NCBI GenBank assembly: GCA_025060595.1
Contig: JANXBX010000012.1
Span: 1-60,489 of the forward strand
Length of the DNA stretch: 60,489 nt
Source of the DNA: Synergistota bacterium
GTDB taxonomy: Bacteria > Synergistota > GBS-1
Direction: 5' to 3'
Of this stretch, positions 1-60,489 are shown piece by piece. Position 1 is the first letter of the stretch; the number at the start of each line of letters is the position of its first letter. The translations under genes and the position numbers were made by a program. The notes below the pieces were generated by a model. The model did no database searches. It was not told the DNA's origin and worked only from the letters and a program-made list of their open reading frames with translations.

Positions 1-3226
<3,226 letters not shown>

Positions 3227-3236
3227 CTTTTTCTCT

Positions 3237-3268
3237 CTCCCTATTCAGTCGCTAAGGTGTAGACCTTG
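3237..3268 (+). other. 3' half of the pre-23S processing stem
   Basis: This segment pairs with 127-158 in the 16S-23S spacer: CTCCCTATTCAGT at 3237-3249 is the exact reverse complement of 146-158, and the following AAGGTGTAGACCTT matches the spacer with G-U wobble. It closes a long helix around 23S. Confidence 0.8.
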
Positions 3269-3279
3269 AAAAAAAGGTC

Positions 3280-3398
3280 CTTTGGTGGTTATAGCGGAGG
3301 GGAAACACCCGGTTCCATTCCGAACCCGGAAGTTAAGCCCTCCAGCGCCGATGGTACTGCTCGGGCGACCGGGCGGGAGAGTAGGTCGCTGCCAAGGG
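3280..3398 (+). rRNA. rrf: 5S ribosomal RNA
   Basis: The sequence TTTGGTGGTTATAGCGG, the conserved CCGAACCCGGAAGTTAAG loop and GCGCCGATGGTACTGC are typical of bacterial 5S rRNA. The terminal helix TTTGG/CCAAG closes the molecule. It follows 23S by about 55 bases and is the last gene of the rrn operon. The ends are estimated to within a few bases. Confidence 0.95.
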
Positions 3399-3420
3399 GC
3401 CTTTTATTTTTATAGATTGA

Positions 3421-3466
3421 TTAAGGGGAAGGACCCTCTTTAGGAGTCCTTCCCCTTAAGTTTTTT
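3421..3466 (+). terminator. Rho-independent terminator of the rRNA operon
   Basis: Perfect 14-base arms (3421-3434 and 3446-3459, TTAAGGGGAAGGAC and its complement) surround an 11-base loop, followed by six T at 3461-3466. It separates the plus-strand rrn operon from the convergent cyclase gene, whose stop codon sits inside the T run. Confidence 0.92.
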
Positions 3467-4301
3467 ACTCAGGAACTATAGCAAATACCCTTGCTGGAAA
3501 ACCAGAACCGCCCTTAGGTTTCGGAGCTGTAACTACAACTAAAGCTCCATACTCAGGAACCTTGTCCAGATTAGTTAGAAGCTCTATTTGGTAGCAATTT
3601 TTCCCCAAAACGTAGGCTTCAAGCGAGTAATCTCCCTTCGATGTCGCTATTCCTGGATCTGTGTCAGTTGTTTCATGTCCTATGGCTATTGCTTTTCTTT
3701 CCTCAAAGAGGTATTTTAACACATCCATGCTCCAACCCGGATAGTGAGCCACACCTTTCTCATCCTTGTTTTGCATAGCCGCTTTGTCTGGCCACCTTTT
3801 AGACCAGTCAGTCCTTAAAGCTACAAATGCCCCTTCCGGTATAGGTCCGTATTTCGCTTCCCAGGCTTTGATGTCTTCCATGGTGACCTGGTAGTCAGGG
3901 TTTTTAGCCACCTTTTCATGAACATTTATGACGACAAGGGGAAGAAGCATCTCTTTAACATCTATTTGATCGATGCTTCGCAAACCCTTGTGAAAGTGAC
4001 ATGGCGGATCCATGTGTGTTCCCCACTGTCCAACGTGGGAGAAATATTCAGCGAAAAAGCCATAACCCATCTTTGCTTCTACTCCCTCTCCCTTAGCATA
4101 CCAGTAAAGTATCTCTCTTTTAGCTTCTGGGAAGCCAGGCCAATGAGGTATCTTCTCATCGAAAGCATGTGTTAGATCGACAAACTTTGCCTTTTTAAGA
4201 ACGTTGAAGTAAAGCTCATAAAAGCTTTTAGGCTTCTCCTGAGCGAAGGCTGTTGTCCCGATGATCGTGATTCCAATGATTATCGCTAAAATCTTTTTCA
4301 T
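3465..4301 (-). CDS. Secreted cyclase-family (kynurenine formamidase-like) metal hydrolase
   Basis: This 278-residue protein has a clear signal peptide (residues 1-20, cleavage after AFA) and a cyclase/PF04199-type domain. The metal-binding motif GTHMDPPCH is at about residues 94-102, matching the family pattern HxGTHxDxxxH seen in kynurenine formamidase and isatin hydrolase. The family opens amide or lactam bonds with a divalent metal. The substrate cannot be told from sequence, and the exported location argues against a role in cytoplasmic tryptophan breakdown. A strong AGGGGGGTGAT ribosome site supports the start. It stands alone, convergent with the rrn operon and divergent from miaB. Confidence 0.8.
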   Translation of the reverse strand: MKKILAIIIGITIIGTTAFAQEKPKSFYELYFNVLKKAKFVDLTHAFDEKIPHWPGFPEAKREILYWYAKGEGVEAKMGYGFFAEYFSHVGQWGTHMDPPCHFHKGLRSIDQIDVKEMLLPLVVINVHEKVAKNPDYQVTMEDIKAWEAKYGPIPEGAFVALRTDWSKRWPDKAAMQNKDEKGVAHYPGWSMDVLKYLFEERKAIAIGHETTDTDPGIATSKGDYSLEAYVLGKNCYQIELLTNLDKVPEYGALVVVTAPKPKGGSGFPARVFAIVPE

Positions 4302-4422
4302 TTGAACATCACCCCCCTTATCTATAAAATTCTACTAGAAGGGGTGAGCTTAGCAAGACCTTTAAGAGCTCTTGTGGTAAAATTTATTATCGCGAGTTTT
4401 AAGTGAGGGGTGATGTTCTCAA

Positions 4423-5745
4423 GTGAGATTTGAGAGCTTTCATGTAATTACCTATGGGTGTCAAATGAACATGGCCGATAGCGAAAGGATAAGAGGAGTA
4501 TTGCTTCAGCATGGGCTTAAAGAAAAGGATAGTGAGGAGGATGTAGATTTCCTCGTTTTAAATACCTGTGTGGTCAGAGATAAATCTGAAAAGAAGGTTT
4601 ATGGAAAGCTTGGAAAGATAAAAGTGCTCTGGGAGAGAAATAAGAGGCCCCTGGTTGCTGTATGTGGTTGTATGGCTCAAAAAGAGGGGAAAAAGCTTTT
4701 GGATAGGTTTCCTTTTGTTGTTCTTGTTATGGGGCCATCCTCCTTAGCTCGTCTTCCTGAGGCTTTACTTAAGATAGAGAAGGGAGAAAGGCTTCTTTTT
4801 CTTGATGATGAGAAGCTCATGGATATAGAGAAGCTTCCTGCCTCAAGATGTTCTCCTTTTAAAGCCTGGATACCTATAACCTATGGTTGTAACAGGTTCT
4901 GTACCTACTGTATAGTTCCATTTACGAGAGGGCCGGAGCGAAGCAGGCATCCTGAATCTGTTTTAAAGGAAATAGAGGAGTTAGCTTCCAAGGGTTATAA
5001 GGAGATAACCTTGTTAGGTCAAAGCGTTGACTCTTATGGTAAGGATTTACCCTTTAAGTATACTCTTGCAGATCTATTGAGGGATATAGAAAAAGTAGAC
5101 GGCATCAAGTGGGTTCGCTTTACCACATCTCATCCCCTTGACTTTTCCGATGAGCTTATAAAGGCGATAGAAGATTGTTCCAAGGTTTGTGAGCACTTTC
5201 ACATACCGGTTCAGTCGGGATCGACAAAGATACTTGCGAGAATGGGAAGGGGATACACGCGTGAGGATTACCTTAGGCTTATAGAAAGGCTAAAGAGCAA
5301 GTTTCCCCAGCCTGAAGCAAGCTATACGACCGATATAATAGTTGGTTTTCCTGGTGAGACCGAAGAGGACTTTATGGATAGCATGAGGCTTGTTGAGGAA
5401 GTAAGGTTTGATATGGTATATACTGCTATATATTCTCCTCGTCCGGGGACCTTAGCTGCTACTTTTCCAGATCAGGTCCCCGAGGATATAAAGAGCAAGA
5501 GAATAAATAAGTTGAATGAGCTTGTTGCTTCTGTCGCTAAGGAAATTCATAAGGAGCTTGAAGGTAGAACGTATGAGGTTTTGGTAGATGGCTTTGCGCC
5601 AAAGGATGATATGCTTCAGGGAAGGACTCGCGCAAATAGAATAGTTGTATTTAAGGGGGAGGAGTCTCTTATAGGTAGCTTCGTTAAAGTTAAGATAGTT
5701 AAAGGAGAAACATGGGCTCTTTTAGGAGAGCTAGTTTCCCCTTAG
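4423..5745 (+). CDS. miaB: tRNA-2-methylthio-N6-dimethylallyladenosine synthase MiaB
   Basis: This radical-SAM methylthiotransferase adds the ms2 group to i6A37 of tRNAs that read UNN codons. The 440-residue protein has the UPF0004 domain with cluster cysteines C13, C49 and C83, then the radical SAM motif at C156-x3-C160-x2-C163 (YGCNRFCTYCIVP), and a C-terminal TRAM-like region. GCQMNMADSE and VPFTRGPERSR favour MiaB over RimO or MtaB. The start is GTG with GAGGGGTGATG upstream. Its 3' end overlaps the convergent MOSC gene by 15 bases. Confidence 0.92.
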   Translation: MRFESFHVITYGCQMNMADSERIRGVLLQHGLKEKDSEEDVDFLVLNTCVVRDKSEKKVYGKLGKIKVLWERNKRPLVAVCGCMAQKEGKKLLDRFPFVVLVMGPSSLARLPEALLKIEKGERLLFLDDEKLMDIEKLPASRCSPFKAWIPITYGCNRFCTYCIVPFTRGPERSRHPESVLKEIEELASKGYKEITLLGQSVDSYGKDLPFKYTLADLLRDIEKVDGIKWVRFTTSHPLDFSDELIKAIEDCSKVCEHFHIPVQSGSTKILARMGRGYTREDYLRLIERLKSKFPQPEASYTTDIIVGFPGETEEDFMDSMRLVEEVRFDMVYTAIYSPRPGTLAATFPDQVPEDIKSKRINKLNELVASVAKEIHKELEGRTYEVLVDGFAPKDDMLQGRTRANRIVVFKGEESLIGSFVKVKIVKGETWALLGELVSP

Positions 5746-6153
5746 TATCTTTATCTCGTCTCCTGGTTTGACCTCTCCGCTTTCGATTACTTTAGCGAAT
5801 ATTCCCTTTCTTGGCATTATGCAGTCTCCTACTTCCTTGTATATGTTACACTTTGAGTGACATCTTTTACCTATATGGGATACTTGAATCGTTGCTTCCC
5901 CTACCTTTATTAGCGTTCCTATCTCTATTTCAGATAGGTTTAGTCCATCGAAGGTTATATTTTCTGCGAAATCCCCAGGATTCCTTCTAAAAGCTTTAAC
6001 ATCTTCTAGGGAAAGTAGACTTACTTCCCTTTCCGTTCCTGAGTGAGCATCTCCCTCGACTCCCAGATCTTTAACGAGCTTTATCTTTTCAACAGGAGTC
6101 TTTGAGGTTCCTTTCTTGAGCGATATGTTCGTTGATATCACCTTTCCTATCAT
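5731..6153 (-). CDS. MOSC domain protein
   Basis: The 140-residue protein is a stand-alone MOSC (MoCo sulfurase C-terminal-like) domain. A conserved cysteine patch, C98-x3-C102 and C111 within GKRCHSKCNIYKEVGDC, is the likely sulfur- or metal-carrying site. MOSC proteins bind sulfide or metal-sulfur groups and pterin cofactors. It is the last gene of the Rrf2-nifS-nifU operon, so it probably works with sulfur mobilised by NifS. Its ATG has a strong GGGGGATC site lying inside the end of nifU, and the two reading frames overlap by 65 bases, so both appear genuinely translated. Confidence 0.82.
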   Translation of the reverse strand: MIGKVISTNISLKKGTSKTPVEKIKLVKDLGVEGDAHSGTEREVSLLSLEDVKAFRRNPGDFAENITFDGLNLSEIEIGTLIKVGEATIQVSHIGKRCHSKCNIYKEVGDCIMPRKGIFAKVIESGEVKPGDEIKILRGN

Positions 6154-6526
6154 AGATGATCCCCCTTCTTTTATAATAGTCTTGGATTGCTGCCTTTATT
6201 CCTTCCTCAGCCAATAGAGAGCAATGTATCTTATGTGGAGGTAATCCTCCTAGCGCCTCTGCTACATCCTTGTTTGTGACCTTAAGGGCTTCCTCTAAGG
6301 TTTTTCCCTTTACCATCTCTGTTACCATAGATGAGGTGGCTATCGCTGCTGCACAGCCAAAGGTTTCAAACTTTATATCCTCTATCCTTCCATCCTTTAC
6401 TTTTATATAGATTTTCATTACATCCCCGCACTTTGGGTTTCCTACTTCGCCAATCCCATCTGCGTCCTCTATCCTTCCAACGTTTTTAGGGTTCATAAAA
6501 AGCTCTATAACCTTTTCAGTATACAG
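6089..6526 (-). CDS. nifU: NifU/IscU-type Fe-S cluster scaffold
   Basis: This is an Fe-S scaffold on which clusters are built with sulfur from NifS. Three conserved cluster cysteines are visible in NPKCGDVM, GCAAAIAT and HCSLLAEEG. The first ATG (6496) would begin the protein at MNPKNVG, but the frame continues upstream as YTEKVIELFMNPKN, which is the normal N-terminus of the family. The only usable codon there is a CTG at 6524-6526, five bases after an AGAGGTGAG site (6532-6540), with a stop codon just before. I therefore place the start at this CTG; the conservative start is 6496. It sits between nifS and the MOSC gene. Confidence 0.85.
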   Translation of the reverse strand: MYTEKVIELFMNPKNVGRIEDADGIGEVGNPKCGDVMKIYIKVKDGRIEDIKFETFGCAAAIATSSMVTEMVKGKTLEEALKVTNKDVAEALGGLPPHKIHCSLLAEEGIKAAIQDYYKRRGIIYDRKGDINEHIAQERNLKDSC

Positions 6527-6547
6527 TTTGACTCACCTCTCTTTCTC

Positions 6548-7714
6548 TTAAACCTTTTTCCCATAGGGCGATATCCTTCTTAACTCCTCTACTATTTTCT
6601 CTAGATTATCTAAGGTGTAGCCTATGTCTTCTTCCGTAGTATCCTTGCCTAGGGTTAACCTCAGGGATCCATGAGCCACCTCATGAGGTATTCCCATAGC
6701 TAGGAGGACATGGCTTGGTTCAAGCTTGGCGCTTGAGCAGGCTGAACCTGTTGAGGCCCCTATTCCCACTGCATCTAGCCTTAGGATGAGGGATTCTCCC
6801 TCTATGTATTTAAAGCAGAAGCTTGCATGGAATGGCAGGCGTTTATGTCTGTGGCCTGTTAGCAAAGTATCTGGAATCCTATTTAATACCCCATCTATTA
6901 GCTTGTCTCTAAGATTTTTAACTCTCTCCTCATCTCCATTTTCAAGCCTTTTAAGGGCGAGCTTAGATGCTGCCCCAAGGCCGACAATACCTGCTACATT
7001 TTCTGTTCCTGACCTTAAACCTCTTTCCTGACCTCCCCCGTGAATTAGCGGTGTAGGTCTTAATCCTTTTCTAATGTAAAGCGCTCCAACCCCTTTAGGA
7101 CCATACATCTTGTGGGCTGATATAGTTAGCATATCTATATTAAGTTCCTTTACGTTAACCGGTATGTGGCCAACCGCTTGAACTCCATCTACATGAAAGA
7201 TTATACCCTTTTCTTTACATATCTTACCTATCTCCTCTATAGGTTGTATAGTTCCTACCTCATTGTTTCCAAACATTATGGAGACGAGTATGGTGTCGCT
7301 TTTTATAGCGTTCTTTAAGTCCTCCACTTTAACGCTTCCATGTTCATCTACCGGAAGATAAGTTACTTCAAAGCCCATCTTCTCTAGCCATTCGCACACC
7401 TCTAACACAGCGTGATGCTCCACCTGAGAGGTTATTATATGTTTTCCTTTATCCTTTAAGGCGAAGGCGGTACCCTTTATCGCTAGGTTATTTGATTCGC
7501 TTCCCCCTCCAGTAAATACTATCTCTCCAGGTTCGGCAGATATAAGGTTAGCAACCGAGGCACGAGCCTCTTCGATAGCTTTTCTTGCTACCCTTCCCCA
7601 GGTATGTAAGCTGTTCGGATTTCCAAAGTTTTCCTTTAGAAAGGGAAGCATCTCTTCTAATACCTCTGATGCTATAGGTGTCGTTGCTGAATGATCTAAA
7701 TATACCCTTTTCAT
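6548..7714 (-). CDS. nifS: Cysteine desulfurase NifS/IscS
   Basis: This PLP enzyme takes sulfur from cysteine for Fe-S clusters and other thio-cofactors. At 388 residues it has the family length. The PLP lysine is K202 in ISAHKMYGPKG, and the persulfide-carrying cysteine is C326 in STGSACSSAK, on the longer loop typical of group I (NifS/IscS) enzymes. It is the second gene of the operon Rrf2-nifS-nifU-MOSC, 17 bases after the regulator, and feeds NifU. Confidence 0.95.
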   Translation of the reverse strand: MKRVYLDHSATTPIASEVLEEMLPFLKENFGNPNSLHTWGRVARKAIEEARASVANLISAEPGEIVFTGGGSESNNLAIKGTAFALKDKGKHIITSQVEHHAVLEVCEWLEKMGFEVTYLPVDEHGSVKVEDLKNAIKSDTILVSIMFGNNEVGTIQPIEEIGKICKEKGIIFHVDGVQAVGHIPVNVKELNIDMLTISAHKMYGPKGVGALYIRKGLRPTPLIHGGGQERGLRSGTENVAGIVGLGAASKLALKRLENGDEERVKNLRDKLIDGVLNRIPDTLLTGHRHKRLPFHASFCFKYIEGESLILRLDAVGIGASTGSACSSAKLEPSHVLLAMGIPHEVAHGSLRLTLGKDTTEEDIGYTLDNLEKIVEELRRISPYGKKV

Positions 7715-7731
7715 TTTATATTACCCTCCCT

Positions 7732-8136
7732 TCACTTTAAGAGGTCACTTAGCTTTCTACTATCCAAAACTTTCCAGAAAGCCTCCTTTAGCTCTACCCA
7801 TAAAGGTCTTGTTTCGCAACAATTTGTTCTAGGGCATAAGGATGGATTATCAACGCATGGGACAAAGGAGGTATCTCCCTCAAGGGCCTTAATTATATCT
7901 GATATTTTTATACTAGAAGGATCTTTTACTAAGGTGAAGCCTCCACCTTTTCCTCTGCTACTTAAAACGAGCCCGCTTGAAGAAAGCTTTAGCATTATGT
8001 TTTCAAGATATCTAAGGGGTATGCCTTGTTTTTCAGAGATCTCCCTAAGGGATACAAAGCTTTTATCCTTATTCTTAGCAAGCTCTATCATCGCTCTTAA
8101 CCCATATCTTGATATGGTAGAAAGCTTTATACTCAT
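7732..8136 (-). CDS. Rrf2/IscR-type Fe-S-sensing transcriptional regulator
   Basis: The winged-helix Rrf2 domain is followed by a three-cysteine cluster motif near residues 96-109 (PCVDNPSLCPRTNCC), as in IscR, which binds a [2Fe-2S] cluster and controls Fe-S assembly genes. I start at the ATG at 8136 because GAGGTGAG lies nine bases upstream; the earlier in-frame GTG is part of that ribosome site. As first gene of the nifS-nifU operon, it very likely represses its own promoter when clusters are plentiful. Confidence 0.88.
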   Translation of the reverse strand: MSIKLSTISRYGLRAMIELAKNKDKSFVSLREISEKQGIPLRYLENIMLKLSSSGLVLSSRGKGGGFTLVKDPSSIKISDIIKALEGDTSFVPCVDNPSLCPRTNCCETRPLWVELKEAFWKVLDSRKLSDLLK

Positions 8137-8159
8137 TTTTCTCACCTCTTACGTTATAA

Positions 8160-8188
8160 ATACTATAATAATTATGATAAAAAGTCAA
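8160..8188 (-). promoter_or_regulatory. Promoter of the Rrf2-nifS-nifU operon with A/T palindrome
   Basis: On the minus strand, TTGACT (8183-8188) is followed after 17 bases by TAGTAT (8160-8165), a good sigma70 promoter. The spacer and -10 hold the near-palindrome ATAATTATTAT, a plausible binding site for the Rrf2 protein encoded just downstream. Binding is inferred, not shown. Confidence 0.6.
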
Positions 8189-8257
8189 GGGAAAAATGCA
8201 AGAGCTTTTTGCGATTTTTGTAAGGGGTGTTGAGTTAAGCTTTGAGGAATTTTACTC

Positions 8258-8292
8258 ATAGGCTCAAGAAGGCATTGCCTTCTTGAGCCTAT
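8258..8292 (-). terminator. Hairpin terminator after the first TRAP operon
   Basis: Two perfect 17-base arms (8258-8274 and 8276-8292, beginning ATAGGCTCAAGAAGGCA) lie just after the dctM stop codon. The T-rich tract is stronger on the plus side (TTTATTT), so it is not a textbook terminator for dctM, but its position between dctM and the Rrf2 promoter argues it ends the TRAP message. Confidence 0.6.
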
Positions 8293-8297
8293 TTTAT

Positions 8298-9605
8298 TTA
8301 AACCCTTCCTAGGGTTCTTACAAACCACATTATGGTGCTTGGGAATATCATGGTTATAATTATGGCTAAAACCATAAGTATTATAAAAGGGACCACGCTT
8401 TTATATATCTCCTCCATTGATATATGTTCGGCTACTCCTTTAAAGTAGTATAATCCTAGTCCCACTGGGGGTGTTAAGTAGGAAACTAGAAGAAGGGAGC
8501 AGAAAACGACCCCCCACCATATGGGATCGTACTTTAATGCTACTATAGCTGGAGTTAGTATAGGCGTCATGATCATCGTTATGGATACAGGGTCAATGAA
8601 CATGCCTAAAAAGAGGATCACCGCTGATGCGAAGACGATAACGGTTATCTCTGCTCCCGGAAGGGATGTCAAGAAGTTTACCATTAACCTTTTCCCTCCT
8701 ATTCCTGAGAAGACCGAGCTAAAGGAGGATCCTGCTGCCATTATCCAACAAGCCATAGATGTAACCTTTAAAGTTACGATTAGGGAGTCGGTTAATACCT
8801 TTGCTGAGAGCTTTTTCCTTATAGCTACGTAAAATAGGCTTAAGAATGCTCCAACGCCAGAGGCCTCGGTAGGTGTGGCCATGCCTGTGAAGATGGAACC
8901 TAAGACTCCTAAGATTATTATTACCGGACCTATGATGAATCTTAAAGATGCTATTTTTTCCCATAGGGGGATCTCCTCTTCTATTACAGGTACCTTATCC
9001 TTATTAAATAGGCTCCAAACTACTATATAGGCTATGAATACTAAGGCCATTACGAGGCCAACGCCTAATCCACCTGCGAAGAGTTTCCCCACTGATACTC
9101 CAGCGACTGAACCATAGACTATCATATTGAAGCTTGGTGGGACTATTTGAGGGAGGCAACCTGCTGCTAGGATTGAGCCTATAGATAGCTTCCTATCATA
9201 GCCGTGCTTTTCCATTACAGGTAGAATTATGAGCGCTAAGGCTGATACCGCTGCTGCTATAACGCCAGACATGGCTCCTATAATGTATCCGAAGATGACG
9301 GCTATGATGGCTAGCGATCCTCTTATCTTGCCGAAGATATCGTATAAGGTTGTGAAGAGCTCCTCTGATACACCGCTCTTTTCAAGAAGCGCAGACATAA
9401 ATACGAAGAGGGGTAAGGCTACTAAAGCCCAGTTGTTCATCAGCGTCCAAATCCCTTGAAATACGACATATAGTCCGCCCCATCCCCAGAAGGCTATCCC
9501 AAAGATTATGGATGTTAAAAAGAGCGCAAAGGCAACTGGCAGATTTAAAAGTATTATAGCAAACAGTGCTATAAACATTAAAAGTGGTGTAAAAGTTCCA
9601 CTCAT
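8298..9605 (-). CDS. TRAP transporter large membrane subunit DctM
   Basis: This 12-TM-type integral membrane protein is the ion-coupled permease of a TRAP transporter, with PVAFALFLTS near the N-terminus and PTEASGVGA and the late YLTPPVGLGLY signature. The start is the ATG at 9605, which follows GGAGGTTTCC and overlaps the dctQ stop as ATGA; an in-frame extension of 24 residues upstream is not needed. It is the last gene of a dctP-dctQ-dctM operon lying downstream of the uxaB-uxaA-eda operon, so a sugar-acid or keto-acid substrate is likely. Confidence 0.9.
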   Translation of the reverse strand: MSGTFTPLLMFIALFAIILLNLPVAFALFLTSIIFGIAFWGWGGLYVVFQGIWTLMNNWALVALPLFVFMSALLEKSGVSEELFTTLYDIFGKIRGSLAIIAVIFGYIIGAMSGVIAAAVSALALIILPVMEKHGYDRKLSIGSILAAGCLPQIVPPSFNMIVYGSVAGVSVGKLFAGGLGVGLVMALVFIAYIVVWSLFNKDKVPVIEEEIPLWEKIASLRFIIGPVIIILGVLGSIFTGMATPTEASGVGAFLSLFYVAIRKKLSAKVLTDSLIVTLKVTSMACWIMAAGSSFSSVFSGIGGKRLMVNFLTSLPGAEITVIVFASAVILFLGMFIDPVSITMIMTPILTPAIVALKYDPIWWGVVFCSLLLVSYLTPPVGLGLYYFKGVAEHISMEEIYKSVVPFIILMVLAIIITMIFPSTIMWFVRTLGRV

Positions 9606-10087
9606 TTTATGGAAACCTCCTTCATTAAGGATATAGCTTGAAGTAATATCAATATTATGCCTATAACTGGAATCCACTTAAACCACCATATGGGTGGAGC
9701 GAACACTACTCCTAAGCTTGAATCTACCTCTCTCTGAACGAATGACTGGTAAGCTAATGGTAGGCTGACATAGATTATTATAAGACAGCAAGCTATGATT
9801 AAGATGTAGTTAATGATGTCAAGGGCTTTTCTGGCTTTCTGAGATAGCTTTTTATATATTATATCTACTGACACATGCCCCCCCTCTAAAAGGGTATATC
9901 CTCCTCCTAAAACGAATAGGCTACCGTAAAGCCAGACTGATACAAATATAACCCTTGCATCTGCTCTCCCTACGAAGTATCTTACTAAAACGCCATAGAC
10001 CACTACGATGGTTAGTATCAAGCTTAAGTACATTAAGACCTTGCTTAATTTTGTGTTAAGTTTATTAATTATCTTCAACTTTATCAC
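9602..10087 (-). CDS. TRAP transporter small membrane subunit DctQ
   Basis: The 161-residue protein has four predicted TM helices (near residues 17-36, 52-70, 90-112, 132-152), the usual DctQ shape, and pairs with DctM. The first start is a GTG (10087), but it nearly touches the AGGAG site; a TTG three codons later (10078) is better spaced and may be the real start. Its stop overlaps the dctM start (ATGA), implying translational coupling. Confidence 0.85.
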   Translation of the reverse strand: MIKLKIINKLNTKLSKVLMYLSLILTIVVVYGVLVRYFVGRADARVIFVSVWLYGSLFVLGGGYTLLEGGHVSVDIIYKKLSQKARKALDIINYILIIACCLIIIYVSLPLAYQSFVQREVDSSLGVVFAPPIWWFKWIPVIGIILILLQAISLMKEVSIK

Positions 10088-10108
10088 GCTCCTTAATTTA
10101 AGGATATT

Positions 10109-10147
10109 AAAAAGCCACCCAGGAAGCTACTCGCTTCCATGGGTGGC
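10109..10147 (-). terminator. Intercistronic hairpin with U tract between dctP and dctQ
   Basis: On the minus strand GCCACCC-ATGGAAGC and its complement (10114-10147) form a strong hairpin followed by five T (10109-10113). Placed between the binding-protein gene and the membrane genes, it should stop most transcripts after dctP, giving excess binding protein over the permease. Confidence 0.8.
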
Positions 10148-10186
10148 AATATGCATGGCTTGCTATAAATTAAGTGCTCTATAAGG

Positions 10187-11254
10187 TTATTTAACCAGCT
10201 CGGAAAGAGCCTTACTCCACTTTTCGTATCCTAACTCCTTCCAAAGCTTTATAAGCCTTAGGCAGAACTCTTTAGCTTCTGGGGATTTTGCCGCATAGTT
10301 AGAAAGTAGCTTTGCGCTAACTTCTATTACCTTATCCTGGTCCTGAGCCGGAAGCTCGCTTATTTTTGCTCCTGCAGCAATCCATTTCTGTCTGTATTCT
10401 TTATTAAGTTTTGCTACAAATTGGCTTCCCCATGGGTAGGTCTCGTTACATGCAGCCTTTATAGCTTCCTGATAGTTTTTGGGAAGCTTCTCCCAAACTG
10501 CCGGATTGACTACCAGGAAAGCATGAACCGCCGCCTCGCTATGTAGGTTAACTCCCTTGGTGGGCTCTAAGACGTTCTTAGCTACCTCATGGAACCCAAG
10601 TCTGTAGTTGGCAGTAAAGTCGGTCCACTCAAGGCCATCTATCGTTCCAAGCTGAAGTGCCTGATAAAGCTCACCAGCAGGCATCATGACAGCCTGGGCA
10701 CCTAAAGCGGTGTAAAACTCAGCGGCCATTCCAGAGGCTCTGAAAATCTTCCCCTTTAGATCCTCGAGCTTAGCAATGGGCTTTCTGCATATGAGTATCT
10801 CAGGCTCACCGTAAATCATAGGAGCTATATACTGAACTCCAAATTTTCCAAAGGCCTTGATTATAATGTCTTCTGTAGCCTTAACTTGCTTGGCCTGCTC
10901 CTCAAAGTTAAATACAGGGCCAGGTCTTCCTCCCGCTAATGCCATCACGGCATCCTGTGCTGCTTTATAGTTAGTGTAGAATATCGCTGTTTCAACAACT
11001 CCCTTGGATGTGGCCTCAAGTATCTCCGTTACAGGGAATCCAAGTTCTCCTGCCTGAAAGGCCTCAATCTTGACCTTCCCACCCGTTTTTTCCTTAACTA
11101 GCTTTATGAAATAGTCTATTACTTCGAAAGCTGGGTCTCCCTTTACATAGAAGGTGGCCATCTTAAAATTAAATTCTTGGGCAAAGGCTGGAAGAGTAAG
11201 ACAAAACACTAAACTTACTACTATGAGCAACATGCTACCTCTCAGAAACCTCAT
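10187..11254 (-). CDS. TRAP transporter substrate-binding protein DctP
   Basis: This 355-residue periplasmic protein has a signal peptide (residues 1-25, cleavage after AFA) and the DctP-family core. The pattern GKIFRASGMAAEFYTALGA and LGTIDGLEWTDFTANYRLGF, with a tryptophan after the acidic residue, recalls the TakP subgroup that binds 2-oxo acids or related carboxylates. It captures substrate for DctQ-DctM. It follows the eda terminator and has its own likely promoter. The ligand remains unknown; sugar acids are plausible from the neighbourhood. Confidence 0.88.
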   Translation of the reverse strand: MRFLRGSMLLIVVSLVFCLTLPAFAQEFNFKMATFYVKGDPAFEVIDYFIKLVKEKTGGKVKIEAFQAGELGFPVTEILEATSKGVVETAIFYTNYKAAQDAVMALAGGRPGPVFNFEEQAKQVKATEDIIIKAFGKFGVQYIAPMIYGEPEILICRKPIAKLEDLKGKIFRASGMAAEFYTALGAQAVMMPAGELYQALQLGTIDGLEWTDFTANYRLGFHEVAKNVLEPTKGVNLHSEAAVHAFLVVNPAVWEKLPKNYQEAIKAACNETYPWGSQFVAKLNKEYRQKWIAAGAKISELPAQDQDKVIEVSAKLLSNYAAKSPEAKEFCLRLIKLWKELGYEKWSKALSELVK

Positions 11255-11307
11255 CCATCCACCACTCCCTTTTTATGTAATTTTTATATAACTATTCTAA
11301 TTCTCAG

Positions 11308-11334
11308 TTTATAAGAAGCTTTATGAGATGTCAA
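11308..11334 (-). promoter_or_regulatory. Candidate promoter of the first dctPQM operon
   Basis: On the minus strand TTGACA (11329-11334) is followed after 15 bases by TATAAA (11308-11313), about 54 bases before the dctP start. The spacer is short for sigma70, so this is a moderate call. Confidence 0.5.
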
Positions 11335-11347
11335 GTCTGAAATTTTC

Positions 11348-11388
11348 AAAAAAAATAAAAGGGAGGACTTCATTGAAGTCCTCCCTTT
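11348..11388 (-). terminator. Terminator of the uxaB-uxaA-eda operon
   Basis: On the minus strand AAAAGGGAGGACTTCA and its exact complement (11357-11388) form a stem with a one- to five-base loop, followed by a T-rich run (11348-11356). It directly follows the eda stop codon. Confidence 0.92.
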
Positions 11389-11402
11389 TCCCTGAGGAAT
11401 TG

Positions 11403-12008
11403 TTACTTTTTACACTGTCTTACTTTCTCCAGAAAGAGTTTGGCGTTTTCCCTTGGATTTCCTTTGGTTAGGTGTGTTCCAACTCCTATAGCGAAGGCAC
11501 CTGCGTTAAACCACTCTTCTACGTTTTCTAGGCTTACTCCGCCGGTTGGCATGGCTTTGAACTCTGGGAATGGCCCTTTCATGCTCTTTATAAATACCGG
11601 CTTAAGTACGTCTCCAGGGAATATCTTTACGACCTCACATCCCATATTTTTCGCTTTAACGTATTCCGTAGGAGTCATTATGCCGGGAAAGTATGGGACT
11701 CCTGCCTCCTTACACACCTCATTTATCTCCTCTGATAGATGAGGACTGACAATATATTTAGCTCCTGCTTCGATGGCTCTCTTACATTGCTCCGCTGTTA
11801 ATACTGTTCCTGCTCCTATAAGAGCATCCTTAAGCTCTTTAGATAGCGCTGATATGGCCTTTTCAGCGTCAGGCACGGTAAAGGTAACTTCGATTACTCT
11901 GATTCCTCCCTCATAAAGCTCTCTTGCGATTTGTAAGCATTTTTCCACCGACTCGGCTCTTAAGATTGCCACTATACCCTCTTCCCTTATCCTCTCGAGA
12001 GTCATCAT
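11403..12008 (-). CDS. eda: 2-dehydro-3-deoxy-phosphogluconate (KDPG/KHG) aldolase
   Basis: This class I aldolase cleaves KDPG to pyruvate and glyceraldehyde 3-phosphate, the last step of hexuronate and Entner-Doudoroff breakdown. The 201-residue protein has the Eda TIM barrel with E40 in IEVTFTVP and the Schiff-base lysine K128 in VVKIFPGDV. Its ATG overlaps the uxaA stop (ATGA). It completes the uxaB-uxaA-eda operon, but no KDG kinase of the usual PfkB type is seen in the window, so that step must be elsewhere or done by the FGGY kinase downstream. Confidence 0.92.
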   Translation of the reverse strand: MMTLERIREEGIVAILRAESVEKCLQIARELYEGGIRVIEVTFTVPDAEKAISALSKELKDALIGAGTVLTAEQCKRAIEAGAKYIVSPHLSEEINEVCKEAGVPYFPGIMTPTEYVKAKNMGCEVVKIFPGDVLKPVFIKSMKGPFPEFKAMPTGGVSLENVEEWFNAGAFAIGVGTHLTKGNPRENAKLFLEKVRQCKK

Positions 12009-13477
12009 AATATCACCCCGTCTTTAAAGATTGCTATTTCTTGAATACCTCTTTCCTCACCTTTGGTTTTCTTTCCGCTTGCTACGTTTATAATTAACTC
12101 TAGTAGTTCTTTTAATGCTTCTTCTACACTCTTTCCCTCGGCTATTTCGCCAGCGTTATAATCTATCCAGCTAGTCTTTCTCTTGTAAAGCTCGCTATTA
12201 GTAGATATCTTTATGGTTGGGACTACAGCCTCAAAAGGGGTACCCCTTCCTGTAGTAAAGAGTATCATCGTGGCTCCGCTTCCAGCCAAGGCTGTTGTGG
12301 AGACCAAATCGTTTCCCGGTCCGAATACTATATTTACTCCGCTTCTTTTTGCTCTCTCACCATACCTTAGAACATCGGTTACCTTATTACTGCCGCTTTT
12401 CTTAACAGCTCCTAAGGATTTTTCCTCTAGCGTCGTTATGCCACCCTTTATGTTGCCTGGAGAGGGATTTTCAGAGACCGGTTGATTGTATCTCGTGTAG
12501 TAGTTTCTGAACCAGGTTATAACTTCAACGAATTTGTCGAAGGTTTCCTTATCCTCAATTCTCGAAATTATATCTTCCTCTGCTCCAAATATCTCTGGGA
12601 TTTCACTCATTAAGACCGTTCCACCATAATAGGTTATATAGTCAGATACTTTACCTACAAGAGGATTTGCGGTTATACCTGAGAGAGAATCGCTTCCTCC
12701 ACATTTCACACCTATGGTGAGTGAGCCTATGGGGCATTGAACCCTCTCCGTACGCGCTCTTTCAGCTACTTCAAAGAGGGCTTTCGATAAGGCTTCGCTT
12801 TCATCGTTGACAGCCTGAAGCATAAGAAAAGCTACGTTTGGATGGTTCTTTAGTTCATCCCTTAAATAGGCTAGCTGTAGGTTTTCACATCCAAGCCCGA
12901 CGATGATTACTCCTCCTGCATTTGGGTTTTTGGCTAAACCTAAGAGGATGTTTTTTGTCATTTCCAGGTCTCCCCCAAGCTGAGAGCAACCGTAAGGGTG
13001 AGATAAGACCTTGATGTCGTCTATCCATTCGGGCTTCTTAATCGAGCATGCGAAGTCCTTTAAGACCCCATTTATACATCCCACTGTGGGTATTATCCAT
13101 ATTTCATTTCTTATTCCTACTTTTCCATCCTTTCTTTTAAACCCCCAAAAGCTCTTTTGAGGTAGATCTATCTTTATTTCCCTTAACTTTTTTTCCTGCC
13201 ACTTTGGCTCCCACTCAGGTTTAAGAAGGGTTTTTACATTATGCGTGTGAACCCATTCTCCAGCCCTAATGTCTTGAGTTGCTTCTCCTATAGTACTATC
13301 GTATTTTATTATCTTTTCTCCCATCTTTACATCTCTTAAAGAGAATTTGTGTCCCCTTGGAATATCGTTTAATAGGATGAGCTCCCCTTCCGAAAGCTTT
13401 AATATTTCCCCCTTGCTTATATCTTCTAAAGCTACCGCAACGTTATCGCTATCTCCAAGCTTTATATATCTTCTCAA
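12005..13477 (-). CDS. uxaA: Altronate dehydratase UxaA
   Basis: This enzyme dehydrates D-altronate to 2-keto-3-deoxygluconate. The 490-residue protein has an N-terminal SAF-type domain (about residues 1-95, ending AGEWVHTHNVKT) fused to the UxaA C-terminal catalytic domain, as in full-length bacterial enzymes. The conserved GIRNE, GCENLQ and GVKCGGSDSLSG stretches are present. Its start lies 29 bases inside the end of uxaB, and its stop overlaps eda, giving a tight three-gene operon. Confidence 0.92.
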   Translation of the reverse strand: MRRYIKLGDSDNVAVALEDISKGEILKLSEGELILLNDIPRGHKFSLRDVKMGEKIIKYDSTIGEATQDIRAGEWVHTHNVKTLLKPEWEPKWQEKKLREIKIDLPQKSFWGFKRKDGKVGIRNEIWIIPTVGCINGVLKDFACSIKKPEWIDDIKVLSHPYGCSQLGGDLEMTKNILLGLAKNPNAGGVIIVGLGCENLQLAYLRDELKNHPNVAFLMLQAVNDESEALSKALFEVAERARTERVQCPIGSLTIGVKCGGSDSLSGITANPLVGKVSDYITYYGGTVLMSEIPEIFGAEEDIISRIEDKETFDKFVEVITWFRNYYTRYNQPVSENPSPGNIKGGITTLEEKSLGAVKKSGSNKVTDVLRYGERAKRSGVNIVFGPGNDLVSTTALAGSGATMILFTTGRGTPFEAVVPTIKISTNSELYKRKTSWIDYNAGEIAEGKSVEEALKELLELIINVASGKKTKGEERGIQEIAIFKDGVIL

Positions 13478-14747
13478 GGGATGAGAGCACCTCCCTTTTA
13501 AGGTCTTCGTTAAGATTGGGGAAGAAGCTTTCTATTATGCTTCTTAAGTCCCTTCCTTTGAGCTCTTCAAAATCGGAAAGCTTAAAGGGCCCATTGGGTA
13601 AATCCTTTACTCCATCTTTGCATGTGTAAAGCTCAGCCATATAAGCTATTGATTCTATCAACTTGCTTGGAAGCTTCCCGAACTTTCTATAGTAATCCTC
13701 AAGGGTTGGTCTTAAACGGGTATTTACCTTGCTTATAGAGTTTAAGGCTATGGTTCTTAAGCTATGCTTTAGCGCCGGATTCTTGAATCTCTCTAAAACG
13801 TCATCAGCATATTTGTGAGTTTCCTCATTGTCCGCTAAGGCTGGAACTATTTCTTCGTGAATCAGCTCCTTAATCCATTTACCGAACTTCGGATGTTCAA
13901 CAAAGTCCCTAACGAATTCTATGCCGTTAAGTAGCCCTACGGGAACCATCGATGTATGAGAACCGTTTAGTATCCTTACCTTTCTTTCTCTATAAAACTT
14001 GAGATTGTCGGTTAAAATGACGTTAAGTCCTGCTTTATGGAAAGGTAGAATCTCAAATAGCGAGGGATCTCCTTGAATAACAAAGAGGTGGAAGATTTCT
14101 CCGCTTGTTAAGTTTAAATCTCTTTCCCCAATCTTTTTAAAAACCTCTTCAGCTACATCCTCCGGAAAGCCTGGTACTATTCTATCAACTAAAGTATTAT
14201 AAAATTTACATTCATCAAGATACTTAAAGAAATTCCTGGGGTATTTCCAATCTTCCGCGTATTTTATAACGCACTCCTTTAGCTTTTCTCCATTATTATC
14301 TATAAGCTCAAGGGGAAGTATGTAGAGGGGGGGGAGTCCCAACCTGAATCTCTCGTAAAGTATATGAGTTAGCATAGATGGATAGTTTTCAGGTCTTTCC
14401 ATCTTTTTATAAAATATGCCGGCCTCAGTCGTATTGGAGACCACTACTTTAAGCTCTGGTATCCTTCCTGCCTTAAGCAGTTTCTCATAGTTTTCGAAGG
14501 GATTAACACCATCCTTTATGACCTCTACCTTGTCTATAACTTCCTTGTATTCTCCATTAATGTATCCCCTTAAAAGTACATGGTATTTTCCGTTTGCTTG
14601 AAGTAAATCTTTTACTTTACCTTGGGGGATAGGTTGGACTAAAAATACCTCATTTTCTGCGCCCGTTATCTCATTTATCTTCTGAACCATCCAATCGAAG
14701 AAAGCTCTTAAGAAGTTTCCCTCGCCGAATTGAAGGATGGTTATCAT
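13449..14747 (-). CDS. uxaB: Tagaturonate reductase (altronate oxidoreductase)
   Basis: This NAD-dependent long-chain polyol dehydrogenase reduces D-tagaturonate to D-altronate. The 432-residue protein begins with the UxaB-like nucleotide-binding motif LQFGEGNFLRAF and carries the family signature RILNGSHTSMVPVGL with the downstream catalytic region. GGGAGGGCATAG precedes the ATG. As first gene of uxaB-uxaA-eda, it defines a galacturonate-type branch, although uronate isomerase UxaC is not in the window. A fructuronate reductase (UxuB) is the alternative, but the UxaA neighbour favours UxaB. Confidence 0.88.
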   Translation of the reverse strand: MITILQFGEGNFLRAFFDWMVQKINEITGAENEVFLVQPIPQGKVKDLLQANGKYHVLLRGYINGEYKEVIDKVEVIKDGVNPFENYEKLLKAGRIPELKVVVSNTTEAGIFYKKMERPENYPSMLTHILYERFRLGLPPLYILPLELIDNNGEKLKECVIKYAEDWKYPRNFFKYLDECKFYNTLVDRIVPGFPEDVAEEVFKKIGERDLNLTSGEIFHLFVIQGDPSLFEILPFHKAGLNVILTDNLKFYRERKVRILNGSHTSMVPVGLLNGIEFVRDFVEHPKFGKWIKELIHEEIVPALADNEETHKYADDVLERFKNPALKHSLRTIALNSISKVNTRLRPTLEDYYRKFGKLPSKLIESIAYMAELYTCKDGVKDLPNGPFKLSDFEELKGRDLRSIIESFFPNLNEDLKREVLSSLEKIYKAWR

Positions 14748-14805
14748 ATCTATGCCCTCCCTTTGCTTTTTGTGAAAAAGTTTTTCTTAAATGATCAAGC
14801 TAAAA

Positions 14806-14844
14806 TATATGATAGCACTTTTGGTAGCTCTGTCAACCAGAGCT
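14806..14844 (-). promoter_or_regulatory. uxaB promoter overlapped by a palindromic operator
   Basis: On the minus strand TTGACA and TATCAT, 16 bases apart, form a good sigma70 promoter before uxaB. The -35 lies inside the inverted repeat AGCTCTG-N5-CAGAGCT (14826-14832 and 14838-14844). A regulator bound there would block RNA polymerase; the divergent GntR protein is the obvious candidate. Confidence 0.6.
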
Positions 14845-14910
14845 TTTGGTGAATTTTAATCTGTTGACAAATATGATATACTCAAAAAGGAGAAGTATAA
14901 TTATTAGAAA

Positions 14911-15666
14911 GTGGAGGTATGGAAGGTGTTTAATGAGATTCAGAAGTTTAGGACGTCTGTAGAAGTGATCAATCAGATAATATCCTCTATATCTAGGGGA
15001 AGGTTGCCGCCAGGGTCTCCTCTTCCTTCTGAAAGGGATCTTGCTAGGATGTTTAACGTTAGCAGAGTGGTAGTGCGTGAGGCCATCTCCGGATTAGCTT
15101 TGCTTGGTATAGTCCAGAAGAAATGGGGGAAGGGGAATTACATCTCGGATGACATCAATCTTTCGCTTATTCATAACTCTATTAAGCATCTTGTTGTTTT
15201 GAAGGAGCAGGAGATAATGGATGTAATTGAAGCGAGGATGGCAGTTGAGTGCGAGCTTGCGGCATTAGCTGCTAAAAGACGTACCGAAGAGGATCTTTTT
15301 AAGCTTAAAAGCTCCTTAGATAGCTATCTTAAGGGCACGAGGGGAACGTTGAAAAAGCTAGAGCTCGATTTGGCTTTTCATGCGACTATAGCTGAGGTGG
15401 GAAGGAGCAAGGTTCTTGAAGGCTTGCAAAGGGTTTTGAGCGAAAAGTGTTTCAGTGTGATGCAATTTGGAGCATGGCTGAGTGATATAGTTAAAAGCGC
15501 TGAGGGAGATCATATTCAAATTTATGAGGCTATAAAAGATGGAGATCCATCTAAAGCTCAAGAAACTATGAGAGTCCACTTGTCAAAGCTTATGGAGAGG
15601 GTGGCCTTTTGTTTCAAGAATATTAATAGTAAGGAAAAAAATGGTTTGGAAGTAAAGTTTAAGTAA
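14911..15666 (+). CDS. GntR-family (FCD/FadR subfamily) transcriptional regulator
   Basis: The N-terminal winged helix (about residues 15-85, with PLPSERDLARMFNVSRVVVREAIS, here split as a GntR signature) is followed by an all-helical FCD ligand-binding domain carrying likely metal ligands in LDLAFHATIAE, DHIQIYEAI and VHL. FCD regulators usually sense organic or sugar acids. It sits divergent from uxaB-uxaA-eda and just before the aldonate operon, so it probably controls both. A GTG at 14926 following GGAGGTATGGAAG is a better-spaced alternative start that removes five residues. Confidence 0.9.
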   Translation: MEVWKVFNEIQKFRTSVEVINQIISSISRGRLPPGSPLPSERDLARMFNVSRVVVREAISGLALLGIVQKKWGKGNYISDDINLSLIHNSIKHLVVLKEQEIMDVIEARMAVECELAALAAKRRTEEDLFKLKSSLDSYLKGTRGTLKKLELDLAFHATIAEVGRSKVLEGLQRVLSEKCFSVMQFGAWLSDIVKSAEGDHIQIYEAIKDGDPSKAQETMRVHLSKLMERVAFCFKNINSKEKNGLEVKFK

Positions 15667-15706
15667 AGATCCTCTCTATAATTTCCAACTATTTTGAATG
15701 TTGACT

Positions 15707-15729
15707 TTAAGTGCTTTTACATGTATGAT
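15707..15729 (+). promoter_or_regulatory. Promoter of the aldonate/LarA/TRAP operon
   Basis: TTGACT near 15701-15706 is followed after a 17-base spacer by TATGAT at 15724-15729, a near-consensus sigma70 promoter, about 57 bases before the dehydrogenase start. It lies 3' of the regulator gene, so the operon can be expressed independently of gntR. Confidence 0.75.
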
Positions 15730-15734
15730 AGAGA

Positions 15735-15745
15735 TGGTTAGACCA
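15735..15745 (+). promoter_or_regulatory. FadR-type GntR operator TGGT-N3-ACCA
   Basis: TGGTTAGACCA is a perfect match to the TGGTNNNACCA pattern bound by FadR-subfamily GntR regulators. It covers the expected transcription start just after the -10 box, so binding would repress the operon. The regulator encoded immediately upstream is the natural partner; this is inferred from the motif. Confidence 0.65.
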
Positions 15746-15785
15746 CTATACCAGAGATAGCTTTTTGGGGAGGGGGCGAACCTCG

Positions 15786-16736
15786 ATGAGGAGGGTTGTG
15801 GTTGCGGCACGAACCTTCGGCAGATATTCTCAAGAGCCTATTGAGTTTTTGAAGAGGCACGGCTTTGAGATTGTGAGATGTGAAGAAAAGGAATTACCCT
15901 CAGCATTAAAGGATGCTGATGCTCTTATAGTTGGGACCCCGAAGGTTACGAGAGAGATGCTTTCATCCTCCCGAGTTAGGATAATAGCCAAGCACGGGGT
16001 TGGTGTGGATAATATAGATCTAAAAGCTGCAACAGAGTTAGGTATTCCTGTGACCGTGACACAAGGGGCAAATTCCGAATCTGTTGCTGAGCTTACGATA
16101 GCTTTTATATTTGCCTTAGCTAGGGGATTGATTAAGTGCCATTTAAATCTGTTTCAGAAGAAAGAGTGGTCTGGGGTTGTTGGCGTTGAGGTAAGGGGTA
16201 AAACGTTAGGGCTTCTCGGTTTTGGTGCTATAGCTAAAGAGGTTAATAAGAGAGCTTTATGTCTTGGTATGAGAACGATAACGTATGATCCTTATATTTC
16301 TGAGGAAGAGGTTGCTAGGATGGGAGCTAAGATGGTTAGCTTTGAGGATCTCCTTAAAGAGTCTGATTTTCTCTCCCTTCATGTTCCCCTAACAGATGAA
16401 ACAAGAGGGATTATAGGGGAGAGGGAGATTAGATCTATGAAGAGGAGCGCTTTCTTGATAAACACTGCAAGAGGTGGAATTGTTGATGAAAATGCTTTAG
16501 CTAAGGCTCTTAAGGAGGGTTGGATTAGTGGTGCAGCTCTTGATGTATTCGAGGAGGAACCACCAAGCCCTGAATCTCCCCTCTTTAGTTGCGAGAACTT
16601 GATTACTACTCCTCATGTGGGGGCACACTCGATAGAGGCAGTTTATAGGATGAACATGATGTCTGCTCAGTCGGTGGTTGACTTTTTTAATGGTAGGCCA
16701 TTGCAGTATGTGGTGAATAAGGAGGTATTAAAATGA
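15786..16736 (+). CDS. D-isomer-specific 2-hydroxyacid dehydrogenase
   Basis: This NAD(P)-dependent enzyme interconverts 2-oxo acids and D-2-hydroxy acids. The sequence has the Rossmann motif LLGFGAIAKEV, the catalytic arginine in NTARGGIVDE, glutamate in DVFEEEPP and histidine in TPHVGAHS. Start set at the ATG (15786), which follows GGGGAGGGGG; an upstream in-frame start seven codons earlier overlaps that site. It overlaps the LarA homologue (ATGA). Annotation pipelines would call it phosphoglycerate dehydrogenase-like, but the context suggests a 2-ketoaldonate or hydroxypyruvate reductase. Confidence 0.85.
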   Translation: MRRVVVAARTFGRYSQEPIEFLKRHGFEIVRCEEKELPSALKDADALIVGTPKVTREMLSSSRVRIIAKHGVGVDNIDLKAATELGIPVTVTQGANSESVAELTIAFIFALARGLIKCHLNLFQKKEWSGVVGVEVRGKTLGLLGFGAIAKEVNKRALCLGMRTITYDPYISEEEVARMGAKMVSFEDLLKESDFLSLHVPLTDETRGIIGEREIRSMKRSAFLINTARGGIVDENALAKALKEGWISGAALDVFEEEPPSPESPLFSCENLITTPHVGAHSIEAVYRMNMMSAQSVVDFFNGRPLQYVVNKEVLK

Positions 16737-17974
16737 AAGTTAAGTACTATGATTTTGCTGAAGGATTTGTACCCGATGATAGGGTTAAGGCTGTCCTTGA
16801 GCCGAGCCATTTGCATGGTATGGAGCTTAAGGATTTTGAAAAAGAGTTGAATGTTCTTCTTGAGGAGCGCCTTATTCCCAAGCTTAATGGGGTTAAAAAG
16901 ATCCTTCTTCTTGTTGATGATATAACTAGGCAGACGCCGGTTTCTTGGATATTGCCTTCTTTTTTAAACTTGGTAAACCGCATAGGTATAAAAGATGAGA
17001 ATGTAACTATCCTTGTTGCTACCGGAACTCATCGTCACATGACTTTATCTGAGCAGGTTAAAAAGTATGGTGAGGAGGCTCTTAAAAGAGTAAGGGTGGT
17101 ATTTCATAACTATAAAACTGATGTGGTTCACATAGGTACAACTCCAAATGGAACACCCGTTGTCGTTAATAGGCTTGTTTTGGAAAACGATCTAATTATA
17201 GGTATAGGTATGGTTGTTCCTCATAGAGTTTCTGGCTTTAGCGGAGGGGGGAAGATCGTTCAGCCTGGGATATCCGGCGAGGAAACCACAGGTCAGACTC
17301 ACTGGCTAAGCGCTCAGTTTGAGGGTAAGGATATTCTTGGAAAGGTGTTTAATCCCGTTAGGGATGAGATAGAAGCTGTGGCTAAAGCTGCAAACCTTAG
17401 TTTCATAATAAATGTCATTCCTGACAAGAGCGGTAGGCCGATCAAGGTGTTTGTGGGGGACCCTATACCCACTTTTAAGGAAGCGGCTGAATTTGCTCGC
17501 GGAATTTACGGTGTGAAATCGCCAACATCGAAAATAGTTTTAACCGATTCTTACCCTGCTGATTTGGAGCTTTGGCAGGCGGCTAAAGGGATTTACTCTG
17601 GTGATCTTATTCTTGAAAAGGATGGGGTTATTATTCTTGTTACTCCGTGCCCTGAGGGAGTTGGCGTTGAATTTGGAGAGTTAATAGTTAAATACGGATA
17701 TAGGGGATATGAGGATGTGAAAGGGCTCGTTTCGTCAGGTGAACTTACTAACCTCATCGTTGCAGCTCACCTTGTACATGTGGGACGAGTTATAAGGGAT
17801 AAGGGTAAGGGAATTTTGGTCTCTCCTGGCATAGATTCTGAGACCGCTAAAAGGCTTGGCTTTATTCCCGCTTCAAACGTTGATGAAGCTCTAAAGATAG
17901 CGCAAAGCTTGGTTGGTCCTCAGGAGATTGTTGTTTGTAAGTTTGGTGGGGAGTTATTGCCCCTTGTAAATTAA
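16733..17974 (+). CDS. LarA-family nickel-pincer hydroxyacid racemase/epimerase homologue
   Basis: The 413-residue protein belongs to the LarA (lactate racemase) superfamily, which uses a covalently bound nickel-pincer nucleotide. All key residues are visible: DDITR around 62-66, H100 in TGTHRHM, H164, cofactor-linking K174 in GGGKIVQPG, and H190 in GQTHW. These have almost the same spacing as D72, R75, H108, H174, K184 and H200 of Lactobacillus plantarum LarA. LarA homologues include malate, hydroxyglutarate and D-gluconate 2-epimerases. With an aldonate-type kinase, dehydrogenases and TRAP in the operon, gluconate/mannonate epimerisation is the best guess. No larB, larC or larE lies in the window. 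Confidence 0.88.
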   Translation: MKVKYYDFAEGFVPDDRVKAVLEPSHLHGMELKDFEKELNVLLEERLIPKLNGVKKILLLVDDITRQTPVSWILPSFLNLVNRIGIKDENVTILVATGTHRHMTLSEQVKKYGEEALKRVRVVFHNYKTDVVHIGTTPNGTPVVVNRLVLENDLIIGIGMVVPHRVSGFSGGGKIVQPGISGEETTGQTHWLSAQFEGKDILGKVFNPVRDEIEAVAKAANLSFIINVIPDKSGRPIKVFVGDPIPTFKEAAEFARGIYGVKSPTSKIVLTDSYPADLELWQAAKGIYSGDLILEKDGVIILVTPCPEGVGVEFGELIVKYGYRGYEDVKGLVSSGELTNLIVAAHLVHVGRVIRDKGKGILVSPGIDSETAKRLGFIPASNVDEALKIAQSLVGPQEIVVCKFGGELLPLVN

Positions 17975-17998
17975 ATTCATAGGGAGGTGTGAGGTATT

Positions 17999-19012
17999 AT
18001 GAGAGGATTAGTAAGTAAGCTTCTTGCGGTATCATTGGTCATTCTACTTGCGGGATCTGCCTTTGCTGCTCCAAAGTTTACCCTGAAGTTCAACCACGTT
18101 CTAGCGCCTACCGAGCCTTATCATGAGGGATTCACGAACTGGGCTAAGGCGGTAGAGGAAAAGACGAAGGGCGATCTTAAGATTGAAGTTTACCACAGTG
18201 CTCAGCTTGGAGTTGAGGAGGATATCCTTGAGCAGATAAGGGCTGGTGCCAACATAGGTCAGAACACGGACTCAGCAAGAATGGGAATGTACGTTCCAGA
18301 TATAGCTGTTATGAATGCTCCATACTTCATTAATTATTTTGGCGCTAAGACTCCTGAGGAGGTAATGGATGTTTTAACCAAGATAAGGCAGGCTCCTACT
18401 ATGCAGGCTTGGCTTAAGGATCTTGAGGAGAAGTTTGGCTTCAAAGTCGTTTCCTTTAAGTGGGTTCAGGGTTATAGGCACTTTTTCACTAACAAGCCTA
18501 TAAGGAAGCCTGAGGACTTAAAAGGCTTAAGGATTAGGACTCCTGGGACTCCTATATGGCAGGAATCTGTTAGGGCTCTTGGCGCTCAGCCTGTAGCTAT
18601 TAAGTTTGGTGAGATTTACACTGCTATCCAAACCAAGGCTGTAGATGGAGCGGAGCTTGTTTACGCTAACATCGTTGGAGGCAAGCTTTACGAGGTTTTG
18701 AAGCATGCTTCTGAGACGGGTCATATTCTTTTAATTAACTTCGAGGTCGTTAGCTCCAAGTGGTTTAACACCCTTCCACCAGAATATCAGAAAGTGATGG
18801 TTGATGAGTGTGACAAGGCTGGAGTTGAGACATCTTACAAGATAATGAAGGAGCTTAACGAGAAGTTTAAGCAAGAGGTAATAAGCAAGGGTGTTCAGGT
18901 TATAACCGATCCGGATATACCGGCCTTTATGAAAGCTGGAGAAGAGGCTTACAAGGTTCTTAAGCTACTCGATGCAAGAGATAAGCTTTTGAAGGAAGTC
19001 AAGGGTAAATAA
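17999..19012 (+). CDS. TRAP transporter substrate-binding protein DctP (aldonate operon)
   Basis: This 337-residue periplasmic protein has a signal peptide (residues 1-23, cleavage after AFA) and the DctP fold, with the carboxylate-binding arginine in GLRIRTPGTPIWQ and the VDGAELVYANIVGGKLYEV hinge region. It belongs to the broad DctP/YiaO/SiaP group that captures C4-dicarboxylates or sugar acids. Its place after the LarA homologue and before SDR and kinase genes points to an aldonate. GGAGGTGTGAG lies before the ATG. Confidence 0.9.
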   Translation: MRGLVSKLLAVSLVILLAGSAFAAPKFTLKFNHVLAPTEPYHEGFTNWAKAVEEKTKGDLKIEVYHSAQLGVEEDILEQIRAGANIGQNTDSARMGMYVPDIAVMNAPYFINYFGAKTPEEVMDVLTKIRQAPTMQAWLKDLEEKFGFKVVSFKWVQGYRHFFTNKPIRKPEDLKGLRIRTPGTPIWQESVRALGAQPVAIKFGEIYTAIQTKAVDGAELVYANIVGGKLYEVLKHASETGHILLINFEVVSSKWFNTLPPEYQKVMVDECDKAGVETSYKIMKELNEKFKQEVISKGVQVITDPDIPAFMKAGEEAYKVLKLLDARDKLLKEVKGK

Positions 19013-19026
19013 AGGTTTGGTATTCA

Positions 19027-19068
19027 AAAGGGGGCCAACCTGGGGTTTGGATAGGTTGGTCCCCTTTT
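19027..19068 (+). terminator. Intercistronic hairpin with U tract between dctP and dctQ
   Basis: AAAAGGGGGCCAACCT (from 19027) pairs with AGGTTGGTCCCCTTTTT (to 19068), giving a strong stem with an 11-base loop followed by T residues. It lies at the same place as the hairpin in the other TRAP operon, so it should lower expression of the downstream membrane genes relative to the binding protein. Confidence 0.8.
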
Positions 19069-19095
19069 TAGCATCTACTTGTGAGGTGATCGTTT

Positions 19096-19584
19096 GTGTT
19101 GGAAAGGTTTGATAGAGCGCTTCTTAAATTTGAAAGGGTAACCACTAAGATTTTAATAATTCTAATGATAATTCTTATATTTGTCTCTGGAATAGCAAGG
19201 TTCTTGGGTAGGCCTATGAACTTGGCGGTTGATCTAAGCACTTTTGCTTTTGCCTGGGCATGCTTTTTCGCTGTTGACATAGCTTGGAGGGAGAACAAGC
19301 TTATGTGTGTTGATATCTTTTTAAAGCGGCTTTCGGAAAAGGACCAAAGGAAGATAAGGATCTTAAACTACCTGATAATTTGTGGCTTTTTGATCTATAT
19401 GGTGATATGGGGGTTTCACCTTACATACACGACAAGGTTTAGAACCTTTGCAGGTATACATGGCTTTAGCTACTCTTGGGTTAACGTTAGCGTTCCGATT
19501 GGTGCGGCGCTTACCTTGAGGACCACAATACTGAAGATTCTTCAGGAGCTTAAAGGAGGTAAACCGGAATGCTCATCGTTATAA
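19096..19584 (+). CDS. TRAP transporter small membrane subunit DctQ
   Basis: The 162-residue protein has four predicted TM helices and the family fold, with a charged RENKLMCVDIF loop before the third helix. The start is a GTG after GAGGTGATCGTTT. It overlaps dctM by 16 bases. It serves as the small partner of the permease in the aldonate operon. Confidence 0.87.
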   Translation: MLERFDRALLKFERVTTKILIILMIILIFVSGIARFLGRPMNLAVDLSTFAFAWACFFAVDIAWRENKLMCVDIFLKRLSEKDQRKIRILNYLIICGFLIYMVIWGFHLTYTTRFRTFAGIHGFSYSWVNVSVPIGAALTLRTTILKILQELKGGKPECSSL

Positions 19585-20852
19585 TAGCATTTATTGCCTT
19601 TTTGATTATGGGAATGCCCGTAGCTTTCGCTATAGGAATATCTGGGTTTTTGTGGTTCCTCCAACATCCTGAGCTTCCTATTACTATTCCTATACAAGTT
19701 AGCCTTTCGCAGACGCAAAACTTTACTCTTCTAGCTATTCCTCTTTTCATTTTAGCCGGTAATGTAATGAATTATGCAGGTGTAACAAGCAGGCTTATGA
19801 GCTTTGCTTCCTCTTTAACTGGCCACATGAGAGGAGGGTTAGCTCAGGTTTCAGCGGTTCTTTCAACCTTGATGGGAGGAGTTTCTGGCTCAAGCATTGC
19901 CGATGCGGCTATGGAAACGAGGATGTTAGGGCCGGAGATGCTTAAAAGGGGATATCCGAAGGGCTTTGCTGTGGCTGTCAACGTTTGGACGTCTCTGATT
20001 ACCCCTATTATTCCTCCGGGTATAGCTTTCATTATTTACGGAACCATAGGTCAAGTCTCGATCGGTAGGCTATTTGCAGCAGGTATCGTTCCTGGACTTC
20101 TCTTGATGGTTGCTTTCATGATCGCTATATGGATCTCTGCTATTCGTATGGGTTTAAAGCCGGAGAAGGAGAGACGTGCTCCTTTTGTTGAGGTGGCAAG
20201 AGCTTTTGGAAAGAGCTTCTGGGCGGTGCTCTTTCCGGTATTCCTTATCTTCAGCTTAAGGGCAGGAGTATTTATGCCATCTGAGGTCGGTTCCTTTGCA
20301 GTGATATACGGTTTGATTTTGGGGTTCCTATTTTATAGAGAGCTTGATCTAAGAACCTTCTTGACTCGGACGCTGGATGACTCTATTGGCGATGTGGGAA
20401 GTGTAATGTACATACTTGCAATGTCAGCCATATTTAGCTATGGCATGGTTTGGGAGAAGACTCCTGAAATTCTTGCTGATTTCTTGCTTGGTATAAGCGA
20501 TAATCCTATCGTTTTGATGTTTATGATAGTAGGTTTCCTTATATTCGCTGGCCTTTTTGTAGATGCAACAGCTTTGATACTTATGTTGACAGCGGTTTTT
20601 CTTCCTGTAGCCAAGAGAGTTGGCTTAGATCCGGTTCACTTTGGGCTTGTTTTTATAATATCTGCAGCTATGGGTAATCAAACTCCGCCTGTAGGGGCCT
20701 CTATGTATGCAGGATGTTCTATCCTTGGGGCTTCTATAGAGGAGTATACGATGGCTTCTTTCCCATTCTTTATAGCTGTTGTTGCTGTGATAATAGTTTT
20801 AATGTTTTTCCCTCAGCTTGTTCTTTTCTTACCCAATCTTCTTTTTGGATGA
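19569..20852 (+). CDS. TRAP transporter large membrane subunit DctM
   Basis: The 427-residue, 12-TM-type permease has GMPVAFAIGISG at its N-terminus, MGGVSGSSIADAA, the PPGIAFIIYG region and NQTPPVGASMY late in the protein, all hallmarks of the DctM family. It moves substrate with sodium or protons, working with the DctP and DctQ proteins just upstream. A GGAGG site lies inside dctQ before its ATG. Confidence 0.92.
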   Translation: MLIVIIAFIAFLIMGMPVAFAIGISGFLWFLQHPELPITIPIQVSLSQTQNFTLLAIPLFILAGNVMNYAGVTSRLMSFASSLTGHMRGGLAQVSAVLSTLMGGVSGSSIADAAMETRMLGPEMLKRGYPKGFAVAVNVWTSLITPIIPPGIAFIIYGTIGQVSIGRLFAAGIVPGLLLMVAFMIAIWISAIRMGLKPEKERRAPFVEVARAFGKSFWAVLFPVFLIFSLRAGVFMPSEVGSFAVIYGLILGFLFYRELDLRTFLTRTLDDSIGDVGSVMYILAMSAIFSYGMVWEKTPEILADFLLGISDNPIVLMFMIVGFLIFAGLFVDATALILMLTAVFLPVAKRVGLDPVHFGLVFIISAAMGNQTPPVGASMYAGCSILGASIEEYTMASFPFFIAVVAVIIVLMFFPQLVLFLPNLLFG

Positions 20853-20867
20853 GAGGAGGTTTTAAGC

Positions 20868-21623
20868 ATGAATTTTAAAGGTAAAGTAGTGTTAATAACT
20901 GGTGCAACATCTGGTATAGGGCGTAAGGCCGCCATTATGTTCGCAGAAAGAGGGGCAAAGGTGGCGGTAAACGGTACTTCCGAGGAAAGAGGTAAGGAAG
21001 TGGTTGAAGAGATAAAGAAGGTAGGAGGAGAGGCTATATTTATTCCTGGTGATGTATCCAAGGATGCCAAAAGGATAGTCGAAAAAACTATAGAGGCTTT
21101 CGGTAGAATTGATATCCTTGTTAACAATGCTGGGATAGTTTTATACGGAGATGCTGAGGAGGCTACGGAAGAACAGTTTGAAAAAACAATGGATGTGAAT
21201 GTGAAGGGGCCTTTTCTTCTTTCAAAATACGCTATCCCTTATATGAAGAGCCAAGGTGGAGGGGTTATAGTTAATGTTTCTTCTGAGGTTGGGCTTGTTG
21301 GCATCCCTAAGAGGTGCGTTTATAGCATTTCCAAGGCTGCCCTTTTGGGTTTGACTAGGTCTTTGGCGGTTGATTATGTTGGCTATGGGATAAGGGTTAA
21401 CGCAATTTGCCCTGGTACTACTCATTCTCGGGGTTTGGCAGAGAGAATTAAGGCTTCGCCTGATCCTGAAGGGATGGTTAATAGAATCGTTTCGAGGATA
21501 CCTATGAAGCGCCTTGGGAAGGAAGAGGAGATAGCTTTTGCAATTCTTTTTGCCGCTTGTGATGAGGCTGGCTTCATGACGGGTAGCATAATAAACATCG
21601 ATGGCGGCTCAACAGCGGTCTAG
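20868..21623 (+). CDS. Short-chain dehydrogenase/reductase (SDR), gluconate 5-dehydrogenase-like
   Basis: This classical 251-residue SDR has the cofactor motif TGATSGIG, NNAG, the catalytic serine in NVSSEVG and YSISK. The C-terminal INIDGGSTAV is typical of the family. In this operon it likely oxidises or reduces a sugar acid, for example a ketogluconate, but sequence alone does not fix the substrate. It starts 15 bases after dctM. Confidence 0.85.
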   Translation: MNFKGKVVLITGATSGIGRKAAIMFAERGAKVAVNGTSEERGKEVVEEIKKVGGEAIFIPGDVSKDAKRIVEKTIEAFGRIDILVNNAGIVLYGDAEEATEEQFEKTMDVNVKGPFLLSKYAIPYMKSQGGGVIVNVSSEVGLVGIPKRCVYSISKAALLGLTRSLAVDYVGYGIRVNAICPGTTHSRGLAERIKASPDPEGMVNRIVSRIPMKRLGKEEEIAFAILFAACDEAGFMTGSIINIDGGSTAV

Positions 21624-21645
21624 GAGCTTTGGAGGTGCTTAAAAT

Positions 21646-23088
21646 ATGGGGATCTGCGTCGGGCTTGATATAGGAACTACAGGGCTTAAGGTTGTAGCTT
21701 ATGATTCTTCAAAGAGCTCCATAGAGATGGACGAGGGCTTTCACTATGAGCCTAAGTCTCTTGGTCCTGGAAGGTTTGAGCAAGACCCTAAAGAGGTTGA
21801 AGATGCGGTATTTAATGCCTTAAGGAAGGTTAGTGAGAGATTTAAAGATATAGATGCTATAGTTTTAGATTCGGCCTTACATACTATTCTTTTCCTTGAT
21901 AGCGATCTTAAGCCCATTACTAATATCGTTCCCTGGCTTGATGAAAGGACCGTTCCTCAGGTAGAAAGAACACTAAAAGATGAAGCTTTAACTTCAGAGC
22001 TTCACCATAGGACGGGTTGTCCTCCAGCGACTGTTTATCCCTTTTACAAGCTTCTTTGGTTTTATGATAATGAGCCTGAGATCTTAAAGGTAGCATTAAA
22101 GATAGTATCTCAGAAGGATTATATAGTTTACAAGCTCACAGGTTATCTGCTAAGTGATATAAGCGTTGCCTCCGGAAGCGCCTGTTTGGATATAAGGAGG
22201 AAAGAATGGTGTTATGATGTTCTATGGGAGCTTGTAAAGGTTGAAAGTGATAAGTTTCCTGAGCTGTCTAATCCTTTAGAGGTCTTGGCCTTAAGTAAAG
22301 AGGCCTCTTTAAGGACCGGTTTGCCTGAAGGAACCCCAGTGATCCTGGGGTTTTCCGATGCGGCAGCTTCGAGCATAGGGGCTGGAGCAGGTATTGAAGA
22401 CTCTATTACCGTTTCCGTTGGTAGTAGCGCTGCTATTAGAGCTATAGTAGAGAATCCCCCTAGTGAGTATCCTGCTCCTGGTGTCTGGTGCTACCTCTTG
22501 GATGAAAAGCTTTATCTCTCTGGAGTAGCTATAAAGAATGGAGGCTATGTATTTGACTGGTATGTTAAGCTCTTCTCAAAGAGAAGTTACCCTGAGATAA
22601 TTAATATGGTTGAAAGAGATATAGAGGCTAATTTAGATAACCCTGTTTTATTTTACCCTTTCATTTTTGGGAAAAGGTTCCCCAAGTTTGATCCCGTTCC
22701 TCGGGCGAGATTTGATAACCTCACAAGCTCAACCACAGAGGCTCAAGTTGCAAGGGCAGTTCTAGAGGGCATAGCGTTCAACCTTAAGCGCGTGTTCGAT
22801 ACTGTTAAAAAGATACCCAGGACCCTAAGGAAGGTTGTTGCTACAGGGGGCTTAACTCAAGCCGATATCTGGATGAGGATGCTTTCATCCATATTCGAGC
22901 ATGAGATAGTGGTTCAAAGCCAGCGTCAAGGTGCTGCCTTGGGAGCTATACTTTACTTTTTAAGCGATGGAAACCTTAATTCGATTAACCTAGAGGCGTT
23001 TTCTCACGAGCTTAAAAGATATTCTCCAAGTGAACCGCTTTTAAGTTACTATAAAAAGGCTTACGAAAGGTGGCTTAATAGGCTCTAA
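21646..23088 (+). CDS. FGGY-family carbohydrate kinase, gluconokinase-like
   Basis: The 480-residue protein has the FGGY kinase layout: an N-terminal DIGTTGLKVVAYD phosphate-binding loop and a C-terminal half with the GFSDAAASSIGAG and ATGGLTQADIWMRM ATP-site motifs. The segment SALHTILFLD resembles FGGY gluconokinases, which phosphorylate D-gluconate at C6. This would fit as the exit of an epimerase/dehydrogenase pathway toward 6-phosphogluconate and KDPG. It closes the operon that starts at 15786. Confidence 0.82.
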   Translation: MGICVGLDIGTTGLKVVAYDSSKSSIEMDEGFHYEPKSLGPGRFEQDPKEVEDAVFNALRKVSERFKDIDAIVLDSALHTILFLDSDLKPITNIVPWLDERTVPQVERTLKDEALTSELHHRTGCPPATVYPFYKLLWFYDNEPEILKVALKIVSQKDYIVYKLTGYLLSDISVASGSACLDIRRKEWCYDVLWELVKVESDKFPELSNPLEVLALSKEASLRTGLPEGTPVILGFSDAAASSIGAGAGIEDSITVSVGSSAAIRAIVENPPSEYPAPGVWCYLLDEKLYLSGVAIKNGGYVFDWYVKLFSKRSYPEIINMVERDIEANLDNPVLFYPFIFGKRFPKFDPVPRARFDNLTSSTTEAQVARAVLEGIAFNLKRVFDTVKKIPRTLRKVVATGGLTQADIWMRMLSSIFEHEIVVQSQRQGAALGAILYFLSDGNLNSINLEAFSHELKRYSPSEPLLSYYKKAYERWLNRL

Positions 23089-23105
23089 AAAAATAGTTTA
23101 TTATC

Positions 23106-23134
23106 TTGAAATTACCGTAAATTTATGTTACTAT
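23106..23134 (+). promoter_or_regulatory. Promoter of the pseudopilin pair
   Basis: TTGAAA (23106-23111) and TACTAT (23129-23134) are separated by exactly 17 bases, a good sigma70 promoter 20 bases before the first pilin frame. Confidence 0.65.
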
Positions 23135-23153
23135 TTCTTTAAAATACAAGTAG

Positions 23154-23783
23154 GTGGGTGATCTCGCTTTCCTCAAGAGAAAGGCTTTTACTCTGGTTGA
23201 GCTTTTAGTGGTAATAGCGATAGTGGGTGCCCTTTTAGCTATGCTTTATCCGAGCTTTCATAGGGCTATTATTAAAAGTAAAGTATCTCGAGTTTTAGCC
23301 GATATATATGCTGTTAAGTCTGCGGCCTTAATTTATTACACTGATACTGGACTTTTCCCTCCTGACGATGATTGTTACACGGTTCATAATGTTCCCTACC
23401 ATGGTCTTGACTTTTTGGAAAATAGGGCTAACGTCTCTGGATGGAGGGGCCCTTATCTTGAAAAATGGCCTAAAAACCCGTTTTGCGTTAGGGATCCGGT
23501 CAATAGGGAGTCTGGCTATCAATGGGAAGGGACGTGGGAATCACCAGGATATCCTTATCCTACAGGTGAGCATGGTTATAACTTTGGTAGAGGTTATGAG
23601 CCTTGCATAGAGATAGGGATCCTTGATCTTGGACTTGAGGATAGAAGGTGGGTTCATCTTCTTATAGATAAAACCATAGACGATGGGAATCCTAACACGG
23701 GAAATTATAGGGTTAGAAATCCTGGAAATAACCCGGCAAGCAGTTGGCTGTGGGGATATTATAGAGTCACGATAGGAAAATAA
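23154..23783 (+). CDS. Type II secretion/type IV pilus pseudopilin
   Basis: The 209-residue protein has the class III signal of pilins: basic FLKRKA followed by [20 protein letters not shown] with Glu at mature position 5. The residue before the cleavage site is Ala rather than the usual Gly. The C-terminal part, rich in glycine, proline and tryptophan (GWRGPYLEKWPKNPF), resembles GspG-like major pseudopilins. The GTG start sits inside the likely ribosome site AGGTGGGTGATC, and no other usable codon follows, so the exact start is uncertain. No assembly ATPase or secretin gene is nearby. Confidence 0.78.
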   Translation: MGDLAFLKRKAFTLVELLVVIAIVGALLAMLYPSFHRAIIKSKVSRVLADIYAVKSAALIYYTDTGLFPPDDDCYTVHNVPYHGLDFLENRANVSGWRGPYLEKWPKNPFCVRDPVNRESGYQWEGTWESPGYPYPTGEHGYNFGRGYEPCIEIGILDLGLEDRRWVHLLIDKTIDDGNPNTGNYRVRNPGNNPASSWLWGYYRVTIGK

Positions 23784-23809
23784 GTTTTTATACTAAGGGG
23801 GTGATATAG

Positions 23810-24298
23810 TTGAAGAAAGGGAAGAAAAAGGGTTTTACGCTTGTTGAGCTTCTGGTTGTTATAGCCATAATAGGTATACTTGTAGCGATAATTACTCCTA
23901 ATGCTTTTAATGCTATCGAGAGGGCTAAAATAGCGAGATGTGAGGCTGATTTACACGCTATTAAGAGCGGAGCTTTGGCTTATTACATCGACGTGGGTGA
24001 TTGGCCAAACCAGCTCCAAGACCTTATTACCTCTTCTGTAACTGGATGGGATGGCCCTTATCTTGAGAAGCTACCTACCAAGTCTCCTTGGGGTAACTAT
24101 AGTTTGACTAAAACGAAGCCGACTGGTCTATATACTGGTGTGAACTATTCCTTATTTGTTAGCGTTGCAACTGTTCCCATCGAGGTGGCTAAGAAGATAG
24201 ATGTTGACCTTGACGGGACTGAGAGTGCCACAAGCGGAGCCGTTCAATATGCTACTGGAACTACCACTACGCTCTATTACGGCATAGGCCAGCAATAG
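23810..24298 (+). CDS. GspG-like pseudopilin
   Basis: The 162-residue protein starts at a TTG after GGGGGTGATATAG. A canonical prepilin site [24 protein letters not shown] is followed by a long hydrophobic helix. The body carries [20 protein letters not shown] and [19 protein letters not shown], the pattern of GspG major pseudopilins, and aligns in layout with the preceding gene. The pair may be substrates of a type II or type IV system encoded elsewhere. Confidence 0.85.
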
Positions 24299-24307
24299 GG
24301 ATCTCTC

Positions 24308-24348
24308 AAAGGGTTGGGAGCTTAAGCTCTCAACCCTTTATATTTTTT
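24308..24348 (+). terminator. Terminator after the pseudopilin genes
   Basis: AAAGGGTTGGGAGCTT (24308-24323) pairs with AAGCTCTCAACCCTTT (24324-24339) with one G-U, followed by TATATTTTTTA. It ends only five bases before the next start codon. Confidence 0.88.
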
Positions 24349-24352
24349 ATGT

Positions 24353-25060
24353 ATGAAGGCTAAGGCTTTAGGTATAGCTCTTTTAATCTTTCTTTTCATA
24401 CGGGATGCGGGATCCGAGGTCATAACCCGATTACCTACCTATGAAAGAGTGGTTGCTCTCACTTTTGATGCTTGTGAAACCAAGACTCCATCTTATCTTG
24501 ACTGGAAGATAGTTAACTTCCTCATTGGGGAAAAGATCCCTTTTACCTTGTTTGTGAGCGGAAAGTTCCTAGAAAGAAACATGGAGGAAATAAGGAAAGT
24601 ATATAAAACCGGACTAATGAGCCTCCAAAATCATTCGTATCTTCACGTTCAGAATATGGAGAGATTAAGTCCCGATGAAATAGAGAGGGATGTTAAAAGA
24701 AACGAGAGACTGATCCTCGAGGCGGTTAATAAAAAGCCCATTTACTTTAGGTTTCCTGCAGGTAATTACGATGAGCGTTCGCTTAAGGTGGTTGAAAGCC
24801 TGGGATATAGGGTTATTCATTGGAGCTTTGCAAGTGGGGATCCAGATAGGAGGATAACGCCTGAGATGCTTACATCGCACGTTTTAAAAAATACAAAGCC
24901 TGGTAGCATATTAATATTTCATGCGAATGGTAGAGGATATTCAACAGGTGATGCGCTACCTATGATCGTTAAGGAGCTACGCTTAAGAGGATATAGGTTT
25001 GTTAGATTGGAAGACTATATTCCTCCTATTTTTTCTGTATCTCACAGCTGCAGGTTATAA
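24353..25060 (+). CDS. Polysaccharide deacetylase-family (NodB-like) secreted protein
   Basis: The 235-residue protein has an N-terminal signal or anchor helix (residues 3-20) and a NodB fold with LTFDACE (D39, A40), the zinc pair H94-x3-H98, RFPAGNYD and a final LIFHANG. In classical enzymes the first motif is TFDD; here the second aspartate, a metal ligand, is Ala, as in a known TFDAC subset, so activity may differ. The ATG follows directly on the pilin terminator, has no Shine-Dalgarno and has TATATT (24339-24344) eight bases upstream, suggesting a leaderless message. The 3' end overlaps convergent nrdJ by 35 bases. Confidence 0.78.
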   Translation: MKAKALGIALLIFLFIRDAGSEVITRLPTYERVVALTFDACETKTPSYLDWKIVNFLIGEKIPFTLFVSGKFLERNMEEIRKVYKTGLMSLQNHSYLHVQNMERLSPDEIERDVKRNERLILEAVNKKPIYFRFPAGNYDERSLKVVESLGYRVIHWSFASGDPDRRITPEMLTSHVLKNTKPGSILIFHANGRGYSTGDALPMIVKELRLRGYRFVRLEDYIPPIFSVSHSCRL

Positions 25061-26840
25061 CTTGTTTTCTTTTAGATCTATCTCTATAGACCGTTATTCC
25101 CTTGCATCCGAGGCTCCAGGCTGAAAGAAAGATCTCCCTTACGTTCTCCTTAGAGGCTTCCTCTTTAATGTTAACCGTTTTAGATACACCGGCATCTACA
25201 TATCTTTGTGCTGAGGCGAGGACCTTAACATGAGCTTGAGGATCAATTTCATGAGCTGTTTTGACGGTTGCTCTTTTCTCATCGCTTAAGCATCTTAAGG
25301 ATGGATCCTCTATGTCAATGATCTTTTCCTCACCGTTTATTTCTACTCTTCTTTTATAGTTTCTGCTGAAGATGGGCTCTATCCCCGAAGAGGTTTCCGC
25401 GATCATGGATATGGTTCCCGTCGGTGCTATCGTTAGGATTCGGGAGTTAAAGGTTCCCTCACACGTCTGTTTAGAGAGATTTTCCCAATCGATTTTCATT
25501 TCCTTCCAGAACTCTTTTACTTCTCTATCTTCCTCCTCTTCCCAGGCTATAGGTAATCTCTTACTTATCTTATATATAGATTTATCAAATAGTGGGAAGC
25601 TGCCAAATCTTAAAGAGAGCTCGTTTGAGTAAGATCGGGCCACATAGTATATAAAAGATAGTATCTTTTTTAATAGCCTTATGGCTTCCTCAGAATCGTA
25701 GCTTATTCCAAGCTTTGCTAAAGCATGAGCGAAACCCATAATTCCCAGACCTATCGGTCTTGCTCCTCTTGCGTATTTATCTATCTGGGACAATGGGTAT
25801 AAGCTCATATCTATAACTGCGTTTAACGCTCTTACAGCTACTTTCACGGTTTCACCAAGCTCGTTCCAGTTTATTTCATCTTTATCTGAGAATTTGGCAA
25901 TGTCTATCGAGCCCAAGTTGCAAGAGCCCCAGGGATGCAGTGGCTCCTCACCGCAGGGATTTGTCGCCTCTATCCTTGAATATCCAGGTAGATCATTAAA
26001 TAGATTTATCCTATCTATAAAGATTAAGCCTGGATCTCCAGTTTCCCACGCTTGGTTAACTATCTCATCGAAGAGCTCACTCGCTTTAACCCTTTTCCAT
26101 ACGCTTCCGTTTCTTGGGTTTACAAGATCCCATGGCTCTTTTCTTAAAACCGATTCCATGAATCGAGAGTTTATCTTAATCGATAGGTTAAAGTTCTTGA
26201 AGGCCCTTTCATCAGACTTGGCCCTTATAAAGCTTATTATGTCAGGGTGATTAGCGCTTAAGATCCCCATGTTTGCTCCTCTTCTTCTATAACCGGATTT
26301 TATAACCTCCGTATTGAGATCGAAAAGCTTCATGAACTCAATTGGTCCAGAGGCGGCCCCAGAGACCTCCTTAACGCTATCCCCCGACGGCCTCAAGGGG
26401 GAGAAATCTATTCCCACTCCTCCACCTGTTTTAAATATTAATCCTTGAGCTCTTAAAGCATCGTATATCTCTTCCAAGCTATCACCAATAGGAACTACAA
26501 AGCAAGCCGATCCAGATTCTCCCTCTATTCTATTTTTATATATTTCCTTATAATCGCTTAATGTGGGCTTTCCTTTATAGAGCAATTCGCACTTGCCTTT
26601 AAGCAAGCATCCTATCCCAGCATTAAAGAGCAAGGGGGAGTTTCCGAGAAAAAGCTTTTCCTTGAATAAGGTGAAAAACCTCTCCTCCCAAATTGATGCT
26701 TCCCTTTCGCTTTCTCTTAAGATCGCTTCAGCTGTTGCAAGCCACCTTGCCACTCTTCGGCAAAGCTCTTCATAGCTTTTTTCTCCGGGTAAGTAATACC
26801 TTTTACCCTTAAGTATAGTTTCCGGCAAATTATAGCTCAT
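25026..26840 (-). CDS. nrdJ: Class II (adenosylcobalamin-dependent) ribonucleotide reductase
   Basis: This enzyme makes deoxyribonucleotides with a B12 radical and needs no oxygen. The compact 604-residue protein has SACFVVPIGDS, GGGVGIDFSPLRP, the radical-site NPCGEEPL motif and QRYVDAGVSKTVN, followed by GCKGITVYRDRS, all typical of NrdJ. The C-terminal tail ends with a redox-type cysteine pair TCSC. The lack of an ATP-cone domain and its small size put it with the thermophile-type short NrdJ enzymes. It is the last gene of a minus-strand run after the beta-propeller gene, which it overlaps by 11 bases. Confidence 0.94.
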   Translation of the reverse strand: MSYNLPETILKGKRYYLPGEKSYEELCRRVARWLATAEAILRESEREASIWEERFFTLFKEKLFLGNSPLLFNAGIGCLLKGKCELLYKGKPTLSDYKEIYKNRIEGESGSACFVVPIGDSLEEIYDALRAQGLIFKTGGGVGIDFSPLRPSGDSVKEVSGAASGPIEFMKLFDLNTEVIKSGYRRRGANMGILSANHPDIISFIRAKSDERAFKNFNLSIKINSRFMESVLRKEPWDLVNPRNGSVWKRVKASELFDEIVNQAWETGDPGLIFIDRINLFNDLPGYSRIEATNPCGEEPLHPWGSCNLGSIDIAKFSDKDEINWNELGETVKVAVRALNAVIDMSLYPLSQIDKYARGARPIGLGIMGFAHALAKLGISYDSEEAIRLLKKILSFIYYVARSYSNELSLRFGSFPLFDKSIYKISKRLPIAWEEEEDREVKEFWKEMKIDWENLSKQTCEGTFNSRILTIAPTGTISMIAETSSGIEPIFSRNYKRRVEINGEEKIIDIEDPSLRCLSDEKRATVKTAHEIDPQAHVKVLASAQRYVDAGVSKTVNIKEEASKENVREIFLSAWSLGCKGITVYRDRSKRKQVITCSCEIQKK

Positions 26841-28809
26841 TCCAGATCCTCCTTAAACCGCTTGGGTTTTTATACTTTTCTAATCCCCTTTCTCCTGGGT
26901 ATATGTTTCTGCCATCAAGCCAAAGCACCCTTGATAGAGCCTTTAAAGAGGAGTTGAAGTAGTTACCAGAGGATATTACCATCCAATCTTCAGAGGAAAA
27001 AGGTAAAAAGCAGAGCCATGGGGTTAAGTTTCTCGAGGATAAAACGTAAAGCTCTCCGGTTTCAAGGAGAGCCACTATTTTGTTTCCGCTTAAAGTAGCT
27101 TTTTTCGCTATTCCGTTTAGATTATGGTAGATTAAAGGTCTCCTTCTTTTAATCGAATAAAGCCAGAGCGTTCCATCTTTACGGGATATAAAGGCCCTTT
27201 CATCATCAACTTTTGTGAGCTTTTCTATTCCTTTCATTTCCTCAAATAGCAGTTTTTCTCCCCTTTCATTAAAGATCGCGATTCCATTTTCCCCCAAGGT
27301 CAAGATGGCCTCGCTGAAAAATATCACCTCTTTGATCTTACCAAGCTTCTCTTCCGTTAGCTCTCTTTCGCTTTCATCCTTAAGGTTAAAAATGGAAAAG
27401 CTAAGCTCATCAGGAGATATAAAAGCGATTAATCCCCTTTCTTCATCTGCGAAGGCATCTTTGTATGGGATTTTTAATCTCTTAGCTACTCTTCCCTTAA
27501 GCTTATAGATAATCACTTCTCCCTTTTGAGGAATAACTAAAGATGCCATATCTTTGAAAAGGAAGAGCCTTTTGTCTCTTAAATCTAGTATCTTTTCTTT
27601 CGTTTCTGAATCATAAAGCCCATCGCTTCTTAAAAGGAGCCTTTCTTCGCTTAATATTATCTCCTTATCCTTTCCCTCCTCTTTAATTTCCCCGCTTTCC
27701 CCCTTCTTTAAATCGTAATATATGTATTTCCCCTTATCTTTAAGGTAGAGCTTTCCATCTTCAAGGAAGGCCTCTCCTTTGAAGAAAAGCTCTGGGGAAA
27801 ATCTCCTTAGGTCCCAGACTATGGCAAAGTTATCTCCCACTTGAGCAAGCTTTTCTCCTTCAAGAGCAAAATCCTTTGTTTTTAAGGCTTTATGAATCGA
27901 TATCAAAGGCTCTCCGTTTAATGTTATTCCTTCCTCGTTCCAGATTAAAATCCCTTTGGAGCTAAGCTTAAACTTCAAGCCCTTAAGATCTTGGATCTCC
28001 CTCTCAAGGGTGTAATTTCCCTCTCTAAGTTTGAAGAGAGAGGCTTTCCCTTTAGGTGAAAGAATAAGGAGAAGATCATCCCTTAAGGTTGCCCTTTCGA
28101 TCTTTTCCTTGACCTTAAGCTCATGTATAGTTGAAAGGCTTCCTAGGTCTACTAGTTTGACCTTTCTATCTTGAAGAATAAGCGCTCTTCCATCTTTTAT
28201 TTCATTATAGTCTTTAATTTTACCGAGCTCTAAAGGGTTGCCTTCTTTTTTAATTGAGTATGCTAAGACCTCACCGCTTTTAATTACTACTAAAAGCATC
28301 TCTCCATCCCTAGAGAGGGAGAGAGCTTTAATGTCGTAAAGCTTCTCCTTTACGGTCAAGATCTTCCCTTTTTCTCTCACGTCGTAAATTTCTACTTCCT
28401 CGTAGGAGGGCATGTAGGCTATTAGCCCTTTACCGTAAGCCACAGGGGTTCCTCTTTCCCTATCTAATCTTAACTCTAAGTTCCACCTTTTTACTCCTTT
28501 CCTTTCCCAAAGCTCTACCCCCTTTTCCCTTATAGCTAAAAGCTTAGTCTCGTCTATAAAGTAAAGCTCCTCTATCTCATCTCCTTCCTGGGAGTAAAGC
28601 CTTCCATCAAGGTAAGAGGGATTGATAGACCTTATCTCTATAAAGTTCCCCTTGTGAGATGTGGCAAGAAGGGATCCCTTTGGCGAAAGATCTGCATTTA
28701 GTATTTCATGTATTGGGTAATCAATTAGTATCTCTAAAGCGAGCGCTCCCGAGGTTGCTAATAAAATCCCCGTTAGAATTAAAGCCTTAAGGATCTTCAT
28801 TCTTTTCAC
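26830..28809 (-). CDS. Exported beta-propeller (WD40-like) protein of unknown function
   Basis: The 659-residue protein has a signal peptide (about residues 1-25) followed by at least ten short beta-rich repeats of the type x-DLSPKGSLLATSHKGNFIEI-, consistent with one or two propellers. The end carries PFSSEDWMVISSGNYFNSS...LSRVLW, which resembles the EWVVITPEGYYNAS element found at the C-terminus of some WD40 proteins linked to caspase-like peptidases; no peptidase domain is present here. It is very rich in Lys and Glu. Start is the GTG (28809) or, three codons later, an ATG. I do not know its function. Confidence 0.7.
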   Translation of the reverse strand: MKRMKILKALILTGILLATSGALALEILIDYPIHEILNADLSPKGSLLATSHKGNFIEIRSINPSYLDGRLYSQEGDEIEELYFIDETKLLAIREKGVELWERKGVKRWNLELRLDRERGTPVAYGKGLIAYMPSYEEVEIYDVREKGKILTVKEKLYDIKALSLSRDGEMLLVVIKSGEVLAYSIKKEGNPLELGKIKDYNEIKDGRALILQDRKVKLVDLGSLSTIHELKVKEKIERATLRDDLLLILSPKGKASLFKLREGNYTLEREIQDLKGLKFKLSSKGILIWNEEGITLNGEPLISIHKALKTKDFALEGEKLAQVGDNFAIVWDLRRFSPELFFKGEAFLEDGKLYLKDKGKYIYYDLKKGESGEIKEEGKDKEIILSEERLLLRSDGLYDSETKEKILDLRDKRLFLFKDMASLVIPQKGEVIIYKLKGRVAKRLKIPYKDAFADEERGLIAFISPDELSFSIFNLKDESERELTEEKLGKIKEVIFFSEAILTLGENGIAIFNERGEKLLFEEMKGIEKLTKVDDERAFISRKDGTLWLYSIKRRRPLIYHNLNGIAKKATLSGNKIVALLETGELYVLSSRNLTPWLCFLPFSSEDWMVISSGNYFNSSLKALSRVLWLDGRNIYPGERGLEKYKNPSGLRRIWNEL

Positions 28810-29318
28810 TCTATTAGGATTAACCCATAATAGTTGGCCTTACATGTTTTATCTCTCACGACCTCTATCGGGAAGCCGAACTTTCTTACAGTCGCGTAAA
28901 CATCTATTCCGCATGCCTCCATAGATGGTCGGGCGAGCTCTGAGTGATTACATGGGTATTTAAGTGGGCATGGCTCGCAAAGCTCGCACGGTCCTGATGG
29001 CATAGCAAAGGCCTTATAGTAGCCAGATAAAAATAGTTCTCTTTCAAGCTCCGTGCAAACCTTTCTTAAGCTCTGCCATCCCTCTGGTTGCCAAAGCAAG
29101 GCTGCAACCTTATAGGAATCGAGAATTTTCCTGGTTTTTGATGGCTCCGGGCTATGAGGAGGACAGGTCAAACATAATCCATATCCATCGCATCCATATT
29201 GGCATTTCAGGCGAACCCACTCAGCGGTAACTACCTCTTTAGGATCTATCAGCTTAAAATCTTTTACTTTTCCATTTATTAGTTTTCTTAGGAGTTCCTC
29301 TATCTTTAAAGCTTCCAT
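28806..29318 (-). CDS. DUF2284 cysteine-rich metal-binding protein
   Basis: The 170-residue protein is full of cysteines in patterns typical of DUF2284: C-x3-C-x5-C-x2-C (RLKCQYGCDGYGLCLTC), then CELCEPCPLKYPC, a later ACGID and TCKANYYG. These suggest one or two Fe-S clusters or zinc sites. The family has no firm function. It lies between purE and the beta-propeller gene, with overlapping frames, so it is probably co-transcribed from purK. Confidence 0.75.
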   Translation of the reverse strand: MEALKIEELLRKLINGKVKDFKLIDPKEVVTAEWVRLKCQYGCDGYGLCLTCPPHSPEPSKTRKILDSYKVAALLWQPEGWQSLRKVCTELERELFLSGYYKAFAMPSGPCELCEPCPLKYPCNHSELARPSMEACGIDVYATVRKFGFPIEVVRDKTCKANYYGLILIE

Positions 29319-29328
29319 TCCCTTTCAC

Positions 29329-29853
29329 CTACCTTGGTTCGTAACTTTTGTAGTTTTCCTCTACCTTCTTAGCCTTTTCAAGAACCTCTTTGTGTGTTCT
29401 TGAGTGATACTCTGCGAGCTTTTCTCTAAGCTCTGGGTACTTTACGGATAGGATTCTAACCGCTAGTATACCAGCATTATATGCGTTGTTTATAGCGACC
29501 GTTGCAACTGGGATCCCTTTTGGCATCTGTACGATAGATAAAAGGGAGTCAAGCCCGTCAAGGGAGGATCCCTTCACGGGAACTCCTATAACTGGCAAGG
29601 TGGTGAGTGAAGCGGTCATCCCAGGTAAGTGTGCTGCTCCCCCGGCTCCTGCAATGATAACCTCTATGCCTCTCTTTTCGGCGCTTTTTGCATATTCGAA
29701 CATCCTTTCCGGTGTCCTATGAGCTGAAACGATCGTTATCTCGAAGGGGATCCCAAATTCCTCTAGGACCTTAGCTGCATCTTTCATTATTGCCAGGTCT
29801 GAATCGCTTCCCATTATGATACCTACAATAGGCTCTTTAGGTAATTTACTCAT
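29329..29853 (-). CDS. purE: N5-carboxyaminoimidazole ribonucleotide mutase PurE (class I)
   Basis: This enzyme converts N5-CAIR to CAIR in purine synthesis. [18 protein letters not shown] and [11 protein letters not shown] are the class I PurE signature segments. I start at the ATG at 29853, correctly spaced from GGAG; an ATG three codons earlier touches that site. It overlaps the end of purK, its functional partner, by 8 bases. Confidence 0.93.
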
Positions 29854-30997
29854 ATTTCTCATCTCCTATTACTTTTAGTTTTTCTCTAACGATTTTGGCT
29901 TTTTGCTTAACCTCCTCAATGGTGTCTCCTACTATGGTAACATGTCCTATCTTTCTATAAGGCCTTGTTTCGCTTTTTCCATATATGTGAACGTTTACTC
30001 CCGGTATACTAAGCGCCTCCTCGAGACCGATAACTATGGGTTTCCCCCTATAGCCAGGTTCCCCAAGAAGGTTAATCATGGCGGCTGGCATAATCTGCCT
30101 TGTGCTTCCTAAGGGTAGGCTTGTTATTGCTCTTATGTGTTGTTCAAATTGGCTTGTCAAACAAGATTCTATAGTATGATGTCCTGAGTTATGTACTCTG
30201 GGGGCGATCTCATTTATAAATATCCTTCCATCTTTAGATAGAAACATCTCTATCGCAAATACTCCAATTCCATCCATCGTTTTAATTAGCTCTTTAGCCA
30301 TGTTTATAGCCTCCTTAGATATTTCAGGTGGTAACTCTGCAGGTGAAATCAACATGTCTAATATGTTTGCCTCTTGATCAAAGATCATCTCCACCACAGG
30401 GTAACTCGCTATTTCCCCTCTCGAGTTTCTTACTACCAATGAAGCTATCTCTTTTTCTATTTCAATGAAGTCCTCTACATACGAGTCCGTAACCAGAAGT
30501 TTTGAAAGGTCCTTCTTATCTTTTATTACAGCTACGCCTCTTCCGTCATAGCCACCAGTCCTCGCTTTTTGAACGAAGGGCGGTTTTAGTAATTTAATTT
30601 CTTCTATCCCTATGTATTTAAAGTTGGGGACCGGGAACCCATTGGATTTAAGATATTCTCTTTGCTTGAGCTTATCTTTTACGATCTCTAAGATTAATGG
30701 AGAAGGATGAATTTGGTATCCTAAGTCTATGAGTTTCTTTAAAGCTTCCACGTTTATATGCTCTATTTCAAAGGTTATTAGATCGCTTTTCTTTGCTAGC
30801 TCGAAAATCTTTTCCTCGTCCATTAGGCTGCCGGTTATTAGCTCTCGACAGAGAGTAGATATAGGACAGCTCTTTGATGGATCAAGGGAGACTATCTCAA
30901 AGCCCAGTTTTGCCGCACTTATCGCTAACATTTTACCTAGCTGTCCACCGCCAATAATTCCAATGGTTTTAAATGTGATTCCTGGTGTTTTTGCCAT
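29846..30997 (-). CDS. purK: N5-carboxyaminoimidazole ribonucleotide synthase PurK
   Basis: This ATP-grasp enzyme makes N5-CAIR from AIR, ATP and bicarbonate. The 383-residue protein begins with [17 protein letters not shown] and has the ATP-grasp segments [27 protein letters not shown] and [30 protein letters not shown] precedes the ATG. purK-purE head a minus-strand group that continues into the DUF2284, beta-propeller and nrdJ genes. Confidence 0.93.
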
Positions 30998-31134
30998 GAT
31001 GCTAACCTCCAGGAAATATTATATTATAGAAGCGGGGAAAAAGCTGCAGGTATCCTGAGCTTAATTGGATTTAATGTCGTGTCTTTTGATAAAATTTAAA
31101 GAGGCTAGTTGAGGTGTTCAAGGAGGTGAAGGGG

Positions 31135-31350
31135 GTGGCGATAAGGGTTTTAAGCTTTGTATATGATGAGGCTAAAGCCTTTGAGCTTGAAGATAGCACT
31201 CCCTTGCGGGTTAAGGATATATTGCTTCGACTCTCCATTCCTCTTGATCTTTTCGGAATAGCGATATCTAAGGGTAAGGTTTTGATGCTCGATGATGAGG
31301 TTTCGCCCGGATCGGAGGTTAGGATAATTCCTCCGGTTGGAGGAGGATAG
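31135..31350 (+). CDS. MoaD/ThiS-family sulfur carrier protein
   Basis: The about 71-residue beta-grasp protein ends in PPVGGG, the C-terminal Gly-Gly tail that is adenylated and thiocarboxylated in MoaD/ThiS carriers. The DDEVSPGSEVRIIPP segment before the tail is the typical MoaD end. Start is the GTG at 31135 after AAGGAGGTGAAG; an upstream GTG at 31114 is in frame but lies before the ribosome site. It could supply sulfur to the molybdo- or tungstopterin needed by the aldehyde oxidoreductase at 52.3 kb. It stands alone, with a TAAAAT -10-like box nearby. Confidence 0.8.
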   Translation: MAIRVLSFVYDEAKAFELEDSTPLRVKDILLRLSIPLDLFGIAISKGKVLMLDDEVSPGSEVRIIPPVGGG

Positions 31351-31449
31351 GGAAGCGAGGGGCTACGCAAGCTTATTATATTCCATAAGCAGGGTTAGAG
31401 CTTTTAAAATCGGTGAACGAGTGATTAGGTTAAATGAGAGGTAGTTTTG

Positions 31450-32218
31450 GTGCTTGAGTTTCAAGGTATAAGGTTTGGGTTTTTTGTTCCACTGCGGATG
31501 GTAAGATAACAACTAACAGAAGGTTAAGGTTAGCTAGCTTAAGTCCAGAAAGGGTTTATGAGCTTTTCAGAAAAAATTTAGAGGACTTTAGGAAGCTTCT
31601 TAATCTGTCTTCTTCGATGGGATTAGCCATATTTAGGCTCGGATCTAATTTTATACCATTCGCATCTCACCCGAACTTCAAAGGGGAATGGCTTGAGCCG
31701 ATCGAAAAGGATCTTTTAGCCTTCTCAAGCGAGCTTAAAAGATATTCAATAAGGATAACTATGCATCCAGGGCAGTTCGTAAGCTTAAGCTCTCCTAGAA
31801 AGGAGGTTGTGGATGCCTCCTTACGGGAGTTGAAGTATCACTTCTGGGTACTTGATAAGTTAGGCCTCGGTAGGGACTCTATAGTGGTTGTTCACATTGG
31901 AGGATCTCACGGCAGTAAGCTTGAGAGCTTAAGGAGATTCGTTAGAGTAATTAGTGATAACGAATGGCTCATTGAGAGATTAGCCGAATTTGATCCAAGG
32001 GATTTGATCATTACCTGGAAAGGGAGGACTCCAGAGTTTCATTTTCCTCTAAGCCTAATAGGGATCACCGCTTTGGCGAGCATGGTGATTGGATCGATCT
32101 TAAGGATTTCTTGGATTTTGCAAAGCAGTTCAATGGATATAGAATAGACTTAATATTAGAGGCTAAACAGAAGGAAAAGGCTGTAGCATGCCTTCTTAGG
32201 GAATTAGGCTTTACTTAA
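31450..32218 (+). pseudogene. Decayed UV damage endonuclease (UvsE/UVDE)
   Basis: Three reading frames together encode a UvsE-like protein. Frame 1 starts at a GTG after GAGAGGTAG and reads MLEFQGIRFGFF. Then one base is missing in a T run (near 31485) and frame 2 continues as CSTADGKITTNRRLRLASL through FRLGSNFIPFASHPNF, TMHPGQFVSL and VVVHIGGSHGSK. Another base is missing after CATTTT (near 32045), and frame 3 ends SSKPNRDHRFGEHGDWIDLKDF to EAKQKEKAVACLLRELGFT. The middle block that should carry ENDD and D-x-HH metal residues (about 60 residues) is absent. The gene is therefore non-functional unless all lesions are sequencing errors. Confidence 0.82.
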
Positions 32219-32549
32219 TCTCTATCTCCTTAGTTAACCTTCCCCATTTGTTGCAAACTGCCTCTACAGTTATCTTGAAGGGCCTCTTAATATCCTTTAG
32301 CGGGATATCAATTGTATGCTCGTCTTTTGAGCTTTGCTCCTTAAAGCTTCCTTCGAAAATCACCTTTTCTCCGGAAATGACTTTAACCGAGCTTATATAG
32401 TGATCTAAAGGGTTTGCGACCTGATGCTTTACAATTAAGGTTATTGAGTTATCCTTTATCGATACATCTATAGAGGATGGAGGGTGAGCCATTGCCGCAC
32501 TTGAAGCGAATAAGATTAAGATAAACATCAAAAGTGATTTTATCTTCAC
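32211..32549 (-). CDS. Exported superoxide reductase-fold-like protein
   Basis: The 112-residue protein has a signal peptide (residues 1-21, cleavage after AMA) and a single beta domain. The segments VKHQVANPLDHYISSVKV and VEAVCNKWG resemble the iron centre of superoxide reductase/desulfoferrodoxin, where histidines and a CNxHG cysteine bind iron. Here the last histidine is Trp (CNKWG), so the site is altered. It is the last gene of the cupin-polyferredoxin-membrane protein group and could be the periplasmic end of that electron path. Similarity was judged by eye only. Confidence 0.55.
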   Translation of the reverse strand: MKIKSLLMFILILFASSAAMAHPPSSIDVSIKDNSITLIVKHQVANPLDHYISSVKVISGEKVIFEGSFKEQSSKDEHTIDIPLKDIKRPFKITVEAVCNKWGRLTKEIEIK

Positions 32550-32564
32550 CTTTAAATTCCCCTT

Positions 32565-32771
32565 TCATCTTAGAAAGATATAGTAAAGTATAGCATGATT
32601 TATCGCTGAAAGCAAGGCTAGGATTCCTGCGATCTTGTGGATCTTAAAAAGGGCTTTATGAGTGAATCTCTTGCTTAACCACGGTTTGAATAGCACCGTG
32701 AACGTAGCTAAAATCATCGAGCAGATAGAGACTAATCCGGAGATAAGAAATATATTTACTATTAGTTCCAC
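32565..32771 (-). CDS. Small two- to three-helix membrane protein, possible heme b carrier
   Basis: The about 68-residue protein has hydrophobic helices at about residues 2-22 and 44-66. The second carries FKIHKIAGILALLSAINHAIL, where two histidines 14 residues apart could ligate a heme as in cytochrome b/ferric-reductase-like helices. The start is a GTG at 32771 eight bases after AGGAGGTGA; an in-frame GTG four codons earlier lies in that site. It sits between the polyferredoxin and the SOR-like gene. The heme role is inferred. Confidence 0.6.
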   Translation of the reverse strand: MELIVNIFLISGLVSICSMILATFTVLFKPWLSKRFTHKALFKIHKIAGILALLSAINHAILYYIFLR

Positions 32772-32793
32772 CTTGTATTTCACCTCCTGAGTA

Positions 32794-34008
32794 TTACATA
32801 AGATCTATGCTTGATCTCTTACATGTTTTTGTGCACTCTAAGCAGGCTATGCACTCTGAGTTGTCTATCTTAGGTCTTTTGGAGTTGATCTCGCAGATTA
32901 TAGCTCCCATGGGGCAGACTCCCTCTCTAGTGCAAGAGCCACACTCTGAACATGAATCCTTATAAAGCTTGATTTTAAAATAAGATAGAGCTCCAGCTAT
33001 CTTAAGTATCGCTCCAAAGGGGCATGCATATCTGCAGAAGGGCCTGCTTATAATTAGGGAGATGACGAGAGTGATTATCAGTATAGCTATAGCCAGAGGT
33101 GTTCCTGTGAAATTGAAGAGCACCTTAAAGGGCTCATATTGGGAAAATATATTGGTTGAGCTTCTCCATGTGAGATAGCCGACCCCTATAAGTATGGCGA
33201 ACTTAAGCCACTTAAGAGGCCTATCTATATAGGGAGGCAGTCCTTGATAACATCTCATGGGAACCTGAGCCTTATGTATTAACTCTTGAGCCCCTCCAAG
33301 AGGACATATCCATCCGCAGAAAACCCTTCCCCATAGAAGGGATATGCCAAGAGGTATGGCGAAAAGTATCAAAGCTGGCAGGAACATAGCCTGATTTCTA
33401 GAGAGAAAGAAGAAGGGCGTTCCAACCGGTTCGGGACATCCTCCAAGGTAAAACCCCAGAAAGGTTAAGCTTAAAAGGAGTAAAGGTTTTCTATAAGAGC
33501 TTAATTTTAATAGAAACGCTATGACTCCTATCGCAAAAAAGGTATACCACAATTTTAGGTTTATAGGTTCTATTACTTGGCTCATGCTTAAGGTTCTAGA
33601 TGATGATTGGGGTAATGTTTCCTTACTTTCTTTTGTTGTTCCTGCAGTAGATAAGTCCTTTATTATCTTGCCTTTGGCTTCTACGGTTATAAGACCTTCC
33701 CTGGGACAGCTTCTTTCTACCCTTACGGTCGCGTCGCCTTCTTTGTCAAACCTTACCTTAAAGTCAAGCTTATCTGGGTTACCCTTTTTCCACGTTCCAG
33801 GATCAACGATGGTCCCTCTGGAAACCGTTATTTTGGTTTCCTCTATAGGTAGAGTACAGCTTCTGTGAGTGAGATATCTTTCCAGGTTAAAGTTCAAGGT
33901 TTCGCCGACTTTCGCCTCAAAGGTAGAAGGGGAGATTTTAAGTATACATGCTGAGGCTGTCCCTGCAAAGGTTAAAGCTAAGGCTATTGATAAAGCTAAG
34001 GTTTTCAA
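32794..34008 (-). CDS. NapH/NosR-like membrane polyferredoxin with periplasmic domain
   Basis: The 404-residue protein has a signal peptide (1-20), an exported beta-rich domain (to about residue 145), about six TM helices and a C-terminal ferredoxin domain. The inner-face motifs FCGWICPLGG and FCRYACPFGA match NapH/NosR-type proteins, followed by two [4Fe-4S] sets, CSECGSCTREGVCP and CIACLECTKTCK. Such proteins move electrons from the cytoplasm across the membrane. The start is a TTG overlapping the cupin stop. It is the core of a cupin-polyferredoxin-small membrane protein-SOR-like operon. Confidence 0.82.
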   Translation of the reverse strand: MKTLALSIALALTFAGTASACILKISPSTFEAKVGETLNFNLERYLTHRSCTLPIEETKITVSRGTIVDPGTWKKGNPDKLDFKVRFDKEGDATVRVERSCPREGLITVEAKGKIIKDLSTAGTTKESKETLPQSSSRTLSMSQVIEPINLKLWYTFFAIGVIAFLLKLSSYRKPLLLLSLTFLGFYLGGCPEPVGTPFFFLSRNQAMFLPALILFAIPLGISLLWGRVFCGWICPLGGAQELIHKAQVPMRCYQGLPPYIDRPLKWLKFAILIGVGYLTWRSSTNIFSQYEPFKVLFNFTGTPLAIAILIITLVISLIISRPFCRYACPFGAILKIAGALSYFKIKLYKDSCSECGSCTREGVCPMGAIICEINSKRPKIDNSECIACLECTKTCKRSSIDLM

Positions 34009-34325
34009 GATCTTATCATTACAAGAAGCATCTTAAATCTCTCTTCAGCTTTGACAGAGTGGGGTTTGTTGGCTGGCATTATTATCATCTCACCAGCGCT
34101 CAAGGAGAAGGGTTTCCCTTCAATTTTTATCGTTGCCCTTCCCTCAAGCAAGAAGACCATAGCATCGAAAGGTGCCATATGTTCGCTTAGTCCTTGTCCC
34201 TTATCGAAGGCAAATAAAGTGACCGTTCCTGCCTTTTTATCTACTAAAGTTCTACTTACGATAGAGTTGCTTTGGTAATCAACCAATTCAAGGAGCTTAG
34301 CCTTTTCTACTGATAGTTCGCTCAT
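34005..34325 (-). CDS. Small cupin-domain protein
   Basis: The 106-residue protein is a single cupin_2 barrel with SEHMAPFDAMVFLLEG and MPANKPHSVKAEE, holding likely metal-binding histidines. AGGAGTAAAG gives a good start. Stand-alone cupins of this type often bind small ligands or sense stress; no substrate can be named. It is first in the redox operon, directly after a structured region (34339-34441). Confidence 0.78.
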   Translation of the reverse strand: MSELSVEKAKLLELVDYQSNSIVSRTLVDKKAGTVTLFAFDKGQGLSEHMAPFDAMVFLLEGRATIKIEGKPFSLSAGEMIIMPANKPHSVKAEERFKMLLVMIRS

Positions 34326-34591
34326 CTTTACTCCTGGTCATCTAAGCTGTGTGAAAGCGCACGCCTTAGATGGCTGGGGTATTTTTAGTCCGCCATATCC
34401 AAGGCTTTCCAGCCCCCAGCAGGCGGTATTTGGAAAGCCTTCATTTCCTTGCCTTATGATTCGGTATCCTCAAATAGTTAAACTTAGGGGCATTGTGCAT
34501 TGTTTTAATATCTAAATATTCCTTCATGCTTGATAAGCTTTCAAGGTATATTATATCCTATTAATCTCCACCCTATTATTCTGCTAAAGCT
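34326..34591. other. Gene-free region with hairpin and three interleaved inverted repeats
   Basis: This 266-base gap lies between the cupin gene and an orphan gene. It holds a hairpin with arms CATCTAAG (34339-34346) and CTTAGATG (34365-34372) with a GAAA loop on the plus strand. Then come three inverted-repeat pairs in the same order on both sides: GCTGGGG 34373-34379 with 34414-34420, CCGCC 34390-34394 with 34422-34426, and a perfect 10-base AAGGCTTTCC 34401-34410 with 34432-34441. The pairs cross each other. The remainder (34450-34591) is AT-rich without clear signals. Confidence 0.7.
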
Positions 34592-35977
34592 TTGCCTCAT
34601 GGTTTTTTAATAACAGATATGAAAAGCTTTATTTTAATTAGGGCAGTTTCTACTTCGGATATGAATAAGGCATTAGGAATGCTAATCTCAGAAGGTAAAG
34701 CTATTTCATATGGTGGATATGCAGGCTCAGCTTATAAAGTTTATAATAGCGGGGTTGTAGTTTATACCGAGGGACTTTACTATCCTTACTATTTATTGGA
34801 TCCTAACATTCAAATGTTCCTATACAATACAAGGCTTCCTGGTCCCTATAAGAGAGTTAGTTTCTTAGTTAGTGGAGCTAACTCGGTACTTGATGTCTCT
34901 GTTTTTATTCCTCATAATTTAAGCCAAATTGAAAAGGCTGCTCTCTTTAGGGTATTAAGTAGTATAACTTTTTTACCACCTGAGCAAAGATTGGCTTGGA
35001 ATTACGGACAGATAATAGATCCGGAAGCTGGAATTCAAGCTGCCTTGATACCTATTCCTGCCGGTTTTTCTGTTCAAGGGGGTGTGTTAGATCAGGGAAC
35101 TAAAAGAATGTTTACATATAATATAGCTAGAGGAGGAGAATTTATAAGGGTAGACTTTGTAGATGTTGTCACAAATATGCTTCAAAGCAACTTTGGTAGT
35201 AACTTCTTTTCAGTGCTTACGATAAATGGTCAAAGGTATAGCTTAGATACACCTGTATACTTAAGGAACTTTAAAGAAGTGGTTGATTTTTTGATTTACC
35301 TTTGGGGGTATGAAACTGGAGAAAGCTGGCAGATGTTAGAATATAGAGAAATAGAAGATAATCCTTTCTTTAAAGAGTTAGGTGCATCGGCAGGTAGGCC
35401 ATCAATTCCTCTTCCTCCACATGCTCAAAATTTTTCTATAAAGGGGTATGTTATCGCAAAATCTTCTTCTGGTAAGGAAAGAATGGCTTTTATTAGTGGT
35501 GCCGGTGTATATTCTTATAGGCCTGATTATCTGGTGGCTAGCGCCGATTGTTTTGTTAACATTAGTGCAGAGGTAGTTCAAGCTGAGCCAGGTAGATTAC
35601 TAGCTATGCTTAACTTGCGTAAAGGGATAAACGCTGCTTTAGTGATAAATCCTGATTGGAGCCTTTTCGCTTTAGAGAAGTTTACTAGAGAAAATAAATA
35701 TCTGAACGCTTTCGTTAGAGAGATGCATAGGAAATCTCAGGAGTTTAATTCTTGGATGAGTAGAGCGTGGACAAATCTTTTAAGCGATCAAACTTACGTT
35801 AGAGATCCTTCCACTGGAGAGGTTTTTAAGGTTTATAAGAGGTCTTGGGAAACTGGAGAGTTTTGGAAAGATCCAACAACAGGTGAGATTCTTTTTGCTG
35901 ATAGGGAGGGAGCCTTAAGCGATTTGCTTGGTAGAGAGGGATGGAAAAAGCTCGAGGAGTCAGTAGGTGGATTTTAA
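34592..35977 (+). CDS. Orphan protein of unknown function, probably 5'-truncated
   Basis: The 461-residue frame has no recognised domain. The central GFSVQGGVLDQGTK and the C-terminal TYVRDPSTGEVFKVYKR...FWKDPTTGEILFAD recall a class of bacterial hypothetical proteins with a PQGW-v-GG opening and a DPTTGE-Y-V / W-DPTTGEI tail. Those are usually exported, but no signal peptide is present here. The TTG (34592) and ATG (34619) starts lack a ribosome site, and the frame stays open upstream to 34565 (SPPYYSAKA), suggesting that the true 5' end was lost. It converges on the ssrA 3' end, 21 bases away. Confidence 0.5.
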   Translation: MPHGFLITDMKSFILIRAVSTSDMNKALGMLISEGKAISYGGYAGSAYKVYNSGVVVYTEGLYYPYYLLDPNIQMFLYNTRLPGPYKRVSFLVSGANSVLDVSVFIPHNLSQIEKAALFRVLSSITFLPPEQRLAWNYGQIIDPEAGIQAALIPIPAGFSVQGGVLDQGTKRMFTYNIARGGEFIRVDFVDVVTNMLQSNFGSNFFSVLTINGQRYSLDTPVYLRNFKEVVDFLIYLWGYETGESWQMLEYREIEDNPFFKELGASAGRPSIPLPPHAQNFSIKGYVIAKSSSGKERMAFISGAGVYSYRPDYLVASADCFVNISAEVVQAEPGRLLAMLNLRKGINAALVINPDWSLFALEKFTRENKYLNAFVREMHRKSQEFNSWMSRAWTNLLSDQTYVRDPSTGEVFKVYKRSWETGEFWKDPTTGEILFADREGALSDLLGREGWKKLEESVGGF

Positions 35978-35998
35978 AGCCGTAATTTTAATAAAAAA

Positions 35999-36349
35999 TG
36001 GTGGAGGCGGCGGGATTTGAACCCGCGTCCGACATATGATGATGCCGGAGCAGCTACGAGCATAGCCCTTGTTTTGCTCTCCCTTTAAAGGCTCCCAAGG
36101 GCAGGATCCTTTAAAGGCAAGCCCCGATTCTTTTCTCCATAAAAGGCGGGGCGACCTTCTATGGAAGAGCCGCTTGCCTTTCACCCCTTTAGCCTTAGCG
36201 GCATCAGGCTAAAAGGATGGGCTGCTTAATTAAGCAGCCATTGCATAACCATAGTCGGCATTTATTTTTCTTCCCGTTGTTTTACGAGGATACGGGACCT
36301 CGGCTCGCTCTCCGCGCACGCCCATATGCCGTCGAAACCGTTCGCCCCC
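35999..36349 (-). ncRNA. ssrA: Transfer-messenger RNA (tmRNA)
   Basis: tmRNA rescues stalled ribosomes. The 5' end GGGGGCGAACGGTTTCGAC (36349) and the 3' T-loop GGGTTCAAATCCC with encoded CCA (35999-36001) form the tRNA-like part with a seven-pair acceptor stem. The tag frame reads GCC GAC TAT GGT TAT GCA ATG GCT GCT TAA, giving ADYGYAMAA with the usual Ala-Ala end; the resume codon GCC is inferred. The RNA is of the one-piece type and begins one base after the smpB stop codon. A T-rich run follows the 3' end. Confidence 0.95.
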
Positions 36350-36350
36350 A

Positions 36351-36797
36351 TTACCTATACTTAAGCGCCCTTTCAAGCTCTCTTCTTAAATCCTTTTCCG
36401 CTATCGCTTTTCTCTTATCGTGAAGCTTTTTACCCTTCGCTAAGGCAAGCTCGATCTTAGCTTTGCCTCTATCATTTATATATAACTTTAATGGTATTAA
36501 TGTCAAGCCCCTTTCATTAACTTTTCCAATCAGCCTCACTATTTCCTTTTTGTGTAAAAGTAGCTTTCTAGGACGCAAAGGATCATGATTAAAGAAGGAA
36601 GCCTTATCATAAGGAGAGATATGCATATCGTAAAGCCACAGCTCTCCCTCTTTAACCTTAGCGTAGCTATCTTTTAAGTTTACTCTTCCATCTCTTATGG
36701 ATTTTATCTCGCTTCCCTGAAGGACTATCCCCGCTTCGTATGTTTCAAGTATTTCATAGTCGTGAAAGGCCTTCTTATTCTGGGCTATTATCTTCAT
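36351..36797 (-). CDS. smpB: SsrA-binding protein SmpB
   Basis: The 148-residue OB-fold protein binds tmRNA and brings it to stalled ribosomes. [38 protein letters not shown] and the basic C-terminal tail [23 protein letters not shown] are all standard. The ATG has no Shine-Dalgarno, and a promoter lies just nine bases upstream. The stop codon TAA (36351-36353) is almost continuous with the 5' end of ssrA, so the two are likely made as one transcript. Confidence 0.95.
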
Positions 36798-36806
36798 GGC
36801 AAAAAG

Positions 36807-36835
36807 ATTGTATCATAAAGGTCAGAAAAAGTCAA
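36807..36835 (-). promoter_or_regulatory. smpB-ssrA promoter giving a nearly leaderless message
   Basis: On the minus strand TTGACT (36830-36835), a 17-base spacer and TACAAT (36807-36812) form a strong sigma70 promoter. Only nine bases separate the -10 box from the smpB ATG, so transcription should begin about two or three bases before the start codon. Confidence 0.75.
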
Positions 36836-36970
36836 ATCAGCTTAAGTCTGATTTGCAAGGGGAGAGTTTATTCTTTAGGGCTTGAAACCTGCTATCTTAA
36901 AGTGTATATTCTTATCAAGATAAGTTAAAAAAAAGCTTCAGGAAAGCTAGTGTGATAGGCTTGGGGGTAG

Positions 36971-37531
36971 GTGAAGGTGGTCTTCGTTTCTAAGAAAACG
37001 GAAGATATTTTTGTTGTAGAATATCCATTTTATAATGCCTATCTTGATATAGAGACCACTGGTTTAAGCCCTCTTTACGCTGAGATAACGGTTGTAGGTA
37101 TATACCTTGAAGGGTATAAGGATAAGATAGTTCAGCTTATAGGTGAGGGAATTACCTACTTTAATTTAATTTCTGCCTTAAGAGGGGTAAAGAATATATA
37201 TACCTATAACGGTTCAAGGTTCGATCTTATATTTATAAAAGAAAGATTGGGTATAGATATCAATGCCATTTTTAATCACTGCGACTTGATGTATCTATGC
37301 TGGAGGGGAAATCTTTATGGCGGTCTTAAGGCTGTGGAGAGGAAGCTTGGAATAGAAAGAAAGCTTAAGGATGTAAATGGAGAGAGTGCTATAGTTTTGT
37401 GGGAAAGATATAGGAAATTTGGTGATTTCCAGTCTCTCAAGCTTCTTCTTGAGTACAATAAGGAGGATGTTTGCAATTTAAAGATTTTAAAGAAAAAACT
37501 GGAAGAGATTTTCAAAAAAACTGGTACTTAA
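36971..37531 (+). CDS. RNase H-like 3'-5' exonuclease-type protein (YprB-like)
   Basis: The 186-residue protein is a single DEDD-type domain: YLDIETTGLSP carries the first D and E, YNGSRFDLIFI the second D and YNKEDVCNLKIL the last. It resembles the YprB/ribonuclease H-like family, which degrades or proofreads nucleic acid ends; the substrate is unknown. The start is a GTG close after GGGGGTAGGTGAAG. It is monocistronic, between smpB (divergent) and the sodium symporter. Confidence 0.75.
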   Translation: MKVVFVSKKTEDIFVVEYPFYNAYLDIETTGLSPLYAEITVVGIYLEGYKDKIVQLIGEGITYFNLISALRGVKNIYTYNGSRFDLIFIKERLGIDINAIFNHCDLMYLCWRGNLYGGLKAVERKLGIERKLKDVNGESAIVLWERYRKFGDFQSLKLLLEYNKEDVCNLKILKKKLEEIFKKTGT

Positions 37532-37594
37532 GATTTCTTTATTTTTTCTTTTTATAGTATAATTTAATAAAATGGAACAAGGAGGTGTTAAGTT

Positions 37595-38965
37595 ATGTCT
37601 TTAGCGTTTTTAGTTATAGTGATTTATCTATTAGCGGTAATTCTATTGAGTATTTATTTTACTAAATATGTTAAAACATCGGAGGATTTCACCGTTGCTG
37701 GAAGAAGCCTGCCCGGCATTATATTAGCTGGGACCTTTATGGCTACATGGATGGGCTCGGGAACAGTTGTGGGTGGTACTAACTCCTTAGCTTATAGGCA
37801 TGGTCCATGGGTGGCCATAATTTTTGGTATGGCTGCTCCTATTGGTATAGTGATACTTTATCTTTTGTCGAAGAAGATTCATGAGCTTAAGATGCAGACT
37901 GTTCCTGATGTCCTTGAGTATAAGTATGGGGAGGCAGCGAGAGTCATAGGTAGCTTAATAATTATTCTTGCCTATGTGGGGATAACTTCTTATCAATATA
38001 GTGGAATAGGTTTCGTCTTAAACGCTACGCTAGGTATTCCTACTAAGATCGGCACCTTGATAGGTGCTATTGTAGTTATTGGTTCAGCCGTTTTAGGAGG
38101 TCTTTATTCTGTTGCTTATACTGATTTTATGAGCGCTTGCATAATGCTTTTAGGTTTAGCTATAGGGATACCTGTTGCCATATCTGGAGCTGGAGGTTGG
38201 GCTGCCGTAGCATCTAAGCTTCCTCCAGAGCATTTAAAGCTTGGAGGGCTTTCTGCCTTGTCTATAATGGGTTACTTCTTCCCTTTGTTTTTCCTGATCC
38301 TGGGTGACCAAAACATGTATCAGAGATTTTTTGCTGCTAAGGATCCGAAGGCCGCAAAATGGGGAGCAATAGGCTGGTTTTTTGGGGTAGTAGTAGTTAT
38401 GCCTCTTGTTGCTTATGGAGCTACGACCTCAAGAGCTCTTTTCCCCAATCTTAATCCTGGGATGGCCTTAATAAGGCTTTCCTCTGATGCGATGCCTCCT
38501 ATTATAGGGGCCCTATGCCTTGCAGCGATATCTGCGTTTATAATCACTACGGGTAACTCGTATCTTCTTTCAAGCGCGGTTAACCTCGGTTGGGATATAT
38601 ATGCTAGGGTTATAAGGAGAAGCGCAACTGATGAGAGTCGTTTAGCTGTGACAAGATGGGGAGTTATAATCTTGGGGGTTCTGGCTTATGTACTTATAAC
38701 TTACTTCCCAACGGTCCTTTCGGTTCAGATGTATGCTTATACCATGTATGGAGCTTCTATAACGCCTGCCCTACTTGCTGCTGTTTTGTGGCCTAATGTT
38801 AAACCATCAGCTGGGATATCTTCCATGGTAGTAGGTGCTATTGTCACGCTTGCTTGGGAGCTTTCAGGTAAGCCTTATGGCCTAGCAAGCGTTATAGTTG
38901 CGGCTCCAGCGGCTATAGTGACTCTATTTTTAGTCAATATAATTTTGCTAATGAGAAAGGAGTGA
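37595..38965 (+). CDS. Sodium:solute symporter (SSS family)
   Basis: The 456-residue membrane protein has about 13 TM helices and SSS signatures, including SEDFTVAGRSLPG after the first helix, GGLYSVAYTDFMSACIML in the middle, and GDQNMYQRFFAAKDPKAA. It imports an organic solute with Na+. It overlaps the M24 gene by four bases (GTGA), so the pair probably takes up and cleaves the same substrate. GGAGGTGTTAAGTT precedes the ATG; TATAAT is present at about 37557. Confidence 0.9.
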   Translation: MSLAFLVIVIYLLAVILLSIYFTKYVKTSEDFTVAGRSLPGIILAGTFMATWMGSGTVVGGTNSLAYRHGPWVAIIFGMAAPIGIVILYLLSKKIHELKMQTVPDVLEYKYGEAARVIGSLIIILAYVGITSYQYSGIGFVLNATLGIPTKIGTLIGAIVVIGSAVLGGLYSVAYTDFMSACIMLLGLAIGIPVAISGAGGWAAVASKLPPEHLKLGGLSALSIMGYFFPLFFLILGDQNMYQRFFAAKDPKAAKWGAIGWFFGVVVVMPLVAYGATTSRALFPNLNPGMALIRLSSDAMPPIIGALCLAAISAFIITTGNSYLLSSAVNLGWDIYARVIRRSATDESRLAVTRWGVIILGVLAYVLITYFPTVLSVQMYAYTMYGASITPALLAAVLWPNVKPSAGISSMVVGAIVTLAWELSGKPYGLASVIVAAPAAIVTLFLVNIILLMRKE

Positions 38966-38970
38966 TCTTA

Positions 38971-40122
38971 TTGAAGAGTATTCCCTTAAGGGTAAAAAAG
39001 CTAAGGGAGCGTATATTTAAGGAAGGACTTGATTTTGCGCTAATTTTGAATCCTTTAAATCAGTATTATTATAGTGGGTTTTATGCTTTAATTTATAGTC
39101 GTCCGATACTTCTTGTTATATCTCATGATGAGAGCAATCTGATAGTTCCATGTCTTGAGGAGCTTCATGCGAAAGAGGATGCTAAGGTAGATCATTTACA
39201 CGTTTATTATGAACATCCTGAAAAGGCATCTGAGGGAATAAGTCCTTTTGAAGCACTGAAAAAGATCATATCCAAGAAGGGATGGAGAAGGGTCGGGGTT
39301 GAGAAGGATTCCCTGCCGCTTTCTCTGTTTGAGCTTTTGAAAGATGCTGGGATAGTTGAGTTTAAGGATATCGCTCCCTTTATAGCTAAGGAAAGGCTTA
39401 TAAAGGATGAAGAGGAGCTTGAGCTTATTCGTCAGGCTGGTAAATTGGTTAGCTTAGGTGTGGTAGAGAGCTTGAAGGCGATCAGGGAGGGCTTAACTGA
39501 GGTAGAGGTAGATGGAATAGGAGGCTTAGCTTTACTTAAGTATGCAGGAGAAAACTATCCAGGGCGTAGGGTTGAGCTTTTCGTTATGTCTCCATCAGGA
39601 AGGGAAAGGAGCGCTTTACCACATGTTTTCTCGATAGCAAGGAAGCTTAAGAAGGGGGATATAATAATTCACAGCCGTCAAATTGCCTTGGATGGTTATA
39701 GGGCGGAGTGTGAGAGAACAGTCTTTTTGGGTGAGCCTACCGAGAAAGATAAGGAGTATTTCAAGATCATGCTTGAGTCTCAAAGGGCAGCGATCGAGGC
39801 TGTTAAGCCTGGAGCTAAGTGCAAAGATGTGGATAAGGCCGCTCGAAACGTAATAGTTAAAGCGAGACTTGGCGATTATGCGATTCATAGGACCGGACAT
39901 GGCCTGGGATTAAGCGCTCACGAGGGGCCTTATCTTAGATTTGATGCCGAAGATACCCTTGAAGCTGGTATGGTCGTTAGTATAGAGCCTGGCTTTTACA
40001 TCCCTGGGGTTGGAGGCTTCAGACACTCTGATACGGTTGTGGTAACGCCCCAGGGCCATGAGGTTATAACTCAGGCTCCTAGTGAGCTTGAAGAGTGTAT
40101 CAAAAGTTGTATGCCTTTTTAA
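38971..40122 (+). CDS. M24 (pita-bread) protein lacking metal ligands, creatinase/ectoine-hydrolase-like
   Basis: The protein has an N-terminal creatinase domain and a C-terminal pita-bread domain with GHGLGLSAHEGPYL and SIEPGFYIPGVGGF. In aminopeptidases P and prolidases two aspartates and a glutamate bind metals; here the first position reads IIIHSRQ, the second AECERT (D to E) and the last GFRHSDT. These changes match creatinase-type enzymes, which use the same fold without metals. The start is a TTG (38971) after AAGGAGTGAT. Its symporter neighbour suggests catabolism of an imported small amide or guanidino compound. Confidence 0.8.
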   Translation: MKSIPLRVKKLRERIFKEGLDFALILNPLNQYYYSGFYALIYSRPILLVISHDESNLIVPCLEELHAKEDAKVDHLHVYYEHPEKASEGISPFEALKKIISKKGWRRVGVEKDSLPLSLFELLKDAGIVEFKDIAPFIAKERLIKDEEELELIRQAGKLVSLGVVESLKAIREGLTEVEVDGIGGLALLKYAGENYPGRRVELFVMSPSGRERSALPHVFSIARKLKKGDIIIHSRQIALDGYRAECERTVFLGEPTEKDKEYFKIMLESQRAAIEAVKPGAKCKDVDKAARNVIVKARLGDYAIHRTGHGLGLSAHEGPYLRFDAEDTLEAGMVVSIEPGFYIPGVGGFRHSDTVVVTPQGHEVITQAPSELEECIKSCMPF

Positions 40123-40670
40123 AATTTATTGTTTGAAAAATGGTAACCGTATCTTTCTATCCAATTTCCTATAAGCTTAGTCCATCTTCCTGAAAGGAGT
40201 ATAAATCTCCCGTTATTGAGTTTTAGGATCTGAGTTATATCCTTATAGGAGATTTTCTTTTTTCTGAGATTTCTTATCCATTCAGCAAGTTCATAGGTAT
40301 CGCTTTTTTCCTTGCTTCCGAGCGTTCTTATTACACCATTGTGGGCTAATATTACCTTTGCCCAACCTTCTAGGGAGGTGAGCTCCTCACCCTCTATAGG
40401 GAAAGGATGTGTCAGCTCGGGTTTTATTCCCCCACTGGTTCCATATCTTAAGTGAATAAGAAGCCTATGATCCCTCAAGTTGAGTTTCTGGTTAAGCTCA
40501 TATAGCTTTTTGATTAGTTCATCAAAGCTCATTAACCCCTTGATGAAGTATACCCTATCTTTTAGAGGTACCGCTATACCGGCTCCATGGGGATTGGCGT
40601 TCCAACATCTAGTTAATATCTCTTGAGGCGGGATATCTTTCTCCCTTTCCTTATAAATCATTACACACAT
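40119..40670 (-). CDS. Class II glutamine amidotransferase-like Ntn hydrolase
   Basis: The 183-residue protein starts MCVMIYKE, exposing Cys2 as the Ntn nucleophile, and has LLIHLRYGTSGG and ILAHNGVI, corresponding to the glutamine-binding arginine and the oxyanion AHNG motif. It is a single glutaminase domain of the compact type also found in phages; no synthase domain is attached. No Shine-Dalgarno is well placed before the ATG (GGGAGG is about 20 bases away). Target unknown. Confidence 0.75.
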   Translation of the reverse strand: MCVMIYKEREKDIPPQEILTRCWNANPHGAGIAVPLKDRVYFIKGLMSFDELIKKLYELNQKLNLRDHRLLIHLRYGTSGGIKPELTHPFPIEGEELTSLEGWAKVILAHNGVIRTLGSKEKSDTYELAEWIRNLRKKKISYKDITQILKLNNGRFILLSGRWTKLIGNWIERYGYHFSNNKF

Positions 40671-40710
40671 AAATATAACTGGTCTTTAACCTCCCAAGAT
40701 CAAGATCCCT

Positions 40711-41060
40711 TTACCACAACTTATTTACATGCCAGAAGCTTCCTAACTTGTAAATTTCAAAATGGCTTCCTAAGCCGTAGTCAATATAGTATCTGTTTCC
40801 TAAGCGGTAGGCTACGGAGCTTAAGCCGTTATCCCAGTAAGAATGATATTGGTTTCCTAATTTGTAGGTAACGCTTCTTAAACCATTACTGTAATCGGTA
40901 TAGATGGTTCTTCCAATTTTATATGTTACGGCGCTTAAGCCATCATCCCAGTCCGTGAAAAGCCTGTTTCCCAATAAATAACTTCTTAAAGTTAAGCCAT
41001 CATCGTATGTGTAATAATATCTGTTTCCTAACCAGTACCCTACGCCTCCAAGAGCGCAAC
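40711..41060 (-). repeat. Tandem 57-base repeats in the lipoprotein gene
   Basis: The repeats encode YxLGNRYYxDYDDGLxSVx units. At DNA level elements such as TTTCCTAA-TTGTA and TTAAGCC-ATC recur at 57-base steps on the plus strand near 40797, 40854, 40969 and 41024, showing internal duplication with divergence. Confidence 0.65.
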
Positions 41061-41121
41061 TCGAGACGATCAAGGAGAATAGGAAAGCCGCTACGCTTAC
41101 GATTGTTACTCTTTTCATCAC
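40711..41121 (-). CDS. Lipoprotein made of 19-residue tandem repeats
   Basis: The 136-residue protein has an N-terminal hydrophobic segment and a lipobox-like IVSSC (C22), so it is likely a lipoprotein. The rest is five and a half repeats of 19 residues of the type Y-x-L-G-N-R-Y-Y-x-x-Y-D-D-G-L-x-S-V-x, for example YWLGNRYYYTYDDGLTLRS. The regular aromatic and glycine pattern suggests a small beta solenoid or cell-surface repeat. No family was recognised. It has its own promoter. Confidence 0.65.
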   Translation of the reverse strand: MMKRVTIVSVAAFLFSLIVSSCALGGVGYWLGNRYYYTYDDGLTLRSYLLGNRLFTDWDDGLSAVTYKIGRTIYTDYSNGLRSVTYKLGNQYHSYWDNGLSSVAYRLGNRYYIDYGLGSHFEIYKLGSFWHVNKLW

Positions 41122-41153
41122 TATCTGTCTCCTTTTGTGATTTTATTTTCTAA

Positions 41154-41182
41154 ATCATACTTCTTTAGCGCTTTTCAGTCAA
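41154..41182 (-). promoter_or_regulatory. Promoter of the repeat lipoprotein
   Basis: On the minus strand TTGACT (41177-41182) and TATGAT (41154-41159) are separated by exactly 17 bases, followed by AAAGGAGACAGATAGTGATG. It is a near-consensus sigma70 promoter. Confidence 0.75.
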
Positions 41183-41277
41183 GGCTGTTTAAGTAATATT
41201 TTATTAGAAATATCAACTATTGTATTGGGGTGCTAAAGCGCATTATCTATAGTTTGGCTTTTACTTTCAGGTATTAC

Positions 41278-43269
41278 CTAAACTGGCCTTATAGCTTTAG
41301 AGGTGGATGTTTTAAAGAAAGATAGAGCCTTTTCTAAGGATGTGGCTAACTTTGCGAGATCATCCGCTTCCTTAGATAGTATCTCAGAGTGGGATGCTAT
41401 GCCTTCTATAGCCTTCGATGTGCTATTTATGTTCTCACTTATTTTTATAACATCTTTAGCTATCTGATCTGTAGCGGCGGCCATCTCTTGAGTTGAAGCT
41501 GATTGTTCTTGAGCTGCAGAGGCTATATTTTGCACAGCATCGTTAAGCTCTTTCATCTTTTCTATGATTTTGTTCATCTCGGAAGCCATATCTGAGATGC
41601 TTTTTGATGATGTTAGGATATCAGAGACTGATTTTCTTATGGCTGATGCAGCTATCTCGGACTCTTTGGAAAGGGTTCCTATCACATGTGATATTTCTTT
41701 TGCTGCCCTCGCTGATTCCTCGGCTAACTTTCTTACCTCTTCAGCTACTACAGCAAACCCTCTTCCGAGTTCGCCAGCTCTAGCTGCCTCTATAGCAGCA
41801 TTTAATGCCAAAAGGTTAGTCTGGTCTGCGATCGATGTAATGGTTGATACAAATCCAGTGACCTTCTGAATCGAAGATACCAGGCGTTCGATTATCTTCA
41901 GGCTCTCTTCCGCTTCTTTTGATACATGAGATAGGTTAGTCGCGTTCTGAGATAACTCCTTAGATGCCTTATTTGCGATTTCAAGCGTTAGTGTAGCTAC
42001 TTCTGCAGCGCTACTTGCTGATTTTGCGGCGGTTTGCGCTCCAGCAGCCACCTCCTCTATTCCAGCGTTAGTTTCCTCTATTGAGGCAGAATTGCTTTCA
42101 GCGAGTGCAGATATTTCTTGAATTGTTGCTGTTATGCTTTGTATCTGCGAATTGACGTTGTTTATAGCTGAGAAGATCTTTTCTGATGCTGATGCGACTT
42201 TATCTGCAGTTAAGGTAGAGGAGGAGATTATATCCTTTATTCTCTCTATAACGGAAGAGAGCTTTTTCCCTATAAGCGAAAATTCGTCACTGCTTGAGCT
42301 ATCTATTCCAAGGGATAGCTCTCCCTGAGAGAGCTTATCCATTGCGTCTTCTAACTGAGAGAGCCTCCTTTTGATATTTCTTCCTATAAGAAGACTTATG
42401 GTTAATATTATTAAGACTATGATAGAGGAGATCGCTATTTGTAAGGTAAGGGACCTATCTATGCGAGATATGATCTCTGAGATGTTTACTCTCTCAAAAA
42501 CCGCTGCGAAGGTTTTCCCCTCAAAATCCTTTATTGGAGCCGCTATATAAGCAAAGTTACCCTCTATGAATCTCTGGGGATTTCCCTTAAGAAGGTCTTC
42601 GATGTTGTAAAGTTTGGTGAAGTCTTCAAGATCTGGCCTAGACTTCGTAATTACATCGACCCTGTTTCCCTTTTCATCCAAGAATATCTTAACTATCACG
42701 TCACCTTTGAATTTTTTCGCAAAGCCCTCTGTTATATTAACGTTGGCCTCTAGGCTTCCCACGTATTTCCCATCGTAAAATACAGGTGCTATATACCTTA
42801 TCTGCGGTCCTACCGCACCAACGCTTATGGAAGTTGTTGGCTGTTTTGTCTTTATAACATGAAGGATATCGCTTCTTATAGCCTTAAGGTCATCTCCGTA
42901 TCTTTTAAGGTTTGATGTTCTTAAGAAGGATATGCAGTCCTCTGTGTGGAAGTGAAGTTGAGAGAAGTCGTAGTTTTTATTATATAGCTCGTGGAAGGGC
43001 ATTACGAGCTCTATTAATCTATCTCTATTTCTTTCTGCAAAGGCTTTGATAATTTCTTTATCCTTAAGCAATGTCTCTACAACAATACTAGCTTTATCTT
43101 GCTCTGTCTTGATCATCTTTAATATATCTTCGTATACCACATTGGCGTAAAGCCTCTTCCAGCTATCGTTTATTTCTTTACTTAAGAATAAACTCGTTGA
43201 TACTGTGATAATGGCAGTTATGGCTATGGCTAAAGGTACCCATATCGAAAGCCAACTCCTTATTCTCAA
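41278..43269 (-). CDS. Methyl-accepting chemotaxis protein with periplasmic dCache-type domain
   Basis: The 663-residue receptor has TM1 (about 9-30), a periplasmic sensor (about 40-270), TM2 (about 280-300), HAMP and a long cytoplasmic coiled coil. The sensor segment [23 protein letters not shown] and [21 protein letters not shown] matches dCache_3-type sensors. The signalling tip [21 protein letters not shown] is intact. The start is a TTG after GAGGAGGTGG. It implies flagellar or pilus-based motility, although no motility gene is seen here. Confidence 0.9.
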
Positions 43270-43320
43270 GTTTTTCCACCTCCTCAGAGTGCATAATGAA
43301 TTCTTTTAAATCTAAAAATT

Positions 43321-43349
43321 ATTATAAGCTTTTACAGATTTTCTTTCAA
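43321..43349 (-). promoter_or_regulatory. Chemoreceptor promoter
   Basis: On the minus strand TTGAAA (43344-43349), a 17-base spacer and TATAAT (43321-43326) form a strong sigma70 promoter about 50 bases before the receptor start. It is not a sigma28-type site. Confidence 0.75.
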
Positions 43350-43403
43350 GAGAAAGTTCGCTTTAAAGGCTTGATTAAATGTTGTGGTATCTGAGGTTTT
43401 ATA

Positions 43404-43432
43404 TTGACATATTTCCTCTTTTGTTTGATACT
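43404..43432 (+). promoter_or_regulatory. dapF operon promoter
   Basis: TTGACA (43404-43409) and GATACT (43427-43432) are 17 bases apart, 35 bases before the dapF ATG, which has AAAGGGGG upstream. Confidence 0.75.
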
Positions 43433-43467
43433 CTTTATATGGAAATCTTTTGAAAGGGGGTTAATAG

Positions 43468-44307
43468 ATGGAGATTCCCTTTTATAAGATGAACGGCGCT
43501 GGTAATGACTTTATAGTTATAGACAATAGGGATGGGGTAATGAATGGAGTTAATGTGACAGAGTTCGTTGCGTTGGTTTGTAGGAGAAGAAAGTCAATAG
43601 GTGCTGACGGCTTGATGCTTCTTGAAAGGTCTAATATCGCTGATTTTAAGATGAGGTATTTTAACTCCGATGGAAGTGAGGGGGAGATGTGCGGGAATGG
43701 GGCTCGCTGTATAGCTAAGTTTGCCTATCTTTTGGGGGTTTCAGGTAGAGATATGAGGTTTGAAACCCTGTCTGGAGTTTGTGAGGCTAAGATAGTTGGA
43801 GATGATGTTCGTGTTAAGTTGTTTGATTTAAGCTTAAAGGATGTGTGGTTGGGGAAGAGCCATGACTTTGGTTTTGGGAAGATAGAGTTTCATTTTGCTC
43901 AAGTGGGGGTTCCCCATGCTGTTATATATAAGGGAGAAGTGGATAGCATGAGTTATGAGGAGCTTATATCTATGGCCAGAAAGATTAGATATGCTTTCGA
44001 TATCTTCCACAAGGGGACCAATGTGAATTTCGTTAAGGTGCTCTCAAGTAATGGGATAACGGTTAGGACCTATGAGAGGGGGGTTGAAGATGAAACATGG
44101 GCGTGTGGAACCGGGTCTGTGGCCTCTTCTTTAGTTTCCTCTCTTCTTTTTGGAATGAGCCCTCCTATATCAGTTAAGGTTAAGGGTGGTCTTCTTAAGG
44201 TTGATTTCAGATTAGAAGGGGATCTTGTAAGAGATGTTTGCTTAGAGGGAGATGCCCGAGTTGTAGCCAAGGGCTATATAATGCCTGATGCCTTAAGGGA
44301 GGATTAA
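43468..44307 (+). CDS. dapF: Diaminopimelate epimerase
   Basis: This PLP-independent epimerase makes meso-diaminopimelate for lysine and peptidoglycan. The two catalytic cysteines are in MCGNGARC and ACGTGSVA, and MNGAGNDF opens the protein. The 279-residue length is standard. It heads dapF-M20 hydrolase-APC permease, each spaced by only a few bases. Confidence 0.94.
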   Translation: MEIPFYKMNGAGNDFIVIDNRDGVMNGVNVTEFVALVCRRRKSIGADGLMLLERSNIADFKMRYFNSDGSEGEMCGNGARCIAKFAYLLGVSGRDMRFETLSGVCEAKIVGDDVRVKLFDLSLKDVWLGKSHDFGFGKIEFHFAQVGVPHAVIYKGEVDSMSYEELISMARKIRYAFDIFHKGTNVNFVKVLSSNGITVRTYERGVEDETWACGTGSVASSLVSSLLFGMSPPISVKVKGGLLKVDFRLEGDLVRDVCLEGDARVVAKGYIMPDALRED

Positions 44308-44310
44308 ATT

Positions 44311-45477
44311 ATGGAAAAGCTGATAATAGGTAAGGCTAAGGAGTTAGAGAAATATATAATAGGGAAAAGGAGGGATTTTCACAGCTATCCTGAACTTAAG
44401 TTCGAGGAGTTTAGGACCTCTGAGACTATTGAGGAGGAGCTTAAATCTTTAGGCTTTGAGACCTTTAGAGCTGCCGGAACCGGTGTGATAGGAATTATGG
44501 ATTGTGGCGGCGTTGAAACTGTGGCCTTAAGGGCTGATATGGATGCTTTGCCTATGCAGGAGGAAAATGATGTGCCCTATAAATCAAGGATCTCAGGTAG
44601 GATGCATGCTTGCGGACATGACGGACACATGGCTATGCTGCTTGGAGCGTGTAAGGTGATCTCCGAGATAAGGGATGCCTTTAAGGGGAAGGTCAAGGTT
44701 ATATTTCAGCCCGCTGAGGAAGGTGGTGGCGGAGCAAAAAATATAGTAGATGAAGGGCACCTAAAAGGCGTAGGAGCTATATTTGGCTTGCATCTTTGGT
44801 TTGAGCTTCCATCGGGATTTATCGCTACAAGAAAGGGACCTCTGATGGCCTCTTCTGATGGTTTCTTAATTAAAGTTAGGGGTAGGGGTGGACACGGAGC
44901 TACTCCTCATCTTGCTAAAGATCCTACCGCACCTGCTGTTGATATCTATAACGCTATTCAGAAGCTGGTATCAAGGGCAAAGGACCCATTTGCCCCCTTG
45001 GCTTTATCCCTTCCCTTTCTTCAGGGAAGCGGCGCATACAACGTTATACCCGATGAGGTTATAATAATGGGGACCTTAAGGACTTTCGATGTTGACCTAA
45101 GAAATGAGATAGTCTTTAAGATGGAGAAGATAGTTAAGGGGTACTCGAGCGCTTGGGATTGCGAAGGTATTTTTGAGCTTTCGAGGATGCCCTATCCTCC
45201 TGTAGTTAATCATCCTGAGCTTGTTGATATAGTGTTTCGTATAGGAAGGCTCTTAGGACCTGTTATTGAGGCTCCCATGACGATGATCTCCGAGGACTTT
45301 TCCTTCTACCTAAGTGAAACTAAGGGGGTTTTTGTCTTTCTCGGGATAAGGAACGATGAGAAGGGTATATCCTATCCTCATCATCATCCTAAGTTTGATA
45401 TCGATGAGAATGTGTTATGGATGGGGGCAGCTCTTCATGCCCTTTTCGCTTATAACTATTTAAGCTTACGGAGGTGA
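44311..45477 (+). CDS. M20-family amidohydrolase (N-acyl-amino acid deacylase)
   Basis: The 388-residue zinc amidohydrolase has RRDFHSYPELKFEE, RADMDALPMQE, the metal sites HACGHDGHMAML and QPAEEGGGGAK, and HHHPKFDIDE at the end. Family members cleave acyl-amino acids; N-acetyl-diaminopimelate deacetylase is one possible role given dapF directly upstream, and peptide/amino acid catabolism with the APC permease downstream is the other. Confidence 0.85.
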   Translation: MEKLIIGKAKELEKYIIGKRRDFHSYPELKFEEFRTSETIEEELKSLGFETFRAAGTGVIGIMDCGGVETVALRADMDALPMQEENDVPYKSRISGRMHACGHDGHMAMLLGACKVISEIRDAFKGKVKVIFQPAEEGGGGAKNIVDEGHLKGVGAIFGLHLWFELPSGFIATRKGPLMASSDGFLIKVRGRGGHGATPHLAKDPTAPAVDIYNAIQKLVSRAKDPFAPLALSLPFLQGSGAYNVIPDEVIIMGTLRTFDVDLRNEIVFKMEKIVKGYSSAWDCEGIFELSRMPYPPVVNHPELVDIVFRIGRLLGPVIEAPMTMISEDFSFYLSETKGVFVFLGIRNDEKGISYPHHHPKFDIDENVLWMGAALHALFAYNYLSLRR

Positions 45478-45484
45478 AATTACT

Positions 45485-46996
45485 ATGTCTTCTGGCGAGC
45501 GTAAGCCTCTGGATACTCATGAAATCGATAAGGGAATGGTCCGCGCATTGGGATTAAAGGAGGCGGTTACCATCACCGCTGGAACTGTCATTGGGGTCGG
45601 TCTTTTTACGGTAGGTAGTAACGCTGTGGGATGGCTTGGCCCTACTATAATTTTAGCTACGCTAGTTGCCTTTTTGTTAAGCCTTTATCCGTCACTTCTT
45701 TATGCTGAGATGGGAGCAGCTTTGCCCTTCGCTGGTGGGACTTATAACTATGCTGCCTTAGGCTTAGGTAGGGTTTGGGGGTTTTTAGCTGCTTGGAACT
45801 TCGTTATATCTCTCATAGCTGTGGCGACAGGCGAGGCCCTAGCTTTTAGCAATTACTTTAAGTGGATGCTTGAGGGCTTAGGGGTACCGTTAAACGTCGA
45901 TGAGAGAATTATAGCAGCGGCTGTTTTAATAATTTTTATCTATATTAACTGGAAAGGTATTGAAAGCGTTGGAAAGTGGCAAAACGCTTTCATGTTTTTC
46001 TTTTGGGGTTGTGCTCTAGCCTGGTTTTTAGTTATGCTTAAAGATGTCAAGCTTTCTTACTTTAAGCCTTTTGCTCCCCTTCCTGATACCAAGTTAAGCG
46101 AGTTTATACTAGCTACCTCTTTGGTTTGGTGGTGCTTCGCCGGATTTGAGACCGCTGTTGCTATGGGAAGCGAGATTAAGTATCCTCAAGTTAATATACC
46201 AAGAGCTATGTTTTTAAGCCCGTTTGTCGTTTTCTGTGTTAATGCTATCTTTCAATGGTTCTTGGTTGGTATAACGCCTCCTAACTCCTTAACTGCTTTA
46301 AGGGAAGCCTCTGCTCCTTATGCTGAGGCGATGAAACTTGCAGGCATAGCTGGCCTTCCTCTAGTTTTACTCTGTCTTGGAATAGCCTTTGGAGGAGATA
46401 TGTCTACGATAAACCCCAGTATAGCTGCCCCGGCACGCTATCTTTATAGGATGTCTGCTGATGGTGTAATACCTGATTGGTTTTCTCGCCTTCATCCTAA
46501 ATTCCGCACGCCTCATATAGCTATTGCTTTTCTTGGGATAATAATGCTTATTTTGATATCTACTGGTTCCATAATATATGTGGCGACAATAAGCTTGTTT
46601 GCCGACCTCTTATATTATGTAATAGGTTTCGCTGCGGCTATAGGGCTTAGAAGGAAAAGACCTGATCTTGAAAGGCCTTATAGAGCCCCTTGGCTTACCT
46701 TAGGTTCCATAATATGTATAATCGCCTATATAGTTATGATGACTCAGCTTCCCACCGAAGGGGTCTGGACGGGAGCAATCTGGTGTGGCTTAGGACTCTT
46801 AATATACTGGCTTTACTCTAGAGAGGGAGCTTTAAAGGGAGTCTCTCTGGATAAGGTGGTCGTTAAGCTTCCTCCCATGCCCAGCAAGGATGTTAAGGAG
46901 CTACTTGATAGGGAGTTTAAGATATGGAAGATAGGAGTAGGTATAGCCTTTTTTGCTGTAATACTTCTTTATATACTTCCTCTTTTTGTGAGATGA
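45485..46996 (+). CDS. APC-superfamily amino acid permease
   Basis: The 503-residue membrane protein has 12 predicted TM helices. TAGTVIGVGLFTVG in the first helix and FAGGTYNY in the third are APC substrate-binding features. It lies eight bases after the M20 gene with GGAGGTGAAATTACT before the ATG. It likely imports an amino acid used or freed by the M20 enzyme. Confidence 0.87.
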   Translation: MSSGERKPLDTHEIDKGMVRALGLKEAVTITAGTVIGVGLFTVGSNAVGWLGPTIILATLVAFLLSLYPSLLYAEMGAALPFAGGTYNYAALGLGRVWGFLAAWNFVISLIAVATGEALAFSNYFKWMLEGLGVPLNVDERIIAAAVLIIFIYINWKGIESVGKWQNAFMFFFWGCALAWFLVMLKDVKLSYFKPFAPLPDTKLSEFILATSLVWWCFAGFETAVAMGSEIKYPQVNIPRAMFLSPFVVFCVNAIFQWFLVGITPPNSLTALREASAPYAEAMKLAGIAGLPLVLLCLGIAFGGDMSTINPSIAAPARYLYRMSADGVIPDWFSRLHPKFRTPHIAIAFLGIIMLILISTGSIIYVATISLFADLLYYVIGFAAAIGLRRKRPDLERPYRAPWLTLGSIICIIAYIVMMTQLPTEGVWTGAIWCGLGLLIYWLYSREGALKGVSLDKVVVKLPPMPSKDVKELLDREFKIWKIGVGIAFFAVILLYILPLFVR

Positions 46997-47108
46997 TTTT
47001 TAAAGAAAGTTGGAGAAATAAAGATATAGAGCTAGGTATTCTTTAAAATTCCCTGTTTTTCCCTTAAGGATTTCCTTTTTTGTCGGTGGATTAAAGCCCT
47101 TCTTAAGG

Positions 47109-47114
47109 TATAAT
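47109..47114 (+). promoter_or_regulatory. -10 box of the pyr operon
   Basis: TATAAT lies 129 bases before the likely pyrB start. A convincing -35 at the right distance is not visible. Transcription from it would begin near 47121, almost on the TTG/ATG of a leader frame (47122/47125). Confidence 0.5.
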
Positions 47115-47181
47115 TTAATGCTTGATGAGTGGGTGCCGGGCTAAAGGTGTAATTACGACCGCGGCTAATCTGAATAGGATA

Positions 47182-47218
47182 GGGGGCTTGCCCCGGGAAG
47201 AGGGCAAGCCCCCTATTT
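47182..47218 (+). terminator. pyr leader attenuator (terminator before pyrB)
   Basis: GGGGGCTTGCCC (47182-47193) pairs perfectly with GGGCAAGCCCCC (47202-47213), followed by TATTTTTT. It lies in the leader between the -10 and pyrB, so it is an attenuator. CCGGG at 47137-47141 could pair with CCCGG in the hairpin loop and compete. A clear PyrR-binding loop was not recognised. Confidence 0.85.
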
Positions 47219-47241
47219 TTTATGCCTTGAAGGAGGGTGAG

Positions 47242-48174
47242 ATGGTAATGGAGTGGAGGCATAAGCATCTTTTTGATATTGATGATTGGAGTCGAGAGGA
47301 TATTGAAAGCGTTTTAAATCTTGCAAGCGAATTTGAAAGAAGGTTAGACAGTAAGGAGAGCCTTCCATCCCTTAAGGGAAGGACATTGGTTAACTTTTTT
47401 CTTGAGAGCTCAACGCGAACAAGGGTTTCTTTTGAGATAGCGGCTAAGCTCTTAGGTATAAATGTGATGAATTGGGCGACAGCCTCATCGAGCATGGCAG
47501 TTAAGGGTGAGAGCTTAAAGGATACGGTTTGGACCTTGGAATCAATGGGAGTTGACATGATAGTTATAAGAAGCTCTTGGGTTGGAGCTCCTCAGTATAT
47601 CGCGCGGAAGGCAAGGAGAGCAAGAGTGATAAACGCAGGTGATGGGACTCATGCCCATCCTACACAAGCTCTTTTGGATATATACACTGCTTGGAAAAGA
47701 TTTGGAAGCCTTGAAGGAAAGAGGGTTCTAATAGCTGGAGATATAGTTCAAAGTAGGGTTGCTCGGAGCGACATAATAGGCTTTAAGAAAATGGGAGCTT
47801 ATGTTTTCGTTTCTGGGCCAAGAAACATGGTTCCTCTTCATCTTGATGCCTTAGGTGTTAGCTATGAGCCGGACTTTATTAAAGCGGTTAAGGAAGCGGA
47901 TGTAATATACCTTTTAAGAGTTCAAAAGGAACGATGGAAGGCAAGTGCTATACCCTCGGATTATGAGTATCATATGAACTTTGGTTGTAGAGAGGAAGTA
48001 TTGAAGGAAGCCAAGCCTGAAGCTATAGTTATGCATCCTGGACCGATAAATAGGGGAGTGGAGCTTTCCTCAGAAGTTGCTGATGGACCGCAAAGCCTGA
48101 TTCTAGAACAGGTTAGAAACGGCGTTATGGTTAGAACTGCTCTACTTTACCTTTACTTGGGAGGTGAAAGGTAA
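47242..48174 (+). CDS. pyrB: Aspartate carbamoyltransferase catalytic subunit
   Basis: This enzyme makes carbamoyl-aspartate. The 310-residue protein has the carbamoyl-phosphate motif FFLESSTRTRVSFE, HPTQALLDIYT and MHPGPINRGVEL. I start at the ATG at 47242, right after GAAGGAGGG; the ATG at 47248 is also possible. The frame is open upstream through the attenuator to 47122, but family length and the ribosome site favour the shorter form. No regulatory pyrI gene is in the operon. Its stop is adjacent to pyrC. Confidence 0.93.
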   Translation: MVMEWRHKHLFDIDDWSREDIESVLNLASEFERRLDSKESLPSLKGRTLVNFFLESSTRTRVSFEIAAKLLGINVMNWATASSSMAVKGESLKDTVWTLESMGVDMIVIRSSWVGAPQYIARKARRARVINAGDGTHAHPTQALLDIYTAWKRFGSLEGKRVLIAGDIVQSRVARSDIIGFKKMGAYVFVSGPRNMVPLHLDALGVSYEPDFIKAVKEADVIYLLRVQKERWKASAIPSDYEYHMNFGCREEVLKEAKPEAIVMHPGPINRGVELSSEVADGPQSLILEQVRNGVMVRTALLYLYLGGER

Positions 48175-49472
48175 TGATTATCCTCAAGGGAGTTAAGCTT
48201 TTTGATGGTGAGAGGTTAAGGGAAGGTCTTTATGATTTGCTGATCGAAGGTAGGATCGTTAAGAGGATAGTTCCCACTGGTAATATGAATATGTTTGAAG
48301 GTGCGAAGGTAATAGATCTCAGCGGTAAGATAGCATGCCCTGGCTTTATAGATATTCATGTTCATTTGAGGGAGCCTGGAGGAGAGTGGAGAGAGGAGAT
48401 AAAAAGCGGGGCGCTAGCGGGAGCATATGGGGGCTTCACAACGATAGTTGCCATGCCTAACACTAATCCTCCTATAGACAGCCCCGAGCTTGTCAGGTTC
48501 GTTAAGCTCACGGGTGAAAGGGCTAAGGGAGCTAAAGTTCTTCCGGCAGGAAGCGTCAGCAAGGGGCGCGAGGGTAAAGAGCTTACTGAGATGGCGAGGA
48601 TGGTAAAAGAGGGAGCGGTTCTATTTACGGAGGATGGCTCGCCTACGGTAAGAACCGATCTTCTGAGGAGTGCGATGCTATATGCTAAGGATCTGGGAGT
48701 GAGAATTATGGAGCATCCAGAGGATCCGTACCTTTCCGAGAACGGTCAGATTAATGAGGGAAAGGTTTCCGCAATATCGGGGTTAAAGGGGATTCCTGCA
48801 ACCTCTGAGCTTATTGATGTGGAGCGATGTATTGCCCTTTCAAGAGAGCTCGACGTCCCAATTCACATAACCCATGTTTCGACGGCCTTGGCAATCAGAG
48901 CCATAAGAAAGGCGAAGGAAGAGGGAGTAAAGGTAACATGCGATGTTACGCCTCATCATTTGACTCTCGATGAGAGCAAAATTCTTGAGAGCGGTTATGA
49001 TTCGGTTTATAAGGTTAGACCACCCCTAAGGAGCTTGGAGGATGTGGAAGCCCTCTGGGATGCTCTGAGGAATGGCGTGATAGACGCTATAGCTACCGAC
49101 CATGCTCCGTACCATATTGATGAGAAGGACCTTCCCTTTGAGGAGGCGCCCTCTGGTATAGCTTCCCTTGAGTGTGCTGTTGCAGTGGTTTTGGACGCTT
49201 GGGAGAAGCGAAATAGGCCGGTTTCTTTAGATAGATTGCTAAGGCTCTTTACATCCGGTCCTTCAAGGGTTTTACCTGAAAGTTATAGAAGCTTAGGCTA
49301 TCTCAGGGAGGGAGGCTTCGCTGATATAACGGTCATTGATCTTGATAAGGTTTCAAGAGTAGATGTGTCAACCTGGAAAAGCAAAGCTCGTTTAACCCCT
49401 TGGAATGGCCTTTCTCTTAAAGGCTGGCCTATTTTGACCATGGTTGAGGGAGAGATTATAAATGATATTTGA
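48174..49472 (+). CDS. pyrC: Dihydroorotase
   Basis: This amidohydrolase closes carbamoyl-aspartate to dihydroorotate. The 432-residue class I enzyme has the zinc motif DIHVHLREPG near residue 60, MPNTNPPIDS, HITHVSTALA, TPHHLTLDE and ATDHAPY. GGAGGTGAAAGGTA precedes the ATG, which overlaps the pyrB stop. Confidence 0.94.
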   Translation: MIILKGVKLFDGERLREGLYDLLIEGRIVKRIVPTGNMNMFEGAKVIDLSGKIACPGFIDIHVHLREPGGEWREEIKSGALAGAYGGFTTIVAMPNTNPPIDSPELVRFVKLTGERAKGAKVLPAGSVSKGREGKELTEMARMVKEGAVLFTEDGSPTVRTDLLRSAMLYAKDLGVRIMEHPEDPYLSENGQINEGKVSAISGLKGIPATSELIDVERCIALSRELDVPIHITHVSTALAIRAIRKAKEEGVKVTCDVTPHHLTLDESKILESGYDSVYKVRPPLRSLEDVEALWDALRNGVIDAIATDHAPYHIDEKDLPFEEAPSGIASLECAVAVVLDAWEKRNRPVSLDRLLRLFTSGPSRVLPESYRSLGYLREGGFADITVIDLDKVSRVDVSTWKSKARLTPWNGLSLKGWPILTMVEGEIINDI

Positions 49473-50202
49473 ATTGGAAGGTTTTGTTGCTAATAAAGTC
49501 AAGGTGATGGAGGGGGTATATTATCTTTCAATTGAGTCCCCCTCTATATCCTCTGTAGCCTATCCTGGTCAGTTTGTTCTAATAAGGGTATCTCCTTCTC
49601 TGGACCCTCTCTTAAGAAGGCCCTTTTCCATTGCTGGTGTGAAAGATGGATGCGTTGAAGTCCTATTTTCCGTGGTTGGGAGAGGAACGGAGCTTCTCTC
49701 AAGGGTTAAGATCGGTGATGTTCTCTCCTTAAGGGGTCCGCTAGGAAAGGGATTTCCAGCCCCCTCTTTTGAGCTTCTTTTGGTTGGTGGAGGCATGGGT
49801 GTTGCTCCTCTTCTTTTCGCTCATCAGCGTTATGGAGGTAAGATTGTTTTCGGTGTGAAGGATAAGGTTTATAAGGGCTTATGCGATTGGATTAGGGATA
49901 ATGTGGGCGATGGTTTATCCCTCTTTTCTGAGGATGGGAGTATAGGGGAAAGGGGAACCGCTTTAGATGGGGCCTTATCTTTAGCTTGTAGTGATGCTGA
50001 GGTTTGGGTTTGCGGTCCTGATGCTATGCTTTACGAGGCCTTTAGGGTTTTGAGCGGTAAAGTTAAGAGGCTTTTAGGGAGCTTCGAAAGCAGGATGGCT
50101 TGTGGAATAGGAGGCTGTTACGGCTGTAGTATAAGGACCAAAGGCGGTATGAAGAGAGTTTGTTATGATGGACCTGTTTTTGATTTAAGGGAGGTTTTTT
50201 AA
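49462..50202 (+). CDS. pyrK: Dihydroorotate dehydrogenase electron-transfer subunit PyrK
   Basis: The 246-residue flavoprotein has an FAD-binding domain (DPLLRRPFSIA), an NAD-binding domain with GGGMGVAPLLFA and a C-terminal [2Fe-2S] motif MACGIGGCYGCSIRT plus a final VCYDGPVF. It passes electrons from PyrD to NAD+. It overlaps the end of pyrC and is two bases from pyrD. Confidence 0.93.
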   Translation: MIFELEGFVANKVKVMEGVYYLSIESPSISSVAYPGQFVLIRVSPSLDPLLRRPFSIAGVKDGCVEVLFSVVGRGTELLSRVKIGDVLSLRGPLGKGFPAPSFELLLVGGGMGVAPLLFAHQRYGGKIVFGVKDKVYKGLCDWIRDNVGDGLSLFSEDGSIGERGTALDGALSLACSDAEVWVCGPDAMLYEAFRVLSGKVKRLLGSFESRMACGIGGCYGCSIRTKGGMKRVCYDGPVFDLREVF

Positions 50203-50203
50203 T

Positions 50204-51124
50204 ATGGATGTTTCCTGTGAGGTTGGCGGCCTTAAGTTAAAGTCTCCTTTGATAATATCTTCTGGAGTTTGGCCCTTTGATCCGGATCTTTGGAGATCCC
50301 CCTATACACATGGTGTTGGAGCCATATGCACCAAGGGCTTAACCTTACATCCAAGGGATGGAAATCCGGGAATTCGCATATGGGAAGTTCGCGGAGGGTT
50401 ATTAAACAGCATAGGGCTTGAGAACCCTGGAGTTGGCGGATTTGTTAGAGAATATCTACCTAAGCTTAAGGATAGGGATGTTCCTCTAATAGTAAATCTT
50501 TGGGCCGGCAGTTTAGAGGAGCTCAAGCCCTCAATGGAGATTTTAAGGGACTTCGAAAGCGATATAGATGCGATTGAGCTAAATGTATCGTGTCCCAATG
50601 TGGGAGAGAAAGATCATATATTAAGGGAAAGGCTTTCAGAGCTAAGTAGCATTTTTAGTTGTGCCCGCCGTCTTTGGAGTGGACCTTTATGGGTTAAGCT
50701 TTCTCCGATGTCGCCTCAGGTAATTAGCGAGGCTCTGATTGCTCAAGAGGAGGGGATAAATGCTGTAGTCTTGGCCAATACCTGGCTGGGTATGGCGATA
50801 GATGTAAATAGAGAAAAACCCGTGTTTGAGAGGGTTACTGCTGGCCTTTCTGGTCCAGCTATATTTCCGCTAACCTTAAGACTCGTTTGGGAAGTGAAAG
50901 AAAGGGTTAGCATAGATGTTATAGGTTGCGGAGGAATTTCAAGCTGGGAGGATGCGGTTTCCATGTTTTTAGCTGGGGCTTCAGCTGTCGAAATAGGGAC
51001 GATAACCTTTTTAGAGATCGATGCTCCCGCTAAGATCCTTTCGGGAATAGGATCCTATCTTAAAGGTAAGGGCTACGCTTATCTTAAGGAGATAATAGGA
51101 AAGGCGAAGGGAGGTAGAGTTTAA
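50204..51124 (+). CDS. pyrD: Dihydroorotate dehydrogenase, class 1B catalytic subunit
   Basis: The 306-residue FMN enzyme oxidises dihydroorotate to orotate. GLTLHPRDGNP, LNSIGLENPGVGGF, ELNVSCPNVGEKD with the catalytic cysteine, and GCGGISSWEDAVSMFLAGASAVEIGT mark a class 1B PyrD working with PyrK. Its stop overlaps the pyrF start. Confidence 0.94.
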   Translation: MDVSCEVGGLKLKSPLIISSGVWPFDPDLWRSPYTHGVGAICTKGLTLHPRDGNPGIRIWEVRGGLLNSIGLENPGVGGFVREYLPKLKDRDVPLIVNLWAGSLEELKPSMEILRDFESDIDAIELNVSCPNVGEKDHILRERLSELSSIFSCARRLWSGPLWVKLSPMSPQVISEALIAQEEGINAVVLANTWLGMAIDVNREKPVFERVTAGLSGPAIFPLTLRLVWEVKERVSIDVIGCGGISSWEDAVSMFLAGASAVEIGTITFLEIDAPAKILSGIGSYLKGKGYAYLKEIIGKAKGGRV

Positions 51125-51855
51125 TGGGTGATTCTCCGTTAATCTTGGCCCTTGACATGGAAAGTCTAGAGGAGATGTGGGGTGTTCTTGATCTTGTTGG
51201 AGATAAGGTCAAACAAATAAAGATAGGTCATAGGCTCTTTGCCTTGGGAGGTAGAGATCTTCTAAGAAAGCTGAACGAAAGATGGAGAGTCTTCCTTGAC
51301 TTTAAGCTTCATGATATACCAAGCGTTGTTTCTTTAGCCGTCAGAACCTTAGCTGATGAGGGAGTATGGGCTTTAACTCTTCATACTGCTGGTGGAAGAA
51401 AGATGCTTGAGGAAGCTGTTAAAGAAAGGGAGCGAAGCGGTGGAAAGATGCTTCTTTTAGGAGTTACTATATTGACAAGCTTAAGTAAGGAGGATTGGGA
51501 AGAGATCGCACCGGGTTCTTCCTTTGAAAAGGCCCTATTGGCGAGAGTTAAGATATGCTATGAATGTGGATTAAATGGGCTTGTTTGCTCTGCTAAGGAT
51601 CTCCCTCTTTTTAGGGAAGGCTTTGGTAAGAAGCTTCTTAAGGTTGTCCCTGGGATAAGGATTGATGGTGGGATTGATGATCAGGCGAGAACGGCCACTC
51701 CTAAGGAGGCGATTCTTAACGGTGCTGACTTTATAGTAGTTGGAAGAAGTATAACTAAAGCTAAGGATCCGAGAGAGGCTATCGATAGAATAGAAAGGGA
51801 GATAGAGGAGGGAAACATGTTGAAAGGCAAGCCACGGTTGCTTTTCCCTGTTTAG
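51124..51855 (+). CDS. pyrF: Orotidine 5'-phosphate decarboxylase
   Basis: The 243-residue TIM-barrel enzyme makes UMP from OMP. FLDFKLHDIPSVV carries the catalytic D-K-D set, and VVPGIRIDGG-DDQARTATPKEAI with VVGRSIT the phosphate site. It is followed, after 53 bases, by the ferredoxin gene rather than by pyrE. Confidence 0.93.
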   Translation: MGDSPLILALDMESLEEMWGVLDLVGDKVKQIKIGHRLFALGGRDLLRKLNERWRVFLDFKLHDIPSVVSLAVRTLADEGVWALTLHTAGGRKMLEEAVKERERSGGKMLLLGVTILTSLSKEDWEEIAPGSSFEKALLARVKICYECGLNGLVCSAKDLPLFREGFGKKLLKVVPGIRIDGGIDDQARTATPKEAILNGADFIVVGRSITKAKDPREAIDRIEREIEEGNMLKGKPRLLFPV

Positions 51856-51908
51856 CGTTATATAATCTTGAAAAATAAATTGTATGTCCTTTAAGTGGGG
51901 GTGGGATA

Positions 51909-52325
51909 TTGGCTAAGAGGATTAGCGTTCTTGATAGGGAGCGATGTATGGGATGTTATTCCTGTGTTTATGCTTGTAGCAGGACTTGGGGTAGGGTAGC
52001 TGGTATTGAGAAGGCGGCTTTAAGGATAAAAAGCTATTCTGGTGCTGAAGGCTTTTTCTCCATAAGGGTTTGCTCTGGTTGTGAAGATCCGGATTGTGCT
52101 AAAGCTTGTCCTACAGGTGCCCTCAGGCCATCTAAAAGGGGTTTTGGCGTTGATCTGGAAAAAAAGCTATGTAACGCTTGCGGTAGTTGCGTTTCATCCT
52201 GTATCTCTATGGCGCTTCAGTGGGATGAGGAAGATAAGCTTCCCGTTCCTTGTAGGCATTGTGGAGTGTGTGCTTCTTTCTGTCCAAGGGGTGTCTTAGG
52301 TATGGAGGAGGTAGAGAGAGCATGA
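51909..52325 (+). CDS. Four-cluster [4Fe-4S] ferredoxin subunit (HycB/AorA-like)
   Basis: The 138-residue protein has four cysteine sets: CMGCYSCVYAC, CSGCEDPDCAKACP, CNACGSCVSSC and CRHCGVCASFCP, as in the electron-transfer subunits of molybdo- and tungsto-enzymes. The start is a TTG after GGGGGTGGGATA. It overlaps the AOR gene (ATGA), so the two proteins probably form one complex that passes electrons to or from AOR. Confidence 0.87.
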   Translation: MAKRISVLDRERCMGCYSCVYACSRTWGRVAGIEKAALRIKSYSGAEGFFSIRVCSGCEDPDCAKACPTGALRPSKRGFGVDLEKKLCNACGSCVSSCISMALQWDEEDKLPVPCRHCGVCASFCPRGVLGMEEVERA

Positions 52326-54091
52326 GCTTTAGGATGCTTTCTGTGAACCTTTCCACTGGGAAGGTTGAGTTTGAGGATGTAAGCGATCTTTTCTCTAAGT
52401 ATATAGGTGGGACAGGAGTTTTAAGCTACCTTGCCCTAAAGGATTTAAGGGAGGATCTTGACCCTGTTTCCCCTGAATCCCCCATATACTTTGGTATAGG
52501 TCCCTTTAACGGTTATTATCCAAGCGCTTCTAAGGCTGTAGCTATCTTTAAATCTCCCTTGACTGGAAACCTTGGGGAGAGTCATGCTGGCGGGAGATTT
52601 TTTATGGCGATGGCCTCCGCTGGGATTCATGTCCTTAGGATAGTTGGCAAAGCCTCTTGTCCTGTTTATCTCTCTATTAAAGATGAAGAGGTTAAGATAA
52701 TTCCTTGCTCCTCCTTATGGGGGAAGACCGCTACAGCTACAGAAAGGATACTTCGTGAAATAGAGGGAACAAAAAGAGGTAAGGAAAGCATTTTAAGGAT
52801 AGGACCAGCTGGGGAGAGGCTTTCAAGAATAGCCTGCGTTACAGTTGATTCCTCTAGGCATTTCGGAAGACACGGTCTTGGGGCAATCATGGGCTCTAAG
52901 AACTTAAAGGCTATAGTTATTTCAGGAAATAGGACTTTAAGGATTTCTAACTGGAGCGAGTATCAAAAGCTTTACAAGGAGATATTTGATATCTTAGCTT
53001 ACTCCGAGGTTAGCTTAAAATACCGAGACCTTGGAACCGCATCTAATGTTATTCCTCTTTCTAATACCCATAGCTTGCCTACAAGAAACTTCTCTCAGGG
53101 CTTCTTTGAGGGGGCTGATGGTATATCTGGGGAGCATTTCGCTGATGAATACTTAGTTAAGCAGATAGCTTGTGCTCACTGCCCGATAGGATGTATTCAT
53201 ATGGGACAGCTTAGAGAGATGTTTGCTGAGCCTCATCTCTTCAGGACGGTTAGGACATCCTATGATTATGAGCCAATATTTGCTTTAGGTTCAAATTTAG
53301 GTGTTTCTAAGGCGGAGGAGGTACTTCGTCTTCTCAGTTATGTTGAAAGACAGGGTTGGGATGTAATGAGTATCGGTGTTACTTTAGCGTGGGCCACAGA
53401 GGCCTTTCAAAGAGGGTTAATAAATACGACTCACACGAATGGCTTAGTTTTAAGCTTTGGGGATGCTCAAACCTATCTTAAGGTCTTAGGGAACATAAGT
53501 AAGGGTGCTACCGAGTTTTATAGAGATCTTGAGAGAGGATTAGGCTTCTGCGTACAAAAATACGGAGGAGAGGAGTTTGCGATAACCTTTGGAGGTGTAG
53601 AGTCTCCAGGTTATATGACGGGACCCGCCGCTTTCGTTGGTTTTGCCGTTGGCGTAAGGCATTCTCACTTAGATTGTGCTGGTTATTCTGTGGATCAGGA
53701 GTTTTTCGGTAAGGCTTCCGATCCTTACGTTGAGGTAGAGAAGCTTTATAAGGAAAGCCTTTGGAGGATGGTCACTAACTCGCTCGTTACCTGTCTTTTC
53801 GCTCGCGGTGGATACACCATGCCGCTGGTCCTAAGAGGGCTTAGGGTTTTGGGGGTTGAGGAAACCGAGGAATCTTTAATGAGGAAAGCTCGAATAATAC
53901 ATGGTATGAAATATCTCCTTAAGGAAAAGCTTGGATTTAGCTTCGATTCTTTGAAGCTTCCTGAAAAGCTAACTCGCGTTTATACGGGTAGAGGGCTTGT
54001 GTCTCATAAGGACTTTGACGATAGAGTTAAGCTATATAAGGATAAGATTAAAGAGGATATGGCTTTCGCTCAAGAGGAGCTGAAAGCATAA
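52322..54091 (+). CDS. Tungsten-type aldehyde:ferredoxin oxidoreductase
   Basis: The 589-residue protein oxidises aldehydes to acids, or reduces acids, with a bis-pterin tungsten centre. RHFGRHGLGAIMGSKNLKAI, GIGPFNGYYPSASK and the [4Fe-4S] set CAHCPIGC plus the later cysteine in NSLVTCLF are hallmarks of the AOR family. I start at the ATG after GGAGGTAGAGAGAGC; an upstream in-frame start lies inside the ferredoxin gene. It is embedded in the pyr operon between pyrF and pyrE, with its own ferredoxin. Confidence 0.9.
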   Translation: MSFRMLSVNLSTGKVEFEDVSDLFSKYIGGTGVLSYLALKDLREDLDPVSPESPIYFGIGPFNGYYPSASKAVAIFKSPLTGNLGESHAGGRFFMAMASAGIHVLRIVGKASCPVYLSIKDEEVKIIPCSSLWGKTATATERILREIEGTKRGKESILRIGPAGERLSRIACVTVDSSRHFGRHGLGAIMGSKNLKAIVISGNRTLRISNWSEYQKLYKEIFDILAYSEVSLKYRDLGTASNVIPLSNTHSLPTRNFSQGFFEGADGISGEHFADEYLVKQIACAHCPIGCIHMGQLREMFAEPHLFRTVRTSYDYEPIFALGSNLGVSKAEEVLRLLSYVERQGWDVMSIGVTLAWATEAFQRGLINTTHTNGLVLSFGDAQTYLKVLGNISKGATEFYRDLERGLGFCVQKYGGEEFAITFGGVESPGYMTGPAAFVGFAVGVRHSHLDCAGYSVDQEFFGKASDPYVEVEKLYKESLWRMVTNSLVTCLFARGGYTMPLVLRGLRVLGVEETEESLMRKARIIHGMKYLLKEKLGFSFDSLKLPEKLTRVYTGRGLVSHKDFDDRVKLYKDKIKEDMAFAQEELKA

Positions 54092-54105
54092 GGAGGGGGA
54101 TCGTT

Positions 54106-54675
54106 ATGCTTGAGGAAAAGATTTGGGGGTTGCTTAAGGAAACGGGTGCCTTTTTAGAGGGTCACTTTTTGCTTTCCTCAGGGCTCCACAGTGGGCACTA
54201 TCTTCAGTGTGCCATGCTTTTAAGGTATCCAAGATATGCAGCTTTAATTGGTGAAGAGATAGGAAAGCTTGTTAAAAGATATGAGCCTGAGGTGGTGGTT
54301 TCTCCGGCTTTGGGTGGCATAATAGTGGGGCATGAGGTAGCCAGATTCCTTGATGTACCTTTCCTCTTTTGTGAGAGAGAGGGAGGGGTTTTCAAGCTTC
54401 GTCGCTTTCCCTTCCCAAAAGGGAAGAAAGCCTTGGTAGTTGAAGATGTTATAACAACCGGCGGTTCAAGCGCTGAGGTGGGAAGCGTAGTTGAAAAGGA
54501 GGGAGGGATATGGATCCATACCGCATGTATAATTGACAGAAGCGGTGGTAAGCATTCGCTTCCTCATGAGCCCACGTCATTACTTAAGGTGAGCTTCCCT
54601 AACTATAAGCCAGAGGAGTGCCCTCTTTGTCAAAAAGGATTACCTATATATAAGCCAGGAAGCAGAAACTTGTAA
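54106..54675 (+). CDS. pyrE: Orotate phosphoribosyltransferase
   Basis: The 189-residue enzyme joins orotate with PRPP. The PRPP motif VVEDVITTGGSSAEV is intact, and FLLSSGLHSGHYLQ with PALGGIIVGHEVA fits the long-lived thermophile-type PyrE. It completes the de novo UMP pathway but follows the AOR pair. GGAGGGGGATCGTT precedes the ATG. Confidence 0.93.
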   Translation: MLEEKIWGLLKETGAFLEGHFLLSSGLHSGHYLQCAMLLRYPRYAALIGEEIGKLVKRYEPEVVVSPALGGIIVGHEVARFLDVPFLFCEREGGVFKLRRFPFPKGKKALVVEDVITTGGSSAEVGSVVEKEGGIWIHTACIIDRSGGKHSLPHEPTSLLKVSFPNYKPEECPLCQKGLPIYKPGSRNL

Positions 54676-54681
54676 TATAAT
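54676..54681 (+). promoter_or_regulatory. -10 box placing a leaderless start at manC
   Basis: TATAAT lies six bases before the manC ATG (54688), so transcription would start at or next to the A of ATG. No Shine-Dalgarno is present. No good -35 was seen, so the promoter is uncertain. Confidence 0.45.
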
Positions 54682-54687
54682 TAAATT

Positions 54688-56070
54688 ATGAAAGCCGTAG
54701 TTTTGGCAGGCGGTGGGGGTACTAGGCTGTGGCCTTTATCGAGGAGAGCTTGGCCAAAGCAGTTTTTAAAAATAGGAAATAAGCTTTCCCTTTTTCAGGG
54801 GACGCTAAAGCGTCTTCTTAGATTTTTACCCCCGGAGGATATAGTTATAGTAACGGGTAGGGACTACGAGTTTATAGTACATTGGGAGATTAATGAGCTC
54901 TCTCTTAAGTCCCTACCCCATATTATTCTTGAACCGTTTAGTAGGGGAACCGCTCCTGCTATAGCCTTATCTTTAAAGTATCTTCTTGAGAAGCAAGAGC
55001 TTTCCTCCTCAGAGTTGGTTTTTGTGGCTCCCTCTGATCATATAATTGAGCCTGAGGAAGAGCTTGCTAGAGTAATCGGAATCGCCCGAAAGCATGCTTC
55101 CCTGGGTAAGATTTTAACCTTTGGTATAAAGCCCTATAAGCCGGAAACTGGATATGGCTATATAGGCGTTTTAAGAGAAGCGGAACCATCCATTTATGAG
55201 GTTGAAGGGTTTTTCGAAAAGCCTAGCTTAGAAAAGGCAAGGGAGTTCCTCTCTTCAGGAAGATATTTCTGGAACTCTGGAATGTTCCTTTTTAGAGTAG
55301 ATAGTATGATAAATGAGCTCAAGAAGCATGCTCCTAGGATAGGAGAAGCCTTGGACTTTAGCTTTAAGGAGATGGTTGATTGCTTCTCCTATATGCCTGA
55401 TATATCCATCGACTATGCGGTTATGGAAAAAACGGAAAACCTTCTTATGGTTTCTTTAAATGCCTTTTGGAGCGATGTAGGATCTTACGATGCAATATAC
55501 GATCTTCTTAATAAGGATGAAGATGGCAATGCTGTGCAAGGGGAGGTTATAAACTTTTCTTCTAGGAATAGCTTGATTCTTGGGGATAAGAGGCTTATCG
55601 TTACATTAGGAATTGAGGATATGCTTATAGTTGAGACGGAAGATGCGATTTTAGTATCAAAAAGGGGAGAAAGCCAGAAAGTTAGGGAAGTAGTTAGGCT
55701 TCTAAAGGAACGTTTAAGGAAAGAGGCTGATGAACGAGTTACTGTATGTAGGCCATGGGGAATGTATACTCTTCTTGAGAAAGGAGATAACTTTTGGATT
55801 AAGAGAGTTGTTTTAAACCCCAGGGAAGGACTAACCTTTCAAAGGCATAGGTTTAGGTCTGAACACTGGATAGTTGTAAAAGGGGAGGCCAAGATAACCT
55901 TTGAAGATAGGGAGGTTTTTCTAAAGGAGGGGGAGTCTATATTTGTGCCTCAAAACGAGTTTCATAAGCTTGAAAACCCTTCCGATTTTCCCCTTGAGAT
56001 AGTAGAGGTAGCTTGCGGAAGCTACCTTGGAGAGGATGATATAGAAAGGCGGGAAGGGGATGGTGCATGA
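54688..56070 (+). CDS. manC: Mannose-1-phosphate guanylyltransferase / mannose-6-phosphate isomerase
   Basis: The 460-residue protein joins an N-terminal nucleotidyltransferase (VLAGGGGTRLWPLSRRAWPKQFL, VAPSDHIIEPEEE, GYIGVLREAE, FFEKPSLEKA) with a C-terminal cupin-type isomerase domain (CRPWGMYTLLEKG, FQRHRFRSEHWIVVKGEA). It makes GDP-mannose, the substrate of Gmd encoded two genes later. No ribosome site precedes its ATG. Confidence 0.93.
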   Translation: MKAVVLAGGGGTRLWPLSRRAWPKQFLKIGNKLSLFQGTLKRLLRFLPPEDIVIVTGRDYEFIVHWEINELSLKSLPHIILEPFSRGTAPAIALSLKYLLEKQELSSSELVFVAPSDHIIEPEEELARVIGIARKHASLGKILTFGIKPYKPETGYGYIGVLREAEPSIYEVEGFFEKPSLEKAREFLSSGRYFWNSGMFLFRVDSMINELKKHAPRIGEALDFSFKEMVDCFSYMPDISIDYAVMEKTENLLMVSLNAFWSDVGSYDAIYDLLNKDEDGNAVQGEVINFSSRNSLILGDKRLIVTLGIEDMLIVETEDAILVSKRGESQKVREVVRLLKERLRKEADERVTVCRPWGMYTLLEKGDNFWIKRVVLNPREGLTFQRHRFRSEHWIVVKGEAKITFEDREVFLKEGESIFVPQNEFHKLENPSDFPLEIVEVACGSYLGEDDIERREGDGA

Positions 56071-56995
56071 GCATCATAATCATATACATGAGCCTTCTCA
56101 AGTAGAGGGAATTAAGCTTTTTTATGTTATACTGTTAAACTTTGCCATATGTGGTGCGGAGTTTATCGGAGGAATTGTATCGGGCAGCTTAGCTCTCATT
56201 TCCGACTCTCTCCATAACTTTAGCGATGCCATGTCTATTGTGGTTACATACTTTGCCCATAAGATATCCTTGAAGAGTGCCTCAGAAAGAAAAACCTTCG
56301 GTTATAAAAGATCCACCATTTTAGCTGCCCTATTTAACTCTGTTACCTTACTTGCTATAGGGGCTTTATTAATTAAAGAAGCTATAGAAAGACTACTTCG
56401 GCCTCAATATATAGATGGTTTAACGGTATTATGGGTTGCATCGATAGGATTAGTCGCTAATTTGTTAAGCATGTATTTTCTTAAAAGGTGGTCTAGGAGA
56501 GATATAAACGTTAAGACCGCTTATCTGCATATGTTTGCTGATGCTCTATCCTCCATAGCAGTTATTTTGGGAGCTATTATGATGCTTTATTTCAATTTAT
56601 GGTGGCTTGATCCTACGCTTAGTATAGCGATAGCTATATATGTTATTAGAGAGAGCTTTAAGATTTTAAATAAATCTTTAAATATATTAATGCAGTCGAC
56701 TCCGGAAACGATAGATATAGGGGAACTAGTTGAAAGCATCGAGAGGCTTGAGGAGGTTAAAGATGTTCATCATGTTCATGTTTGGAGCTTAGATGATAAG
56801 ATGGTTTTCTTTGAGGGGCATGTAAATCTTAAGAAAGACATCCCTATAAGCAAGGTTATGAGGGTATATGATAGGATAGAGGAGGAGTTGCATCGTTTTG
56901 GTATCTCTCATGTTACCATTCAAGCTGAATATAATGGCTGCCCAGAGTGTGGAGTTATAAAGAGTAGAGAGGAGAGGGATTTGGAACATGGGTAG
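56060..56995 (+). CDS. Cation diffusion facilitator (CDF) metal efflux protein
   Basis: The 311-residue protein has a His-rich N-terminus (HEHHNHIHE), six TM helices with the metal sites [10 protein letters not shown] and HMFADALSS, and a cytoplasmic domain ending in VHHVHVW and SHVTIQAEY. It exports Zn2+ or similar ions against H+. It overlaps manC by 11 bases and gmd by 8, so it is embedded in the sugar-nucleotide operon. Confidence 0.9.
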
Positions 56996-58139
56996 GAGGG
57001 CGCTTATAACAGGTATTACTGGGCAGGATGGTTCCTATCTTGCGGAGTTCTTGCTTTCTAAGGGATATGAAGTTCATGGTATTATAAGAAGAGCAAGCAC
57101 TTTTAACACTCAGAGGATAGATCATATTTATGTAGATCCTCATGTGCCTGGAGCTAGGCTTTTCCTTCACTATGGAGATTTATCCGATGCAAGTCAGCTA
57201 ACTCAGATAGTTTATAACATTAAACCTGATGAAATATATAACCTCGGCGCTCAGAGTCATGTTAGAGTGAGCTTCGATATGCCTGAATATACTGGTGATA
57301 TAACTGGCCTTGGGACGACAAGGATACTTGAGGCTATAAGAAGAAGCGGAGTAAAAGCAAAGTTTTATCAAGCTTCTTCCTCGGAGATGTTCGGAGCTTC
57401 TCCTCCGCCTCAGAGTGAAAAAACGCCTTTTTATCCAAGAAGCCCTTATGCGGCTGCTAAGGTTTATGCTTTCTGGATGACGGTAAACTATAGGGAGGCT
57501 TATGGATTATTTGCGTGTAATGGGATACTTTTCAATCATGAAAGCCCTCGTCGAGGGGAGACATTCGTTACAAGGAAGATAACGAGAGCTATAGCTCATA
57601 TGCTTGCTGGGAAACAAAGAGAGCTCTATCTTGGAAACCTTAACGCTAAAAGGGACTGGGGGTTTGCTCCTGAATATGTTGAGATGATGTGGCTTATGCT
57701 TCAGCAGGATGATCCAGATGACTATGTTGTAGGAACTGGGGAGAGTCACTCCGTTAGAGAGTTTGTGGAGAAAGCCTTTAGTTATGCTGGTCTAGAGATA
57801 GAGTGGAAAGGTAGTGGTTTAGAGGAGAAGGGGGTGGTAAAAAGCGCAAGTGATAGGTGGAAGGAAGTTTTTAAGCCTGGTGATGTGGTTATTAAGATAG
57901 ACCCAAGGTACTTTAGACCTACGGAGGTTGAGCATCTTCAGGCTGATATAACTAAGGCTAGGAAGAAGCTTGGTTGGGAGCCAAGGACTACTTTTGAAGA
58001 GCTTGTAATGATAATGGTTGACTACGACATGAGGCTCTTAGGTTTAGAGCCGATAGGTAAGGGAGTAGAGGTTTCAATGAACAAAGGTTTCCGATATACT
58101 AATCATGAGTACTCCTTTTGGAGCGATTGCTCCAGGTGA
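56988..58139 (+). CDS. gmd: GDP-mannose 4,6-dehydratase
   Basis: The 383-residue SDR-type enzyme turns GDP-mannose into GDP-4-keto-6-deoxymannose, precursor of GDP-fucose or GDP-rhamnose for surface polysaccharides. [28 protein letters not shown] with the cofactor loop, the catalytic [21 protein letters not shown] and [19 protein letters not shown] are near-diagnostic. manC upstream provides the substrate; no second-step reductase is seen in the window. Confidence 0.95.
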
Positions 58140-58144
58140 GAGTT

Positions 58145-59419
58145 ATGGTGAAAATTGGTGTTATAGCTGATGACTTAACAGGGGCTAATGCTTTGGGTGC
58201 TCTCCTTTCAAAGAGGGGATTAAGCTCTGTATCTGTCTTAGATCCTTCTCTCCTTTCAGAGAGATCCCAGGTGAAGAGGGATATAATAGTTATCTCTACA
58301 AGCAGTAGGTATCTTCCTCCTCAAGAGGCTTACGCTAAGGTTTCTGAAACGTTCAGGCTTCTTTTAAGCTTGGGGTGTAACTTCTTCTCCAAGAGGATAG
58401 ACACTACTTTAAGGGGTAGTATAGGTCATGAGGTAGATGCTATGCTCGATTCCTCAGGAGAGATTAAGCATGCCATAATGGTTCCAGTCTTTCCAGCTGC
58501 TGGTAGAATATGCTTAGGGGGGCACGTTTTGGTAAACTCCATTCCCCTTGACGAGACCGAGGTTATAAGGGAATCGGTATTCCGATTTAATACCTCAAAT
58601 GCGGTTAAGATAATAGGTTCTCAGACAAAGAGAAAAGTTATCCATATACCTTATGATATAGTTAGATCAGAAGAAAGTTTACTTGAAGCTTTTAATAGTT
58701 TGCCTGAAGAAAGCTTTGCCGTTTTTGATGCGGTTACCGATGCTGATGTGGATAGGATAGCCACTATCTCTTTAAAGTGGGGTAGGCCCTTCATTCCCGT
58801 GGATCCAGGACCGTTTACTGCTTCTTTAGCTTCTAAAAAGCTCGGAGGTAGAATTGTCTTTCCTAAGATACTCATCGTTATAGGAAGTGTAACCGAGCTT
58901 ATAAGAAAGCAAGTGGAGTATCTTTCAAGAAGCTATGATATTAAGTGGATTAAACTCGATGTTAGAAAGCTTGCCTCTTCTCCTGAGGAGGAGATAATGG
59001 TTAAGTCTGATAAGGTTAGCGAATTTGTAAAGCTTCATAGCTTTATAGGTCTCACAACCGTTCAAAGTGAGGATGACGTCGTTTCTCCTGAGGAGGCCGA
59101 AAGGCTTGGTTTTGGAAAGGGATTCTATAGCAAGGTTAACGAGGCTATAGGTGCGGTAGTCTTAAGGGTTCTCAAAGAGAATAAGGATTTAATTAAGGGG
59201 ATATATGTAAGTGGTGGGGATACGGTCACGGCTATAGTGAAAGGCCTCGGAGCATATGGTATAAGCGTTAAAGATGAAGTTTACCCGCTAGCCGCCTTTG
59301 GAAGCGTGGTGGGAGGGGAATTTGATGGTTTGCCTCTTGTAACAAAGGGAGGACTTGTGGGTAAGGAAGATACTATAAAGGTCTGTGTGGATTATCTTTT
59401 AAGGAGCATAGGAAGGTGA
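58145..59419 (+). CDS. Four-carbon acid sugar kinase (DUF1537 family)
   Basis: The 424-residue protein has IADDLTGANALGALL, FSKRIDTTLRGSIGHEV and the C-terminal nucleotide-site VSGGDTVTAIVKGLG typical of DUF1537/OtnK-like kinases, which phosphorylate C4 sugar acids such as erythronate or threonate. The start is the ATG after CCAGGTGAGAGTT; an in-frame start nine codons earlier lies in gmd. The next step enzyme PdxA2 is not seen. Confidence 0.85.
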   Translation: MVKIGVIADDLTGANALGALLSKRGLSSVSVLDPSLLSERSQVKRDIIVISTSSRYLPPQEAYAKVSETFRLLLSLGCNFFSKRIDTTLRGSIGHEVDAMLDSSGEIKHAIMVPVFPAAGRICLGGHVLVNSIPLDETEVIRESVFRFNTSNAVKIIGSQTKRKVIHIPYDIVRSEESLLEAFNSLPEESFAVFDAVTDADVDRIATISLKWGRPFIPVDPGPFTASLASKKLGGRIVFPKILIVIGSVTELIRKQVEYLSRSYDIKWIKLDVRKLASSPEEEIMVKSDKVSEFVKLHSFIGLTTVQSEDDVVSPEEAERLGFGKGFYSKVNEAIGAVVLRVLKENKDLIKGIYVSGGDTVTAIVKGLGAYGISVKDEVYPLAAFGSVVGGEFDGLPLVTKGGLVGKEDTIKVCVDYLLRSIGR

Positions 59420-59425
59420 TAGCTC

Positions 59426-60489
59426 TTGCCTGGTATTAGGGATCGTGTGAGGGATAGGGATCTTCTTTCAAAGGTGGTTTCAGCGGAAGAGGCTGCTTAC
59501 CTGATAAAGGATGGGATGACTATTGCCTGTAGCGGTTTCACACATGCTGGCTACCCTAAAGCGGTTCCTTTAGCCTTGTCAGAGAGGATAAAAAATGGGG
59601 AAGCCTTAAGTGTAACCTTGTGGACTGGTGCCTCTGTTGGACCAGAGCTTGATGGCTCGTTAGCGGAGGTTGGTGCTATTAAAAGAAGGTTTCCTTATCA
59701 GTCTAATAGTGTTTTAAGGGATAAAATAAACTCTGGATGGGTAAGCTACGTAGACTTTCACTTATCTCAGTTTCCTCAGATGATAAGGTATGGCTTTCTT
59801 GGTGAAATAGATTTCGCTATAATCGAAGCAGTGGCTATAAACGAGGGTGGAGGCATAGTTCCCTCTACCTCTGTTGGCAATTCTCCTACCTTCGTTAAGA
59901 TGGCTAAGAGGGTTATTGTGGAGGTTAACATCACTCAGCCTTTAGATCTTGAAGGCATGCATGATATATACGTTCCTGAGGATCCTCCTTATAGGAGAGA
60001 GATACCGATATATAAGCCGAGTGACAGGATAGGACTTCCTTACATTCCCTGTGATCCTGAGAAGATAGAGGCTGTGGTCCTCTCTGATATTCCTGATAAT
60101 CAGAGGCCCTGGGATCCAATAGATGAGGTCTCAAAAAGGATGGGGGAAAATCTGATAGATTTCCTTAGGTTTGAGGTTAAAAGAGGTTATCTACCTAGAA
60201 ACCTATTGCCTCTTCAGTCAGGAACCGGAAGCATAGCTAACGCCGTCTTTGCTTGCTTTTTAGAGTCTGAGTTTGAGGATCTTTATGTTTACACTGAGGT
60301 TATACAAGACTCTATGCTTGACCTAATAGATTTTGGAAAGCTTCGCTTCGCTTCAGGCACCGCCCTTGGTTTTTCTCCTTCTGCCTTAAGGAGGTTTTAT
60401 GAGGGTATAAAGAGATATAGGAATTACATAGTTTTACGTCCTCAGGAGATATCTAATCATCCTGAGGTTATAAGGAGGCTTGGGGTTAT
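59426..60489 (+). CDS. Acetyl-CoA hydrolase/CoA-transferase family protein (partial)
   Basis: The frame starts at a TTG after GGAAGGTGATAG and is open to the window end, giving the first 354 residues. SGFTHAGYPKAVP at the N-terminus, GTGSIANAVFACF and LYVYTEVIQDSMLDLI (with the likely catalytic glutamate) match family I CoA-transferases of the succinyl-CoA:acetate or Cat1 type. It could recycle CoA thioesters in fermentation. It follows the DUF1537 gene by six bases. Confidence 0.88.
   Translation, partial: MPGIRDRVRDRDLLSKVVSAEEAAYLIKDGMTIACSGFTHAGYPKAVPLALSERIKNGEALSVTLWTGASVGPELDGSLAEVGAIKRRFPYQSNSVLRDKINSGWVSYVDFHLSQFPQMIRYGFLGEIDFAIIEAVAINEGGGIVPSTSVGNSPTFVKMAKRVIVEVNITQPLDLEGMHDIYVPEDPPYRREIPIYKPSDRIGLPYIPCDPEKIEAVVLSDIPDNQRPWDPIDEVSKRMGENLIDFLRFEVKRGYLPRNLLPLQSGTGSIANAVFACFLESEFEDLYVYTEVIQDSMLDLIDFGKLRFASGTALGFSPSALRRFYEGIKRYRNYIVLRPQEISNHPEVIRRLGV

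Follow-up and report, generated by a model that had tools for sequence, protein, structure and literature searches.

Which acid does the LarA homolog of this Synergistota locus act on, and where does its product go? The gene lies in the window (the whole 60,489-nucleotide stretch of DNA that we analyzed) between a gene for an NAD-type D-2-hydroxyacid dehydrogenase (DHDH) and genes for a TRAP importer, a short-chain dehydrogenase (SDR), and an FGGY kinase; an upstream GntR gene separates this set from a divergent uxaB-uxaA-eda operon (Table 1). A sequence-only reading had assigned these genes to positions 15786 to 23088, and we found its gene content and coordinates to be correct, including the start of the DHDH, whose frame opens at TTG 15765 and for which ATG 15786 is the best start. 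The genes lie on one strand with overlaps of 4 to 16 bp or gaps of 15 to 83 bp, so that a single transcription unit is likely.

Table 1. Features of the putative aldonate operon and its surroundings, in window coordinates
Feature	Position	Strand	Evidence or remark
Second TRAP importer (DctP, DctQ, DctM), behind eda	8298..11254	-	Absent from GBS-1
Eda-type KDPG aldolase	11403..12008	-	TIGR01182, 209 bits (cutoff 156)
UxaA-type altronate dehydratase (UxaA/GarD family)	12005..13477	-	PF20629, PF04295, PF08666
UxaB tagaturonate reductase, divergent operon	13449..14747	-	NF002969, 417 bits (cutoff 359)
GntR/FadR-family regulator	14911..15666	+	PF00392, PF07729; conserved in GBS-1
Candidate promoter	15701-15729	+	In front of DHDH
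Candidate operator palindrome TGGTTAGACCA	15735-15745	+	In front of DHDH
DHDH, operon gene 1	15786..16736	+	PF02826, 211 bits; PF00389, 99 bits
LarA homolog, putative NPN-dependent aldonate C2 epimerase	16733..17974	+	Domains, residues, tree, model
TRAP solute-binding protein DctP	17999..19012	+	PF03480, 271 bits
TRAP small permease DctQ	19096..19584	+	PF04290
TRAP large permease DctM	19569..20852	+	PF06808; TIGR00786, 453 bits (cutoff 268)
SDR	20868..21623	+	PF13561, 217 bits; YxxxK motif
FGGY carbohydrate kinase	21646..23088	+	Scores between gluconokinase and xylulokinase models

The LarA homolog belongs to the LarA superfamily far above chance, with Lar_N at 150.9 bits (E = 3.6e-44) and LarA_C at 39.2 bits against curated cutoffs of 23.3 and 25. 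Its AlphaFold model has a pLDDT of 94.7, and the strong Foldseek matches of this model are exclusively LarA, Mar2, or GntE2 structures. The NPN-binding and catalytic set is complete: D63, R66, H100, H164, K174, H190, and K285 take the places of D72, R75, H108, H174, K184, H200, and K298 of LarA, and R66, H100, H164, K174, and H190 are the residues that the sequence-only reading had listed. That reading would have been undermined by a genome without larB, larC, and larE. All three are encoded outside the operon (LarB, 300 versus 175 bits; LarC, 402 versus 22; LarE model TIGR00268, 235 versus 150), as are four further LarA homologs.

We next considered the residues that govern selectivity, which in this protein are R165, V166, W281, A345, and H346. 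W281 and A345-H346 agree with the pockets of GntE2 and LarAH18, supporting a fit to gluconate 2-epimerases rather than to lactate or malate racemases. Among the closest known systems, Thermotoga maritima GntE2 (LarAH20; PDB 4NAR) is a D-gluconate 2-epimerase of the UxaR regulon gnd-uxaRED-gntEK and shares the LarA fold, the NPN and catalytic residues, the helix 11 W, the helix 14 AAH, and a hexuronate context with an FGGY kinase. However, the two proteins are only 24 to 25% identical, R165-V166 stands where GntE2 has E-S, they occupy separate branches of the tree, and the window gene has a DHDH partner and no gnd. The putative hexonate epimerases of LarAH18 (NF052594), found in other Synergistota, likewise share the W and AAH motifs and a DHDH neighbor, and have UxuA as the next gene; their loop reads E-V, and they form a separate 100/100 group.

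We rejected membership of GntE on Arg165 and on the score. GntE proteins (groups 18 to 20) have W in helix 11, A-H in helix 14, and E-V/S following the catalytic His; here the W and A-H are present and R-V replaces E-V/S, so that Arg165 stands in place of Glu, and the protein scores 127 bits against the 500-bit cutoff of NF052594. In the tree, GntE forms its own 100/100 group, and the window clade lies outside it, on the GntE side of the branch to the lactate and malate racemases (LAR/MAR). In an earlier tree (LG+G4), GntE fell within the window clade at low support (27, 75); under a mixture model, the grouping of the window sequences in a single clade was not rejected (p-AU = 0.21). Judged by sequence, then, the protein probably represents a separate, uncharacterized clade with the signature H-R-V / LWQAAKG / AAH, although its mechanism and substrate class may still be like those of GntE. 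With Arg in place of the GntE Glu, the substrate may be negatively charged at its distal end, or it may be a different sugar acid.

The locus of the nearest relative, GBS-1, retains only uxaB-uxaA-eda, the GntR gene, the DHDH, and LarA; it lacks the TRAP importer, SDR, and kinase. Across 32 LarA loci, a DHDH adjoins LarA in 11, spread over Synergistota, Bacillota, and Spirochaetota, and the neighbors include Eda (8 loci), KdgK (6), and true galactonate dehydratase (2; 686 versus 311 bits). Another Synergistota family carries an independent GntP-DHDH-LarAH18-UxuA-UxuB operon. The selectivity residues, taken with relatives that lie beside galactonate dehydratase, 2-keto-3-deoxygluconate kinase, and Eda, support an aldonate-type substrate; for other LarA homologs, genomic context has misled (PMC7583248). 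The DHDH carries the catalytic motifs NTARGG, DVFEEEP, and TPHVGAH, and we propose that it is a 2-ketoaldonate/aldonate oxidoreductase.

Given the genes, residues, maturation genes, trunk pathway genes, and recurrent DHDH-LarA pair read from the sequence, we infer a substrate, a direction of flow, and a division of labor. In the reading that we favor, at roughly even odds (probability about 0.5), the locus serves an aldonate and has at its core a conserved unit of two genes, which pairs the DHDH with a LarA-type, NPN-dependent C2 epimerase from an uncharacterized clade, and carbon leaves by a mannonate- or altronate-type exit. Once matured by LarB, LarC, and LarE, the LarA protein would transfer hydride between C2 of the substrate and the nickel cofactor and so convert a hexonate back and forth between its 2R and 2S epimers; the DHDH, acting at the same carbon, would exchange one epimer with the 2-keto acid. 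Any imported form could then be drained as its 2S epimer, of the mannonate/altronate type, which UxuA or UxaA would convert to 2-keto-3-deoxygluconate for KdgK and then Eda, with the TRAP importer, SDR, and FGGY kinase as accessory entry functions of this genome. UxaC, UxuB, UxuA, and KdgK are all encoded elsewhere in the genome. A mannonate-type epimer therefore has a direct exit, and net flow in that direction is likelier than flow to gluconate. The placement of UxuA and KdgK on a different contig counts against this reading.

The alternative that survives best, though we consider it unlikely, is that LarA acts on a different sugar acid, such as galactonate/talonate, an aldarate, or a uronate-derived acid whose distal group is bound by R165, and that the operon serves this acid and shares only Eda with the uxa genes. 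R165 is invariant (30/30), Bacillota relatives adjoin galactonate dehydratase, KdgK, and Eda, Acidobacteriota relatives adjoin KduI/IolB and an MFS carrier, and another LarA of this genome adjoins a DgoK-like protein, so named by sequence alone. However, galactonate dehydratase is missing from the window locus, and those relatives are only 46 to 48% identical to the window protein.

We regard as improbable the route of the sequence-only reading, namely, import of a mannonate-type acid, epimerization to gluconate by LarA, and phosphorylation to 6-phosphogluconate by the FGGY kinase. Its NPN-type epimerase, maturation genes, aldonate context, and gluconate-epimerase-like pocket stand; its gluconate-to-6-phosphogluconate end does not. 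We found no match to a 6PGD gene in the genome and no recognized Edd, three ILVD/EDD proteins scoring 272 to 313 bits against a cutoff of 708; since the assembly is 99% complete, a gene for either could have been missed, but this is unlikely. Among solved structures, the kinase is closest to a gluconate kinase (3gbt, 229 bits), but the protein falls below the cutoffs for both gluconokinase (TIGR01314, 230 versus 648.6 bits) and xylulokinase (250 versus 380 bits), kinase and importer are missing from GBS-1, and mannonate is already consumed by UxuA. FGGY kinases do recur beside DHDH-LarA in four genomes, the present one included, which argues that phosphorylation can matter; in a search of 188 Synergistota genomes at E ≤ 1e-90, the window kinase had a single other match, which lies beside DHDH-LarA in Acetomicrobium UBA5826. 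An analogous scheme, mannonate to gluconate to GntK, has been proposed for T. maritima gntE-gntK (PMC7583248, PMC3750489), so the route is not, as had been claimed, little described.

Finally, the LarA protein could racemize a small 2-hydroxyacid (lactate, glycerate, or malate) whose D form is oxidized by the DHDH, as its top NCBIfam scores (malate racemase, 244 bits; lactate racemase, 226 bits) and the likeness of the DHDH to glyoxylate reductase and PGDH might suggest. This is very improbable, and we rejected the lactate and malate assignments: the scores are half of the cutoffs (500 and 460; a further score is 204 against 462), the pocket lacks both the F-F-W of lactate racemases and the Lys of malate racemases, and the window clade is set apart from the LAR/MAR group by a 100/100 branch. 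Lactate racemase LarA and the malate racemases Mar1/Mar2 (groups 1, 5, and 6) share the fold and cofactor residues of the window protein and differ from it in pocket residues and tree position.

The window DctP is a close homolog of PDB 2hpg (486 bits over 317 residues), which we take to be T. maritima TM0322, near uctR (TM0326); TM0322 would then probably be UctP. Through this match the importer would resemble UctR/UctMPQ, an orphan sugar system in T. maritima (PMC3750489). A bolder proposal, which we hold only tentatively, is that the clade represents a new NPN epimerase specificity (e.g., galactonate/talonate or allonate/altronate), that with the DHDH it forms a portable C2 module that in Synergistota, Bacillota, and Spirochaetota stands before a variety of sugar-acid dehydratases, and that UctMPQ imports a like acid; the clade may in this way point to the kind of substrate carried by an orphan Thermotoga transporter whose structure is solved. 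Most LarA-superfamily proteins have at best a predicted function. Because this clade combines a consistent, distinct pocket signature with a range of four phyla and a repeated gene partner, testing a few substrates with a single holoenzyme could assign functions to many sequences, and would reveal how nickel chemistry lets anaerobes take up a sugar acid as either C2 epimer or as the keto form.

The TRAP-SDR-FGGY segment shows no difference in GC or GC3 that would mark it as foreign DNA, so its gain here and its loss in GBS-1 are indistinguishable. A scan of the window with the consensus TGGTATACCA gave 27 matches against 18 expected, none of them in the promoter gaps. We also rejected an operator shared by both divergent promoters, as the two genomes share only the palindrome on the DHDH side; in GBS-1 it reads TGGTTATACCA, within a gap whose remaining sequence has diverged.

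The LarA homologue of the window retains all cofactor and catalytic residues (D63, R66, H100, H164, K174, H190, and K285), and every strong fold match of its structure model (pLDDT 94.7) is to lactate racemases, Mar2, the Isosphaera enzyme, the Thermotoga maritima D-gluconate 2-epimerase GntE2, or single-histidine LarA-like proteins. Against NCBIfam equivalogs it reaches at best about half of any cut-off. At the positions that set LarA selectivity (PMC7583248, PMC11770544, PMC11851776), it carries R165-V166 after the second catalytic histidine, W281 (helix 11), and A345-H346 (helix 14). GntE2 has E-S, W, and A-H and LarAH18 (putative hexonate epimerases of other Synergistota) E-V, W, and A-H, whereas lactate and malate racemases carry other residues. 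The pocket is thus that of a gluconate epimerase apart from a single charge reversal, R165, which is invariant in 30/30 relatives. The AAH motif aligns gap-free with GntE2 and LarAH18; against lactate racemase, our helix 14 register and the published one differ by one residue. The protein probably works in a GntE-like manner, but membership in the GntE group is not established, because in a mixture-model tree its clade sits between the lactate/malate and GntE groups (each 100/100). Separately, eleven Acidobacteriota members of the clade carry Thr or Ser at K174 (K184 of LarA), the NPN-tether lysine termed universally conserved, and retain every other cofactor and catalytic residue.

The gene content proposed for the operon by the sequence-only reading was confirmed. 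The D-2-hydroxyacid dehydrogenase (DHDH) frame opens at TTG 15765, and orthologues fit ATG 15786 as the start. LarA and DHDH overlap by 4 bp, DctP starts 24 bp after LarA, and DctQ, DctM, SDR, and FGGY follow with small gaps or overlaps; given this close packing, DHDH to FGGY is likely a single transcript. Just after a promoter-like site of DHDH lies a palindrome, TGGTTANACCA, kept in this genome and GBS-1 while the remaining gap has diverged, making it a candidate operator.

The closest relative, GBS-1 (LarA 75% identical), keeps eda-uxaA-uxaB and GntR-DHDH-LarA, and compared with the window its locus has neither TRAP importer and is without the SDR and kinase; pilin genes directly follow LarA. 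An Acetomicrobium MAG (LarA 66%) has ILVD/EDD dehydratase-FGGY-DHDH-LarA-tripartite tricarboxylate transporter and holds the sole other match to the window kinase (E<=1e-90) in 188 Synergistota genomes. DHDH-LarA is thus the core, with a variable importer and SDR and the kinase a recurrent rather than constant partner. A genome scan gave 31 named relatives, spread over Synergistota, Bacillota, Spirochaetota, and Acidobacteriota. Across the 32 loci including the window, DHDH lies within 8 kb of LarA in 11, often touching it; TRAP large permeases occur in 11, Eda-type aldolases in 8, KdgK-type kinases in 6, and FGGY kinases in 5 (four with DHDH). A Halanaerobiales MAG has TRAP-LarA-galactonate dehydratase-DHDH-KdgK-Eda, and in Acidobacteriota members DHDH gives way to a KduI/IolB protein and an MFS carrier. 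The DHDH association covers three phyla and two LarA branches, among loci partly related to one another.

D-Mannonate and D-altronate share a C2 configuration opposite to that of D-gluconate and D-allonate, and 2-ketogluconate reductases are known within D-2-hydroxyacid dehydrogenases. UxaC, UxuB, UxuA, and KdgK are encoded elsewhere in the genome, with another TRAP importer, so that together with uxaB-uxaA-eda the hexuronate trunk is complete. A genome-wide search found no 6PGD. Of the genome's three ILVD/EDD proteins, the first is IlvD, the second resembles IlvD and lies beside another LarA, and the third scores under all cut-offs and sits in a transporter-SDR-FGGY-DHDPS cluster (L106). Unless this third protein is an unusual Edd, a gluconokinase product would therefore lack any recognized exit; the FGGY of that cluster scores 402 bits with the gluconokinase model, and the cluster is possibly a phospho-aldonate route. 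The sequence-only reading had mannonate-type acids epimerized to gluconate and phosphorylated. We favor, with moderate confidence, net flow in the reverse direction, toward the 2S epimer, because a gluconate-type acid converted to its mannonate-type epimer would pass straight into UxuA while a gluconokinase product would lack a recognized exit. Independently, an operon of another Synergistota family (L101) looks like a route that takes up gluconate, epimerizes it to mannonate, and dehydrates the mannonate to KDG, with no gluconokinase involved.

Nor is the mannonate-gluconate-GntK route "little-described," being in print for T. maritima (PMC7583248, PMC3750489). The literature searched, supplementary tables of LarA papers excepted, yielded no description of the DHDH-LarA pair or the R-V/W/A-H pocket type, which weakly suggests that both are new. 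Among solved TRAP proteins, DctP best matches PDB 2hpg (486 bits; next best, 191), which we take to be T. maritima TM0322, near UctR/TM0326. If so, this closeness makes the operon a possible clue to the orphan Thermotoga UctMPQ system. UctR/TM0326 belongs to a hypothetical sugar regulon with the UctMPQ transporter (PMC3750489).

The genome to which the window belongs, as contig 12, measures 1.86 Mb and is 99% complete; among its named relatives, bacterium GBS-1, an Acetomicrobium MAG, and Synergistaceae MAGs assign it to the Synergistota. A search of this genome for larB, larC, and larE found all three: larB and larC adjoin on contig 3, and in larE a Ham1/RdgB (non-canonical purine NTP pyrophosphatase) domain precedes the LarE part within a single 446-amino-acid frame. 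Four further LarA homologues have malate- or lactate-type rather than GntE-type pocket residues; one, malate-racemase-like, lies in a cluster (L039) conserved in GBS-1.

Coordinates and contents of the features discussed
Feature	Coordinates	Strand	Location	Content
Operon	15786-23088		Window	DHDH to FGGY
LarA homologue	16733-17974		Window	
DctP	17999-19012		Window	
Pseudopilin-like genes	23154-24298		Window, behind operon	Two proteins (motif of 13 protein letters); directly after LarA in GBS-1
larE fusion	L043:7204-8541	-	Own genome, contig 10	
LarA cluster	L039:7561-19896	-	Own genome, contig 2	LarA homologue (helix 14 GEHK), split UxaA, Ldh2-type dehydrogenase, TRAP, IlvD-like dehydratase, AOR-like protein
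Transporter-kinase cluster	L106:4573-12000	-	Own genome, contig 2	Tripartite tricarboxylate transporter, second SDR-FGGY pair, DHDPS-type aldolase, ILVD/EDD protein
LarAH18 operon	L101:4722-11215	-	Other Synergistota family	GntP permease-DHDH-LarAH18-UxuA-UxuB
LarA genes with Thr/Ser at K174	L062, L063, L064, L068, L070, L072, L074, L075, L076, L080, L081		Acidobacteriota
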